Below are positions 1-58,800 of a stretch of 58,800 nucleotides of DNA, piece by piece. The stretch's first letter is position 1; the number at the start of each line of letters is the position of its first letter. The notes beneath the pieces were generated by a model. The model did not search any database. It saw only the letters and a program-made list of their open reading frames with translations, and was not told the origin of the DNA. Source of the DNA: Prevotella sp. (GTDB taxonomy: Bacteria > Bacteroidota > Bacteroidia > Bacteroidales > Bacteroidaceae). Location of the stretch: the NCBI GenBank assembly GCA_017556145.1, contig JAFZCU010000201.1, positions 1 to 58,800 on the forward strand. Reading direction: 5' to 3'. The position numbers and the translations under genes are program-made.

Positions 1-1
1 C

Positions 2-58
2 CTGTTGGCAGCAAGTGGCGACCAGACCCCTGGAACAGGTGATGCTGAGGAGATTTAA
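2..58 (+). CDS. C-terminal tail of a small peptide gene (partial)
   Basis: The window opens inside an open frame that ends LLAASGDQTPGTGDAEEI followed by TAA at 56-58. Bacteroidota encode many short peptides of the form MKKxYxxP...LLAxSG..., and this tail has that look: a Leu-Leu-Ala segment followed by a Gly/Asp/Thr/Glu-rich end. It lies just upstream of a terminator and then a PqqD/ABC/peptidase/kinase gene set, so it may be the substrate peptide of that set. The start is outside the window, so length and identity cannot be judged. It could equally be the end of an unrelated protein. Confidence 0.4.
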   Translation: MLAASGDQTPGTGDAEEI

Positions 59-107
59 ATGAGACCTCCCTTTATTCCGCAAGGAACAAGGAGAAGTTCA
101 AAAAGAC

Positions 108-141
108 GGGGATGTGCCAATCGGCACATCCCCCCTTTTTT
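108..141 (+). terminator. rho-independent terminator
   Basis: Perfect 11-bp stem (108-118 with 123-133), 4-base loop AATC, then CC and six T at 136-141. It ends the transcript of the small peptide gene and separates it from the next promoter. Confidence 0.9.
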
Positions 142-162
142 CGTCATAAAAAGAGAGAATGC

Positions 163-193
163 TTTGCGGATTCAAAAAAAAGATGTACCTTTG
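163..193 (+). promoter_or_regulatory. Bacteroidota-type promoter for the kinase/peptidase/PqqD/ABC unit
   Basis: TTTG at 163-166 and TACCTTTG at 186-193 match the Bacteroidota -33 (TTTG) and -7 (TAnnTTTG) elements with a 19-base spacer. The start codon of the next gene is 20 bases downstream. Confidence 0.8.
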
Positions 194-213
194 CGGCAAA
201 TTATTGAATCGAA

Positions 214-1074
214 ATGAAAGAACTATATTATAAGGTGGCAGGTCATGTGTTTGCCTTGGAGACAGGCGACAACGAAAACATCGTGTTCAGTCTCAGGCAA
301 TATGAGCCGTTTGTCACCGACCCCACAGAAGATGTGCTGTTCCGTCTCAGGCTCAACGCCACCCCAATAGACACGGAAGCGTTCAACCTGGAAATGAAGC
401 AGGAAGAAGAAGGTCAGGAAATCAAGGCCGGCCACATCGGTGACAGACCTTGTTTCCAATATTTCCTTCGGGGAAAGCTGATGGCGGTGCTCGTCAGCAG
501 TGCCGACTACAGGCTTGGCGAGGTGTATTCCGCGAACAACGACGTGTTTGGTATCAACAATGCCCTCATGGTGATGTATGCCCTCAGCACAGCCAACCTG
601 CAGACGGTCTTGTTCCATGCGTCGGTGGTCAGCCACCAAGGCAAGGCCTATCTGTTCCTTGGTCCGAGCGGCACGGGCAAGAGCACCCACTCCAGTCTGT
701 GGCTGAAACATATTGAAGGTACGGCGCTGGTGAACGACGACAACCCCGTGGTGAGAATCCTCGACGACGGAAGCATCCGTGTCTACGGCTCCCCCTGGAG
801 CGGCAAGACGCCTTGTTACCGCAACGTGAGCTATCCCTTGGGCGCCATCGTCGTACTGAGCCAGGCGCCAGAGAACCGCATCCGTCGCCTCAGGCCTTTA
901 GAGGCCTATGCCGCACTGATGATCTCCATCTCAGGCAAGCGATGGGACCGTGGGATGGCAGAGGGCCTGCACCAGACTGAGAACCTGATTGTCACGCATG
1001 CGAAGATCTGGCATTTGGACTGTCTGCCCGACGAAGCAGCTGCTAAGCTATGCTGCGCAACGGTGCGTGGTTAA
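214..1074 (+). CDS. HPr kinase/PEP-carboxykinase-like ATPase
   Basis: 286 residues. A Walker A loop GPSGTGKST lies at residues 150-158, followed by a paired-Asp segment LVNDDNPVV (172-180) and YGSPWSGKTP (191-200). These are features of the HPr kinase/phosphorylase and PEP-carboxykinase-like fold. The N-terminal 140 residues are not the usual HprK N-terminal domain, so a classical role on HPr is unlikely. Related stand-alone kinases sit in RiPP clusters, for example lasso peptide tailoring kinases that phosphorylate the peptide (known from the family). It is the first gene after a clear promoter, and the next three genes are close behind or overlapping. I infer peptide phosphorylation or another ATP-dependent step in the same pathway. 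The fold is secure; the substrate is not. Confidence 0.75.
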   Translation: MKELYYKVAGHVFALETGDNENIVFSLRQYEPFVTDPTEDVLFRLRLNATPIDTEAFNLEMKQEEEGQEIKAGHIGDRPCFQYFLRGKLMAVLVSSADYRLGEVYSANNDVFGINNALMVMYALSTANLQTVLFHASVVSHQGKAYLFLGPSGTGKSTHSSLWLKHIEGTALVNDDNPVVRILDDGSIRVYGSPWSGKTPCYRNVSYPLGAIVVLSQAPENRIRRLRPLEAYAALMISISGKRWDRGMAEGLHQTENLIVTHAKIWHLDCLPDEAAAKLCCATVRG

Positions 1075-1076
1075 CA

Positions 1077-1100
1077 GTTATTGGTTATTGGTTATTGGTT
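1077..1100 (+). repeat. GTTATTG x3 tandem microrepeat
   Basis: Three exact 7-base copies of GTTATTG plus GTT fill the gap between the kinase stop codon and the next start. A change in copy number would alter only the spacing between two genes. Confidence 0.85.
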
Positions 1101-1104
1101 AAAG

Positions 1105-1578
1105 ATGAAGACGATTATGAAGACGGTCTACGCTGACATTCTCATCAAGGAGACCATTGCCATGCTGCAGGAAGGGCGTCGGGTGGTGCTGCCCGTGAAA
1201 GGCACCAGCATGCATCCGTTCATCATCAGCGGCAAGGACAGCGTGGAACTGATCAGTCCCTCAGCACCGCTGAAGGAATACGATGTGGTGTGGGCCTGGG
1301 TGGAGGGTTCCCGCTATGTCATCCACCGCATTATCGGCATCGATGGCAATCAGCTAACCCTCATGGGCGACGGCAACAGCTATGAGGTGGAACACTGCCG
1401 GACTGACGAAGTGCTGGCCTTGGCCGAATACGTAATCGCCCCCAATGGCAAACGCCGCTACCTCTACACAAAGACCAGGCTTGGCTTCGCCCGACTGTGG
1501 CGGCGATTGTTGCCCGTGAGGCGCTGGCTGCTGGCCATCTATCGCAGAACATTTTTAAAACTGAATATAACCATATGA
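1105..1578 (+). CDS. S24/S26-family signal-peptidase-like protein
   Basis: 157 residues from the ATG at 1105; an in-frame TTG at 1081 lies inside a tandem repeat and is less likely, and a second ATG at 1117 is possible. GTSMHPFI (Ser at about residue 35) is the catalytic-serine box of type I signal peptidases and S24 peptidases. YVIHRIIGIDGNQLTLMGDGN holds the second conserved box, with His where bacterial LepB has Lys. A Ser/His pair is typical of the ER and SipW branch. There is no N-terminal transmembrane anchor, but the basic C-terminus (RLWRRLLPVRRWLLAIYRR) could lie on the membrane. Its last bases overlap the PqqD gene (ATGA), so the two are probably translationally coupled. Likely role: cleaving a leader or signal sequence of the exported peptide. 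Confidence 0.75.
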   Translation: MKTIMKTVYADILIKETIAMLQEGRRVVLPVKGTSMHPFIISGKDSVELISPSAPLKEYDVVWAWVEGSRYVIHRIIGIDGNQLTLMGDGNSYEVEHCRTDEVLALAEYVIAPNGKRRYLYTKTRLGFARLWRRLLPVRRWLLAIYRRTFLKLNITI

Positions 1579-1847
1579 AACTGAAGAAAGGATTTGTGCT
1601 GCGCGAGGTGTGCGGCGAGAATGTCATCATAGGCGAAGGCCTTGAAACGGTTAATTTCAATAAGCTCGTCAACTTGAACGAGACAGCAGCCCTGCTGTGG
1701 AAGAAAGCAACGGAGCTGGGCGATTTCACCGTTGAGGCGTTGGCCGATGCCCTGATGGAGACGTATGAGGTGAGCCGCGAGCAGGCCCTCAGCGACGTGG
1801 AGGCGCTGACCGCCCAATGGAAAGAAGTAGGGTTGGTAGAGAGGTAA
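1575..1847 (+). CDS. PqqD family protein (RiPP recognition element-like)
   Basis: 90 residues from the ATG at 1575, which overlaps the previous stop. The sequence LKKGFVLREVCGENVIIGEG, then VNFNKLVNLNETAALLWKKA, then a helical tail with EVSREQALSDVEALTAQWKEVGLV, is the PqqD winged-helix pattern. PqqD-like domains bind the leader of a precursor peptide and present it to modifying enzymes (known from the family). The gene contains no enzyme domain. Its position between a peptidase and an ABC exporter supports a role as leader-binding adaptor. The stop codon lies inside a GGTAAGA repeat that also forms the start of the next gene. Confidence 0.8.
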   Translation: MKLKKGFVLREVCGENVIIGEGLETVNFNKLVNLNETAALLWKKATELGDFTVEALADALMETYEVSREQALSDVEALTAQWKEVGLVER

Positions 1848-1860
1848 GAGGTAAGAAAGG
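1838..1860 (+). repeat. GAGGTAAGA-type simple repeat at a gene junction
   Basis: The segment is built from tandem GAGGTAAGA-like units. It supplies both the PqqD stop codon (1845-1847) and the first base of the ABC gene's GTG start. A 14-base stretch (1847-1860) recurs exactly at 11159-11172 inside the DUF6298 gene. Confidence 0.75.
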
Positions 1861-3485
1861 TGAAGTACGTCATCTGGATATGGCATAACACGTTAGGCAT
1901 CCGACGGAACATGCTGGTGCGCATCGTGGCAGGCATCGGACGGATATCGTTCGGACTGCTGATGGTATGGCTCTGCAAGCAGTTCATCGATGTGACGATA
2001 CGGACAGGTACCGATCAGGATGTCATACAGATGATCGTGCTGATCGTGGCAGTGATACTTGCCTCGATTGCCTGCCGACAGGTGTACGTCTACCTGTCTA
2101 TCAAGGCAGAAGCCGTGCAGACCACAAACATCCGGTTGCGCATCTTCAGCCACCTGATGCGCAGACAGATGTTCGACGAGAACGAACTGCACTCGGGCGA
2201 CGTGACGTCGAGGCTGGAAACGGATATCAGTACGGTAAGCAACGCCTCGACCAACAACATTCCGGAGCTCTGCGTCACCACGTTCCAGCTGTTAGGCGCC
2301 TTCCTGTTCATGCAGTCGATGGATGCCCGCTTAGCCTGGATACTCGTGGTGCTTACACCCATCTTCTTCATCGTCAGCAAGCTGGTGGCCCTGAAGATTC
2401 GTCAGATGACAAAGGACATCCGCCAGCAGGAAAGCATCATCCAGATGCTGGTGCAGGAGACGATGGAGCACAATGTGGTGCTGCGCACGATGGAGAGCGG
2501 CGACTGGGTGACGGACCGTCTCAACGACATGCAGCACAGCCTGCGGCTCAAGATCAACCGACGTGCCCGTTTCACGGTGCTTATCCGCTCGTTCATCGCC
2601 GTCAGTATCAGCTTAGGCTATATCACCGCCTTCATCTGGGGCGGTCTCCAACTCAGGGCCGGTGTCATCACCTTCGGTGTGATGACCTCGTTTCTGCAGT
2701 TGGTCAGTCAAATCCAGCAGCCCATCCTCGAGGTGATGAACATGCTGCCACAGATGCTGCAGGCCACGACGAGTATCGACCGTCTGGAGGAAATGGAGCG
2801 TCTGGAGGCTGAGGAAATTCGTCGTGAGGACCGCTGTAAGATGGATGGCAGGTTGGGTTTGGACATCCAGGATGTCACCTTCCGTTATGCCTCTGGCGAC
2901 CGCGAGATCCTCTCCCACTTCACTCATCAGTTCGCACCTGGCAGCAAGACTGCCCTCATGGGGCATACCGGCGCGGGCAAGACCACTTTGTTCCGTCTGC
3001 TGCTCGGACTCATCAAGCCCAATCAGGGCCGCATGGACCTCTTCAATACCGACGAACGCCAACCCATCAGCGAACATACCCGTTCGAACTTCGTGTTCGT
3101 GCCGCAGGGCAATTCACTCATGAGCGGCACCATCCGTTACAACCTCCAGTTGGCCAACCCCGATGCCACTGACGACGAGTTGCGCGAGGTGCTCCACACG
3201 GCAATGGCCGACTTCGTGCTGAAGCTGCCCGAAGGCTTAGATACCGAGTGCGGCGAACGCGGCGGGGGCCTCAGCGAAGGACAGGCACAGCGCATTGCCA
3301 TTGCCCGAGGGCTGCTCAGGCCAGGCAACATCATGCTACTGGATGAAATCAGCGCCTCGCTCGACGAGGAGACGGAGCACGAGCTCTACAAACGGCTGTT
3401 TGCCGCCTATCCGCAGAAGACCATGATCTTCATCACCCACCGTCCTACGGTCTGCGAACTCTGCAATGAGGTGATCAGGCTCTGA
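1860..3485 (+). CDS. ABC transporter, fused membrane and ATPase domains
   Basis: 541 residues from a GTG start at 1860; no nearby ATG gives the full membrane domain. Residues 15-300 form an ABC exporter membrane domain with hydrophobic segments near 22-40, 57-75, 140-180 and 240-265. The ATPase domain has Walker A GHTGAGKTT (368-376), signature LSEGQ (471-475), Walker B IMLLDE (491-496) and switch His (527). There is no N-terminal C39 peptidase domain, consistent with cleavage by the separate S24/S26-like protein. By architecture it is a homodimeric exporter, most likely of a peptide, given its PqqD and kinase-like neighbours. It is the last gene of the unit. Confidence 0.85.
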   Translation: MKYVIWIWHNTLGIRRNMLVRIVAGIGRISFGLLMVWLCKQFIDVTIRTGTDQDVIQMIVLIVAVILASIACRQVYVYLSIKAEAVQTTNIRLRIFSHLMRRQMFDENELHSGDVTSRLETDISTVSNASTNNIPELCVTTFQLLGAFLFMQSMDARLAWILVVLTPIFFIVSKLVALKIRQMTKDIRQQESIIQMLVQETMEHNVVLRTMESGDWVTDRLNDMQHSLRLKINRRARFTVLIRSFIAVSISLGYITAFIWGGLQLRAGVITFGVMTSFLQLVSQIQQPILEVMNMLPQMLQATTSIDRLEEMERLEAEEIRREDRCKMDGRLGLDIQDVTFRYASGDREILSHFTHQFAPGSKTALMGHTGAGKTTLFRLLLGLIKPNQGRMDLFNTDERQPISEHTRSNFVFVPQGNSLMSGTIRYNLQLANPDATDDELREVLHTAMADFVLKLPEGLDTECGERGGGLSEGQAQRIAIARGLLRPGNIMLLDEISASLDEETEHELYKRLFAAYPQKTMIFITHRPTVCELCNEVIRL

Positions 3486-3507
3486 AGCGGACCACAGAAG
3501 AAAGATG

Positions 3508-3534
3508 CCCTCGGTATGATTACAATACCGGGGG
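3508..3534 (+). terminator. Hairpin after the ABC gene, possible weak terminator
   Basis: A 10-bp stem (3508-3517 with 3525-3534, one G-T pair) around the loop GATTACA lies 22 bases after the ABC stop. There is no T-run, so intrinsic termination is uncertain; it may be an attenuator or 3' end stabilizer. Confidence 0.4.
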
Positions 3535-3584
3535 CGCTGCGTCATTAGAATATACATGTATAACTTAAATAACTAATTTTCTGT

Positions 3585-5078
3585 ATGAACAAAAATCAAA
3601 AAACAAGGAGGAGCCGTGGGTTCGCCTGGTTGTTGGGGAGCGGTGTGCTGTTAGGTGCCGCCCTGCTGCTGACCACCTCGTGTGCCGAGGACGGCTACGA
3701 CGATGACGAGCGCTTCGACAACGGCGTGAGCGGCCAGGCCCTCAGCGCCATCAGTGCCGAGGCCATCACCATCACCCCGAGTGCCGACGGCAAGTCGCAG
3801 ACCATCACCTGGCCGGTGGTCATGGGAGCCGGCGGTTACCAGTTCTCTTTCTACGACGCTGCCAACATGGGCGAGCCCATCGTGAAGGACAGTCTGGTAG
3901 ACGGCTGCAGTGTGACCGTGAAGCGTGAGGAGGACATGAACTATGCCCTGGAACTGAAGGTCATGGGCAGCGCCAAGTCGAACACCTCGGATGCCAGCGA
4001 GGCCACACAAGTGCTCTTCTCGACCTTTACCGCGACCTACAAGACCATTCCTGCAGGTGCCGACTTGAACGAATGGTTTGCCGCCAACCCCATACCCGAT
4101 GACTCCATCGGCACGAACCTGAACTACGACTTAGAGGCTGGCGGACAGTATACCGTCAGCGGCTTACTGGAGTTCGACGCCCATTGGGTGACCCTGCGCA
4201 GCAACAGCAAGTCGAACCCCGCCACCATCACCTATACCGACGCCACATCGTGCATCAATTTCGCGGCACCATTCAACGCGAAATACCTGAACTTCGACTG
4301 TCAGGGCATGGCCAACAACCTCGGGGCATTCGGATTCACGAAGGCACCCTCCGAGCTGGTCGTACGCGACGATGACACCGGTTTTGTGATCATTGCGAAG
4401 CCTGTCACCATCGTGAACTGCCACTTCAAGAATGTGAACGGCTACTTCTTCTGGGATGGCCGTAAGGGACAGAAAATAGCTGCCACCACCTTCCTCATTG
4501 ACAACTGCGTGGTTGAGCTCACGCCCCCTTCCTTCGTGAAGGCCGGTGTCATCTGGACCAACAACGGGGGGCATATCAACGACTTTACCATCAGTAACTC
4601 CACGTTCTATAACCTGACAGAAGCCGGCGACATCTACTACTTCTATCAGGCCGGCATGTATCGCGCCAAGGATATCAACATGACCTCGAACAGCGTGACC
4701 TATAAGAACAGCACCTTCTACCGCATCGGTTATCTGAACAACGAGGGTGAGTGGGGCAACTACAACGGCATGAACGGCAAGGCCGACTCCTACTGGACGA
4801 TGACCGACTGCATCTTCTACAGCTGCAGCTCGAAGGGCGGTGTGCCCCGTCGTTTCCTGCACGGTAAGACCTATTCTGCCACAAGCGGAAACGTGACCTT
4901 TGCCAACAACACCTATATGCAGGCTGACGGCAGCTTCGACTCCGTAGGCAGCTATGACACATCGGGAACGCAGATTGAGGAAGACCCGCAGTTTGCCAAT
5001 CCTGCTGCCGGCGACTTCCACATCAGCGGTGCGACGCAGGTGGCAAGAAGGACAGGCGATCCGAGGTGGCTGCCGTAG
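3585..5078 (+). CDS. Surface lipoprotein with DUF4957/DUF5123-like beta-helix
   Basis: 497 residues. An N-terminal hydrophobic segment ends in the lipobox LLTTSC (Cys33), followed by an acidic AEDGYDDDE stretch of the kind that directs lipoproteins to the outer surface in Bacteroidota. Residues about 55-145 look like a fibronectin type III-like domain. Residues about 155-490 are a right-handed beta-helix with repeated N/S/T-rich turns (LNFDCQGM, VTIVNCHFKNVNGYFFWDGR, FTISNSTFYNL, VTYKNSTFYRIGY, WTMTDCIFYSCSS), as in the DUF4957/DUF5123 proteins of pectin loci. It immediately precedes SusC and probably acts as a glycan-binding protein or lyase-like enzyme at the surface. I cannot tell from sequence whether it is catalytic. 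Confidence 0.7.
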   Translation: MNKNQKTRRSRGFAWLLGSGVLLGAALLLTTSCAEDGYDDDERFDNGVSGQALSAISAEAITITPSADGKSQTITWPVVMGAGGYQFSFYDAANMGEPIVKDSLVDGCSVTVKREEDMNYALELKVMGSAKSNTSDASEATQVLFSTFTATYKTIPAGADLNEWFAANPIPDDSIGTNLNYDLEAGGQYTVSGLLEFDAHWVTLRSNSKSNPATITYTDATSCINFAAPFNAKYLNFDCQGMANNLGAFGFTKAPSELVVRDDDTGFVIIAKPVTIVNCHFKNVNGYFFWDGRKGQKIAATTFLIDNCVVELTPPSFVKAGVIWTNNGGHINDFTISNSTFYNLTEAGDIYYFYQAGMYRAKDINMTSNSVTYKNSTFYRIGYLNNEGEWGNYNGMNGKADSYWTMTDCIFYSCSSKGGVPRRFLHGKTYSATSGNVTFANNTYMQADGSFDSVGSYDTSGTQIEEDPQFANPAAGDFHISGATQVARRTGDPRWLP

Positions 5079-5080
5079 AT

Positions 5081-5127
5081 AATGGATAATTGACAATGGA
5101 TAATTGATAATTGATAATGGATAATTG
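5081..5127 (+). repeat. AT-rich ATGGATAATTGACAAT-type repeat before susC
   Basis: About five GATAATT or GACAAT units in tandem fill the gap between the lipoprotein stop and the SusC start. The same motif recurs just upstream of the SusD start at 8463-8487. Confidence 0.8.
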
Positions 5128-5128
5128 T

Positions 5129-8100
5129 ATGAGACAATATATATATATGATATGTGTGGGGCTGATGCTGATGTGTTCGGCAACGGCCGTGGCACAGAAC
5201 CAGACGGTGACGGGACAGGTGGTGGACGAGAACGGCGAGGCCGTGATCGGCGCCTCGGTCACACTGGCCAGCGACAAGTCGAAGGGAACCATCACCGACT
5301 TCGACGGCAACTACTCGCTTTCGGTTCCCAAGGGCGAGAAAATCACCATCACCTACATCGGCTACATGCCGCAGACCGTGAAGCCTGGCGGCAAGATCCA
5401 GCTGCAGGTGGACAGCCAGAGCCTCGACGAGGTGGTGGTTGTGGGTTACGGTACCCAGAAGAAGGCCCACCTGACGGGATCAGTGGCTAATGTAGAGATG
5501 GATGACATCCAGGATCTCGCCAACGGCGGTCTGGCCACCTCGCTCTCGGGCTTGGTGAACGGTCTGTCGGTAGCTGGCGGCGATGCCCGTCCCGGTGAGA
5601 ATGCCCGTCTGTCGATCCGTGACGTGAATTCCTTAGGCGAGATCGGCTCGACGGCACAGCAGCCGCTGTTCGTCATCGACGGCTATATCTATCCCAACGA
5701 CGTGAAGGTGGGCAACAGCTACCAGAACCTGGGTGCCGAGGCCTTCAACAACCTCGACCCCTCGGAGGTGGAGAGCATCTCCGTGCTGAAGGATGCTTCA
5801 GCAGCTGTCTACGGTGCCCGTGCTGCCAACGGTGTGATCCTCGTGACCACCAAGAAAGGAAAACAGGGGAAACCGAGCATCAGCTATAGTGGCTCCATCG
5901 GTTTGACCGACGAGGTGTCGCGTCCGAAGATGCTCAGTTCCTACGACTACGGCCGGCTCTACAATGCCATTACGGCTGCCGACCCCATCAACTACAGCAA
6001 TCTGAACAAGACGACTGCCCTGTTCCAGGCTGACGAGCTGGAGGCCATGAAGGCCCTGAACTACGACTTGCTCGACAAATACTGGAAGACCGGCTATACG
6101 ACGCGCCATGCTGTGAATGTGAGCGGTGCCACTGACCGTGTGAGCTACTTCGGAGGTATCACCTACTTCAAGCAGGACGGTAACTTAGGCAAGCTCGACT
6201 ACGACCGTTGGAACTACCGTGTGGGCATCGACGTGAAGATCAGCGACAACCTGACCGCCAACCTGACCGTGAGCGGTGACTACGGCAAGAAGAACAAACC
6301 CATGCTGAAGGTGGGCGGTACCAATGAGGAGAAGGACTACAACCTGATGCTCACCCGTCCACGCTACATCCCTGAGCAGGTAGGCGACTACTATATCCCC
6401 GCGTATGGTGTCAGCAACGGAGCCCGTGTGCAGAACCAGAACTACTCGTTCATCGTGCTGCAGAACAACGGTGATGAGAACAACACCATGACATCGAACA
6501 CCAGCATCAACGGTAGCCTGAGCTACGACTTCGGCTGGAGCAAGATCCTGAAGGGCCTGAAACTGCGCTTCAACTACTCGAAGAGCATCAACACCAGCAA
6601 GAACAACCAGTACGGATCGAGCTATACACTCTACCAGATGACGCGTCGCTACGGCAGTGGCAGTCACCTGTACACACCTACAAGCGGCGATGACAGTTCG
6701 TTCAACTATCTGGATCCCTCGAACTTCAACGCCCTCATCCTGAATAACGGCGATATCCTGAGCCGTCAGGAGATCCGCACCGACAACTACCAGATGAACT
6801 TCACGGCACAGTATCAGCGTGACTTCGGCAAGCACCATGTCAGCGCCCTCTTCTCGATTGAGAAGTCGGAAGCAGAGAGCGAACCCGTGCTCGGCAGCAA
6901 GACCAAGCCCTACGAATTCACCACCAAGCAGTACAACTCCGTGAAGGACGGCAGTGAGGAAGATGCCCAGTTCACCCGTTCGGAAAGCGGTACACTCTCC
7001 TACATCGGCCGTCTGAACTATGCCTACGGCGACCGTTACCTGTTTGAGTTTCTGCTCCGTTCGGACGCCTCCACCAAGTTCGCCCATAAGAACTACTGGG
7101 GCACCTTCCCAGCCCTCTCGGCCGGTTGGGTGCTCAGCGAGGAGCCCTGGTTCCAGAAATCAAAGTCGCTCTCATGGATCGACTTCCTGAAAGTCCGTGC
7201 CAGCTGGGGTCTCACCGGTCGTGACAACCTCACTCCCTGGCAGTGGATGCAGATCTACGCCCAGGATGCCAACCGCGGTGTCGTCTTCGGGGAAAACAGC
7301 GACTCGGGCAGTCGTATCACCATCAACAAGAACAACTCAGCTGTCAATGAGGATGTGCACTGGGACAAGTCGTACAAGACCAACTTCGGTCTCGACCTGC
7401 AGGTACTGAACAAGCGCCTCGCCATCAACTTCGACTACTACTTCGAGAAGAACCGTGAGATGCTGATGAACATCGTGAAGACCGTTCCCGGCACCGTCGG
7501 TACACAGTCGGCCTCGACCAACGTGGGCGAGATGAACAGCTGGGGCTGGGAGTTGAGCCTGACCTGGCGCGACAAGATCGGCAAGGATTTCAAGTACCGC
7601 ATCGGTCTGAGCACGGGCTATAGCGACAACGAAGTGCTCAACATGGACTTCGCCACACAGTATATCTACCGCTCTATCCAAAAGGGCGACCGTACGGACA
7701 TCGGTCTGTGGGGCATGCAGTGTATCGGCATGTTCCGCTCGTTCCAGGATATCGAGGAGTACTTCGAGAAGTACCACATCACCTCGTATATGGGTATGAC
7801 CAAGGACAAGGTGCGTCCGGGTATGCTGATCTATAAAGATGTACGCGGCGCGTATAACGCTGAAACGGGCACGTATGCAGGACCCGACGGTATCGTAGAC
7901 CGCGACAACGACCAAGTCTGTCTGTCGAACCGTTCCAACCCCTACGGCTTCACCATCAATGCGCATGCCGACTGGAAGGGCCTTGCCCTCACGGCACAGT
8001 TCGGGGCTTCGTGGGGAGGCTACACCACCCTGCCAGCAGCCGCCATCAGCGTACCTTCGACGTCGAACCTCGAGTTCTACAACCTGCCCTCATTCTGGAA

Positions 8101-8461
8101 AGTGGAGGACATGTATGTCTATCAGGACATCTATGACGGCAGCGGCAATCTCCTTGTGAAACAGAATCGTGAGGCCCAGTATCCCAACCTCGCCTACCAA
8201 AGCGTGAATGCCGTGGGTTCCAGTTTCTGGCGCATCAGTTCAGCCAGTGTCCGCCTGAGCCGCGTGACACTGGCCTACACCTTCCCCAACAAGTGGTTTG
8301 AGAAGATTGGCGTGAAGAATGTCAGAATCAATATCACGGGGCAGAACCTCATCAACTTCTACAACCCCTATCCCGACAGTTTCACCAACCCGATGGCAGG
8401 CACGTATGGCAACTATCCTAACCTGCGCCGCTGGGATGTGGGCATCAACTTGAGCTTTTAA
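5129..8461 (+). CDS. susC: SusC-like TonB-dependent outer membrane transporter
   Basis: 1110 residues from the ATG at 5129. Earlier TTG (5111) and ATG (5117) codons lie inside a repeat. The signal peptide runs MRQYIYMICVGLMLMCSATAVAQ. A carboxypeptidase-regulatory-like domain follows (residues about 27-105: TVTGQVVDENGEAVIGASV, GTITDFDGNYSLSV), then the TonB-box region DEVVVVGYGTQKK, the plug domain (RDVNSLGEIGSTAQQPLFVIDGY, DASAAVYGARAANGVILVTTKKG) and a 22-strand barrel ending in GINLSF. It imports oligosaccharides across the outer membrane with SusD as lid, powered by TonB/ExbBD. SusD follows 26 bases downstream. The family is certain; the glycan is not determined by this protein alone. 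Confidence 0.95.
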   Translation: MRQYIYMICVGLMLMCSATAVAQNQTVTGQVVDENGEAVIGASVTLASDKSKGTITDFDGNYSLSVPKGEKITITYIGYMPQTVKPGGKIQLQVDSQSLDEVVVVGYGTQKKAHLTGSVANVEMDDIQDLANGGLATSLSGLVNGLSVAGGDARPGENARLSIRDVNSLGEIGSTAQQPLFVIDGYIYPNDVKVGNSYQNLGAEAFNNLDPSEVESISVLKDASAAVYGARAANGVILVTTKKGKQGKPSISYSGSIGLTDEVSRPKMLSSYDYGRLYNAITAADPINYSNLNKTTALFQADELEAMKALNYDLLDKYWKTGYTTRHAVNVSGATDRVSYFGGITYFKQDGNLGKLDYDRWNYRVGIDVKISDNLTANLTVSGDYGKKNKPMLKVGGTNEEKDYNLMLTRPRYIPEQVGDYYIPAYGVSNGARVQNQNYSFIVLQNNGDENNTMTSNTSINGSLSYDFGWSKILKGLKLRFNYSKSINTSKNNQYGSSYTLYQMTRRYGSGSHLYTPTSGDDSSFNYLDPSNFNALILNNGDILSRQEIRTDNYQMNFTAQYQRDFGKHHVSALFSIEKSEAESEPVLGSKTKPYEFTTKQYNSVKDGSEEDAQFTRSESGTLSYIGRLNYAYGDRYLFEFLLRSDASTKFAHKNYWGTFPALSAGWVLSEEPWFQKSKSLSWIDFLKVRASWGLTGRDNLTPWQWMQIYAQDANRGVVFGENSDSGSRITINKNNSAVNEDVHWDKSYKTNFGLDLQVLNKRLAINFDYYFEKNREMLMNIVKTVPGTVGTQSASTNVGEMNSWGWELSLTWRDKIGKDFKYRIGLSTGYSDNEVLNMDFATQYIYRSIQKGDRTDIGLWGMQCIGMFRSFQDIEEYFEKYHITSYMGMTKDKVRPGMLIYKDVRGAYNAETGTYAGPDGIVDRDNDQVCLSNRSNPYGFTINAHADWKGLALTAQFGASWGGYTTLPAAAISVPSTSNLEFYNLPSFWKVEDMYVYQDIYDGSGNLLVKQNREAQYPNLAYQSVNAVGSSFWRISSASVRLSRVTLAYTFPNKWFEKIGVKNVRINITGQNLINFYNPYPDSFTNPMAGTYGNYPNLRRWDVGINLSF

Positions 8462-8462
8462 T

Positions 8463-8487
8463 AATGGATAATTGACAATTGATAATT
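8463..8487 (+). repeat. AT-rich ATGGATAATTGACAAT-type repeat before susD
   Basis: This is the same ATGGATAATTGACAATT motif as before susC, placed between the susC stop and the susD ATG. Confidence 0.8.
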
Positions 8488-10716
8488 ATGAAGACCAAGA
8501 TTATATTTTACATAGTGGCCATCGTAGGGTTATTCTTCATGAGTTGTAGCGATGAGTTCCTGCAGGACAAGAAGAATTACGACAACGCCACCACCGAGAT
8601 ATACAACTATGAGAGTGGTTGCAATGGCCGTGTCAACGACATCTATGGCTGGTGTCTGCCGCAGCCGGCAGACCTCACCACGGGCACCAACTACCTCTCC
8701 GTATCGATTGGTTCCAACGATCTGGCAGGCAAGTCGACTGAGGAATATAGCGGTTTCAGCGACTTCGTGAATCCTGAGAAGGAGCTGTCGTCGATGGACC
8801 AGAACCCCGTGCCCGACTTCTTCCTGGGCTCAAGCAACAATATCCAGACCTCTGTCTATGGTCGTATCCGCAACATCAACGACTGTCTGAAAGGCATCCA
8901 AGGCGGTACACTGTCTGACGAGAAGAAGCAGACCTTGCTCGGACAGGTGTATTTCTTCCGCGCCTGGTGCTACTACAACCTCGTGAAATGGTATGGCGGC
9001 GTGCCCATCGTGACCGATGTGCTGGAGCCCGTGGAGAGCTCGTTCACCCCGCGTTCGACCACTAAGGCATGCATCGACTTCATCCTCGAAGACCTGGACC
9101 GTGCCGCTACGATGCTGAAGGGTAAGGTATGGAGCGGTTCCGACTATGGTCGTGTGACCACCGGTACAGCCCTCGCCCTGAAGGGCCGTGTACTGTTGCT
9201 TTGGGCCAGTCCGCTCTTCAATCGCAAGAACGATGAGAGCCGTTGGCAGAAGGCCTACACCGAGATGAAGAAAGACCTCGCCGACATCCAGGCCTGCGGC
9301 TACGGACTCTATCAGACTGGCAACAACGTGAACGGCTCCGACTTCGCCAAGCAGTTCCTCGTTGTCAACGGGAATCCCGAGGCCATCTTCGTCACACTGC
9401 ATAACAACGTGGCCAGCGACGATGGTCTGGACAACCAACGCAACAACCCCTGGGAACGCGGCATCCGTCCTGCCAACACGGGCGGCAGCGGCAAGAATGC
9501 CGGACTGGCACTCGTTGAGCTGTTCCCCATGAAAGACGGTAAGATTGCCAACTTGAGCAACCTCTCTCCTTTGGAGAAGGCAGGTACCCGTTCGTATGCC
9601 AACACCTATTCCAAGCTGGAGCGCAGCGAGTATGCCTACGACGAGACAGCCCCCTATATGAACCGCGACCCGCGTTTCTATCGCACCTTCGCCTTCCCCG
9701 GTTTCCGTTGGGCCTTCGACGGTGATGCCACCCAGCGCGACGGTCATAACCCCTCGTACAACAGTGGTAAGGACTATGTGGTATGGAATTACAAATGGTA
9801 TGTCGACCTCAATGAGGCTGGCAATCCGGAGAACGGCAACAGCTACAGTGCCGACAACCTCTACACCAGCAATGTGGGTATCTACGTACGCAAGAAGAGC
9901 GATGACTACGATCTGGGCACTAAGCTCTACAATTACGAGCCGCTGGCCAGCAAGGGCGCAGGTCCCTTCTTCTCGCAGGCACCCCTCATCGAACTGCGCT
10001 ATACCGAAGTGCTGATGAATCTGGCAGAGGCCGCCTGTATGGCTGGACAGATGGGCGAGGCAGTGACTTATCTGCAACAGATCCGTCAGCGTGCGGGCTA
10101 TACGGCAGAGAACAACTACGGTCTGCAGGCCAACCTGGCGAGCGACCAGGCCACCTGTATGAGTGCCATCCTCTACGAGCGTCAGATTGAGTTCGCCTAC
10201 GAAGGCAAACGCTTCGACGATATGCGTCGCTGGATGCTCTTCGACGGTGGTGCTACCCTGCCCTCTGGCGCACCCTCTTCCTGGCAGATGACAGGCTTCG
10301 GGGGAAACACCTGTACCTGGCTGGGCTTCACCCCCTGGAACGGTCAGCGTCGTGAGCGCGTGGAGTTCCGTACAGGCAATCAGTTTGGTGCCGGTACCCA
10401 GTATTGGGATGGCGACCCGCTGGTGCAGGCCGGTGTGGAGCGTCCTGAGGGTGTCGACTTCCGCAAAGCCGACATCGATACCCAGCTGACCACCCTCAAG
10501 GAGTGGTACAACACGAACCTTGTGCCGCAGTATAAGTTGGGTGACGGTCAGGATGCACAGAAAAACGTGGAGTTCATCACCTTCCTGCCGAAGTACTACT
10601 TCCTTGGTTTGAGCAGCGGTGCCCAGAATGCCAACAAGGGTCTGCCACAGACCATCGGCTGGCAGGACTATAACAACGGCGGTGCGGAAGGCACCTTCGA
10701 CCCGTTGGCTGAATAA
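8488..10716 (+). CDS. susD: SusD/RagB-like surface glycan-binding lipoprotein
   Basis: 742 residues from the ATG at 8488; an earlier TTG lies in a repeat. The lipobox FFMSC (Cys20) is followed by SDEFLQD. TPR-type helices of the SusD fold include LGQVYFFRAWCYYNLVKWYGGVPIVTDV (about 153-180), ALALKGRVLLLWASPLFN and, near the C-terminus, LRYTEVLMNLAEAACMAG followed by YERQIEFAYEGKRFDDMRRW. All are hallmark SusD segments. At 742 residues it is longer than many SusD proteins, with an extended Gly/Thr/Trp-rich C-terminal part. It forms the lid on SusC and captures the glycan at the surface. Confidence 0.93.
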   Translation: MKTKIIFYIVAIVGLFFMSCSDEFLQDKKNYDNATTEIYNYESGCNGRVNDIYGWCLPQPADLTTGTNYLSVSIGSNDLAGKSTEEYSGFSDFVNPEKELSSMDQNPVPDFFLGSSNNIQTSVYGRIRNINDCLKGIQGGTLSDEKKQTLLGQVYFFRAWCYYNLVKWYGGVPIVTDVLEPVESSFTPRSTTKACIDFILEDLDRAATMLKGKVWSGSDYGRVTTGTALALKGRVLLLWASPLFNRKNDESRWQKAYTEMKKDLADIQACGYGLYQTGNNVNGSDFAKQFLVVNGNPEAIFVTLHNNVASDDGLDNQRNNPWERGIRPANTGGSGKNAGLALVELFPMKDGKIANLSNLSPLEKAGTRSYANTYSKLERSEYAYDETAPYMNRDPRFYRTFAFPGFRWAFDGDATQRDGHNPSYNSGKDYVVWNYKWYVDLNEAGNPENGNSYSADNLYTSNVGIYVRKKSDDYDLGTKLYNYEPLASKGAGPFFSQAPLIELRYTEVLMNLAEAACMAGQMGEAVTYLQQIRQRAGYTAENNYGLQANLASDQATCMSAILYERQIEFAYEGKRFDDMRRWMLFDGGATLPSGAPSSWQMTGFGGNTCTWLGFTPWNGQRRERVEFRTGNQFGAGTQYWDGDPLVQAGVERPEGVDFRKADIDTQLTTLKEWYNTNLVPQYKLGDGQDAQKNVEFITFLPKYYFLGLSSGAQNANKGLPQTIGWQDYNNGGAEGTFDPLAE

Positions 10717-10733
10717 GAACGGATCTTCAAGAG

Positions 10734-13700
10734 ATGAGAAGAACTATCATCACGCTATCGCTCCTGTCTGCAGCATGGTGCCTGACCACCATGCTGCAGG
10801 CTGCGCCTAAGTCCAAGAAAGAACTTTATATCCCGATGGACTACTCTACCTGCGGCTACCATGCCTCGGAGCAGGCCATTCCCGATGTGAAGGCGACGGT
10901 GACGGTGAGCTGGCAGGCAGGCGACTGCGCCCGGCTCATCCAACAGGCCATCGACCATGTAGCCACTATGGAACCCGATGCCAATGGGCACAGGGGGGCT
11001 GTCGTCTTAGGCGAAGGCAGCTTTACCATCAGCGAGCCCTTGCGCATCACGGCCTCCGGCATTGTGCTCAGAGGCATGGGACGCAACAGGACCACACTGA
11101 TAAAGCAAGGAGTCGATCGCGGCGCGATGATATATATAGAGGTAAAAGGTAAGAGGAGAGAGGTAAGAAAGGATACGATTAGGGTGACAAATGAGACAAT
11201 TGCTGCGGGCAGCTGTCGGCTAAACGTCAGAGGTACGACTCTGAAGCCTGGCGAACGCATCCTGATTGTGCGGCCATGTACGAAAGAGTGGATCGAGCAT
11301 CTGAAGATGGACGATTTCGGGGGCGGGCTCGACTATACGGGTTGGAAGCCTACGGATATCGACATCACTTGGGACAGGACCGTAAAAGCTGTGGATGGCA
11401 ACACCATCACCCTCGATGCCCCCATTACCACCACCATCAGTCAGGACTTCGGAGGGGCCTATATCCTCCGGAATCCTCATCCCTCAGAAATCACGGAGTG
11501 CGGGATTGAGGCGATGACCTTAGAGTCTGCCGTCAACGACTTGAACAACAAAGACGAGGACCACTGTTGGGACGGCATCTCTATCGACAACGCCCGCGAC
11601 TGCTGGGTGCGCATGGTCAATTTCCGCCATCTGGCAGGCTCTGCGGTGAACCTTCAGAAGCAGACCAGTCGCATCACCGTCGAAGACTGCATCGCCAGTG
11701 AGCCCGTCTCAGAGATTGGCGGCTGGCGCAGACAGGTGTTTCTCACCCGTGGTCAGCAGACACTCTTCCAACGGTGTGTCTCGCGACAGGGTATCCACGA
11801 TTTCGCCGCAGGCTTCTGTGCGGCAGGGCCCAATGCCTTCGTGCAGTGTGAAGGTGAGGCATCGCTGGGCTTCAGCGGTAGCATCGGCTCATGGGCAGCA
11901 GGCCTTTTGTTCGACATTGTGAATATCGACGGCAACGACCTCCGCTTTGCCAATCTGGAACAATTCCAGTTCGGTACAGGCTGGAACACCGCCAACTCGA
12001 TGTTCTGGCAATGCACCGCCTCGACCATCGCCTGCTATTCACCTGATGACGACAACAAGAGCAGCGGACACGGTTGCTGGGGGACGCTCACCGGCAATGG
12101 CGAGTGGACGAGCAGCAACGACCATGTATCGCCTCGCAGTCTGTTCTATGATCAGTTGGAGAAACGCCTCGGCAAGCTCCCCTTCGAACCCTATCTCCTA
12201 CCCCTCAACACCAATGCCACCAGCTCGCCCACCGTGGAGCAGGCCATGGCGATGGCCCAGGAATCCCTCACCGATGCCAGACTCACTATGGCCATGTGGA
12301 TCGATGCCGTGGAATTGTTGAAGGAAGAGGTAAGAGAATACGCTGCTGCAGACAAATCTCTCACCTCTCACCTCATTCCCGCTGGCGCGCCTACCCGTAG
12401 CCTTTCACCTCTTACCTCTTATACCATCACCAAAGCCCATCTGACAGCTGACGGGATGCTCCTTACCGGCAACCAATACAGTATCCCCTGGTGGAGCGGA
12501 CGGGTGAAGGATAACTTCGTGGAGAAAGAAGCCAAACCCGCCATTACCCGTTTCGTACCAGGCAGAGAGGGTACGGGGTGGACGGACCGTATCGAGGCAG
12601 TGGTGGATTTCCTCGCAGACCATCACTACGCCTCGCTGGATCACAACTATGGTCTCTGGTATGACCTGCGTCGTACCGACCACGAGCGTGTGCGCCGTGC
12701 CGATGGCGACGTGTGGGCCCCATTCTACGAGCAGCCTTTCAGCCGTTCTGGTGAGGGCACTGCCTGGGACGGTCTCTCGCGTTACGACCTGACGAAGCCC
12801 AACCGCTGGTATTGGAGTCGTCTCAACGAGTTTGCCACAAAGGCTGCCAACCGTCAGATCCTCCTCTTCCACGAACACTATTTCCAGCATAATATCCTGG
12901 AAGCAGGCGCCCATTGGGTGGACTGTCCCTGGCGGCCCGTGAACAATATCAACGGCACCGGTTTCCCGGAGCCCGTGCCCTTTGCAGGCGACAAGCGCAT
13001 CTTCCTCGCAGAGCAGTTCTATAACGAACAGGATCCAGTGCTCCGTCCCCTGCACCGCCAGTATATCCGTATGTGTCTGGATCAGTTGAAAGACCAACCG
13101 AATGTGGTTCATCTCATCAGTGCGGAATACACAGGTCCCTATCATTTCACGAAGTTCTGGCTGGAGACCATCGCCGAGTGGGAAGCAGAGACAGGCCATC
13201 ACCCCCTGATTGCCCTCAGTTGTACCCGCGATGTACAGGACAGCCTCCTCGCCGACCCAGCCCTGAACAAGGTGGTGGACCTCATCGACATCCGCTACTG
13301 GCACTACAATACCGAAGGTCTCTGGGCCCCGGAGGGTGGCAAGAACATGGCCCCCCGTCAGTGGATGCGTCAGATGAAAGTCGGCAAGACAGGTTTCAAC
13401 GAGGCCTACCGTGCCATGCGTGAGATGCGCGACCGCTATCCTGACAAGGCCGTTACCTTCTTCGCGCAGCAATTCCCCGATTACGGCTGGGCCATCCTCC
13501 TGGCCGGCGGTTCGCTGCCCAACATCCCCATCCGTCCTGACGCTGGAAAGATACAATGCACTTTCCTGGAAGATGTCTGTCAGATGTCGCCTGTCGAAGG
13601 CGAGGACTGCATCGCCATCGGCCATCCCGACAAAGGCTATCTCATCTATCCTCAGGGTGAGGCAACCAGCATTCCCGTGACCAAGGGGAAATACGAGGAA

Positions 13701-13820
13701 TACACCATCGACATGAAAAGCGGTGCCATCAAATTGCAGCGGAAAGCCCTCCGTCTGAATGCGACCTTCAACCTGAGAAGTCTCGCTCCGGGCACCCTTG
13801 TCTGGCTCCGCATGCCATAG
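10734..13820 (+). CDS. Pectate-lyase-like beta-helix fused to DUF6298-type domain
   Basis: 1028 residues with signal peptide MRRTIITLSLLSAAWCLTTMLQA. Residues about 30-500 resemble a right-handed beta-helix of the pectate lyase superfamily (AGDCARLIQQAIDHVATMEPDANGHRGAVVLGEGSFTIS, GIVLRGMGRNRTTLIKQG, CWVRMVNFRHLAGSAVNLQKQTSRITVEDC). Residues about 580-1028 look like a TIM-barrel domain of the DUF6298 type (WSGRVKDNFVEKEAKPAITRFVPGREG, NRQILLFHEHYFQHNILEAGAHWVDCPWRP). Its activity is unknown to me; the position directly after SusD suggests a core step in degradation. Two spots (residues about 138-146 and 530-563) are coded by GGTAAGA-type repeats and look like insertions: VKGKRREVRK, and the Ala/Ser/Thr/Pro-rich linker between the two domains. 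Confidence 0.65.
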   Translation: MRRTIITLSLLSAAWCLTTMLQAAPKSKKELYIPMDYSTCGYHASEQAIPDVKATVTVSWQAGDCARLIQQAIDHVATMEPDANGHRGAVVLGEGSFTISEPLRITASGIVLRGMGRNRTTLIKQGVDRGAMIYIEVKGKRREVRKDTIRVTNETIAAGSCRLNVRGTTLKPGERILIVRPCTKEWIEHLKMDDFGGGLDYTGWKPTDIDITWDRTVKAVDGNTITLDAPITTTISQDFGGAYILRNPHPSEITECGIEAMTLESAVNDLNNKDEDHCWDGISIDNARDCWVRMVNFRHLAGSAVNLQKQTSRITVEDCIASEPVSEIGGWRRQVFLTRGQQTLFQRCVSRQGIHDFAAGFCAAGPNAFVQCEGEASLGFSGSIGSWAAGLLFDIVNIDGNDLRFANLEQFQFGTGWNTANSMFWQCTASTIACYSPDDDNKSSGHGCWGTLTGNGEWTSSNDHVSPRSLFYDQLEKRLGKLPFEPYLLPLNTNATSSPTVEQAMAMAQESLTDARLTMAMWIDAVELLKEEVREYAAADKSLTSHLIPAGAPTRSLSPLTSYTITKAHLTADGMLLTGNQYSIPWWSGRVKDNFVEKEAKPAITRFVPGREGTGWTDRIEAVVDFLADHHYASLDHNYGLWYDLRRTDHERVRRADGDVWAPFYEQPFSRSGEGTAWDGLSRYDLTKPNRWYWSRLNEFATKAANRQILLFHEHYFQHNILEAGAHWVDCPWRPVNNINGTGFPEPVPFAGDKRIFLAEQFYNEQDPVLRPLHRQYIRMCLDQLKDQPNVVHLISAEYTGPYHFTKFWLETIAEWEAETGHHPLIALSCTRDVQDSLLADPALNKVVDLIDIRYWHYNTEGLWAPEGGKNMAPRQWMRQMKVGKTGFNEAYRAMREMRDRYPDKAVTFFAQQFPDYGWAILLAGGSLPNIPIRPDAGKIQCTFLEDVCQMSPVEGEDCIAIGHPDKGYLIYPQGEATSIPVTKGKYEEYTIDMKSGAIKLQRKALRLNATFNLRSLAPGTLVWLRMP
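11139..11172 (+). repeat. GGTAAGA-type repeat inside the DUF6298 gene
   Basis: Tandem GAGGTAAAAGGTAAGAG-like units encode a basic stretch, VKGKRREVRK. The last 14 bases match 1847-1860 exactly. Confidence 0.7.
12325..12420 (+). repeat. Inverted GGTAAGAG repeats flanking a coded linker
   Basis: AAGAGGTAAGAG (12325-12336) and its exact reverse complement (12409-12420) flank a segment that also contains CTCTCACCTCTCACCTC. The enclosed codons give a low-complexity linker between the beta-helix and the C-terminal domain. Confidence 0.7.
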
Positions 13821-13891
13821 CCGCCAACCTGTTTTTATAATAATTATAGGAAAAAAATCATTTTTTAGGGGTATATCTCGGAAATTGTTAC

Positions 13892-13899
13892 TACTTTTG
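13892..13899 (+). promoter_or_regulatory. -7 promoter element for the ECF sigma gene
   Basis: TACTTTTG is an exact match to the Bacteroidota TAnnTTTG box, 46 bases upstream of the sigma factor ATG. No clear TTTG was seen at -33, so the upstream half is weak or regulated. Confidence 0.6.
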
Positions 13900-13945
13900 C
13901 AGCGACAAACTACTTATACTGCAAACTACCAAAAGTAACAAAGAG

Positions 13946-14458
13946 ATGGATGATTTCTCTAAACTGTATGACAAGCATATCGACGGGCTCTTCGCATTCG
14001 GTTCGCGCTTTATGACCGACCGCGAGGCGCTGAAGGACTGTATCCAGGATGTGTTTGTGAAACTTTTCACCCGTAAGGAAGGCCTCGGCAACATCAGCAA
14101 TATCGAGAGCTATCTCTATATTTCACTGCGCAACCGCATCAACGACGAGTTCCGTCGTAACACCAAACTCTGCGACAGTGAGATCACCGATGCCAGCATG
14201 CAGGTCATTGCCGAGGCTGACGAATACAACCGGGAACAGATGGAGCACAGTCAGTCGCTCTCCGAAAGCGTCGCGGAGTTCTTCGACAAGCTGTCACCCC
14301 GTCAGCGGCAAATCATCAACCTCTATTATCTGGAGCATCGCAAATACGACGATATTTGTCGGATCATGGGCATCAACTACCAGAGCGTGCGCAACCTGAT
14401 GCACCGCAGCATCTGCCGTCTGCGAGAATATGCCGGCAGGATGCAAATCGTCGTCTGA
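13946..14458 (+). CDS. ECF-type RNA polymerase sigma factor
   Basis: 170 residues. Sigma region 2 spans about 1-75 (LYDKHIDGLFAFGSRFMTDREALKDCIQDVFVKLF, then IESYLYISLRNRINDEFRR). Region 4 spans about 110-165 (LSPRQRQIINLYYLEHRKYDDICRIMGINYQSVRNLMHRSICRLREYA, a helix-turn-helix). It sits inside the locus, with SusCD and the beta-helix protein upstream and the enzyme chain downstream. Neither a FecR-type anti-sigma gene nor a hybrid two-component sensor is visible in the window. It is likely the locus regulator, but what controls its activity is not apparent. Confidence 0.9.
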   Translation: MDDFSKLYDKHIDGLFAFGSRFMTDREALKDCIQDVFVKLFTRKEGLGNISNIESYLYISLRNRINDEFRRNTKLCDSEITDASMQVIAEADEYNREQMEHSQSLSESVAEFFDKLSPRQRQIINLYYLEHRKYDDICRIMGINYQSVRNLMHRSICRLREYAGRMQIVV

Positions 14459-14480
14459 AGATTGGTTACAGACCAGCCCT

Positions 14481-14509
14481 TTGTTCGTCATATAAGAAAA
14501 GACGAACAA
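14481..14509 (+). promoter_or_regulatory. Perfect inverted repeat overlapping a start codon
   Basis: TTGTTCGTC (14481-14489) and GACGAACAA (14501-14509) are exact reverse complements around an 11-base AT-rich loop. The final A of the right arm is the A of the next ATG. As RNA this would be a 9-bp hairpin holding the start region; as DNA it could be an operator. Confidence 0.65.
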
Positions 14510-14631
14510 TGGCTAACAAAGAATCAACTACAAAGTACATTCCCCTTTCCCGTGAAGAACGGGAGGAGTTGAAGTTGCGTATCTCTATCGCCATCGGTTT
14601 GTCGAAGCGTTGGCATTTCTCACATTCATGA
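14509..14631 (+). CDS. Small hypothetical protein, 40 residues
   Basis: The frame begins MANKESTTKYIPLSREEREE and continues into a basic/aliphatic helix that ends RWHFSHS. It lies 50 bases after the sigma factor and 4 bases before the next gene. The charged start followed by an amphipathic helix with a Lys-Arg-Trp end resembles the cytoplasmic beginning of a membrane-bound regulator cut short before its membrane segment. It could be a remnant of an anti-sigma factor or a real small regulator. I recognise no family. Confidence 0.45.
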   Translation: MANKESTTKYIPLSREEREELKLRISIAIGLSKRWHFSHS

Positions 14632-14635
14632 CGAT

Positions 14636-16111
14636 ATGAAACGATTACGCATCATCTTGGTCATAGCCTCTGTTCTCTCACTTCTTGGGAATGAGGCTTT
14701 GATGGCACAATCATATAAGGTTGGCGTTTGCGACTGGATGATTCTCAAGCGCCAGAAATTGGGAGAATTTGATTTGGCTAAGCAGATTGGCTGCGACGGC
14801 ATAGAGATGGACATGGGCGGACTGGGACAACGCGAGCTGTTCGACAACAAGATGCGTGACGACCAGGAGGCCCGGCATTTCAAACACGTGGCCGACAGCT
14901 TAGGCATCGAGATTGGTGCCATCGCCATGAGCGGTTTCTATGCCCAGGACCTGACGAAGCGCGACAACTACATGGCACTGGTGGAGGATTGCTTCGACAC
15001 AATGGATAAGATGATGGTGAGTACCAATCATCTGGGCGGTGTGAAGGTGGCGTTCTTGCCCCTTGGCGGCTGCGGTAATGACTGGAGCACGGACAAGGTC
15101 AAGCGTGCGGAGGTGGTGAAACGGCTGCACAATATCGGTGAGGCTGCCAAGGCGCGTGGCAAGCGGGTGGGTATCGACACCCCCCTTGATGCCAAAGGCA
15201 ACCTGAAACTGTTGAAGGAGATCAAGAGCGACGGTATCGCCATCTTCTACAAATGGCAGACCATCGTAGAAAACGGCTGGGATGTGGTGAAAGATCTCAA
15301 GAAACTGGGTGCCAAGAATATCTGCGCCATCCATGCGTCGAACACAGACCGTGTGTGGCTGCGCAACGACTCCACCCTCGATGTGCCACAGATCAGGAAA
15401 GCCCTCGACGAGATGGGCTGGAGCGGTTGGCTGTTTGTGGAACGGAGCCGCGATGTGAAGATGGTGAAGAACGTGAAGATGAACTACAGTGCCAATGTGT
15501 ATTATCTGAAAGAGATCTTCAACAGCAATCCGGAGCCCGCTGTTGTGCTCGACAGCGAGGGACGGGATCCTGACTATGTGAAGACCATCATCAGCCGTTC
15601 ACAGAAAGCCACTGACGAACTGGGCATCACCTGGACACCCATGGGACAGAACGTGCTGAATATCATCTGCAACCGCTATTTCAAGCTGAATGACATCTAT
15701 GCTGAGCGCGATTCCATCAAGCAGTCGGACAAGCAACTCGCGGAGGCACAGTGCGACGCGAAGCTGTATCGTTCGCACTGGGGATTCCTCACCGACCTCT
15801 CGATGTATCTGAAGCCACAGGAGATCGACAAGGTGAAGGACGTGATGACCTACGATGTGGTGAAGGTGACCTACGAGGCGCAGTGCGACATGATCCCGAC
15901 CCTGAAGGAAGAAGAGAAGCAACAGATCATGGCGTGGCTCATCGAAGCACGGGAACTGGCTATCGATGCCGAGAGTTCGAAAAAGAAGCACGAGGTGTTC
16001 GGCAAGTACAAGGGGCGCATCAACAACTACCTGACCAAGCGCGGCTACGACCTGACGAAAGAGCGCGAGGCGTGGTATGAACGTGTCAAGGCAAGAGGAG
16101 GGAAACTATGA
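14636..16111 (+). CDS. Periplasmic xylose-isomerase-like TIM barrel fused to DUF3826
   Basis: 491 residues with signal peptide MKRLRIILVIASVLSLLGNEALMAQ. Residues about 27-310 are a sugar isomerase/epimerase-type TIM barrel (YKVGVCDWMILKR, IGCDGIEMDMGG, AKARGKRVGIDTPL, ICAIHASNTD, LDEMGWSGWLFVERSRD). Residues about 325-491 match DUF3826 (MTYDVVKVTYEAQCDMIPTLKEEEKQQIMAWLIEARELAIDAESSKKKHEVFGKYKGRINNYL, cited by its region). A secreted isomerase-like barrel is unlikely to be a classical sugar-phosphate enzyme. DUF3826 recurs in pectin-type loci; its reaction is unknown to me. The gene overlaps GH127 by 4 bases. Confidence 0.75.
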   Translation: MKRLRIILVIASVLSLLGNEALMAQSYKVGVCDWMILKRQKLGEFDLAKQIGCDGIEMDMGGLGQRELFDNKMRDDQEARHFKHVADSLGIEIGAIAMSGFYAQDLTKRDNYMALVEDCFDTMDKMMVSTNHLGGVKVAFLPLGGCGNDWSTDKVKRAEVVKRLHNIGEAAKARGKRVGIDTPLDAKGNLKLLKEIKSDGIAIFYKWQTIVENGWDVVKDLKKLGAKNICAIHASNTDRVWLRNDSTLDVPQIRKALDEMGWSGWLFVERSRDVKMVKNVKMNYSANVYYLKEIFNSNPEPAVVLDSEGRDPDYVKTIISRSQKATDELGITWTPMGQNVLNIICNRYFKLNDIYAERDSIKQSDKQLAEAQCDAKLYRSHWGFLTDLSMYLKPQEIDKVKDVMTYDVVKVTYEAQCDMIPTLKEEEKQQIMAWLIEARELAIDAESSKKKHEVFGKYKGRINNYLTKRGYDLTKEREAWYERVKARGGKL

Positions 16112-18174
16112 GAAAACTGATAATGACAGGCTTGGCGATGGTGATGAGTATCAGCGCGCAGGCACAGGACAAGGGACTGACTGACATGGGAAACAGTCAG
16201 GAGGCGAAGATGAAGAACACACCTCTGGGGGCAGTGAAATGGACGGGCGGTTTCTGGGGAGACCGCTTTGGTGTGCTCAGTCAGACGACCATCTGGGACA
16301 TGTGGGACACCTGGAACACCCCGTGGGAGACACTCGATGAGAAAGGTGCACACGGCAGCAACGGTTTCCGCAATTTCGAGGTGGCAGCAGGTACGGTAGA
16401 GGGTAAGCACCATGGCCCTCCTTTCCACGACGGTGACATGTATAAATGGCTCGAGGCCTGTGCTGCCGTCTATGCCGTGACCAAAGACCCGAAGCTCGAT
16501 GCCCTGATGGACCAATTTATTGAGCAAGTGGCACTGGCCCAGCGGAATGACGGCTATATCCATACGCCCGTGGTCATCTCCGAACGTAACCTCGGCATCG
16601 ACTCGCATGCGGGCGACAACACCAATATCGGCATAGAGATCGGCGAAGACCACAAGAAAGCCTTTGCCTCGCGACTGAACTTCGAGACCTACAACCTCGG
16701 TCACCTGATGACCGCTGGCATTGTGCATAAGCGTGCCACAGGCAAGACAACGCTTTTCGATTGCAGCAGGAAAGCCGCTGATTTCCTCTACAACTTCCTC
16801 ACCAACGATGCGGCAGAACTCTCGCGCAACGCCATCTGTCCGAGTCACTATATGGGTGCTGCCGAGATGTATCGCGAGACGGGTGAAACGAAATATCTGA
16901 CGCTGGCGAAAGGTCTGATTGCCATCCGCGACTCCGTGACCAATGGCGAGGACCATAATCAGGACCGTCATAAGCTGCGCGACCAATACGAGGCGATGGG
17001 GCATGCCGTCAGGGCGAACTATCTCTATGCGGGCGTGGCAGACCTCTATGCGGAGACCGGTGAGGCGCAGTTGATGAAGAACCTGGAGGCCATCTGGAAC
17101 GATATCATCCAGCATAAGATCTATATCACTGGCGGTTGCGGGGCCCTCTACGACGGTGTCTCACCCGACGGCACCACCTACGACCAGCCCAGCATCCAAC
17201 AGATCCATCAGGCATACGGACGGCAGTTCCAGTTACCCCAGGAAGCCGCCCATAATGAGATCTGTGCGCAGATCGGTATGCTGCTGTTCTCGTGGCGGAT
17301 GTTCCAGACCACCGTTGATCCGCAGTATGTCGACATCATCGAAACCGAGCTATATAACGGCATCCTCAGTGGTATCTCGCTCGATGGCAGGGACTACTTC
17401 TATACCGAGGCCCTGCGCCGCACGAAGGAGTTCCCCTACGTGATGCGCTGGCCCAAGCACCGTCAGCACTATATCTCCTGTTTCTGTTGTCCGCCAAACA
17501 CCGTGCGCACCCTCTGCGAGGCGCAGGAATATGCCTACTCTATCAATAAGGATACGCTCTGGGTAAACCTCTACGGCGAGAACAGTCTGACGACCAAAGA
17601 CCTTGAAGTGGAGCAGCATACCAACTACCCCTGGGACGGCCATATCACCCTGACTATCAAGAAGGCGAAGACATTGAAGAGCATCCGTATGCACATCCCT
17701 GGCTGGAGTACGGATATGACACTGAAACTGAATGGGGAACCGATCTTGGCAGAGGACCTGCGTCAGCCCCGGAAATGGAAGAAGGGCGACACGATTGAAC
17801 TCGACCTGCCCATGGAGGCCCGACTGGTGGAAGCCAACCCGTTGGTGGAAGAGGCCAAGAACCAGATTGCCGTGATGCGCGGACCGATTGTCTATTGTCT
17901 TGAAGGACAGGACATTGAAGGAGGCCATCGCATCAACGACATCGCTATCCCAACAGACATCCAGTTCACAGAAAAGAAGATTACCATCAGTGGTCATGAG
18001 ATGGTAGCCCTTGAGGGCGATGCGGTATTGGTGAACCAGTTGCCGTGGCACAGCAACATGCTCTACCGGGAGCTGCGACCAGCTAAGAAGCAAAAGGTAC
18101 GTATTCGTCTGATTCCCTACTATGCTTGGGACAACCGAGGCATTCAGGATATGAGTATTTGGTTGAACAGATGA
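16108..18174 (+). CDS. GH127 glycoside hydrolase (beta-L-arabinofuranosidase or aceric acid hydrolase type)
   Basis: 688 residues with signal peptide MRKLIMTGLAMVMSISAQAQ. GH127 enzymes use a Zn-bound cysteine nucleophile. Here NEICAQIG supplies Glu384 and Cys386, and CFCCPPN supplies Cys460 and Cys461, matching the Glu-x-Cys and Cys-Cys arrangement known from HypBA1 (Glu338, Cys340, Cys417, Cys418) with nearly the same spacing. The region GGAVKWTGGFWGDRF-like near residue 40 and the alpha/alpha barrel also fit. Members include beta-L-arabinofuranosidases and, in B. thetaiotaomicron, an aceric acid hydrolase acting on RG-II. Sequence alone does not separate the two. It overlaps both neighbours by 4 bases. 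Confidence 0.88.
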   Translation: MRKLIMTGLAMVMSISAQAQDKGLTDMGNSQEAKMKNTPLGAVKWTGGFWGDRFGVLSQTTIWDMWDTWNTPWETLDEKGAHGSNGFRNFEVAAGTVEGKHHGPPFHDGDMYKWLEACAAVYAVTKDPKLDALMDQFIEQVALAQRNDGYIHTPVVISERNLGIDSHAGDNTNIGIEIGEDHKKAFASRLNFETYNLGHLMTAGIVHKRATGKTTLFDCSRKAADFLYNFLTNDAAELSRNAICPSHYMGAAEMYRETGETKYLTLAKGLIAIRDSVTNGEDHNQDRHKLRDQYEAMGHAVRANYLYAGVADLYAETGEAQLMKNLEAIWNDIIQHKIYITGGCGALYDGVSPDGTTYDQPSIQQIHQAYGRQFQLPQEAAHNEICAQIGMLLFSWRMFQTTVDPQYVDIIETELYNGILSGISLDGRDYFYTEALRRTKEFPYVMRWPKHRQHYISCFCCPPNTVRTLCEAQEYAYSINKDTLWVNLYGENSLTTKDLEVEQHTNYPWDGHITLTIKKAKTLKSIRMHIPGWSTDMTLKLNGEPILAEDLRQPRKWKKGDTIELDLPMEARLVEANPLVEEAKNQIAVMRGPIVYCLEGQDIEGGHRINDIAIPTDIQFTEKKITISGHEMVALEGDAVLVNQLPWHSNMLYRELRPAKKQKVRIRLIPYYAWDNRGIQDMSIWLNR

Positions 18175-19967
18175 TGAACTGGAGGCGGGCGATAGTATTG
18201 ATGATGAGTTGCTGGTGTATGAATGCGCTGGCAACAAAGGAGGTCGCTGATTTCTTCGAAATAAGGATTACGCCGGATTCGTCGTTGGCAGATGCTGTGA
18301 GAAAAGCCAGAGAGATCAGACGGACCGGGAATTTGAAGGCAACCATCCATCTGGCACCAGGTGTCTATCACCTTTACGAACCCCTACGCCTGCGTCCTGA
18401 GGACAGTGGACTGACGATTGAAGGCAATGGTGCCATTATCAGCGGCGGTCAGGAGATCAACATCTGGAAAGAGCAAGGTCAGAATCTCTATGTGGCAGAC
18501 ATACCCGACTTCAACGGACGGCCTGTTGACTTCCGTCAGTTGTGGAGAAACCGAGAGAAAGCCATCCGTGCCCGCGATGTCGCGGACTTCGAACAGATGC
18601 ATCGCATTCTGGCCTACGACAAGAAAAACCAGGTATTGTGGATACCCAAGGCAGCAGTTGCTTCCTTGCTCTATGATGACCAGATTAAGGAAAGCTGTGC
18701 GTACGTCGAGATGGTGCTGCACGAGATGTGGTGTACATCGAATCTGCGTATCAAGTCGCTCACGCCCCAAGGCGACTCCGTAGCCGTGTGTTTCCACGAC
18801 CCAGAGGCAATGATACAGTTTGAGCATCCGTGGCCCTCACCCATGACACCCGATACAGGCCATCCCTCACCCTTCTATCTCACCAATGCCAAGCCATTGC
18901 TCGATACCCCTGGGGAATGGTATCATGACATCCGGGCGCACAAGCTCTACTACTATCCGCGTGACCATGAAAGCAGGATAAAAGTCTTGCTTGCGACTTA
19001 CCCTGTTCTTGAGACCCTTGTCGAGGTCATCGGCACGGCCGATCATCCTGTGCAGGATATCACCATCAAAGGTGTCACCTTCAGTTACACCACGTGGATG
19101 CGACCCTCGGAGAAAGGCCATGTGCCCCTGCAGGCAGGCATGTACCTGACGGAAGCTTATAAACTGCGTCCACAGATTGACCGCCCCAATAATCACAAAC
19201 TCGACAACCAAGGCTGGCTGGGGCGTGCCGATGCGGCTGTGGAACTGCGTTATGCGCAAGATGTCAGTTTTGAGGACTGCCGTTTCGAGCACCTTGGCGG
19301 TTCCGGCCTCGACTATGTGGTTGGCTGCAAGGGTGGAAAGGTCAGCAACTGCAGGTTCAGTGACATTGCCATGAACGGGCTGGTGGTCGGCAGTTTCTCA
19401 CCTGAAGGACTTGAAACCCATCTGCCCTATCAGCCCGCAGACGCACGGGAGGTTTGCAGCGACCTGACCATTGAGCAGTCGGAATTCTATGATGTGAGCA
19501 ACGAGGACTGGGGTTGTGTTGCCATCGCCGCAGGCTATGTCAGTGGCATCCATATCGAACACAACACCATCCATGATGTATCCTATACGGGCATCTCCTT
19601 AGGCTGGGGTTGGAACCGCGATCCGGTCTGTATGAAAGATAATAAGGTTCACGCGAACCTCATCTATAACTACGCCCAGCACATGTACGACTGTGCGGGC
19701 ATCTATACCCTTGGCAATCAGCCAGGTACCGTGATCAGCGAAAACGTGGTACGCGACATCGCCAAGCCGAGCTATGTGCATGACCCCAACCACTGGTTCT
19801 ATCTGTATACAGACGAAGGCTCTTCGAATATCACCGTCCGCGACAACTGGACCCCCAGTGAGAAATACCTCCAGAATGCCAATGGACCAGGGAACGTCTG
19901 GGAGAACAACGGGCCGCAAGTCAGCGACAGCATCAAACGAAACGCAGGAAAAAATAAGGTTCAATGA
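18171..19967 (+). CDS. GH141-like parallel beta-helix glycosidase
   Basis: 598 residues from the ATG at 18171, which overlaps the GH127 stop; upstream in-frame TTG codons are ignored. A short signal peptide runs MMNWRRAIVLMMSCWCMNALA. The start LADAVRKAREIRRTG...IHLAPGVYHL is followed by a right-handed beta-helix (VSFEDCRFEHLGGSGLDYV, CRFSDIAMNGLVVG, EDWGCVAIAAGYVSGIHIEHN, YTGISLGWGWN, YDCAGIYTLGNQPGTVI). This matches GH141, whose member BT1002 is an alpha-L-fucosidase in RG-II breakdown (established knowledge); another member is a xylanase. A close paralog forms the C-terminal half of the GH78 fusion at 45846. It overlaps the next gene by 4 bases. Confidence 0.78.
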   Translation: MMNWRRAIVLMMSCWCMNALATKEVADFFEIRITPDSSLADAVRKAREIRRTGNLKATIHLAPGVYHLYEPLRLRPEDSGLTIEGNGAIISGGQEINIWKEQGQNLYVADIPDFNGRPVDFRQLWRNREKAIRARDVADFEQMHRILAYDKKNQVLWIPKAAVASLLYDDQIKESCAYVEMVLHEMWCTSNLRIKSLTPQGDSVAVCFHDPEAMIQFEHPWPSPMTPDTGHPSPFYLTNAKPLLDTPGEWYHDIRAHKLYYYPRDHESRIKVLLATYPVLETLVEVIGTADHPVQDITIKGVTFSYTTWMRPSEKGHVPLQAGMYLTEAYKLRPQIDRPNNHKLDNQGWLGRADAAVELRYAQDVSFEDCRFEHLGGSGLDYVVGCKGGKVSNCRFSDIAMNGLVVGSFSPEGLETHLPYQPADAREVCSDLTIEQSEFYDVSNEDWGCVAIAAGYVSGIHIEHNTIHDVSYTGISLGWGWNRDPVCMKDNKVHANLIYNYAQHMYDCAGIYTLGNQPGTVISENVVRDIAKPSYVHDPNHWFYLYTDEGSSNITVRDNWTPSEKYLQNANGPGNVWENNGPQVSDSIKRNAGKNKVQ

Positions 19968-22027
19968 ATAAAGCCACATGGATCTGGTATCCCGGCGACT
20001 TCGAAATCTGGCTGGGAAATATCTTCAACAACCGTCGCACAGAACGTGGGGCGATGTTTCCGCCGTTCTGGAAACAGGACTCGCACTGGGTGACGGTGGC
20101 GTTCTCTAAATGCTTTGAACTGGAGGAGAGCGAAACGATTGCCATCGCCTGTGAGGGACAGTTCAACCTTGCACTCGACGGGAAGTTGCAGTTTGGCATG
20201 CCAAAGACTTTTGAGATGCCTAAAGGCAGGCATCAGCTGAATATCAAGGTGTGGAATCAGGTAACGCCCCCAGCCCTCTTCATCGAAGGCAAGACCATCA
20301 AGACCGACAGTTCATGGCAGGTCACCTACGAAGATAAGATCTGGATCGATGAGAATGGGGTGGCCCATGGGTCTGGGGTGTATGTCCCTGCCGCCTCATG
20401 GCATTTCAACAGCATCGACACCCCACCATCAGCCTATCACCTCGAGCGTGAGGAACATTGTCCTGCATCTGGTGAGGCCATAACAACAAACGGAACCCTC
20501 TACGACTTCGGGCGTGAGACCTTCGGTTATCTGAAAGTGAAGGGGCTCAAGGGCTGTGTCCGTATCTACTATGGCGAAAGCCGCGAGGAAGCCCTCGACA
20601 AAGACCATTGCGAAACACTGGATGTCCTGCATGAGGGCGAGGCTTTATGCAGCAAGGCCTTCCGCTATGTCTACATCGAGAAAGAGGCAGGCGCCACCTA
20701 CGACGAGGTGTTGATGGATTATGAATACGCTCCCTTCGACTCGCAGCAGAGCGGGTCCTTCCGTTGCTCTGACGAAGAACTGAACCGTATCTGGGAGGTG
20801 GCCGCCTATACGATGGACCTGACGACACGTGAGTTCTTCATGGACGGTATCAAACGCGACCGTTGGACATGGAGTGGCGATGCCATCCAAAGCTATCTGA
20901 TGAACTATTACCTGCGTTTCGATACCGAGTGCGTGAAGCGCACCATCCGACAGTTGCGAGGCAAAGACCCCGTCACCGCCCATATAAACACCATCATGGA
21001 CTATACCTTCTATTGGTTTAAGTCGGTGTCAGATTACTATGAATATACAGGAGATGCCGCGTTTGTCTGTGAGATGTGGCCTCGGATGGTGTCACTGATG
21101 GACTATGTGCTGAGCCGGACCAACGCCGATAGCTTGGCAGAGGGCAGACCCGACGACTGGATCTTCGTGGACTGGGTGGATTTCCCCATGCACAAGCGCG
21201 GCACCCTCGCCTTCGAGCAGATTCTCTTTGCCAAAGCCTTGGAAACGATGGCGCGTTGTGCAGAGATTGTATCAGAGTATTCGGAATGTTCAGATTACTC
21301 CGAACAATCAGAGTATTCGGAAAAGGCCGCCCATGTGCGCAAAAAAATCAAAGAGCTCTTCTGGGATGAAGAACAACAGGCTTATCTGCATGCCATTGAG
21401 GACGGTCATCTGAATCCCCAGGTCACCAAATTCCCCAATATGTTTGCCATCATCTACGGACTATCGGATGACAGCGAATGTCAGCAGATCATGCAGCATG
21501 TGATGCTCAATCCTGCTATTGCCCCCATCACCACCCCCTATATGCGTTTCTACGAACTGGAAGCCCTCTGTATGATGGGACAGCAGTCGAAAGTATTGCC
21601 CGAGATCAAAGCCTACTGGGGCGGGATGCTGCGCGAAGGTGCCACCTCGTTCTGGGAGAAATACAACCCTGAAGAAAAAGGCACCCAGCACCTGGCGATG
21701 TATGGTCGGCCATACGGAAAATCGCTCTGTCATGCCTGGGGAGCCTCGCCTATCTATATCTTAGGGAAATATTTCCTTGGCGTGAAGCCCACCAAACCAG
21801 GCTACGAGACCTATGAGATCCGTCCGACCCTCGGTGGTCTCAGCTGGATGGAAGGTGAAGTGCCGACACCCTTCGGAAAGATTTCCGTCAAGATGAACGA
21901 CCAGCACATCACCGTCCGTAGTGATGGCGGGCACGGTACCCTTATCGTCGGCAGACAACGTATTGACATCCCTGCCGGAGAGGTTATTACTGCCGAAACG
22001 ATTGAACACGACAACGACAGGCTATGA
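19964..22027 (+). CDS. GH78-type alpha-L-rhamnosidase, apparently cytoplasmic
   Basis: 687 residues with no signal peptide (starts MNKATWIWYPGDFEIWLG). Beta-sandwich domains occupy about 1-265, an alpha/alpha barrel about 270-610 and a C-terminal Greek-key domain the rest. FFMDGIKRDRWTWSGD (Asp294, Asp299) corresponds to the GH78 acid box, and GATSFWEKYNP (Glu565) to the conserved Glu base box. A low-complexity stretch SEYSECSDYSEQSEYSEK (about residues 437-453) interrupts a barrel helix region and is coded by a DNA repeat. The lack of an export signal implies that it acts on imported rhamnosides, unlike its neighbours. It overlaps flanking genes by 4 bases on both sides. Confidence 0.82.
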   Translation: MNKATWIWYPGDFEIWLGNIFNNRRTERGAMFPPFWKQDSHWVTVAFSKCFELEESETIAIACEGQFNLALDGKLQFGMPKTFEMPKGRHQLNIKVWNQVTPPALFIEGKTIKTDSSWQVTYEDKIWIDENGVAHGSGVYVPAASWHFNSIDTPPSAYHLEREEHCPASGEAITTNGTLYDFGRETFGYLKVKGLKGCVRIYYGESREEALDKDHCETLDVLHEGEALCSKAFRYVYIEKEAGATYDEVLMDYEYAPFDSQQSGSFRCSDEELNRIWEVAAYTMDLTTREFFMDGIKRDRWTWSGDAIQSYLMNYYLRFDTECVKRTIRQLRGKDPVTAHINTIMDYTFYWFKSVSDYYEYTGDAAFVCEMWPRMVSLMDYVLSRTNADSLAEGRPDDWIFVDWVDFPMHKRGTLAFEQILFAKALETMARCAEIVSEYSECSDYSEQSEYSEKAAHVRKKIKELFWDEEQQAYLHAIEDGHLNPQVTKFPNMFAIIYGLSDDSECQQIMQHVMLNPAIAPITTPYMRFYELEALCMMGQQSKVLPEIKAYWGGMLREGATSFWEKYNPEEKGTQHLAMYGRPYGKSLCHAWGASPIYILGKYFLGVKPTKPGYETYEIRPTLGGLSWMEGEVPTPFGKISVKMNDQHITVRSDGGHGTLIVGRQRIDIPAGEVITAETIEHDNDRL
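21271..21321 (+). repeat. ATCAGAGTATTCGGA direct repeats inside the GH78 gene
   Basis: The exact 15-base unit occurs at 21271-21285 and 21307-21321. Between them lies TTCAGATTACTCCGA (21289-21303), which recurs exactly at 27585-27599 inside another enzyme gene. In both genes it is read in the same frame as Ser-Asp-Tyr-Ser. Confidence 0.85.
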
Positions 22028-24714
22028 GACGAACGATACTACTGTGCATCACCCTGGCCATGACGGCAACAATGGCGGCTCGCGGGCTTACCATCAAGAC
22101 TCGCGACAATGCTACTGAGCGCGAGAAATATGCTGCTGAATACCTGCAGAAGAAACTCACAGGCAAAGCGTTCGACGGCTATACGGTGACACTCAAACTC
22201 AGAAGCAAGACTGACCATTACACGCCCTCAACCCAAGGCTATCACATCACGAGACTCACCAGCCACCACATCACTATCGAGGGCTATGATCCCTCAGGGG
22301 TGATCTATGGTGCTGTAGAGCTGGCCGAGCGTCTCCTCAGTCGTCGTCTCACCAACACAGATATCAACGAATGGCCACAGATGACGATGCGCGGCACCTG
22401 CATCGGACTTCAGAAAACCACCTATCTGCCAGGCCATAGCGTCTATGAATATCCCTATACGCCAGAGAACTTCCCCTGGTTCTACGACAAAGAACTGTGG
22501 ATACGTTACCTCGACATGATGGTAGAAAACAAATTCAATTCCCTCTACCTCTGGAACGGGCACCCCTTCGCCTCGCTTGTCAAACTCAAAGAATATCCCT
22601 TCGCTGTGGAAGTCGATGACGAGACCTTCAGCAAGAACGAGGAGATGTATTCGTTTCTGACACGCGAGGCCGACCGTCGGGGTATCTGGGTAATACAGAT
22701 GTTCTATAATATCATCCTGAGCAAACCCTTTGCCGACCACTACGGGCTGAAGACACAGGACAGGAACCGTCCTATCACGCCGCTCATCGCCGACTACACG
22801 CGCAAAAGCATCGCCGCATTCATCGAGAAGTATCCCAACGTGGGACTCCTTGTCTGTTTAGGCGAGGCGATGGCCACCATCGAGGATGATGTAAAATGGA
22901 TGAAAGAAACGATTATCCCTGGGATTAAAGACGGGCTCGCTGCCAGCGGTGTTAAGTCTGTGGCTGTGGCACAGCAACAAACACAACAGCTGCCACCTAT
23001 CGTGTTGCGCTCGCACGATACCGACGGGCCGCTCGTGCTCCGCGAGAGCCTGCCGCTCTATCCGAATATCTACACCATGTCGAAGTATACGGGCGAGAGT
23101 CTGACCACTTACGAACCTGGCGGACCGTGGGGCGAGACACATCGCCAATTGGCCGATGTAGCGCCTGTACATATCGACAACGTACATATCCTTGCCAACC
23201 TCGAACCCTGGCGCTGGAGTAGTCCGCTCTTCATCTGGAAGACCGTCCGCGCCATGCATCGCGTACATCACTCGAAAGGCCTGCACCTCTATCCGCAAGC
23301 CTCCTATTGGGACTGGCCCTACACCGCCGACAAACTGCCTGATGGCGGAAGGCTCCTGCAGATAGACCGAGACTGGATGTGGTACAAGGCTTGGGGACGC
23401 TACGCTTGGAATGACTTTTATCCTGACGAGGACGACGAAGACGACGACTATTGGTTACAGGTTCTCTCCGACTACTACGACATCACTCCAGGCGCTGCAG
23501 CCAATCTCCTCATGGCCTACAACGAGGCTGGCGAGATTGCGCCAAAACTATTGCGTCGCTTCGGCATCACCGAAGGGAATCGCCAGACACTGCTGCTGGG
23601 TATGACAATGGCACAGTTGGTGAATCCCTACAAATTCAACATCTATTCTGGGTTTTACGAAAGCTGTGGACCTCAGGGCGAGAAGCTCATTGAATATGTA
23701 GAGAAAGAGATCAAAGGCGAAAAGCATGTGGGAGAACTGCCCCTTTCCATCGTCGACCAGTGTGTGCGTCACAGCAGGAATGCTGTAGACAAAATGACAA
23801 AAGCCATGAGGGAAAAGCCCACCCGTCATGCTGATGAGTGGCAACGGGTGTGGCAGGATTTCTGGTGCTATAATAAGTTCGCGATGTCGTTCCGCTGGAA
23901 GGTGATGGCCGCAGATCAGGTGCTGCTATATAAATGGACGAAAGACATCAAATACCTCGATGCTGCCGTGCCTCTGTTGGAGAAAAGTCTGGAGCAATGG
24001 CGCTACCTGAGCAGTAAGACCGACAGCATCTATCTCTACGCCAACTCGATGCAGACCTCGCAACGACGCATCCCCATTGGTGGCGACAACGGGCACTTCA
24101 AGACCTGGAGCGAGATGCTGCCGGTCTACGAGGCAGAACTAGAGGCCCTCAAAGCCAACATCGAGAAGCTTAAAAACCCCGTAGCTCAGAATACCGTGCC
24201 GCCTGCTGCTGTCAAGCCCGCAGTTGTTGGATATGTTGCTGTGGCACAGCAACAAACAGAACTCCGAAAAGGCGCCATCCTCTTCGAGAACCGTGAGGAT
24301 ACAAAAGTAGACTCACTCGCACCAGAACTCGTTGGGCTGCAGGCCCTCGTGCTGAACCGCGACACGACCCGCATTGTAGGCACATCCGTCACATTCGACA
24401 CAGAGAAACCCGTGAAGATGCTCGTGGGCTTCTTTCAAGACGATGACCCCAAGTGGGCCAAAGCCCCCAAGCTCGAAGTGGATGCCACAGGCAATGAATA
24501 CGGTCAGGCAGAGCCCATCCTCACAAATGCCATCAGCATCATCCAGATGCCCCTTGTGAATATCCATGCCTACCACTTCCCCGCAGGTCATCATACTATC
24601 AACCTGCCCAAAGGAATCATCATGATTGCGGGTTTCACGGCAGACTATATCAAGTCGCGCGACGTAGGACTGCAAGGCGTTGGGGATGAGGTGGACTGGC
24701 TATTTAAAAGGTAA
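22024..24714 (+). CDS. GH67/GH20-like glycoside hydrolase, family unassigned
   Basis: 896 residues with signal peptide MRRTILLCITLAMTATMAARG. Residues about 22-110 form the alpha/beta domain that precedes GH20 and GH67 catalytic barrels (TEREKYAAEYLQKKLTG, GVIYGAVELAERLL). A TIM barrel follows (MRGTCIGLQKT, LDMMVENKFNSLYLWNGHPF, IWVIQMFYNIIL, VGLLVCLGEAMATIEDD, PIVLRSHDTDGP), then a helical region (500-720) and a C-terminal beta domain (740-896). It is usually annotated as an alpha-glucuronidase-like or hexosaminidase-like enzyme, but I cannot assign the substrate. Two copies of a palindromic DNA element are inserted in-frame, encoding VAVAQQQT at about 313-320 and 737-744; the first lies inside the barrel just before IVLRSHDTD. 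It overlaps the GH78 gene by 4 bases. Confidence 0.6.
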   Translation: MRRTILLCITLAMTATMAARGLTIKTRDNATEREKYAAEYLQKKLTGKAFDGYTVTLKLRSKTDHYTPSTQGYHITRLTSHHITIEGYDPSGVIYGAVELAERLLSRRLTNTDINEWPQMTMRGTCIGLQKTTYLPGHSVYEYPYTPENFPWFYDKELWIRYLDMMVENKFNSLYLWNGHPFASLVKLKEYPFAVEVDDETFSKNEEMYSFLTREADRRGIWVIQMFYNIILSKPFADHYGLKTQDRNRPITPLIADYTRKSIAAFIEKYPNVGLLVCLGEAMATIEDDVKWMKETIIPGIKDGLAASGVKSVAVAQQQTQQLPPIVLRSHDTDGPLVLRESLPLYPNIYTMSKYTGESLTTYEPGGPWGETHRQLADVAPVHIDNVHILANLEPWRWSSPLFIWKTVRAMHRVHHSKGLHLYPQASYWDWPYTADKLPDGGRLLQIDRDWMWYKAWGRYAWNDFYPDEDDEDDDYWLQVLSDYYDITPGAAANLLMAYNEAGEIAPKLLRRFGITEGNRQTLLLGMTMAQLVNPYKFNIYSGFYESCGPQGEKLIEYVEKEIKGEKHVGELPLSIVDQCVRHSRNAVDKMTKAMREKPTRHADEWQRVWQDFWCYNKFAMSFRWKVMAADQVLLYKWTKDIKYLDAAVPLLEKSLEQWRYLSSKTDSIYLYANSMQTSQRRIPIGGDNGHFKTWSEMLPVYEAELEALKANIEKLKNPVAQNTVPPAAVKPAVVGYVAVAQQQTELRKGAILFENREDTKVDSLAPELVGLQALVLNRDTTRIVGTSVTFDTEKPVKMLVGFFQDDDPKWAKAPKLEVDATGNEYGQAEPILTNAISIIQMPLVNIHAYHFPAGHHTINLPKGIIMIAGFTADYIKSRDVGLQGVGDEVDWLFKR
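22959..22979. repeat. Palindromic element, copy A
   Basis: Ten-base arms around a central G (22969), with one mismatch (22962 with 22976). The core is GGCTGTG G CACAGC and it is followed by an AACACAAC tail. It lies in-frame in the GH67/GH20-like gene and reads V-A-V-A-Q-Q-Q-T. Confidence 0.85.
24234..24254. repeat. Palindromic element, copy B
   Basis: Perfect palindrome with arms TGTTGCTGTG and CACAGCAACA around a central G (24244) and an AACAGAAC tail. It lies in the same gene and the same frame as copy A (V-A-V-A-Q-Q-Q-T), in the linker before the C-terminal domain. Confidence 0.9.
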
Positions 24715-24741
24715 AAAAGTAAAAAGGTAGAAAGGTAAAAA
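24706..24741 (+). repeat. GGTAAAAA-type repeat at the start of the propeller-GH2 gene
   Basis: AAAAGGTAAAAAAG-like units run from the end of the previous gene to the next ATG at 24742. The reverse complement (GCCTTTTTACCTTT) lies inside the new gene at about 24797-24810, so the transcript could fold around the start codon. Confidence 0.75.
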
Positions 24742-31385
<6,644 letters not shown>

Positions 31386-31423
31386 AGTACCTAACTTGCT
31401 TGATAAATATTTGTACAGAATTC

Positions 31424-31454
31424 TTGGTAATCTGACGGATTATGACTATATTTG
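31424..31454 (+). promoter_or_regulatory. Bacteroidota-type promoter for the GH3 gene
   Basis: TTG at 31424-31426 and TATATTTG at 31447-31454 with a 20-base spacer, 26 bases before the GH3 ATG. This indicates a separate transcript from the preceding enzyme chain. Confidence 0.8.
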
Positions 31455-31480
31455 CAGCAAATTTGAAAATATAGGAAATT

Positions 31481-33808
31481 ATGAAAGCAATAAAAATGAT
31501 TTGCATGGGTGCACTTTTAGCAGGATGTAGTGCGGCTCCTGATATGGAGCAGCAGATTGACGAACTCTACAGCAAGATGTCGCAGGAAGAGCGCATCGCC
31601 CAGTTGAAGAGTATGTATATGGACGACCTGTTCGACGAGCAGGGGAAATTAGACACGGCGAAGTGCCGCGAACTGATTCCCAACGGCATCGGACACTTCT
31701 CGCAGTTCTGTCTGCAACAGCCGCGAGACCCCAATGAGCTACGCGACCATGCTGCAGCCATCCAGGACTGGCTGATGCACCACACACCTAACGGCATACC
31801 GGCTTTGTTCCATGAGGAGGTGCTCTCGGGTATCAATACCGTGGGGTCGACCATCTATCCCCAGCAGATAGGTCAGGCAGGTTCGTTCAACCCGGAGTTG
31901 GCAGAACTCAAGACCCGTCAGACAAGTACGCAGTTACGAAAGATGGGTGGCATATTGGCGCTTTCGCCAATGGTCGATGTCTGTCGCACACCCAGTTTCA
32001 ATCGTTTGGAAGAGTCGTATGGCGAGGATGGCTACCTCTCTGCCGTGATGGGAACAGCCTTTGTCAGGGGCCTCCAGCAGGGCGACATGAAGCAAGGCGT
32101 GGGCGCCTGCTCTAAGCACTACCTCGGCTATGGCGGTGGCGGCGATGCCGAGGAGAAGGAACTGATGGAAGAAATCCTTCTGCCTCACGAGACGATGATC
32201 CATCTTACCGGCAGTGTGGCCGTAATGCCGGGCTATCACGATGTTCATGGCACAAGATGTGTGGCCAATAGTGAGATCCTTCAGGATATCCTGCGCGACT
32301 ATGTAGGTTTCGACGGCATGGTGGTGAGCGACTATACCGCCATCGACCAGATTCCAAACATCGACTCTACTGTTGAAAAGGCGGCAGCAGCTATCAATGC
32401 GGGCAACGACGTAGACTTCCCCTTCGGTGCCAACTATCAGTATCTTCAGGAGGCCATCGATAAGGGACTTGTTAAGCCCGAGGTTCTGGAGCGTGCTGTC
32501 AAGGATGTTCTCCGCATCAAGTTCCGCGCAGGTTTGTTTGATAAGGAGAATGCTTATCTTTATGCTAAGGAAGACATCAAACTCGATACACCCGAGGAGC
32601 GCCAGACGGCCTACGATATCGCAACCCAGTCGGTTGTGCTATTGGAGAACAATGGTGTGCTGCCTTTGAAGGATATTAAGAAAGTATTGCTCACGGGGCC
32701 TAACGCCAATACCATCTGGGCGATGTGCGGCGACTATACCTACCCCGCCATGTCGTACTTCTGGAAGATGAAGGATTATACATCGGAGGATCCCCATATC
32801 GTAAAGCTGCTTGAGGGTATGACCTCTCGCAAGCCAGAGGGCGTGGATGTGATGTACACCCGTGGTTGTGACTGGACAGAGGAGATTGAGACGAAATACG
32901 GCGAGCTGGGCGACGCTCGCGCCTGGGAGTACAACCTGCTACACCGCAAGGTGGACGCGGGTGAGAAGGCCGACAAGACAGAAGCACTGAAGATGGCCCA
33001 GCAGGCGGATGTGATTATCGCTGCTATGGGTGAGAACGTGATGCTCTGCGGTGAGAACCGCGACCGTCAGGGGCTGCGTCTGCCAGGCAAGCAGGAGCAG
33101 TTTGTCGAGGAACTGGTCAAGACGGGTAAGCCTGTGGTATTGGTAATGTTCGGTGGTAGAGCGCAAGTGGTGTCTGGCTTGGCAGAGAAGTGTGCTGCCG
33201 TGATCCAAGCCTGGTATCCCGGTGAGGAAGGCGGCAATGCCGTAGCCGACATCCTCTATGGCAAGGTATCGCCCTCTGCCAAACTCTCTGTAAGTTATCC
33301 GAATACTGAGATCTATGAACCCATCTGCTATAACCGTTCTACGGAAAAGGATCCGCGCGTACAATGGCCTTTCGGCTATGGCCTGAGCTACACGACATTT
33401 GACTATAAGAACCTGAAGATAGCGGAGGGAACCTCAACAGCCGACGAAAGTATCAGCCTTGAATTCGAGGTAACCAATACAGGAAAGCTGACTGGCGACG
33501 AGGTGGCACAGATCTATCTCTCACCCACAGCTGACAATCAGCAGATCCGACCCATCCAGTTGCAGGGCTTTGCCCGTGTGTCGCTCCAGCCAGGTGAGAC
33601 CAAGTTGGTAAAGGTGAAGCTCTGGACAGAGCAGTTTGGCTATTACAGTCATCAGGAGCAACGCCAATGGAACATCCAACCAGGCACGTTTATCGTGAAG
33701 GTCGGTGCGTCATCAACCGACATCCGACTGCAGGAACAAGTAACGCTGAAGGGCGAGCCCGTGGTGAAGCCCATAAGAGCGCACTACTTATCGCTTCTTG
33801 AACAATAA
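31481..33808 (+). CDS. GH3 beta-glycosidase lipoprotein
   Basis: 775 residues. The lipobox LLAGC (Cys16) gives a lipoprotein. The GH3 N-terminal barrel contains LFHEEVLSG, GVGACSKHYLGYGGG and the nucleophile box GFDGMVVSDYTAI with Asp284. The C-terminal alpha/beta sandwich (VVLLENNGVLPLKD, VIIAAMGENVMLCGENRDRQGLRLPG) and a fibronectin-like domain (NTGKLTGDEVAQIYLSP) complete the usual beta-glucosidase/beta-xylosidase layout. The substrate (glucose, xylose or arabinose) cannot be set by eye. It has its own promoter, and its 3' end overlaps the 3' end of the symporter on the other strand by 21 bases. Confidence 0.9.
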   Translation: MKAIKMICMGALLAGCSAAPDMEQQIDELYSKMSQEERIAQLKSMYMDDLFDEQGKLDTAKCRELIPNGIGHFSQFCLQQPRDPNELRDHAAAIQDWLMHHTPNGIPALFHEEVLSGINTVGSTIYPQQIGQAGSFNPELAELKTRQTSTQLRKMGGILALSPMVDVCRTPSFNRLEESYGEDGYLSAVMGTAFVRGLQQGDMKQGVGACSKHYLGYGGGGDAEEKELMEEILLPHETMIHLTGSVAVMPGYHDVHGTRCVANSEILQDILRDYVGFDGMVVSDYTAIDQIPNIDSTVEKAAAAINAGNDVDFPFGANYQYLQEAIDKGLVKPEVLERAVKDVLRIKFRAGLFDKENAYLYAKEDIKLDTPEERQTAYDIATQSVVLLENNGVLPLKDIKKVLLTGPNANTIWAMCGDYTYPAMSYFWKMKDYTSEDPHIVKLLEGMTSRKPEGVDVMYTRGCDWTEEIETKYGELGDARAWEYNLLHRKVDAGEKADKTEALKMAQQADVIIAAMGENVMLCGENRDRQGLRLPGKQEQFVEELVKTGKPVVLVMFGGRAQVVSGLAEKCAAVIQAWYPGEEGGNAVADILYGKVSPSAKLSVSYPNTEIYEPICYNRSTEKDPRVQWPFGYGLSYTTFDYKNLKIAEGTSTADESISLEFEVTNTGKLTGDEVAQIYLSPTADNQQIRPIQLQGFARVSLQPGETKLVKVKLWTEQFGYYSHQEQRQWNIQPGTFIVKVGASSTDIRLQEQVTLKGEPVVKPIRAHYLSLLEQ

Positions 33809-35248
33809 CGTGGCGAGGAACCCGATGAGGAAGATGGTCGTGGTACCGAGTACGATGGCAAGATAGCCATGTAGGCGGATGCCCGGCAGGTGCCACATAT
33901 CGGCCAACGAGATCCAGGCAATCACCAATACACCGCACACGCAGCCAAGCAGGGCTGCGGTGCGGTTGATTGTTTGTGGAATACAGCCCAACAGAAAGAG
34001 GCCCAACATACCGCCTGAGAAGATGCTCGACAGCGTCCACCAGGCATCGATGATGCTCTCCACGCTTAGCATGGCAATGGCGACAATGATACCTAACACG
34101 CCAACGAAGACACTCGAGAAGCGGAGTACTGCCAGGTGATGCCGATCAGTGGCGCCACGGAAGAAAGGCTTGAAATAATCCGTCAGCACAATGGTGGCGG
34201 CACTGGTGACACTCGTGGAGACCGTGCTCATGCCAGCCGCAAAGATCGAAGCAATCAGCAAGCCCCGCAACCCTACCGGCAGTTCGCTGACGATGAAGTA
34301 CGGAAACACATAGTCGGGCTTCGCTGCAATCTCGGCAGGCAGCAGTTGCGGATTGGCGGTATAATAGCTGTAGAGGGCAGAACCAATTAGAAAGAAGAGG
34401 GCAGAAACAGGGATAAAGAGGTAACCGCCAAAGAGGGCTGAGAAACGGGCATCGCGATCGGTCTTGGCAGCATGGTAACGCTGCACGTAGTTTTGGTCGA
34501 TGCCGTAGTTCTGCAGGTTGATGAAGATGCCATAGATGAGACAGACCCAGAACGTCGACTTGGTCAGATCGAGGGAGAATTCACCCAATGAGAACTTGTT
34601 GCCCGTTGGGGCGTTGATGGCCAGGTCGAAAGCCTGCATAGGTCCCTCGGGCATGCGGAATAACAGCAGACCAAGACATAGCACTGCTCCCCCGATGAGG
34701 ATGACACCTTGAATGGCATCCGCCCAGATAACGGCCTTCAGACCTCCCAGCATCGAGTAGATGATAATGCCAATGGAAGTGAGGATAATGACCGTATGGA
34801 TGTCCCACCCCATGAGGATGTACATCGGCACAGCGAGCAGGTAGAGGATCGATCCCATGCGGGCAATCTGTGTCAGCAGATAACAAGCCGAGGCATAAAG
34901 CCGTGCCCAGGCGCCGAATTTCTCTTCAAGGAAGGTATAGGCCGACACCGATCCGCTCTTACGATAGAACGGCACGAAATATCTGGCGGCAAAATAGCTG
35001 GCGACGGGGATGGATAGCGAGAAAACAAACGCGTTCCAGTCGGCAGCAAAAGCCTTGCCAGGATAACCGATATAGCTAATGCTCGACACATAGGTGGCGA
35101 AGATCGACATACCCACCACCCAGCCTGGTATCGAGTGACCTGCCGACGTGAATTCATCGGCAGAACTTCCCTTCCTGAAGAAGCTACAGCCGAACACCAC
35201 CACGCCAAGGGTGAAGACCAGGAAAACGATGAAGTCTATCGTATGCAT
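33788..35248 (-). CDS. Sodium/solute symporter (SSS family)
   Basis: 486 residues with about 13 hydrophobic segments. It opens MHTIDFIVFLVFTLGVVVFGCSFF, followed by SSADEFTSAGHSIPGWVVGMSIFATYVSSISYIGYPGKAFAADW, typical of SSS transporters for sugars or sugar acids such as sialic acid (NanT-like SSS). Further family segments are YSMLGGLKAVIWADAIQGVIL and ASIFAAGMSTVSTSVTSAATI. It starts inside the end of the aldolase-family gene (13-base overlap), so the two are co-expressed. The pairing suggests uptake of a 2-keto-3-deoxy sugar acid or its precursor. Confidence 0.85.
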   Translation of the reverse strand: MHTIDFIVFLVFTLGVVVFGCSFFRKGSSADEFTSAGHSIPGWVVGMSIFATYVSSISYIGYPGKAFAADWNAFVFSLSIPVASYFAARYFVPFYRKSGSVSAYTFLEEKFGAWARLYASACYLLTQIARMGSILYLLAVPMYILMGWDIHTVIILTSIGIIIYSMLGGLKAVIWADAIQGVILIGGAVLCLGLLLFRMPEGPMQAFDLAINAPTGNKFSLGEFSLDLTKSTFWVCLIYGIFINLQNYGIDQNYVQRYHAAKTDRDARFSALFGGYLFIPVSALFFLIGSALYSYYTANPQLLPAEIAAKPDYVFPYFIVSELPVGLRGLLIASIFAAGMSTVSTSVTSAATIVLTDYFKPFFRGATDRHHLAVLRFSSVFVGVLGIIVAIAMLSVESIIDAWWTLSSIFSGGMLGLFLLGCIPQTINRTAALLGCVCGVLVIAWISLADMWHLPGIRLHGYLAIVLGTTTIFLIGFLATLLFKKR

Positions 35249-36171
35249 AATTTCCCGTTTTCGATAGGGAGAGCATTGAGGGCCATGCGAATTTTATCAC
35301 GTTCAGGCGCATCGAACTTATAGAAAGGCGAAGCCACGAAATCATCGTTGATGATGCCCAGCAGAGACAACGCACATTTCAGACCTTTCAGATAGCTGGA
35401 GCCGTGCTTGCCAACGGTATAGATGGTAGTGCTGATCTGCATGATATACTGCTGGAGCTGACGCACACGAGCCAAGTCTCCTTGACTGGCAGCATCATAC
35501 ATAGCCACATAGAGTTCTGGGAACATATTGGCACCACCATTGATACCACCATGTGCCCCAAGGAGTATGCACTCTCCGGTGATTTCCTCAGGACCGACAA
35601 GCATCACAAAGTCCTGACGCTCCTGCATCTTATACATCACCGACTGGAAATAGACGGCATTGGCCGATGAGTCCTTGAAACCGATGACCTGCGGATTCTG
35701 CGCGATACGTCGCACGGTATCGGGTGCAAAACTCACTTTCACATGCGAGGGCATGTTATAGAGGAACACGGGCAACGGCAACTGAGGTACCAACTCCTCG
35801 TAGAACTGGGCCAATTCCGGTTGTCCGGTAGCGAAATAATAAGGCGGTGCACTCACCACTCCGTCGGCCCCGCAGTCGGCAGCCACCTTGGCCAGACGGA
35901 TACTCTCCACAATACTGGTGTCAGTGATACAAGCCAACAAGGGCAGACGACCGTGGTTGATACGACACGACTCCTTAATCATCTGTTTTCGGACATCGTA
36001 ACTCAGGCTTTGTTCCTCACCTGTGGTTCCAAGGATGAACAAGCCATGTACACCACCTGCAATCAGGTGTTCTATCAAACGTTCGAGACTCTCAATATCG
36101 AGGGTCTTGTTATCTTTCAACGGGGTTACAAGTGGCGGTATGATGCCACAAAGAGGTTTATTATGAATCAT
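35236..36171 (-). CDS. DapA/NanA-family aldolase
   Basis: 311 residues. The family motifs are all present: LGTTGEEQSLS (residues 48-57), catalytic Tyr138 in YNMP and the Schiff-base Lys166 in GFKDSS, with GAHGGINGGANMFPELY near 210. The family includes dihydrodipicolinate synthase, N-acetylneuraminate lyase and 2-keto-3-deoxy sugar acid aldolases. Placement beside a sodium symporter within a glycan locus argues for a catabolic aldolase rather than lysine synthesis. If the target is RG-II, the sugars Kdo and Dha would be plausible sources of substrate (inference). No signal peptide, so cytoplasmic. Confidence 0.82.
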   Translation of the reverse strand: MIHNKPLCGIIPPLVTPLKDNKTLDIESLERLIEHLIAGGVHGLFILGTTGEEQSLSYDVRKQMIKESCRINHGRLPLLACITDTSIVESIRLAKVAADCGADGVVSAPPYYFATGQPELAQFYEELVPQLPLPVFLYNMPSHVKVSFAPDTVRRIAQNPQVIGFKDSSANAVYFQSVMYKMQERQDFVMLVGPEEITGECILLGAHGGINGGANMFPELYVAMYDAASQGDLARVRQLQQYIMQISTTIYTVGKHGSSYLKGLKCALSLLGIINDDFVASPFYKFDAPERDKIRMALNALPIENGKLCIR

Positions 36172-36210
36172 TCCACAGCCTTTTTTTTCTTAAATGACGA
36201 TTCAGCAGGC

Positions 36211-36240
36211 GTTTTGTAACGTTCTGAGGGGGTACAAAAC
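36211..36240. promoter_or_regulatory. Inverted repeat in the divergent promoter region
   Basis: GTTTTGTA (36211-36218) and TACAAAAC (36233-36240) are exact reverse complements with a 14-base spacer. They lie 40 bases upstream of the aldolase start and 59 bases upstream of the GH2 start, an apt place for an operator. Confidence 0.55.
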
Positions 36241-36247
36241 ATAGAAG

Positions 36248-36283
36248 CGATAGTCCTAATATAAACGATAGTCCTAATATAAA
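36248..36283 (+). repeat. 18-base tandem direct repeat in the divergent promoter region
   Basis: CGATAGTCCTAATATAAA occurs twice head to tail (36248-36265 and 36266-36283), immediately upstream of the GH2 gene at 36299. This could be a pair of regulator half-sites. Confidence 0.8.
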
Positions 36284-36298
36284 AGGTAAATAAGAAAG

Positions 36299-39166
36299 AT
36301 GAGAAAAGTAATATTCTGCCTTCTAGCCCTTTTACCTTTGCCAGTCTGTGCATGGGCGCAGGATTATAATACCCATCGCCTGTATCTGAGCGGCACGGGC
36401 TGTGACGATATGGTGGAATGGGATTTCATGTGTACAGACGGACGCGACAGTGGTAAATGGACAAAAATCGGGGTGCCCTCATGTTGGGAACTGCAGGGTT
36501 TCGGCACCTATCAATACGGCATGCGCTTCTACGGCAAGGCCACGCCTGAGGGTATTGCCAATGAGAAGGGACTATACAAGACTGCGTTTACATTGCCAAA
36601 GGCTTGGGAAGGTTGGCAGATACAATTAGTTTTCGAGGCCGTCTTTACGGATGCCAATGTGACGATTAACGGACGAAAAGCCGGCAATGGGCTCTATCAG
36701 GGCGGTTTTACGAGGCATAATATCGATGTGTCTGACCGTGTCTTCTTCGGTTCAAAGAAAAACCGCCTTGAAGTAGAGGTGGCAAAGGAGAGTGCCAATC
36801 CGCAGGTGAACTTGGCTGAGCGACGTGCCGACTATTGGAACTTCGGCGGCATCTGGCGTCCTGTGTTTATCGTTGCCAAGCCTGCCCGAAACATACAGCG
36901 GGTTGCCATCGATGCCAAGGGCAACGGACTCTTTTCGGCTGATGTCTATCTGAACCGCGCCGTCGACGGCTCGAGGGTGAGTGTCGACATCATCGATTCC
37001 CAAGGAAAGACGGTGTCAACAAGCCCCACCTATATCATTGCCAGCGACAAGGCCAAAATAGAGATCCGCACAGACAATCCGAAACAATGGAATGCCGAGG
37101 AGCCAAATCTCTATACGGCCGTCTTCAAGTTGGCAGACGCCGATGGGAAGGCCCTTCATGTGGAGCGCCAGAAATTCGGTTTCCGCACCATCGAATATCG
37201 TCATACATATGCTGGCGATGAGGAGGATGGTGTATTTATCAATGGTCAGAAAGTGATAATGAAAGGTGTGAACCGTCATTCGTTCCGTCCTGAGAGTGGC
37301 CGTACATTATCCAAGGCGAAGAACATCGAGGATGTGAAACTCATCAAATCGATGAACATGAATGCCGTGCGTCTGAGTCACTATCCTGCTGACCCAGAGT
37401 TCCTTGATGCCTGCGACTCACTCGGCCTTTATGTGGAATGTGAACAGCCTGGCTGGCACTGGGCTCACGAAACCATCGTGGGCTCGCAGATTGTCGAGGA
37501 GATGGTGACACGCGACGTAAACCACCCCTCGATCATCTTCTGGAGCAACGGCAATGAAGGCGGCTTCAATGAAGAGCTCGAGCCGATATTCGCCAAGTTC
37601 GACCCCCAGCAGCGTGTGGTACTCTATCCCTGGGCGAACCGCAATGGTTTCGAGACCAAGCATTACCGTTCATGGGGCGAGACGGCTGAATATATGCGTC
37701 AGAAGGAAATCTTCATGCCAACGGAATTCCTGCACGGTCTCTATGATGGCGGTCATGGGGCTGGATTAAAGGACTACTGGAGACTGATGATGTCGAATCC
37801 GCGTTGTGCTGGCGGATTCCTATGGGACCTGATGGACCAGGCTGTGGCCAGGACGGATATGAATAATATCCTCGACCCAGTAGGCAACTTTGGCTCAGAC
37901 GGTATTGTGGGGCCTCACATGGAGAAGGAAGGAAGTTTCTATACAATCAAAGAGGTGTGGTCACCCATCCAAATTACAGCTTCGAGTTCTGAATTCGCAG
38001 CTTTCAACTCTCAGCACTTACTTCTCGGCAAAGAACTCAATATCAAAAACACCTACGATTTCACCAACCTGAAAGACTGCTCGCTGCGCTACCGCTGGAT
38101 TGACCTGCCGTACTATGGTGGAACAGAAGAGAAGGTTGTTTCCGAGGGTACGATAGCATTGCCAGCGGCTGAGCCCGGCGAAAGCGTTACCCTTCCATTA
38201 CCGAAAGGTAACGGTGCCATGCTCGAGCTCACCGCCACTGACCCGCAAGGCCAAGAGGTGATGACATGGCGTTTTCTGAAAAAGAACCAGTTCCCTTCAG
38301 ATTTCTTATTTGGGGCAGTTTCTCAAACTAAAGCCGAAACAGACAATACACTCACAGTAACAGTAGGCCCAAACTCTTACACCTTCTCAAAGAAGGACGG
38401 GTGCCTCATGAACGTAAAGACTGCTAAGCACAGCTATAATTTCGGCAACGGCCCACGTTTTGTGGCAGCCAAACGTGCCGATCGCAGCGATGATGGTTTC
38501 TATAATCACGATGACAAGGAGGCTTTCCAAAAGAAAACACAATATACAGAATATGCTGACCAAGGCGTATTTGATGGCTTTGAACTGGAAAATGGACATC
38601 TTATAGCCCACTATCGTCACGGCAGTCTGCAGACTGTTGAATGGAGGTTCTTCGATGACGGCAGCGTTTTGCTTTCGACCAATGCCACGTTCAACGGTGT
38701 GGTAGATATCATGGGCATCTGCTTCGACTACCCAGAAGCACTCGTCAAGAGTAAGCGGTGGGTGGGACGTGGCCCTTACCGCGTATGGAAAAACCGTATG
38801 GACGGACCCCAGTACGGCTACTGGCAAACTGACTACAATGATCCTATTCCGGGCGAAAGCTGGGAGTACCCCGAGTTCAAGGGTTACTTCGCCGGTGTTG
38901 AGTGGATGCAGTTGTTAACCAGCGAGGGCGCCATTGGTATCTCACCATCCCACAGTCTACAAGAACCCTTATTCCTCGGTGTATTCACCCCACGCGATGG
39001 TCGTGATCATCTGCTTTACGACCTGCCAGAAACAGGTATCTCTATCCTGAGAACTATTCCTGCCGTTCGAAACAAGGTAAACACCACCGACCTGAATGGT
39101 CCGTCGGCACAGCCAAACTGGGCAATGGGTAAAGAAAATATCAGTGCTATCTTAAGGTTTGAATAA
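36299..39166 (+). CDS. GH2 glycoside hydrolase (beta-galactosidase or beta-uronidase type)
   Basis: 955 residues with signal peptide MRKVIFCLLALLPLPVCAWAQ. A GH2 sugar-binding domain (VPSCWELQGFGTYQYGMRFYG, IQLVFEAVFTDANVTINGRKAG), immunoglobulin-like domain and TIM barrel (VNRHSFRPESGRTLSK, NAVRLSHYPADPEFLDACDSLGLYVECE) are followed by a long C-terminal beta region including VGRGPYRVWKNRMDG. Acid/base Glu420 is in WSNGNEGG and nucleophile Glu476 in PTEFLHG. It is not a close LacZ copy: the barrel ends in GGFLWDLMDQAVARTD. In RG-II loci, GH2 members with galacturonidase, glucuronidase or galactosidase activity are known; I cannot choose among them. It is first in the second enzyme run. Confidence 0.88.
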   Translation: MRKVIFCLLALLPLPVCAWAQDYNTHRLYLSGTGCDDMVEWDFMCTDGRDSGKWTKIGVPSCWELQGFGTYQYGMRFYGKATPEGIANEKGLYKTAFTLPKAWEGWQIQLVFEAVFTDANVTINGRKAGNGLYQGGFTRHNIDVSDRVFFGSKKNRLEVEVAKESANPQVNLAERRADYWNFGGIWRPVFIVAKPARNIQRVAIDAKGNGLFSADVYLNRAVDGSRVSVDIIDSQGKTVSTSPTYIIASDKAKIEIRTDNPKQWNAEEPNLYTAVFKLADADGKALHVERQKFGFRTIEYRHTYAGDEEDGVFINGQKVIMKGVNRHSFRPESGRTLSKAKNIEDVKLIKSMNMNAVRLSHYPADPEFLDACDSLGLYVECEQPGWHWAHETIVGSQIVEEMVTRDVNHPSIIFWSNGNEGGFNEELEPIFAKFDPQQRVVLYPWANRNGFETKHYRSWGETAEYMRQKEIFMPTEFLHGLYDGGHGAGLKDYWRLMMSNPRCAGGFLWDLMDQAVARTDMNNILDPVGNFGSDGIVGPHMEKEGSFYTIKEVWSPIQITASSSEFAAFNSQHLLLGKELNIKNTYDFTNLKDCSLRYRWIDLPYYGGTEEKVVSEGTIALPAAEPGESVTLPLPKGNGAMLELTATDPQGQEVMTWRFLKKNQFPSDFLFGAVSQTKAETDNTLTVTVGPNSYTFSKKDGCLMNVKTAKHSYNFGNGPRFVAAKRADRSDDGFYNHDDKEAFQKKTQYTEYADQGVFDGFELENGHLIAHYRHGSLQTVEWRFFDDGSVLLSTNATFNGVVDIMGICFDYPEALVKSKRWVGRGPYRVWKNRMDGPQYGYWQTDYNDPIPGESWEYPEFKGYFAGVEWMQLLTSEGAIGISPSHSLQEPLFLGVFTPRDGRDHLLYDLPETGISILRTIPAVRNKVNTTDLNGPSAQPNWAMGKENISAILRFE

Positions 39167-39167
39167 T

Positions 39168-42100
39168 ATGCGACGTCTCCTTCTTTCACTTACCAGTATT
39201 CTTTTTTCGTTAGGTGTAAGCAGTACTGACACTGCCAAGCCCTGGACTTTCTGGTATTGGATGTATGGGGCAGTTTCTGAGGCAGGCATCAAGGCCGACC
39301 TTCAGGCAATGAAGGACGTAGGACTGGGTGGTTGTTACCTGATGCCCATCCGAGGATGGGAAGAGAAGCCTGATTATGAAGGCGACGTTCAGCAATTGTC
39401 ACCTAAGTTCTGGGAAATGGTGGACTATGCATTGCAGCAGAGTGACTCCCTCGGTCTGGAAATGGGTATTCATATTTGCGACGGCTTCGCCTTAGCGGGT
39501 GGCCCTTGGATATCGCCGGAAGAGTCAATGCAGAAAATCGTGTTCTGCGACACGGTGATTAGCGGGGGACCACATCATTTCCTGATGCCCAAGCCTCAAC
39601 ACTACCAAGACTATTATAAGGATATTGCCGTCTATGCTATTCCCCTTGACCATCATCCAGCATTCGACACCTATCATCTCAGTTACTCCCCTCAGGTAAC
39701 TATCAATGCGAAAGGAGTCATCTGTGCCGATGAACCTTGCTGGATTCAGTATGAGTTTGATGAACCCACATTGGTACGCAACCTCGAGATAGAACCATCT
39801 GGCACAAATATCCAGTGTCAAAGACTGTTGGTAAAAGCCTCTGACGATGGCGTCTTCTTCCGTACCGTCAAACAACTCACGCCTCCACGTCAAGGATGGC
39901 AGGAGACAGGCTTCAACTTCACATTCTCCATACCTCCGACCACAGCCAGGTATTTCCGTTTCGAGTGGACGCCAGAAGGCACAGAGCCAGGCGCAGAAGA
40001 CCTGGATGCCGCCAAGTGGAAGCCCGTGCTGCGACTGAAGGGCATCAAGTTCTATAGTTGGGCCCTTATCGACAATTGGGAAGGCAAGGCTGGTTATATT
40101 TGGCGCAGTGCCCCTGAGGCTACAGAGGACGATCTGCCCTTTACCGACTTCCTGCGACCACAGGATATCATCTGTAGGAAGATGAATGGTGACGAACTAT
40201 CAATCGACCTGCCGGAAGGCACTTGGCGCATCCTCCGCATGGGTCATACCTCTACAGGACATACCAACGCCACAGCTGGTGGCGGTAAAGGCCTGGAATG
40301 CGACAAATTCTCCGAAGCTACGGTCAAGAAGCAAATTGCCAACTGGTTTGGAGCATTTAAGGAACGTCCTCATGCCGGCATCATAAAGTATCTGCACGTC
40401 GACTCATGGGAGTGCGGTTCACAGAACTGGAGCAGAAACTTTGCCCAGGAGTTTGAGCGTCGCAGGGGCTATGACATCCTTCCCTTGCTGCCTATCTATG
40501 CCGGCGTGCCGATGAGGGGAGGCGAAGAGACGTTGAGAGACATCCGCAATACTATCGATGAACTGAAAAACGAAGTGTTTTTCAAGACCGTTCGCGACTG
40601 TGCCCATGAGTATGGTGTGCTATTCTCTGCCGAGAATGTGGCCCCCACGATGATGAGCGACGGCATGAGCCACTTTCGTTATACAGATATCCCTATGGGG
40701 GAATACTGGCTTAACTCCCCCACTCATGACAAACCCAATGATATGCTCGACGCCATTAGCGGGGCTCATGTCTATGGCAAGAACATTATCCAGGCAGAGG
40801 GATTTACGGAAGTGCGAGGTGTATGGGATGAGACACCAGCAAGCATCAAGTCATTGCTGGACCGTAATTTCGCCTTGGGCATGAACCGTCTGTTCTTCCA
40901 CGTCACTGCCCATAACCCATGGCTCGACAGAAAACCAGGCATGACCCTCGACGGTATCGGTCTGTATTTTCAAAGGGACCAAACGTGGTTCCCCGAAGCC
41001 AAGGGCCTCGTTGATTATGTCACCCGTTGTCAGACACTCCTGCAAAAAGGAAAACCTATGGTGGACATCGCCGTCTACACAGGTGAGGAATTGCCTTCCC
41101 GCGCATTGACGCCCGATAAGCTGGTGCCGATGCTGCCAGGTTTGTTTGGAGCAGATCGTGTGCTATCCGAAAGACAACGCCTCGCCAACGTCGGACAGCC
41201 GATGGAGGAAAGTCCCGTTGGCGTAAAGCATTCTGCCGGCATCATCGATTTGAAAGACTGGATCAATCCCCTGCACGGTTATCAGTACGACTCGATGAAC
41301 AAGGATGCCCTGCTCCATCAGCCTTTCAATTATAAGGTCTTAATCGTGCCAACAGGTGTTTTGATATCAAAGGAAGTCAAAGACAGAATTGCCCAATTGC
41401 AAAGACAAGGAGTGCTTGTTATCGACAAACCCTACCATCAGGCAACATTTAAGACTATCACCACAGATGTAGTGGTGCCCGAAGGCATCGCCTACACCCA
41501 TCGTTCGGATAAGGACTTCGACATCTATTTCCTCTCGAACCAGACCAATCAGGAGCAAACCTTCTCGCCATTGTTCCGACATAAACACGCCCATAAAACG
41601 GTATATAATCCGCTGACGGACGAAAGCAGCCCTTACGAAGGGACTATTACATTGCCACCCTATGGCTCGCTGTTCGTTTGCATGGGGCTCAATTTTCATT
41701 CCCAGGCTGGGAACAATTCACTCCCAAGGCGGGAACAGATTATTCCCACGGTGGGAATAAATCCGCAGCCTTGGGACATCGCTTTCCGTGAGTCAGGCAT
41801 GACATTGAAAAGTCAGCAGCTCTTCGATTGGAGTCTGCATGAGGACGACAGGATTCGCTATTTCAGTGGACACGCTCGCTATACGACGACTTGGGAATTG
41901 AAAAAGAACCAGGTACCTCATGGTCGTGCGTGGTTGTCGCTACCCAACGTGAAGGATATCGCCCACGTCTGGATCAACGGTAAGGATTGCGGCATAGCCT
42001 GGACAATGCCTTATGAGGTGGAAATAACAGGCACCTTGCAAAAAGGCAAGAATACGATAGAAATCGAGGTAGTGAATACATGGCACAATGCCCTACGCGG

Positions 42101-42221
42101 TGTAGACCAAGGTAAGGCACCCTACGAGGGCATCTGGACGAATGCCAAGTATCGTACGAAAGGTGATGGTTTGTTACCGGCAGGCCTTCTCGCAGAACCG
42201 GAAATCAAAACAGAGAAATAA
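39168..42221 (+). CDS. GH106 alpha-L-rhamnosidase
   Basis: 1017 residues from the ATG at 39168, one base after the previous stop. Signal peptide MRRLLLSLTSILFSLGVSS. The opening PWTFWYWMYGAVSEAGIKADLQAMKDVGLGGCYLMPI is the GH106 signature: a barrel beginning with a W-x-W motif and a directed search helix. It continues with MGIHICDGFALAGGPWISPEESMQ, YLHVDSWECGSQNW and DIPMGEYWLNS. A C-terminal beta-sandwich (DIAHVWINGKDCGIAWTMPYEVEITG) resembles the GH2-like sandwich found in this family. GH106 rhamnosidases act on RG-II (BT0986) and other pectins. A triple hairpin-coding insertion (about residues 844-865) lies just before the C-terminal sandwich. Confidence 0.87.
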   Translation: MRRLLLSLTSILFSLGVSSTDTAKPWTFWYWMYGAVSEAGIKADLQAMKDVGLGGCYLMPIRGWEEKPDYEGDVQQLSPKFWEMVDYALQQSDSLGLEMGIHICDGFALAGGPWISPEESMQKIVFCDTVISGGPHHFLMPKPQHYQDYYKDIAVYAIPLDHHPAFDTYHLSYSPQVTINAKGVICADEPCWIQYEFDEPTLVRNLEIEPSGTNIQCQRLLVKASDDGVFFRTVKQLTPPRQGWQETGFNFTFSIPPTTARYFRFEWTPEGTEPGAEDLDAAKWKPVLRLKGIKFYSWALIDNWEGKAGYIWRSAPEATEDDLPFTDFLRPQDIICRKMNGDELSIDLPEGTWRILRMGHTSTGHTNATAGGGKGLECDKFSEATVKKQIANWFGAFKERPHAGIIKYLHVDSWECGSQNWSRNFAQEFERRRGYDILPLLPIYAGVPMRGGEETLRDIRNTIDELKNEVFFKTVRDCAHEYGVLFSAENVAPTMMSDGMSHFRYTDIPMGEYWLNSPTHDKPNDMLDAISGAHVYGKNIIQAEGFTEVRGVWDETPASIKSLLDRNFALGMNRLFFHVTAHNPWLDRKPGMTLDGIGLYFQRDQTWFPEAKGLVDYVTRCQTLLQKGKPMVDIAVYTGEELPSRALTPDKLVPMLPGLFGADRVLSERQRLANVGQPMEESPVGVKHSAGIIDLKDWINPLHGYQYDSMNKDALLHQPFNYKVLIVPTGVLISKEVKDRIAQLQRQGVLVIDKPYHQATFKTITTDVVVPEGIAYTHRSDKDFDIYFLSNQTNQEQTFSPLFRHKHAHKTVYNPLTDESSPYEGTITLPPYGSLFVCMGLNFHSQAGNNSLPRREQIIPTVGINPQPWDIAFRESGMTLKSQQLFDWSLHEDDRIRYFSGHARYTTTWELKKNQVPHGRAWLSLPNVKDIAHVWINGKDCGIAWTMPYEVEITGTLQKGKNTIEIEVVNTWHNALRGVDQGKAPYEGIWTNAKYRTKGDGLLPAGLLAEPEIKTEK
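41699..41758. repeat. Three TTCCCA/TGGGAA hairpins in the GH106 gene
   Basis: TTCCCA-GGC-TGGGAA (41699-41713), a related imperfect unit TCCC-AAGGC-GGGA (41722-41734) and ATTCCCA-CGG-TGGGAAT (41742-41758) lie in a row. They are read in-frame as HSQAGNNSLPRREQIIPTVG between two domains. Confidence 0.85.
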
Positions 42222-42222
42222 T

Positions 42223-43632
42223 ATGAGAAAACTAATCTGCGCCATCCTTGCGCTTATAGGATTAACAGCGAATGCTAAGGTCAAGTTACCTCAGTTCTTC
42301 AGCGACAACATGGTGCTGCAGCAGCAGACGGAGTGTAACATCTGGGGAACGACAGACCAAGGAAAAGATATCATCATCATCACATCCTGGGATAATGAGG
42401 AGTATCTTGCTAAGACAGATAAACAAGGCCATTTTGAGATAAAGGTTAAAACACCAGAAGCTGGAGGCCCTTTCAATATCGCTTTCAGTGATGGAGAAGA
42501 ACTCCTCGTACTTGATAATATTATGATTGGCGAGGTATGGATATGCTCCGGGCAGTCGAATATGGAGATGCTGATGAAAGGCTATAAGGCGCAACCTGTT
42601 GAGGGTGCGACAGAAGAATTGCTCTCCTGCATAGACGATGAACTACGATTGTTCTATGCCAAGCGATTAGCCTCATTGGAACCCCAGCAAGACCTCGCTG
42701 GCTCATGGCTGGAGGCAAATGCAGCCAGCGTACGTGAGTTCTCTGCTACCGCCTATTTCTTTGGGAAAGCTCTGAGAAAGACTCTTGGCGTGCCTGTAGG
42801 TCTGATCTGTACTGCATTTGGTGGTTCCGCCTGCGAAGCCTGGATGGCGGCTGACTGGTTGAAAGCCTTCCCCCAGGTTCAGCAGACCATCACGGAAGAA
42901 GACGTGAAGAAACTACAACAGCGTTGTCCGACGGCCCTCTACAACGGACAACTGCGCCCCTTGATCGGCTACGGTATCCGAGGTGCCATCTGGTATCAGG
43001 GTGAGGACAATGTGCCCCGTTACGACTTCTATGCTCCCCTACTCTCCCGAATGATCCAAGGATGGCGGTCGGAATGGCAACAGGGCGATTTCCCCTTCTA
43101 TTACTGTCAGATTGCCCCTTTCGACTATAGTGTCACAGATTGGGCGCTCTACAACAGTGCATTGCTCCGAGAACAGCAGGAAAAAGTCGAGACGATGGTC
43201 GACAACTGTCGTATGGCGGTACTTCTGGATACAGGCATCAAGGATGTCATCCATCCTCGCAAAAAGCGTTTGGCTGGCGAACGTCTCGCCATCCTCGCCC
43301 TCGCCAATACCTACGATGTAAAGGGCTTGCCTGACTTCGCCAAATATAAGGAAGTGGAATTTAAGAATGATACGGCTGTCGTCAGTTTTGACCGCTCAAA
43401 GGAGTGGGTCTATTTCGAGAACGGCTCTACGTCGAAGAATTTCGAGGTTGCCGGTTCAGATAAAGTCTTCTATCCTGCCACGAAAGTCTGGGTCAATCGC
43501 AATCGCGTCTATGTCATCAGTGACGAAGTGAAAAAGCCTGTCGCTGTGCGCTATGCTTGGCGCGACTGGGTGGTTGGCGACCTTATGCACGATGGTTTGC
43601 CCGTTTCTTCTTTCAGAACAGACAATTGGTAA
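42223..43632 (+). CDS. Sialate O-acetylesterase-like SGNH carbohydrate esterase
   Basis: 469 residues from the ATG at 42223; an upstream in-frame ATG inside the GH106 gene would add an unlikely hydrophilic leader. Signal peptide MRKLICAILALIGLTANA. The catalytic Ser112 lies in CSGQSNMEM, the Gly/Asn boxes include FGGSACEAW and WYQGEDN, and the catalytic His344 is in DVIHPRKK. A jelly-roll domain at the N-terminus (LPQFFSDNMVLQQQTECNIWG) is typical of the family. It removes O-acetyl groups from sugars, opening acetylated pectic glycans to the glycosidases around it. Confidence 0.87.
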   Translation: MRKLICAILALIGLTANAKVKLPQFFSDNMVLQQQTECNIWGTTDQGKDIIIITSWDNEEYLAKTDKQGHFEIKVKTPEAGGPFNIAFSDGEELLVLDNIMIGEVWICSGQSNMEMLMKGYKAQPVEGATEELLSCIDDELRLFYAKRLASLEPQQDLAGSWLEANAASVREFSATAYFFGKALRKTLGVPVGLICTAFGGSACEAWMAADWLKAFPQVQQTITEEDVKKLQQRCPTALYNGQLRPLIGYGIRGAIWYQGEDNVPRYDFYAPLLSRMIQGWRSEWQQGDFPFYYCQIAPFDYSVTDWALYNSALLREQQEKVETMVDNCRMAVLLDTGIKDVIHPRKKRLAGERLAILALANTYDVKGLPDFAKYKEVEFKNDTAVVSFDRSKEWVYFENGSTSKNFEVAGSDKVFYPATKVWVNRNRVYVISDEVKKPVAVRYAWRDWVVGDLMHDGLPVSSFRTDNW

Positions 43633-43635
43633 ACG

Positions 43636-45840
43636 ATGATGAAAAGGCTTCTCTCCATCCTCTGTTTCATAAGTACATTCGCAGTCGTCAATGCCGACTA
43701 TATCCCACGCGACTACGTCTGGACCTCGCAAAGCCGGAACGCCAGCGAGTCGATGCCCTGCGGAGGTCACGATATCGGTATGAACGTATGGGTGGAAGAT
43801 GGTGATGTGCTCTTTTACATTCAACAGGGTGGTTGGTTCGACGAGAACAATACGCTTCTGAAAGCGGGTCGCTGGCGTCTTCATTTTGACAGTAGGTCTC
43901 TCGACAGCAAAGATTTCGAGCAGCGGCTCAATCTCGACGAAGGCGCCATCTATATCAAAGGCGGTGATCTGGAAGTGAGAATCTGGGCTGATGTCGAGGA
44001 GCCCGTTGTGTATGTTGCGATGGCATCGCAACATGCAGAACAGGTCACACTCAGCTACGAAAGCTGGCGCTACAAGGACCGCCCTGTGTCGAAAGCCGAA
44101 TGCCAACAGTGCTCCTATAAATGGATCATCCCTAAAGACTGCAAGACTTTCGCCGACAGTATCATGGCCGAAGGCGACAGACTGACTTTCAGCCATCAGA
44201 ACAGGAAAGAGACGGTGTTTGACTTCACCGTAGAACGGGAGCGCATGAACAGTGTGAAAGACCAGCTCTATAATCCTATAGGCGGGTTGAAAATGAAAGG
44301 GGTGATGTATGCTCCCGGCTTTCATTATGCAGGTATAACTACAGGAGATTATGCCGGCACTGACTATCAGGCATGGAACTATTCCTGCAAGGACCTTCAG
44401 TCCTCTTGCATCATCATCGATCTGCGCTATCTGAACCATCAGCGCTACGAGGAAACGGTCATCGACGGTTGTGGCACTGTAGCTCCGTACGCATTCCCCT
44501 CTCTGAAAGCCAGCGACTCACACAAGCGCAGCGCACAATGGTGGCATAACTTCTGGCAGCGCAGTTGGATACAAATAGACACCGATGACGAGGCCGCTCG
44601 TACGATGGTACGCAACTACGAACTGATGCGTTATCTGCTGGGCTGCAATGCCTATGGTCAATGGCCCACGAAATTCAATGGCGGACTCTTTACGTTTGAC
44701 CCCGTTTATGTGGACTCTACTGCCACTTTCACTCCCGACTACCGCAAATGGGGCGGCGGCACGATGACAGCACAGAACCAACGACTCGTCTATTGGCCTT
44801 TGCTTAAAAGTGGCGACTACGACCTCCTCCGATCTCAGCTCGACACCTACCTGCGGATGCTACCCAATGCCGTTGCATGGTCACGCCAACATTGGGGACA
44901 TGAGGGGGCTTGTTTCAGCGAACAAATCGAAAACTTCGGACTACCCAACCCCGCTGAATACGGCAAGCATACCGATGACAGCGACTGGGGAGTGGAGAAT
45001 AACAAATGGTTAGAATATGAGTGGGACACTGCATTGGAGTTCTGTCAGATGGCTGTACTAATGCGTCCATGGTACCCCGATTCTACGTTAGAAAAGTATC
45101 AGGCACTCATCGACGAGACCCTGCGTTTCTTCGACAAGCACTATCCAAATCTTATCATCTTCCCTGGCTCCGGTTGCGAGACGTATAAGATCGCACGCAA
45201 CCCCTCCAGCACCATTGCCGCCCTTCATGCAATGAAAAACAGTCTCGACAACATTGGTATAGACACCAGTATCATTCCCGATATCCCTCTGCAGATCATC
45301 GACGGTGACACCTGTATCGCTCCTGCCGAGCACTGGGAACGCATCCAGAACACCGAGACGCCCCAACTCTATCCTGTATTCCCTTGGCGCATCTACGGTG
45401 TGGGAAAACCGCACCTCAACATCGCCCGCAATACCTATTTTAAGGATCCGCACGCCTTGGAGATGCGCAGTACGAAGGGCTGGAAACAAGACAACATCTG
45501 GGCTGCCTGCTTAGGTTTGACCGACGAAGCGAAATGCCTGAATACCGAGAAGTTAAGCAATGGTCCCTACCGTTTCCCTGCTTTCTGGGATGCTGGGTTC
45601 GACTGGGCACCTGACCACAATCGTGGGGGGGCCGGTATGATTGGTCTGCAGGAGATGCTGCTCCAGGAAGACCTCGACCACAATCCCATCCTCTTCCCTG
45701 CTTGGCCCCGCGAGTGGAACTGCCGCTTTCGTCTCTATATCTCAGGTCAGCGCTGCGTCGACGGGGAGATTAAAGATGGAAAAATCACTTACACCATCGA
45801 TGGCGTTGATTACTCCAACGATAACGAATTAATACCTTGA
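43636..45840 (+). CDS. DUF5703-type, GH95-like alpha/alpha barrel enzyme
   Basis: 734 residues with signal peptide MMKRLLSILCFISTFAVVNA. The start DYVWTSQSRNASESMPCGGHDIGMNVWVEDGDVLFYIQQGGWFDE is the DUF5703 N-terminal beta-sandwich pattern, which parallels the N-terminal domain of GH95. The C-terminal two-thirds are a six-hairpin alpha/alpha barrel (GGLFTFDPVYVDSTATFTPDYRKWGGGTMTAQNQRLVYWPLLKSG). In RG-II loci a GH95 enzyme is an alpha-L-galactosidase; other GH95 members are alpha-L-fucosidases. I infer a glycosidase for an L-sugar, without certainty that this divergent branch is active. Three bases separate it from the esterase gene. Confidence 0.7.
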   Translation: MMKRLLSILCFISTFAVVNADYIPRDYVWTSQSRNASESMPCGGHDIGMNVWVEDGDVLFYIQQGGWFDENNTLLKAGRWRLHFDSRSLDSKDFEQRLNLDEGAIYIKGGDLEVRIWADVEEPVVYVAMASQHAEQVTLSYESWRYKDRPVSKAECQQCSYKWIIPKDCKTFADSIMAEGDRLTFSHQNRKETVFDFTVERERMNSVKDQLYNPIGGLKMKGVMYAPGFHYAGITTGDYAGTDYQAWNYSCKDLQSSCIIIDLRYLNHQRYEETVIDGCGTVAPYAFPSLKASDSHKRSAQWWHNFWQRSWIQIDTDDEAARTMVRNYELMRYLLGCNAYGQWPTKFNGGLFTFDPVYVDSTATFTPDYRKWGGGTMTAQNQRLVYWPLLKSGDYDLLRSQLDTYLRMLPNAVAWSRQHWGHEGACFSEQIENFGLPNPAEYGKHTDDSDWGVENNKWLEYEWDTALEFCQMAVLMRPWYPDSTLEKYQALIDETLRFFDKHYPNLIIFPGSGCETYKIARNPSSTIAALHAMKNSLDNIGIDTSIIPDIPLQIIDGDTCIAPAEHWERIQNTETPQLYPVFPWRIYGVGKPHLNIARNTYFKDPHALEMRSTKGWKQDNIWAACLGLTDEAKCLNTEKLSNGPYRFPAFWDAGFDWAPDHNRGGAGMIGLQEMLLQEDLDHNPILFPAWPREWNCRFRLYISGQRCVDGEIKDGKITYTIDGVDYSNDNELIP

Positions 45841-45845
45841 CGACG

Positions 45846-48800
45846 ATGAATAGATTCCTTAAACGATTCCTCCTTCTGGCCTGTATGGCGGTCAACTGCG
45901 CCAGTGCAAAGCTCGTCATCCATAAGACCCTCTGCAATTACCAGACGGAACCGATGGCTATTGTCGATAGCAAGGAAAAAATCCGTGTAGGATGGCAGTA
46001 CACCGATGACCAGAAGGCGCTAGCCATGCAAGAGGCTTATCATATCATCGTCACTGAGCGCCACACCGGACGGATAGTCTATGACCGACAGGTTGCTACC
46101 GACCAAAGCCAGTTCATCGAACTCCCGCACCTGAAGTACAATACGTTCGGCTATCAGTGGAAGGTCAGAATCAGTCAAGGCGGCATTTTCTCTGACTGGA
46201 GCGAAGAACAGACCATCCGTGTGATGCCAGAAATGAAATCCCCCACATGGATCGGTGCCATCACCAAGAAAGATGCACACATCCCAGAAGGTCGCTGGAG
46301 CAACACTGAATTTAACAGCGATGCTTTCAAGAGCCAGTGGGTCAACGTCGATACGCTCTCTACCAAGAGCATCGTCCTTCGCAAGAACTGTCTGTTTCAG
46401 AAAAGAATCATCGATGCCATCGTCTATATCTGCGGCTTAGGCCATTATGAGTTTTACATCAACGGCAACAAGATTGGCGACAGCGCGTTTGCCCCCTTGT
46501 GGAGCGAATACAGCAAGACGGTTTATTACAACATCCACGATGTCACAACGGCTTTGGAACGTAGTGGTCCCAATGAGTTTGCAGTACTGCTGGGCAATGG
46601 TTTCTTCAACGTCCAACGTGATGGTCGCTACAGCAAGCTCCAGACGAGTTTCGGCCCGCCGCAACTGTTCTTCCGCATGGATATCACTTATGAAGATGGC
46701 TCGAAGGAACAAATCGTCAGCGACGAAAGCTGGAAATGGGAATTGAGTCCGATTACGTTCAATAGCATCTATGGCGGTGAGTCTTACGATGCACGCTTGG
46801 AAACAAACCCTCAATGGAAGCCCGTTGTTATCACTGAGGGACCAGGAGGCATCCTCCGTCCAGAGACCTGCCAGCCTGTCAGGATAATGGAGCATTACAA
46901 CGTAGCCTCGTGGAATTCCGCGACTTCTGTAGCCGACATGGGGCAGAACCTTGCAGGTTTCCCTGAGATCACCGTCAGCGGACAACGAGGACAAAAGGTC
47001 AAACTGCTGGTGGCTGAACGGCTTACCCCGCAAGGCACCTGCGACCAAAGTCAGACGGGTCGTCCGCATTATTACGAATACACACTAAAAGGAGGAAGTC
47101 AGGAACTGTGGCATCCCCGATTCTCGTACTATGGCTTCCGATACATTCAGATAGAGGGCGCGGTGATGGAGGGACAGCCCAACCCCGACAAGCTCCCCGT
47201 CATCCATCGTCTCCGAAGCTGTTTCGTCTACAACTCCGCTGCCGAGACCTCGTCGTTTTGGTGCAATGACGAACGCTTCACAAAGACCCACCGACTCATC
47301 GAGCGCGCTGAGCGCAGCAACATGCAAGCGGTGATGACAGACTGTCCCCACCGCGAAAAACTTGGCTGGTTAGAGCAGGACCACCTTTGCGGACCGTCGC
47401 TGTTCTACAACTACGACATGACGCGTCTCGTACCGAAGATAATTCGCGATATTGTAGACTCGCAGAAGCCCAACGGCATGGTGCCAACCACCGCCCCACA
47501 GTACGTCAGCTTCGGCAATCTCTTTGACGACTCGCCAGAATGGGGTTCCACTCTTATCATCCTGCCTTTCCAGTATTATGATATGTATGGTGACTCGACG
47601 CTGATTATAGATAATTATGTGCCGATGCGCCGCTATGTAGACTATCTGACCTCCCGCGCTGAGGATGGCATCGTGAGTCACGGCCTTGGTGACTGGTACG
47701 ACTATGGCCCAGGGAAAGCCGGATTCTCGAAAAACACGCCAGTTCCCCTCGTCGCGACAGCCCACTATATCTATGACCTGCAACTCATCACTGAGGCCGC
47801 ACAAATGACAGGTCGTCAGACTGATGTGAAGAAATACGGTACGCTCTACCATAAGGTGGTTGAGTCCTTCAACCGCCACTTCTATAAGCCCGACTCTTGC
47901 TACTACGGCTCGGGCTCGCAGACCTCGAATGCCCTACCGCTTTTCCTCGGCATCTGCGGTGAGAACAAAGCCACCGTACTGCAAAGTCTCGTCAACGATA
48001 TCCACGCTCACGGCGACCGCCTGACCACCGGCGATGTCGGCAACCGCTATCTTTTCCGTGTGCTGGCCGACAACGGTCAGAACGCGCTGCTCTATAAGAT
48101 GCTGAACCACGAGGATACACCAGGCTACGGTTTCCAGATTGCCCAAGGCGCGACGACACTCACCGAGCAGTGGGATCCACGTGAAGGTGCTTCGGAGAAC
48201 CACTTCATGCTGGGGCAGATCGACGAGTGGCTGTTCCGTTCACTCAGCGGCATCCGCCAAAAACCTGGCACTCATGGTATGCGCCACCTCATCGTCGACC
48301 CGCAACCCGACTGCGGCATCACCAACGTCCGCACCACCATCCATACCCTCTATGGCGAGGTGAAGGTGGACAAGCGTTGGGGCATACCCACCGACAGCAA
48401 TCTCAGAGTGACGATCCCTGGCGGCTGCGACGTGCAGATACGCCGTCCGGGTGAGATCACAGTCCATGAAGGCGAGAGCTTGCATGATGCCCTGCGTCAG
48501 GCTCGCGAATGGCGGCGCACAAACGACAAGCGAGCCCGCGACGGCATCGTCATCAACGTCAAAGCAGGCCGCTACTACATGCAGGAGCCCCTATTCATCC
48601 GGCCCGAGGACAGCGGCACAGACAAAGCACCGCTGCTGATCCGCGGCGAGGCAGGAGCCATCCTATGCGGCGACCCGCGCCAGACGCACACGCAACTCTG
48701 GCCGGAAGAGGGTATGGCACAGATGCTCGGCTTCGAATCCGAGACCCGCACCATCACCATCCCCACACCGCCGAACATCGATGACCTGCGGCAATGCGAA

Positions 48801-49919
48801 TCACTCGAGATGGTGGTCCACCAACGCTGGGCCATCGCCATCCTCCGCGTCAAAGACATGCAGGTTGAGGGCGACCGCACCATAGTAACGTTCATGGAGC
48901 CCGAAAGCCGTCTGGAGTTTGAGCATCCCTGGCCGCAGCCCGTCATCGGCGGCGAGAAGGGCAACAGCTCGTTCCTATTAAGAACTACCGAGCAACGCGA
49001 CGGCATTGAACAGCTCCTAGTCATCGACGGCGCCAAACTAGTCACCATCGAAGGACTCACCTTCGAGAATACCTGCTGGAACCGCCCGTTGCACAAGGGC
49101 CATGTAACGCTGCAGAGCGGTTTCCCACTTGTCGACGCCTACAAACTGAAAGAACATGAAGGCCTGCCATGGGACGAAGGTCTCGAGAACCAGGCATGGA
49201 TTGAGCGCCCCGTCAGTGCCGTTACCGTGCGTCATGCCGAGGGCATCATATTCGAGCGCTGCGTCTTCCGTCACCTCGGTGCGACGGCCCTTGACATCGA
49301 GAGCATTGAGGGCTGCGACATTACCCGTTGTTCGTTCAACGACATTGGCGGCACCGCCATCCTCGTCGGGTCCTTTGCCGAGAGTCCCCGCGAGGTACAC
49401 CGCCCCTACACAGACCTCGCCGCGCAGTGCCACGACATTGCCATCTGCAACAACACCATCACCCACGCTTCGCAGGAGGACTGGGGTGCTGTCGGCATCG
49501 GCTGCGGCTATGTCAGCGACTGCCTCATCAAAGGCAACGACGTCAGTCACCTGAACTACTCCGGCATCTGTGTCGGATGGGGCTGGACACCACACGACAC
49601 GGGGATGCATGGCAATGCCATTACCGAGAACCGCATCACCGACTATGCCCGCCAGCTCTACGACGCCGGCGGCATCTATACCCTCTCCTATCAGCCTGGC
49701 TCGACGATCAGACGCAACGAGATCAGCACACCCACCGTGGCCCCCTATGCCACCAATAATCGTGCTTTCCGCATCTATCTCGACGCCCGTACCGACGGCT
49801 TCAGCATCATCGGCAACGCCACCGGAACCTCCGGAAAGTCCGGAGAAGATCCACGCCCTATCCGTCGTAACGAGATTGGCGACAATCACCCTGGTCCAAA
49901 CCTTATTTTTGAAGAATGA
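45846..49919 (+). CDS. GH78 alpha-L-rhamnosidase fused to a GH141-like beta-helix
   Basis: 1357 residues from the ATG at 45846, six bases after the previous stop. Signal peptide MNRFLKRFLLLACMAVNCASA. Residues about 22-865 are a complete GH78: beta domains, acid box TDCPHREKLGW (Asp499, Glu504), alpha/alpha barrel, Glu774 in TLTEQWDP and a C-terminal Greek-key part. Residues about 870-1357 are GH141-like (GESLHDALRQAREWRR, FEHPWPQPVIGG, CVFRHLGATALDI, EDWGAVGIGCGYVSDCLIKGN, YSGICVGWGWTP, GGIYTLSYQPGSTI), closely paralleling the free GH141 at 18171. The fusion joins rhamnosidase and probable fucosidase activities in one periplasmic protein. A short TSGKSGED insertion near the C-terminus is repeat-coded. 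It overlaps the GH31 gene by 4 bases. Confidence 0.82.
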   Translation: MNRFLKRFLLLACMAVNCASAKLVIHKTLCNYQTEPMAIVDSKEKIRVGWQYTDDQKALAMQEAYHIIVTERHTGRIVYDRQVATDQSQFIELPHLKYNTFGYQWKVRISQGGIFSDWSEEQTIRVMPEMKSPTWIGAITKKDAHIPEGRWSNTEFNSDAFKSQWVNVDTLSTKSIVLRKNCLFQKRIIDAIVYICGLGHYEFYINGNKIGDSAFAPLWSEYSKTVYYNIHDVTTALERSGPNEFAVLLGNGFFNVQRDGRYSKLQTSFGPPQLFFRMDITYEDGSKEQIVSDESWKWELSPITFNSIYGGESYDARLETNPQWKPVVITEGPGGILRPETCQPVRIMEHYNVASWNSATSVADMGQNLAGFPEITVSGQRGQKVKLLVAERLTPQGTCDQSQTGRPHYYEYTLKGGSQELWHPRFSYYGFRYIQIEGAVMEGQPNPDKLPVIHRLRSCFVYNSAAETSSFWCNDERFTKTHRLIERAERSNMQAVMTDCPHREKLGWLEQDHLCGPSLFYNYDMTRLVPKIIRDIVDSQKPNGMVPTTAPQYVSFGNLFDDSPEWGSTLIILPFQYYDMYGDSTLIIDNYVPMRRYVDYLTSRAEDGIVSHGLGDWYDYGPGKAGFSKNTPVPLVATAHYIYDLQLITEAAQMTGRQTDVKKYGTLYHKVVESFNRHFYKPDSCYYGSGSQTSNALPLFLGICGENKATVLQSLVNDIHAHGDRLTTGDVGNRYLFRVLADNGQNALLYKMLNHEDTPGYGFQIAQGATTLTEQWDPREGASENHFMLGQIDEWLFRSLSGIRQKPGTHGMRHLIVDPQPDCGITNVRTTIHTLYGEVKVDKRWGIPTDSNLRVTIPGGCDVQIRRPGEITVHEGESLHDALRQAREWRRTNDKRARDGIVINVKAGRYYMQEPLFIRPEDSGTDKAPLLIRGEAGAILCGDPRQTHTQLWPEEGMAQMLGFESETRTITIPTPPNIDDLRQCESLEMVVHQRWAIAILRVKDMQVEGDRTIVTFMEPESRLEFEHPWPQPVIGGEKGNSSFLLRTTEQRDGIEQLLVIDGAKLVTIEGLTFENTCWNRPLHKGHVTLQSGFPLVDAYKLKEHEGLPWDEGLENQAWIERPVSAVTVRHAEGIIFERCVFRHLGATALDIESIEGCDITRCSFNDIGGTAILVGSFAESPREVHRPYTDLAAQCHDIAICNNTITHASQEDWGAVGIGCGYVSDCLIKGNDVSHLNYSGICVGWGWTPHDTGMHGNAITENRITDYARQLYDAGGIYTLSYQPGSTIRRNEISTPTVAPYATNNRAFRIYLDARTDGFSIIGNATGTSGKSGEDPRPIRRNEIGDNHPGPNLIFEE

Positions 49920-52180
49920 AACAGACCAACTACCATCTCTTCGACTTCATGGACTTTGATCCTTCAATGCAGAAGAACGAAGCCCTTTGGAAGGCCCATG
50001 CCCCATCAAAAATCACTGAGAAAGATGGCGACATCATGATCACCATCCCCTATCAGAAGCAACTTCAACAAGAAGATATGGCACCAGATTTAGAGGCCAG
50101 GCAGCAGAGTTATGACCTCATCGTACGTGCCTATGAACCTAATATCATCCGTCTGTTCACCACTATGGCTGACGATGAGATGCTCGACAACGACGAGATG
50201 CTCCATTACTCTCCTGAGATCAAGCGTATTCCCCTCCGTTATGTCTGTGGCGATGTTATCGCCACCAACGGCAAGACCCTCGCCACCATCAATCTCAGTG
50301 CTCCCGTCACCGACCATTGGAGCGACTTGCTACCAGCCCCCCAACCAGCCCCCTTTATCACCTTCTACCCTGATGGCGATCAGACAAAGCCCATCGCCCT
50401 CAGCGATGATCATTTCTCACCGCCTCGGTATGATGCCCTGCCACTGGGTTTTTGTTCAGTTAATACAGGTAATGAGCGCGCCACGATTTCTTTCCGTTGT
50501 GAGGCAGACGAATGCTTCGTTGGCACGGGCGAGCGTTTCCGGAAAATGGACCTCAGCGGACAGACTTTCCAAATGAAGAACCAAGACGGCCAAGGCGTGA
50601 ACAATCGTCGTTGCTACAAGAATATCCCCTTCTATCTTTCAAGTAGGATGTACGGTTGCTTTTTCCACACCTCCGACTACTGCAAACTTTCGATGGCTGA
50701 CCATTCCACTCGTAGTGTGCAGTTCCTCAACGATCACGCTACCCTTGATGTCTTCCTCATCGGAGGCATAACCCCAGAGGAGATTCTTCGTGGTTATCGT
50801 ATGCTTACTGGTTTCCCCTCGATGCCGCCACTTTGGAGCTTTGGCATCTGGATGAGCCGAATGACCTATTTCTCTGCCAATGAAGTCGAGGATATCTGCA
50901 ATCGTCTACGAACAGAGCACTACCCCTGCGATGTGATTCATCTCGATACAGGCTGGTTTCGTACCGACTGGCTCTGTGAATGGAAGTTCAATCCGGAGCG
51001 ATTCCCCGACCCCGAGGCGTTCATCCAACGCCTCGCCAAGAAAGGCTTCAAGATTTCGCTCTGGCAATTACCGTACGTGGCGCAAGGCGCCGAACAGATG
51101 ACAGAAGCAAAAGCCAACTATTATATTAGCCAGCCCCCAAAAGAAGTCGGGAAATCTGGAGATTCAGGAGAATCTGGTGCCTCAAATTTCTCTGCCCTCG
51201 ACTACGCCGGCACCATCGACTTCACTTACGACAAAGCTACCGGCTGGTATAAGAACACACTTCTGAAACCCTTGCTCAAGATAGGCATCAAATGTATCAA
51301 GACTGATTTTGGCGAGAATATCCATATGGACCATCGCTATCATGCGATGCCACCAGAACGACTCAATAATCTTTATGCCCTACTCTATCAGAAGGCCGCC
51401 TACGAGGTGACGAAAGAAGTAACTGGCGACGGCATCATCTGGGCACGGGCTGCCTGGGCTGGTGCCCAGCGTTATCCCCTCCATTGGGGTGGAGACTCTG
51501 AGTCTTCGTGGGACGGGATGGCAGGTTCCCTCAAAGGAGGTCTCCACTTCGGACTCTCCGGCTTTGCCTTCTGGAGTCATGATGTACCAGGCTTCCACTC
51601 TACACCCGATTTCATGAACTCCCCCCTTGATGAAAAGGTCTATGTACGTTGGACACAATTTGGCGTCTTTACCTCCCATATCCGTTATCATGGCACTTGT
51701 AAACGTGAGCCTTGGCACCATCCTGCCATCGCACCGATTGTGAAACGCTGGTGGCAACTGCGCTATCGCCTTATACCTTATATATTGGAACAATCACAAA
51801 AAGCCTGCAAAAGCGGACTCCCCATGATCCAAGCCCTGTTGATCCGTCATCCGCAAGACCGTCAGGTGTGGCATATCGATGATGAATACTATTTCGGTCA
51901 GGAGTTTCTGGTTTGTCCTGTTATGAACAGTGAGAGCCGTCGTGACATCTACCTGCCCGAAGGTCTTTGGGTGAACTTCTTTACAGGAGAGCGTCTGGAA
52001 GGTAACAGATGGTATTATAACATAGAGGTACCCCTCGATGAAATGCCCGTCTTCGTACGTCCCAGCGCCATCATCCCTCTCTACCCCGATGAGGTTGATT
52101 CCACCGACGATATGGATCTGTCGCGCAGTATCCGCCTTACCATCTCCCGAGATTATAAAGGTCTAAAATCAATAATCTAA
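49916..52180 (+). CDS. GH31 alpha-glycosidase (alpha-xylosidase-like), cytoplasmic
   Basis: 754 residues with no signal peptide (MKQTNYHLFDFMDFDPS). GH31 landmarks are the beta-sandwich with FVGTGERFRKMDLSGQ, the barrel start PPLWSFGIWMSRMTYFS, the nucleophile Asp464 in IKTDFGE and the acid/base Asp527 in HWGGDSESSW. The overall form is that of YicI-type alpha-xylosidases. The insertion GKSGDSGESGAS (about residues 412-423) is repeat-coded. The extreme C-terminus (KGLKSII) is coded by a TCTAAAATC repeat, so the original end may have been altered. Co-location with a sodium symporter implies action on imported oligosaccharides. Confidence 0.87.
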   Translation: MKQTNYHLFDFMDFDPSMQKNEALWKAHAPSKITEKDGDIMITIPYQKQLQQEDMAPDLEARQQSYDLIVRAYEPNIIRLFTTMADDEMLDNDEMLHYSPEIKRIPLRYVCGDVIATNGKTLATINLSAPVTDHWSDLLPAPQPAPFITFYPDGDQTKPIALSDDHFSPPRYDALPLGFCSVNTGNERATISFRCEADECFVGTGERFRKMDLSGQTFQMKNQDGQGVNNRRCYKNIPFYLSSRMYGCFFHTSDYCKLSMADHSTRSVQFLNDHATLDVFLIGGITPEEILRGYRMLTGFPSMPPLWSFGIWMSRMTYFSANEVEDICNRLRTEHYPCDVIHLDTGWFRTDWLCEWKFNPERFPDPEAFIQRLAKKGFKISLWQLPYVAQGAEQMTEAKANYYISQPPKEVGKSGDSGESGASNFSALDYAGTIDFTYDKATGWYKNTLLKPLLKIGIKCIKTDFGENIHMDHRYHAMPPERLNNLYALLYQKAAYEVTKEVTGDGIIWARAAWAGAQRYPLHWGGDSESSWDGMAGSLKGGLHFGLSGFAFWSHDVPGFHSTPDFMNSPLDEKVYVRWTQFGVFTSHIRYHGTCKREPWHHPAIAPIVKRWWQLRYRLIPYILEQSQKACKSGLPMIQALLIRHPQDRQVWHIDDEYYFGQEFLVCPVMNSESRRDIYLPEGLWVNFFTGERLEGNRWYYNIEVPLDEMPVFVRPSAIIPLYPDEVDSTDDMDLSRSIRLTISRDYKGLKSII

Positions 52181-52191
52181 AATCTATAGTC
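52161..52191 (+). repeat. TCTAAAATC repeat at the end of the GH31 gene
   Basis: The unit occurs at 52162-52170 and 52176-52184, with related AT-rich copies up to 52191. It covers the last codons and stop of GH31 and most of the gap before the next gene. Confidence 0.7.
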
Positions 52192-52208
52192 AAAACCCTA
52201 CAGTCAAC

Positions 52209-53768
52209 ATGAATACCCATTACATGCAGGGCCTCGACTGGCTCATCTTAAGTGCCTACTTCGCCATCCTCCTCTCCATCGGTATATGGGCCAGTACGAA
52301 ACGGAAGAAGGAGGGTTCGCTCTTCCTCGCAGAACGATCCTTACGCTGGCACCATATCGGTTTCTCCATGTGGGGCACGAACGTCGGTCCATCAATGCTC
52401 ATCGCCTCGGCATCCGCAGGATTTACGACGGGTATAGTTTCTGGTAACTATGCCTGGTATGCCTTTGTGTTCATCGGCATGCTGGCCTTCGTCTTCGCTC
52501 CACGATACCTCGGATCGCATGTGCAGACACTACCTGAGTTCATGGGACTACGCTTCGGACAATCTACGAGAAATATCCTCGCTTGGTACACCATCGTCAC
52601 CATTATCATCTCCTGGCTTGCACTCACTCTCTTCGCAGGCGGCATTCTCATCCGTCAGGTCTTCGATATACCCATGTGGGCATCAGCCTTAGTGCTGTTA
52701 GTGATTTCTGCTTTCTTCACGATGCTTGGTGGTCTGAAGGCAGTGGCTTATACCAACGTTTACCAGATGTTGTTGCTTATTATCGTATCGGCCATCCTTA
52801 CAATCGTAGGCATCAACCACGTAGGTGGCATCTCTGCATTGGTAGATAAGGTGCCCAGCGATTACTGGATACTCTTCAAGCCCAATAGTGACGAGGCTTT
52901 CCCGTGGTTGCCTATTGTTTTAGGCTATCCAGTGATGGGTGTCTGGTTCTGGTGTACAGATCAAAGTATGGTTCAGCCAGTATTAGCCGCGAAGAACTTG
53001 CGCGAAGGGCAACTTGGCACCAACTTCACGGGTTGGCTGAAGATTCTCGATGTGCCTCTGTATATCCTGCCCGGTGTCATCTGCTTCGCCCTATTCCCTA
53101 CGCTCGACAATCCTGACAAAGCCTATCTCACGATGGTTGAAAATCTCTTCCCTGTAGGTATGGTTGGATTGGTCTTTGCAGTTCTCACAGCCTGTCTGGT
53201 CTCTACTATCGGTTCTGCGCTGAATGCCTTGAGCACCATCTTCACCATGGACATCTACGTGAAGAAGTTCCATCCTGAAGCCTCGCAACGACATATCAAC
53301 TATGTGGGACGCATCGTCACTGTCGTAGGTTCCATTCTGGCCATCGTGCTCACCGTTGCCATCGACAACGTCAAGGGTCTCAACCTATTCAACATCTTCC
53401 AAAGCGTGCTAAGTTTCATTGCCCCACCGATGACTGCCGTTTTCCTGTTAGGCGTCTTTTGGTCTCGCACCACCACCCGTGCCGCCAACTTCGCCCTCAC
53501 CATAGGTACGGCCTTCAGTCTTATCGTAGGCATCCTCTATCTATGGGGACCGCAGTCTGATCTCTGGCCGCATTTCATGATGCTCTCTTTCCTGCTTTGC
53601 GTCATACTGATCATCTCGATGATCGGCATCTCTTTCATAGATAAACAGCCTGTTGCCAATGAAACGGTGAAAATAGCATCCGTTCAGAATCATCTATCAC
53701 GACAGGTTGTCACGTTGTGGCTATTGCTGACAGCCGTAATGGTTGGCCTGTATCTCTTCTTTAACTAA
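52209..53768 (+). CDS. Sodium/solute symporter (SGLT-like SSS family)
   Basis: 519 residues with about 14 hydrophobic segments. Family segments include LFLAERSLRWHHIGFSMWGTNVGPSMLIASASAGF, FFTMLGGLKAVAYTNVYQMLLLI, GYPVMGVWFWCTDQSMVQPVLAAKNLREGQ and VSTIGSALNALSTIFTMDIYVKKFHP, the pattern of SGLT-like glucose/galactose symporters. It is 28 bases after the GH31 gene and is the last gene of the glycan locus. The likely role is inner-membrane uptake of a monosaccharide or disaccharide. It converges on the formate-THF ligase gene with only 23 bases between stops. Confidence 0.87.
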   Translation: MNTHYMQGLDWLILSAYFAILLSIGIWASTKRKKEGSLFLAERSLRWHHIGFSMWGTNVGPSMLIASASAGFTTGIVSGNYAWYAFVFIGMLAFVFAPRYLGSHVQTLPEFMGLRFGQSTRNILAWYTIVTIIISWLALTLFAGGILIRQVFDIPMWASALVLLVISAFFTMLGGLKAVAYTNVYQMLLLIIVSAILTIVGINHVGGISALVDKVPSDYWILFKPNSDEAFPWLPIVLGYPVMGVWFWCTDQSMVQPVLAAKNLREGQLGTNFTGWLKILDVPLYILPGVICFALFPTLDNPDKAYLTMVENLFPVGMVGLVFAVLTACLVSTIGSALNALSTIFTMDIYVKKFHPEASQRHINYVGRIVTVVGSILAIVLTVAIDNVKGLNLFNIFQSVLSFIAPPMTAVFLLGVFWSRTTTRAANFALTIGTAFSLIVGILYLWGPQSDLWPHFMMLSFLLCVILIISMIGISFIDKQPVANETVKIASVQNHLSRQVVTLWLLLTAVMVGLYLFFN

Positions 53769-53791
53769 GGAGAGAAAGTATGCGTCAACCT

Positions 53792-55471
53792 TTATGACAG
53801 TCCTTCGATCTCGCCGTTCACAATAGTGATGCGTTCAGCCTGTGGACTCTTAGGCAATCCTGGCATACGGAGCATATCACCAGCGATGGCGACAATCATC
53901 TCGCTGCCACAGTTCAAGATGACATCGCGGATACGGATGGTAAAGCCCTCAGGCGAACCGTAACGCGTGGAATCGGCTGAGAAAGAAAACTGCGTCTTAG
54001 CGATGCAAACGGGGTAGTGGGCAATAGCACCATCATCATCGGTAAAGGTGGCTCGCAGGGATTCAAGCTTCTTCGTTACCGTCTTGCCGTACTCAACTGC
54101 CGATGCGCCATAGATACGCTTACACACTTTCTCAATCTTGTCCTCCAGACAGTCGGCCTCCTTATAGGTGAAGTGAATGGGCAGCGGCTGTATCCGGTCG
54201 ATGGTATCCACCACCTTCTGAGCCAGTTCCACTGCACCCTCACCGCCTTTCAGGAAAGCTTCGTTGACGGCAAAGCCCACACCTAAGTCCTCGCAATTCT
54301 TGCGCAGGATGTCGATTTCTTCGTCGATATCGAAATCAAAACGGTTCAATGTCACGATGACAGGCTGTCCGAAACTCAGCATATTGTTGATATGACGGTT
54401 CAGGTTCTTCAAACCCTCCTTCAGGCCCTTGGTATTCGGTTCCTTGATATGGTCGAGGGCCACGCCACCATGCATCTTAAGGCCCTGGGTAGTAGCCACT
54501 ATCACCACAAGTCGAGGCTGCAGACCAGCCTTCCGGCACTTGATATTGAAGAACTTCTCTGCGCCGAGGTCAGCACCAAAGCCGGCCTCAGTAACCACAT
54601 AGTCGCAGTAGCTCATGGCCATCTTCGTAGCCACCAAACTGGAACAGCCATGGGCGATATTGGCGAAAGGACCGCCATGAATGAAGGCCGGCGTGTTCTC
54701 AGTGGTCTGTACGAGGTTCGGGTTGAGGGCATCTCTCAGCAAAACCGTAATGGCACCTGCCACACCAAGGTCTCTGACGCGGAAGTGTTTACCATCGGCA
54801 GTAATGCCCAGCACAATATTCTCTATGCGACGCTGCAGATCGGCCTCGCTGGTGGCCAAGCAAAGGATAGCCATCAGCTCAGAAGCCGGTGTGATGTCGA
54901 AGCCCGTCTCAGAAACCACGCCATCGCCCCTCAGTCCTGTCACTACATTTCGCAGGGCCCGGTCGTTCACATCGAGCACACGCTTCCAATAGATTTCACG
55001 CAATGAAAAGCCCTCTTTGCGATGCTGGTAGATATAGTTGTCGAGCAGGGCGCTAATGGTATTATGGGCCGAGGTTACGGCATGGAAATCGCCCGTGAAG
55101 TGCAGGTTGATCTTCTCCATCGGCAGCACCTGGGCATAGCCGCCACCAGCAGCACCGCCCTTAATGCCAAAACAGGGGCCAAGCGATGGCTCACGTAAGG
55201 CTACAGCAGCCTTCTTCCCAATCTTGTTAAGGCCCAGTGTCAGACCTATGCTGACAGTGGTCTTGCCAATACCTGCCTTTGTCGGACTGATGGCTGTCAC
55301 CAGAATCAGCCGGCTTTGTCTGACTTTCTCCTCGTTGATGAGTGTCACTGGCACCTTGGCCATATAACGTCCGTATGGCTCTATCTTCTCTGGGGCTATT
55401 CCTAACTGTGCAGCAATGTCGCCAATTGGCTTCAGCTCGCATTCCCGTGCAATCTGTATGTCGGTCTTCAT
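53792..55471 (-). CDS. fhs: Formate-tetrahydrofolate ligase
   Basis: 559 residues, full length for the family. It makes 10-formyltetrahydrofolate from formate, ATP and tetrahydrofolate in one-carbon metabolism. The ATP loop is [11 protein letters not shown] (62-72; the family usually has TPTPAGEGKTT). Other family segments are [46 protein letters not shown] and [22 protein letters not shown]. The gene is a housekeeping flank to the glycan locus. A strong terminator lies 30 bases upstream of its start, so it has its own promoter, although I found no exact -7 box there. Confidence 0.95.
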
Positions 55472-55500
55472 TTTGATAATAATTGTTTCTATTTCAAATT

Positions 55501-55542
55501 AAAAAGCAAGCGATGTAGCAGATGTTACATCGCTTGCTTTTT
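55501..55542 (-). terminator. Strong bidirectional-type terminator
   Basis: Perfect 17-bp stem (55501-55517 with 55526-55542) with an 8-base loop, flanked by A5 and T5 so it can work in either direction. It ends the DUF2795 transcript, overlaps that gene's stop codon, and insulates fhs. Confidence 0.92.
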
Positions 55543-55762
55543 AATATTCATCTTCGTTGAATAGAAAATCTTCTTTTGTAGGATAGTCGGGCCATATCTC
55601 CTCAATACTCTCGTAGACATCACCCTCATCTTCTATTTCTTGCAAGTTCTCGAGCACCTCCAAGGGAGCGCCTGAGCGGATTGCATAATCAATCAATTCG
55701 TCCTTGGTTGCGGGCCAAGGTGCATCTTCCAATTTTGAAGCCAATTCCAGTGTCCAATACAT
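55541..55762 (-). CDS. DUF2795 family small acidic protein
   Basis: 73 residues. YWTLELASKLEDAPWPATKDELIDYAIRSGAP-VLENLQEI is the DUF2795 pattern, followed by an acidic tail rich in Asp/Glu (EDEGDVYESIEEIWPDYPTKEDFLFNEDEY, by position 46-73). The function is unknown. It is a single-gene unit with its own promoter and terminator, which suggests an abundant, independently controlled transcript. Confidence 0.8.
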   Translation of the reverse strand: MYWTLELASKLEDAPWPATKDELIDYAIRSGAPLEVLENLQEIEDEGDVYESIEEIWPDYPTKEDFLFNEDEY

Positions 55763-55826
55763 AGTCGTTAAATCTTAAAAGCTATAAAATTAATCACTTC
55801 AAATCAGCTTTCGCTGAATTTGCCCG

Positions 55827-55857
55827 CAAAAGTACACATTATTTTCTTATTTGCAAA
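55827..55857 (-). promoter_or_regulatory. Promoter for the DUF2795 gene
   Basis: On the minus strand TTTG (55857-55854) and TACTTTTG (55834-55827) are separated by 19 bases, a textbook Bacteroidota promoter. Its -33 part lies within the last codons of the adenosyltransferase gene. Confidence 0.85.
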
Positions 55858-56410
55858 CATTTTGCCAAACAATTTCACTTTTTCCTTCGTTAAAATTTAT
55901 TATTTTCGCCAAAACGAAGAGATAGTCACTCAATCTGTTAACGTACTGCTGCATTTCAGGAGCTATTTGCGCTTCTTCTGACAAGGCAGCGATACGACGT
56001 TCGGCACGGCGACAGACCGTTCGGCAGATGTGGGCCTGACAAGCTGCAGGGACGCCTCCTGGTAAAATAAAGCCTTGTCGCTCGGGCAATTGCTGCATCA
56101 AACTATCGATGCGCTGCTCAACTAATGCGATTTCACCATCAGCCAAATGAGCAGAAGGATAGAGCGGTGTCTGTCTCTGGTCTGTAGCCAGATGAGTACA
56201 GACATTAAAGAGATTGTTTTGAACCCTGATTATGAAGTCGCGCTCTTCATCTATCTTTAGCATGGAAACAAGCATACCAAGATGAGCACTCAGTTCGTCA
56301 ACCGTTCCATAGGCCTCTAAACGGATATGACTTTTCTTGATTCTCACACCTCCAACCAGACTTGTCTCGCCCTGGTCGCCCGTACGTGTATAAACCTTCG
56401 TTATTTTCAT
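55847..56410 (-). CDS. Cob(I)alamin adenosyltransferase, PduO/MMAB type
   Basis: 187 residues. The start KVYTRTGDQGETSLVGGVRIKKSHIRLEAYGTVDELSAHLG is the family signature, containing the ATP-binding TGDxGxTSL box. ICRTVCRRAERRIAALSE and NRLSDYLFVLAKIINF are the conserved C-terminal helices. It adenosylates cob(I)alamin to make coenzyme B12 in the cytoplasm. It lies 13 bases downstream of the methyltransferase-like gene and is probably co-transcribed. Confidence 0.92.
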   Translation of the reverse strand: MKITKVYTRTGDQGETSLVGGVRIKKSHIRLEAYGTVDELSAHLGMLVSMLKIDEERDFIIRVQNNLFNVCTHLATDQRQTPLYPSAHLADGEIALVEQRIDSLMQQLPERQGFILPGGVPAACQAHICRTVCRRAERRIAALSEEAQIAPEMQQYVNRLSDYLFVLAKIINFNEGKSEIVWQNVCK

Positions 56411-56423
56411 AATAAGTTGTCAG

Positions 56424-56963
56424 TTAGAAGTTTATAATATAGTTTTGCTTATGTCTCCTTTTATCAAACATCACAATGCCGCAATAATAGAGATCGAATG
56501 TCACCCCTGTCCGCTCATCGGCTACAATCTCACGCCAGAAAGCCCTATTATTCCTGATAGCTTCCACAATCAGCACAGAATGGTTCTCCACCTTATTATA
56601 TATAGCAGCTAAACGACTACGATAATCACCTTCGAGCGTCAGCCTTATCAGTTCCGAAGAATCTCCGAACTCCGCTTTCCGACATCCAGATTGCAGATAT
56701 TGTTGGAAGCCGTCGCTCTCAATGACACGGGGCTGCAGCCAGTTGGCAATACGGAAATAAAGAAATCCCAACTTCCTGGTGAGCCATTCATCCCCTTCGC
56801 CCAACATCGCATATTGATAGTAGGGCCAATGCTCATTGATGACATAACGCACCAGCCAATAGTCCGTAGGCGACTGGACGCCGAAACCACGACAATGACC
56901 GATACGCGTCAGCCATACAAAGGCATGTCGGATGCGCTGCATCGCTGTGATGATTGTAATCAT
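56424..56963 (-). CDS. Short methyltransferase-like protein of unknown function
   Basis: 179 residues. The N-terminus (RIGHCRGFGVQSPTDYWLVRYVINEHWPYYQYA) resembles a Bacteroidota family of SAM-dependent O-methyltransferase-like proteins that open with a GFGVHSPF-type motif. Those are usually about 250 residues long, and I see no glycine-rich SAM loop here. The C-terminal half (VLIVEAIRNNRAFWREIVADERTGVTFDLYYCGIVMFDKRRHKQNYIINF, by position 129-179) does match the family end. So the middle, including the cofactor loop, seems shortened. It is probably inactive as a methyltransferase, or a reduced family branch. Confidence 0.55.
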   Translation of the reverse strand: MITIITAMQRIRHAFVWLTRIGHCRGFGVQSPTDYWLVRYVINEHWPYYQYAMLGEGDEWLTRKLGFLYFRIANWLQPRVIESDGFQQYLQSGCRKAEFGDSSELIRLTLEGDYRSRLAAIYNKVENHSVLIVEAIRNNRAFWREIVADERTGVTFDLYYCGIVMFDKRRHKQNYIINF

Positions 56964-56967
56964 GTGG

Positions 56968-56975
56968 CAAATTTA
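56968..56975 (-). promoter_or_regulatory. -7 element just before the methyltransferase-like gene
   Basis: TAAATTTG on the minus strand matches TAnnTTTG and sits only five bases from the start codon, so the message would be leaderless or nearly so. A TTTG lies upstream at 56995-56992, but the 16-base spacing is short. Confidence 0.5.
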
Positions 56976-57029
56976 CACACTTTTTCCGAGACAAACTCAT
57001 AATTATTGTTAAAGTTTAAGCCGTTTCCA

Positions 57030-57059
57030 TTGCCGAATGGAAAATAGCTCATATCTTTG
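57030..57059 (+). promoter_or_regulatory. Promoter for the SPFH gene unit
   Basis: TTG (57030-57032) and TATCTTTG (57052-57059) with a 19-base spacer, 49 bases upstream of the ATG. Confidence 0.8.
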
Positions 57060-57108
57060 CGATATCAAATTGATATCATAAATAATCAACTTTTTAATAC
57101 TTATCATT

Positions 57109-58074
57109 ATGGAAAATAAGGAATATACATTCAAGGGAACGGTAATGAACGGCTTTCTGATGCTGTTTGTCAACCTCGCAGTTCTGATTCTTGCAATCGT
57201 AGGCATCGTGTACAGCATTATACTGCTCGACGGCAGTGATGGTGCCCGTGGAGGCTGGTTGTTAGGTGGCAGTTTATTGTTGTTGCTTGTTGACATTTTA
57301 ATGTGGTGTGGTTTGATGATGCTGGAGCCCAACGAGGCCAAGGTTACCACATGGTTCGGCAAATACAGCGGCACTTTCGCACAGACGGGATTCTACTGGA
57401 TTAATCCTTTCTATGGCACCAAGAAAGTGTCCCTGCGAGCTCGTAACCTCGATGCAGAGCCTATCAAGGTAAACGACAAGACGGGTAATCCTGTCATGAT
57501 CGGCTTGGTTCTTGTCTGGAAACTGAAAGACACCTACAAGGCCCTCTTCGAAGTGGACTCGCAGACAATGGCTGCCAATCCCAACTCAGTCGGCTCAGAC
57601 ACCAAAGGATTGATGAACGCCTTGGAGAACTTCGTCCGTGTGCAGAGCGATGCTGCCCTGCGTCAGGTGGCTGGCCAGTATGCCTACGATGACGAAGACA
57701 CCAAAGGGAATGAGCCTACCCTCCGTTCGAGTGCTGATGAAATCAACGAACAGCTGGAGCAGAAACTCGACGAGCGTCTGGCACTGGCAGGTATCGAAGT
57801 GGTGGAAGCCCGCATCAACTATCTGGCTTATGCACCGGAGATTGCAGCCGTGATGCTTCGCCGCCAGCAGGCATCAGCCATCATCACAGCTCGTGAGAAG
57901 ATCGTGGAAGGCGCTGTTTCGATGGTAAAGATGGCACTCGACAAACTCTCGAACGAGAATATCGTCGACTTGGATGACGACAAGAAGGCTGCAATGGTCA
58001 GCAATCTGCTCGTTGTGCTATGCGGTGACGAGTCTGCTCAACCGGTGGTGAATACAGGAACGCTGAACCATTAA
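57109..58074 (+). CDS. SPFH/band 7 domain membrane protein
   Basis: 321 residues. Two hydrophobic segments lie at about 14-40 and 50-72, then an SPFH domain ([57 protein letters not shown], by position 74-130), and a helical tail with [59 protein letters not shown], the coiled-coil part that oligomerizes in flotillin-like proteins. It is a membrane scaffold of uncertain role. It forms a unit with the next two genes. Confidence 0.9.
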
Positions 58075-58077
58075 TCT

Positions 58078-58272
58078 ATGGCAGAGAAAAGTACCAAAAG
58101 TTTTATCCTCCGCGTAGATACCGAAACGATGAACGCAATTGAGGCCTGGGCTGCGGACGAGTTCCGCAGCACCAATGGCCAGTTGCAATGGATTATCACG
58201 GAGGCTCTGCGCAAAGCCAAACGCCTGCCCAAGAAGAAAAACCAGACACAAAACAATGAAGAAAATAAATAA
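58078..58272 (+). CDS. Arc-type ribbon-helix-helix protein
   Basis: 64 residues. KSFILRVDTETMNAIEAWAADEFRSTNGQLQWIITEALRKAKR is a ribbon-helix-helix DNA-binding fold: a beta strand, then two helices. The tail is basic and Asn-rich. It starts three bases after the SPFH stop. It could regulate the unit or act as a small DNA-binding partner; no toxin gene is visible beside it. Confidence 0.75.
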   Translation: MAEKSTKSFILRVDTETMNAIEAWAADEFRSTNGQLQWIITEALRKAKRLPKKKNQTQNNEENK

Positions 58273-58299
58273 GAAAGAATATGAGTAAAATAAAGCTTA

Positions 58300-58449
58300 A
58301 TGTTGTGCATACTTGGAATCATGCTCTACATCGCCATCTACACTTTGGCTCTGAAAGATCACGACAGCATCCTGCCGGTTCTTATTATTGTTGGTCTGAT
58401 GTTTGGCGTGTCGATAGTATTTACGATACTGTTGTATAGAGCAAAATAG
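58300..58449 (+). CDS. Tiny membrane protein, two hydrophobic segments
   Basis: 49 residues from the ATG at 58300. Residues 3-18 (CILGIMLYIAIYTLAL) and 26-45 (PVLIIVGLMFGVSIVFTILL) are hydrophobic, joined by KDHDSIL, with a basic C-terminus YRAK. A nearby ATG at 58281 is in another frame and gives no membrane-like sequence. It is the last gene before the rRNA terminator and probably belongs to the SPFH unit. No family recognised. Confidence 0.55.
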   Translation: MLCILGIMLYIAIYTLALKDHDSILPVLIIVGLMFGVSIVFTILLYRAK

Positions 58450-58463
58450 TTTTTACGAAGATA

Positions 58464-58505
58464 GTAAAAACGAAGAAGCCCTGGGTCATTCTGACTCAGG
58501 GCTTC
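58464..58505 (-). terminator. rRNA operon terminator
   Basis: A 12-bp stem (58475-58486 with 58494-58505, one G-T pair), 7-base loop. On the minus strand it is followed by TTCGTTTTTAC, a T-rich tail. It ends the rRNA operon and may also stop the plus-strand transcript of the tiny membrane gene. Confidence 0.85.
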
Positions 58506-58515
58506 ACTCTTTAAA

Positions 58516-58626
<111 letters not shown>

Positions 58627-58707
58627 ATATGGGGTTTGACAACTTGCACACAAGACTGCGCGGTCAGACCCATCGTCATAACCATCTACAACTGAAAGAA
58701 TGAAACA

Positions 58708-58800
58708 TGCGAAAGTATTCGGGCAATTAGTAGTGCTCGGCTTTGACGTCGCCGTCTTTACACCTGCACCCTATCAACGTCATCGTCTATGACGACCCTC
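58708..58800 (-). rRNA. rrl: 23S ribosomal RNA, 3' end (partial)
   Basis: On the minus strand the segment holds GGTGCAGGTGTAAAGACGGC, CCGAGCACTACTAATTGCCC and TACTTTCG, the 3' end of a Bacteroidales 23S rRNA. The rest lies beyond the window edge. The 80-base spacer to 5S carries no tRNA. Confidence 0.85.

Follow-up and report, generated by a model that had tools for sequence, protein, structure and literature searches.

A 37-bp imperfect palindrome dispersed in the genome of a Prevotella sp. is probably the REP element of a Prevotella system based on a REP-associated tyrosine transposase (RAYT). As judged from sequence comparisons, the palindrome has been inserted and dispersed, with loops and linkers of proteins as its places and with the reading frame intact, its stem has been conserved, and matching palindromes lie in RAYT genes. 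The window, that is, the whole 58,800-nucleotide stretch of DNA analysed here, corresponds to an entire contig (C134) of a genome assembly of 3.46 Mb in 242 contigs, which is 82.7% complete.

Form of the palindrome

The full element has the consensus GTYC-N-GTNT-GTTGCTGTRNYACAGCAAC-ANAC-N-GNAC, with 9 bases on either side of a 19-bp core; these borders are identical in the consensus of both main reading frames. The palindrome described originally is real, but it had been taken as shorter than it is. Likewise, the four copies first reported in the window are all present, at the positions given for them and with the paired changes ascribed to copies C and D, but a fifth one (copy E) was missed. 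All five lie on the + strand. Copy A (22951..22987, core 22960-22978) is a 37-bp element read as SVAVAQQQT in an ORF without Pfam family (22024-24714). The same ORF harbors copy B (24226..24262), read as VAVAQQQT, the core of which (24235-24253) is perfect. Copy C (28189..28225, core 28198-28216), again a 37-bp element, has one T-A pair changed to C-G and reads VAVAQRQT within a GH2/malectin ORF (24742-28617). A different T-A pair is changed to C-G in copy D (29050..29086, core 29059-29077), which reads SCRGTATNK in a LacZ-type GH2 ORF (28614-31385). Copy E (18030..18066, core 18039-18057) is degenerate, with one arm changed, and reads QLPWHSN in an ORF (16108-18174) assigned to GH127 by Pfam. 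The outer parts are degenerate in copies B, D, and E, on the 5' side in the case of B and D. A palindrome of a related type (44005..44041, + strand, core GTTGCGATGGCATCGCAAC at 44014-44032), the outer parts of which are similar to those of the main palindrome, reads VAMASQHAEQ in a DUF5703 ORF (43636-45840). When both strands of the window are searched with a 23-base query at up to 3 mismatches, 7 matches are obtained, versus 0 in 100 shuffles.

The stem is kept while the reading frame varies, as had been proposed for this dispersed insert. Among copies with exactly two changes, 12/20 have complementary changes on partner positions, compared to 2.2% expected for random changes; this count excludes the loci fetched for the paired variant, and the 12 include those of L265 and L277, fetched via a wider pattern, as well as two from a single RAYT locus (L191). 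At the middle pair of 143 copies, 103 are Watson-Crick and 13 are G-T, where 76 Watson-Crick pairs would be expected if the two positions were independent. Outside the RAYT and isoleucyl-tRNA synthetase (IleRS) loci, 81 coding copies are read as VAVxQQQ (49), CCCxTAT (26), or LLxHSN (6). The consensus of the first two groups (49 + 26 copies) gives GTYC and GTNT; the canonical GTAG (or GT[AG]G) foot is absent.

None of the six frames is closed in the GGC-centred 19-bp core, a feature that would help copies persist in genes, and the consensus 37-mer is open in five. A set of 139 distinct copies at no more than one mismatch, which is not a random sample, was pooled from the fetched loci. Its 37-bp copies are open in five or six frames in 101/139 cases, versus about 13% of shuffled sequences and 34% of random palindromes, the copies within ORFs being open in one frame through selection.

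Dispersal and insertion

In the genome of origin, the 23-base query (up to 3 mismatches, both strands) gives 34 matches and the reversed pattern 0. These matches represent 20 distinct sites, each within an ORF of at least 335 aa; the original prediction had made its validity depend on copies elsewhere in the genome, and these are thus found. From their translations, the host ORFs presumably include those of a fused aspartokinase, a carbamoyltransferase, an ABC transporter, a methylmalonyl-CoA mutase, an isoleucyl-tRNA synthetase, GH97 enzymes, and a TonB-type receptor. In the genus, 73/200 genomes possess a match at up to 1 mismatch, 53 at least two matches, and 39 at least three, with a maximum of 15. 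The reversed control yields one to three matches in 28/200 genomes, and single matches can therefore be due to chance. A stricter pattern is matched in 10/301 genomes drawn from the family. With its 37 bp, its 20 sites, and its presence across the genus, the element is the dispersed palindrome of 20-50 nt that characterizes REP/RAYT systems. The exact 21-base palindrome also occurs in 8 viral contigs, in short or unclear frames; a search of these contigs for a RAYT relative returned none.

Genes are neither avoided nor favoured by the palindrome, which occurs as random positions do. Among the pooled copies, 117/139 are located where the sequence stays open over 200 aa or more, the same share as that of random positions in the same loci (1172/1390). 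Without the RAYT loci the count is 86/96, and without the RAYT and IleRS loci it is 81/91. The element is therefore not specific to genes, a point on which the original interpretation was wrong or incomplete, and neither is it mostly extragenic, as would be expected of a classical REP.

Comparison with homologs documents the insertion at sites A and D. At site A, 10 codons are absent in 7/8 aligned relatives (L313, L314, L315, L316, L318, L319, L321), and the eighth (L312, from genome G337) harbors a different insert, a C-run/G-run inverted repeat. At site D, 10 codons are absent in 5/6 aligned relatives (L308, L309, L311, L313, L320) and 9 in the remaining one (L317); the D insert is also absent from the two PDB beta-galactosidases with printed alignments. 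Homologs devoid of the repeat thus lack the peptide at A and D, contrary to what conserved ancestry of the peptide would give, and the net gain is 10 codons. These empty sites indicate insertion and not substitution. At site B, a paired-variant palindrome occupies the same place in genome G328 (L308), and no palindrome was seen in the other aligned relatives. Site C is occupied by a related copy in genome G306 (L309) and by a degenerate one in L310; L308 has other palindromes there. Judging from these alignments, some of the loops accommodate palindromes of different kinds.

The IleRS provides a further example. The set examined comprises 81 sequences, namely ours and the best 80 of more relatives. 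In the loop between YANVD and PEID, the main palindrome (type 1) is present in 6/81 sequences (ours, L102, L109, L122, L136, L137), with one arm changed in L102 and L136. Other palindromes are found in this loop, GTTGCGACCAAGTCGCAAC in L121, GTTGCGTTGGCAACGCAAC in L178, and GTCGAGGCTCAGCCTCGAC in L132, together with CCTCCCC-type repeats in L152, L173, and L176; L130, L133, L149, and L174 bear other short inverted repeats, which are untyped and were counted as none. A quick tree was computed from the sequences with the loop removed; parsimony, which does not distinguish gain from loss, requires 6 changes on it for the six type-1 rows and 12 for the 12 rows of any named type. The row nearest to the IleRS of the genome of origin (L099, 96% identity) does not have the shared palindrome. 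Common descent as the sole source of the shared site was considered and is disfavoured by the six changes for six rows and by its absence in this nearest row. Although the element measures 37 bp, the IleRS copies lengthen the loop by a net 1 to 4 codons relative to its commonest empty form, which implies that insertion was accompanied by replacement or by later trimming.

RAYT genes carrying the palindrome

In relatives, the palindrome is found inside genes for RAYTs. The RAYT protein matches REP_Tyr_transpos of NCBIfam (E 1.5e-10, 41 bits, below the cut-off of 80) and Y1_Tnp of Pfam at E 0.074 only; a comparison of six diverse RAYTs shows no variation in the HuH and Tyr motifs. Matches at E <=0.001 are found in 111/200 genomes of the genus. 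Allowing up to 2 changes, an in-frame palindrome lies inside the gene, in the interval between HuH and Tyr, in 14/14 of the best-scoring RAYT loci (L179-L192). A second copy is close to the gene in 13/14, located 11-30 bp past the stop codon in 12 and at 140 bp in one; no second palindrome is present near the RAYT gene of L190. Six RAYTs belonging to a second clade (L193, L196, L197, L198, L201, L203) have their second copy in frame at the C-terminus of the RAYT itself. The relatives thus harbor the gene with HuH and Tyr motifs flanked by REPs that is typical of REP/RAYT systems. From 70 RAYT loci examined, 4 without ORF and 2 without the tyrosine motif were set aside, leaving 64 RAYTs. A perfect palindrome is present between HuH and Tyr in 42/64 (16.3 kb), versus 7 matches in 38.0 kb elsewhere in the ORFs, RAYT tails excluded. 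Among these 42 RAYTs, a further palindrome is present in the flank or tail of 23, and the core is common to both palindromes in 19/23. In genome G412 (one contig), both palindromes of the RAYT locus bear the same paired variant; dispersed copies of it were expected in this genome, and no other exact copy was found.

The search for a gene of the TnpA-REP type, suggested with the original prediction, thus proved right for the genus but not for the genome of origin, in which the RAYT searches of the 82.7% complete assembly found no RAYT of this kind. This genome contains one Y1_Tnp match (C81:4618-4977), in a transposase-like ORF of 282 aa with an NHVH motif, which the RAYT searches did not report and which was not adopted as the mobiliser. 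Y1_Tnp is found in 9/12 palindrome-rich genomes, an observation that by itself says little.

Downstream of the Tyr motif, the Prevotella RAYTs possess an additional domain of some 150 aa. In a survey of the class, a RAYT match is found in 111/295 genomes; among the matches listed, nearly all stop short of this C-terminal domain or at its beginning, and one (G599) covers it without the nuclease. The best PDB profile matches of the domain are DprA chains (E 0.06), and nothing convincing is found in Pfam. A profile-profile comparison with DprA, built from 5 and then 6 of 13 fetched loci, the remaining ones not being recognised by the motif filter, gives a probability of 4% and P about 0.01; the register is that of DprA, but the match is not significant. 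The domain may possibly be akin to DprA, judging from these profiles.

Palindromes and RAYTs are diverse in parallel. Over 48 RAYTs, 13 palindrome types require 16 changes on the RAYT tree, where the minimum possible is 12; the types were assigned by hand, a few of them from the flank or tail palindrome, 16/64 rows are untyped, and the tree carries a long-branch warning. Palindrome type thus appears to follow the RAYT clade for the most part, different clades carrying different palindromes. Type 2 (GTTGCGTTG) occurs in 16/200 genomes, against 1 for the reversed control, and 15/16 of these are among the genomes with a RAYT match of any type, G353 being the exception. Genome G333 contains 26 copies of type 2 and a single type-1 match, and its RAYT (L206) carries type 2. 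The palindrome family proposed at first is thus one of several types with matching transposases.

Mechanism, alternatives, and relation to known elements

By analogy with the activity of E. coli TnpA_REP, the RAYT, a HuH nuclease with one catalytic tyrosine, would recognise the hairpin formed by the palindrome in single-stranded DNA, probably at replication forks, and would cut and join it, thereby producing copies at new places. Insertion would be blind to genes, and selection would eliminate frameshifting copies and those detrimental to the protein, while copies in tolerant loops would remain, mostly in the frames VAVxQQQT or CCCxTAT. The element would most simply be a selfish or domesticated REP passenger. 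Against a RAYT-based explanation stand the lack of a RAYT in the genome of origin, the other palindrome-bearing genomes without RAYT match described below, the absence of further exact copies of its variant in G412, the missing GTAG foot, and a copy number (up to about 20) far below that of the REPs of E. coli K12. A bolder version of this mechanism is conceivable, although we consider it doubtful: in a REP system no longer confined to extragenic DNA, a RAYT with a fused single-strand DNA domain resembling DprA would write palindromes that have few stops, or none, in any frame into replicating DNA, replacing short stretches, the loops of essential proteins such as the isoleucyl-tRNA synthetase would be repeatedly overwritten by competing RAYT types, and the own palindrome of each RAYT gene would serve as a specificity tag. 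If so, a single-strand DNA transposase would be a lasting source of new protein loops.

Alternatively, the palindromes might be passengers resembling Rickettsia palindromic elements (RPEs), spreading by another route, such as hairpin template switching in replication, and landing in RAYT genes too. This is unlikely, although it would agree with insertions that often replace sequence, as the IleRS gains indicate, and with the 15/73 palindrome-bearing genomes without RAYT match, which comprise the genome of origin and 14 others. Six of the latter have 4 or 5 matches; G316 (90% complete, 5 matches) and G411 (94% complete, 4 matches) have no RAYT match, and since both are nearly complete, missing sequence may not explain all the absences. 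Set against it are the single fixed place of the palindrome in RAYTs, the agreement of most types with the RAYT clades, and the co-occurrence over 200 genomes (both palindrome and any RAYT match in 58, palindrome only in 15, RAYT only in 53, neither in 74). The latter has a Fisher p of 1.8e-7, a value that ignores kinship, includes RAYT matches of other subfamilies, and to some extent follows automatically from the presence of the palindrome in some of the RAYT genes. Unlike RPEs, for which we know of no cognate transposase, the Prevotella palindromes are carried by a transposase family.

It is very improbable that the insert acts on RNA or translation, as a ribosome bypass stretch or as an mRNA hairpin tuning expression. 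Folding of the 37-mers as RNA is better than that of nearly all shuffles for copies B (z -2.49) and C (z -4.67), with D at -1.56, but A (-0.42) and E (0.82) fold no better than shuffles. Furthermore, the copies in ORFs are in frame and free of stops, as expected if they are translated, and 22/139 pooled copies are outside any stretch open for 200 aa. It is scarcely probable that point mutation within genes gave rise to the palindromes as operators bound by proteins or as sites organising the chromosome: five long, near-perfect palindromes within about 11 kb of the window would suit such sites, but the empty sites at A and D denote insertion, and 127/200 genomes of the genus are without a match when up to 1 mismatch is allowed. 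Least probable of all is a peptide selected as a useful protein linker with the DNA palindrome as a by-product, since, despite the strong frame bias of the coding copies, three frames are used in different genes, the IleRS loop is occupied by palindromes of several types that give different peptides, and the stem is preserved by paired changes even at the cost of a residue (Q to R in copy C).

The preferred explanation, a REP element with its RAYT, has several precedents. According to the sections of PMC6006769 drawn upon here, the TnpA_REP subclass 2.4 (RAYT group 4) has double-foot REPs that flank tnpA and also occur in frame within it, between HuH and Tyr; Bacteroidetes are among its hosts, its motifs are NH[IFV]H, WQ, and YIxNNP, and its length is near 194 aa. 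The in-frame palindrome in the HuH-Tyr interval of all the best-scoring Prevotella loci is alike, as far as those sections describe it. In contrast to what they report, the Prevotella RAYTs have PDH[LFI]H, no W motif that could be seen, and, in most, YLxDNP; their open frames reach about 300-440 aa, including the extra domain, and the outer parts of their palindromes (GTYC/GNAC and GTNT/ANAC) differ. In other Bacteroidia, an internal inverted repeat is found in 9/23 readable RAYTs (30 loci examined), two of which have GTAG...CTAC ends.

Intragenic GTAG and CGTC REPs have been documented in several species as palindromes wholly inside the ORFs of known enzymes, and different REPs occur at about one place in Xanthomonas recB, in the part of PMC3733652 considered; the IleRS loop, with different palindromes at one place, resembles this recB case. 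The REPs in that part of the article are mostly intergenic, whereas the Prevotella copies are in genes as often as random positions are. The same part describes RPEs as in-frame palindromes within genes of functional proteins, and the Prevotella palindrome likewise lies in frame in genes of presumed functional proteins. The likeness to RPEs, put forward from the start, therefore holds, both being dispersed in-frame palindromic inserts that keep the stem, here in more than one frame. For E. coli, the excerpts of PMC8266576 used report that TnpA_REP cuts and rejoins single-strand REPs in vitro, and that K12 has roughly six hundred REPs, mostly intergenic, which have GTAG as their foot and a stem with a conserved bulge. 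As in that system, a footed palindrome adjoins the gene for a tyrosine nuclease of the HuH type, which would here too act on single strands; unlike those REPs, as portrayed there, the Prevotella palindrome has neither GTAG nor a conserved bulge.

It had been stated that no description of such an element was known. This does not hold for REPs in frame in tnpA and in other genes, which are known from the portions of PMC6006769 and PMC3733652 cited above, but it stands for the Prevotella RAYT/palindrome system, of which no account was found in the open-licence literature searched. The tested differences from known REP/RAYT systems concern the foot, the RAYT motifs, the added C-terminal domain, and the fact that genes are not avoided. 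Identifiable transposase genes are thus linked to many palindromic inserts that lie in frame in the enzymes of a major rumen genus, and the several palindrome types tied to transposase clades offer a test bench for REP movement and target choice. A loop of a housekeeping protein is filled by different palindromes in different species, and where a Prevotella protein contains a peptide resembling VAVxQQQT, this is probably an insert and not a conserved motif.

Longer elements and other palindromes

Besides the 37-bp palindrome, the genome carries a longer compound element, found three times and always in frame (C80:5609, C105:2386 and C228:44816), in which a portion of the palindrome runs on into a GC-rich stretch with additional small inverted repeats. 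A second type of palindrome, GTTGCGATGGCATCGCAAC, lies inside ORFs at positions 44014-44032 of the window and at C212:3702-3720 elsewhere in the same genome. At both sites, its outer parts resemble those of the first type, and close relatives of it are contained in two of the other genomes compared (G246 and G456). At the locus of genome G328 homologous to the region of copy C (L308), the same linker harbors two related palindromes, in frame, with GCTGACAGG...CCTGTCAGC-like ends; these probably represent yet another element family.

Viral contigs and DLQGR-containing ORFs

The exact 21-base palindrome is present in eight uncultivated viral contigs (L209-L216), three of which (L213, L214 and L215) each possess one copy in a short open frame, read VAVxQQ. 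In five ORFs (L278, L279, L281 and L282 of genome G467, and L050), a copy stands immediately ahead of a DLQGR-containing stretch, as if the linker at this position were a favoured place for the palindrome.

RAYT variants and gene-border repeats

In the RAYT of genome G404 (L386), an ATQQTGQ-like peptide is repeated in tandem after the internal palindrome, still within the RAYT. In genome G599, positions 50523-50882 of contig C21 match only the C-terminal domain of the RAYT; the ORF there, 164 residues long, is devoid of the nuclease part. Within the window, two stretches of ~37 bp at gene borders (24706-24742 and 28624-28661) are 89-97% identical to places in several other genomes of the genus, and probably belong to a dispersed repeat.
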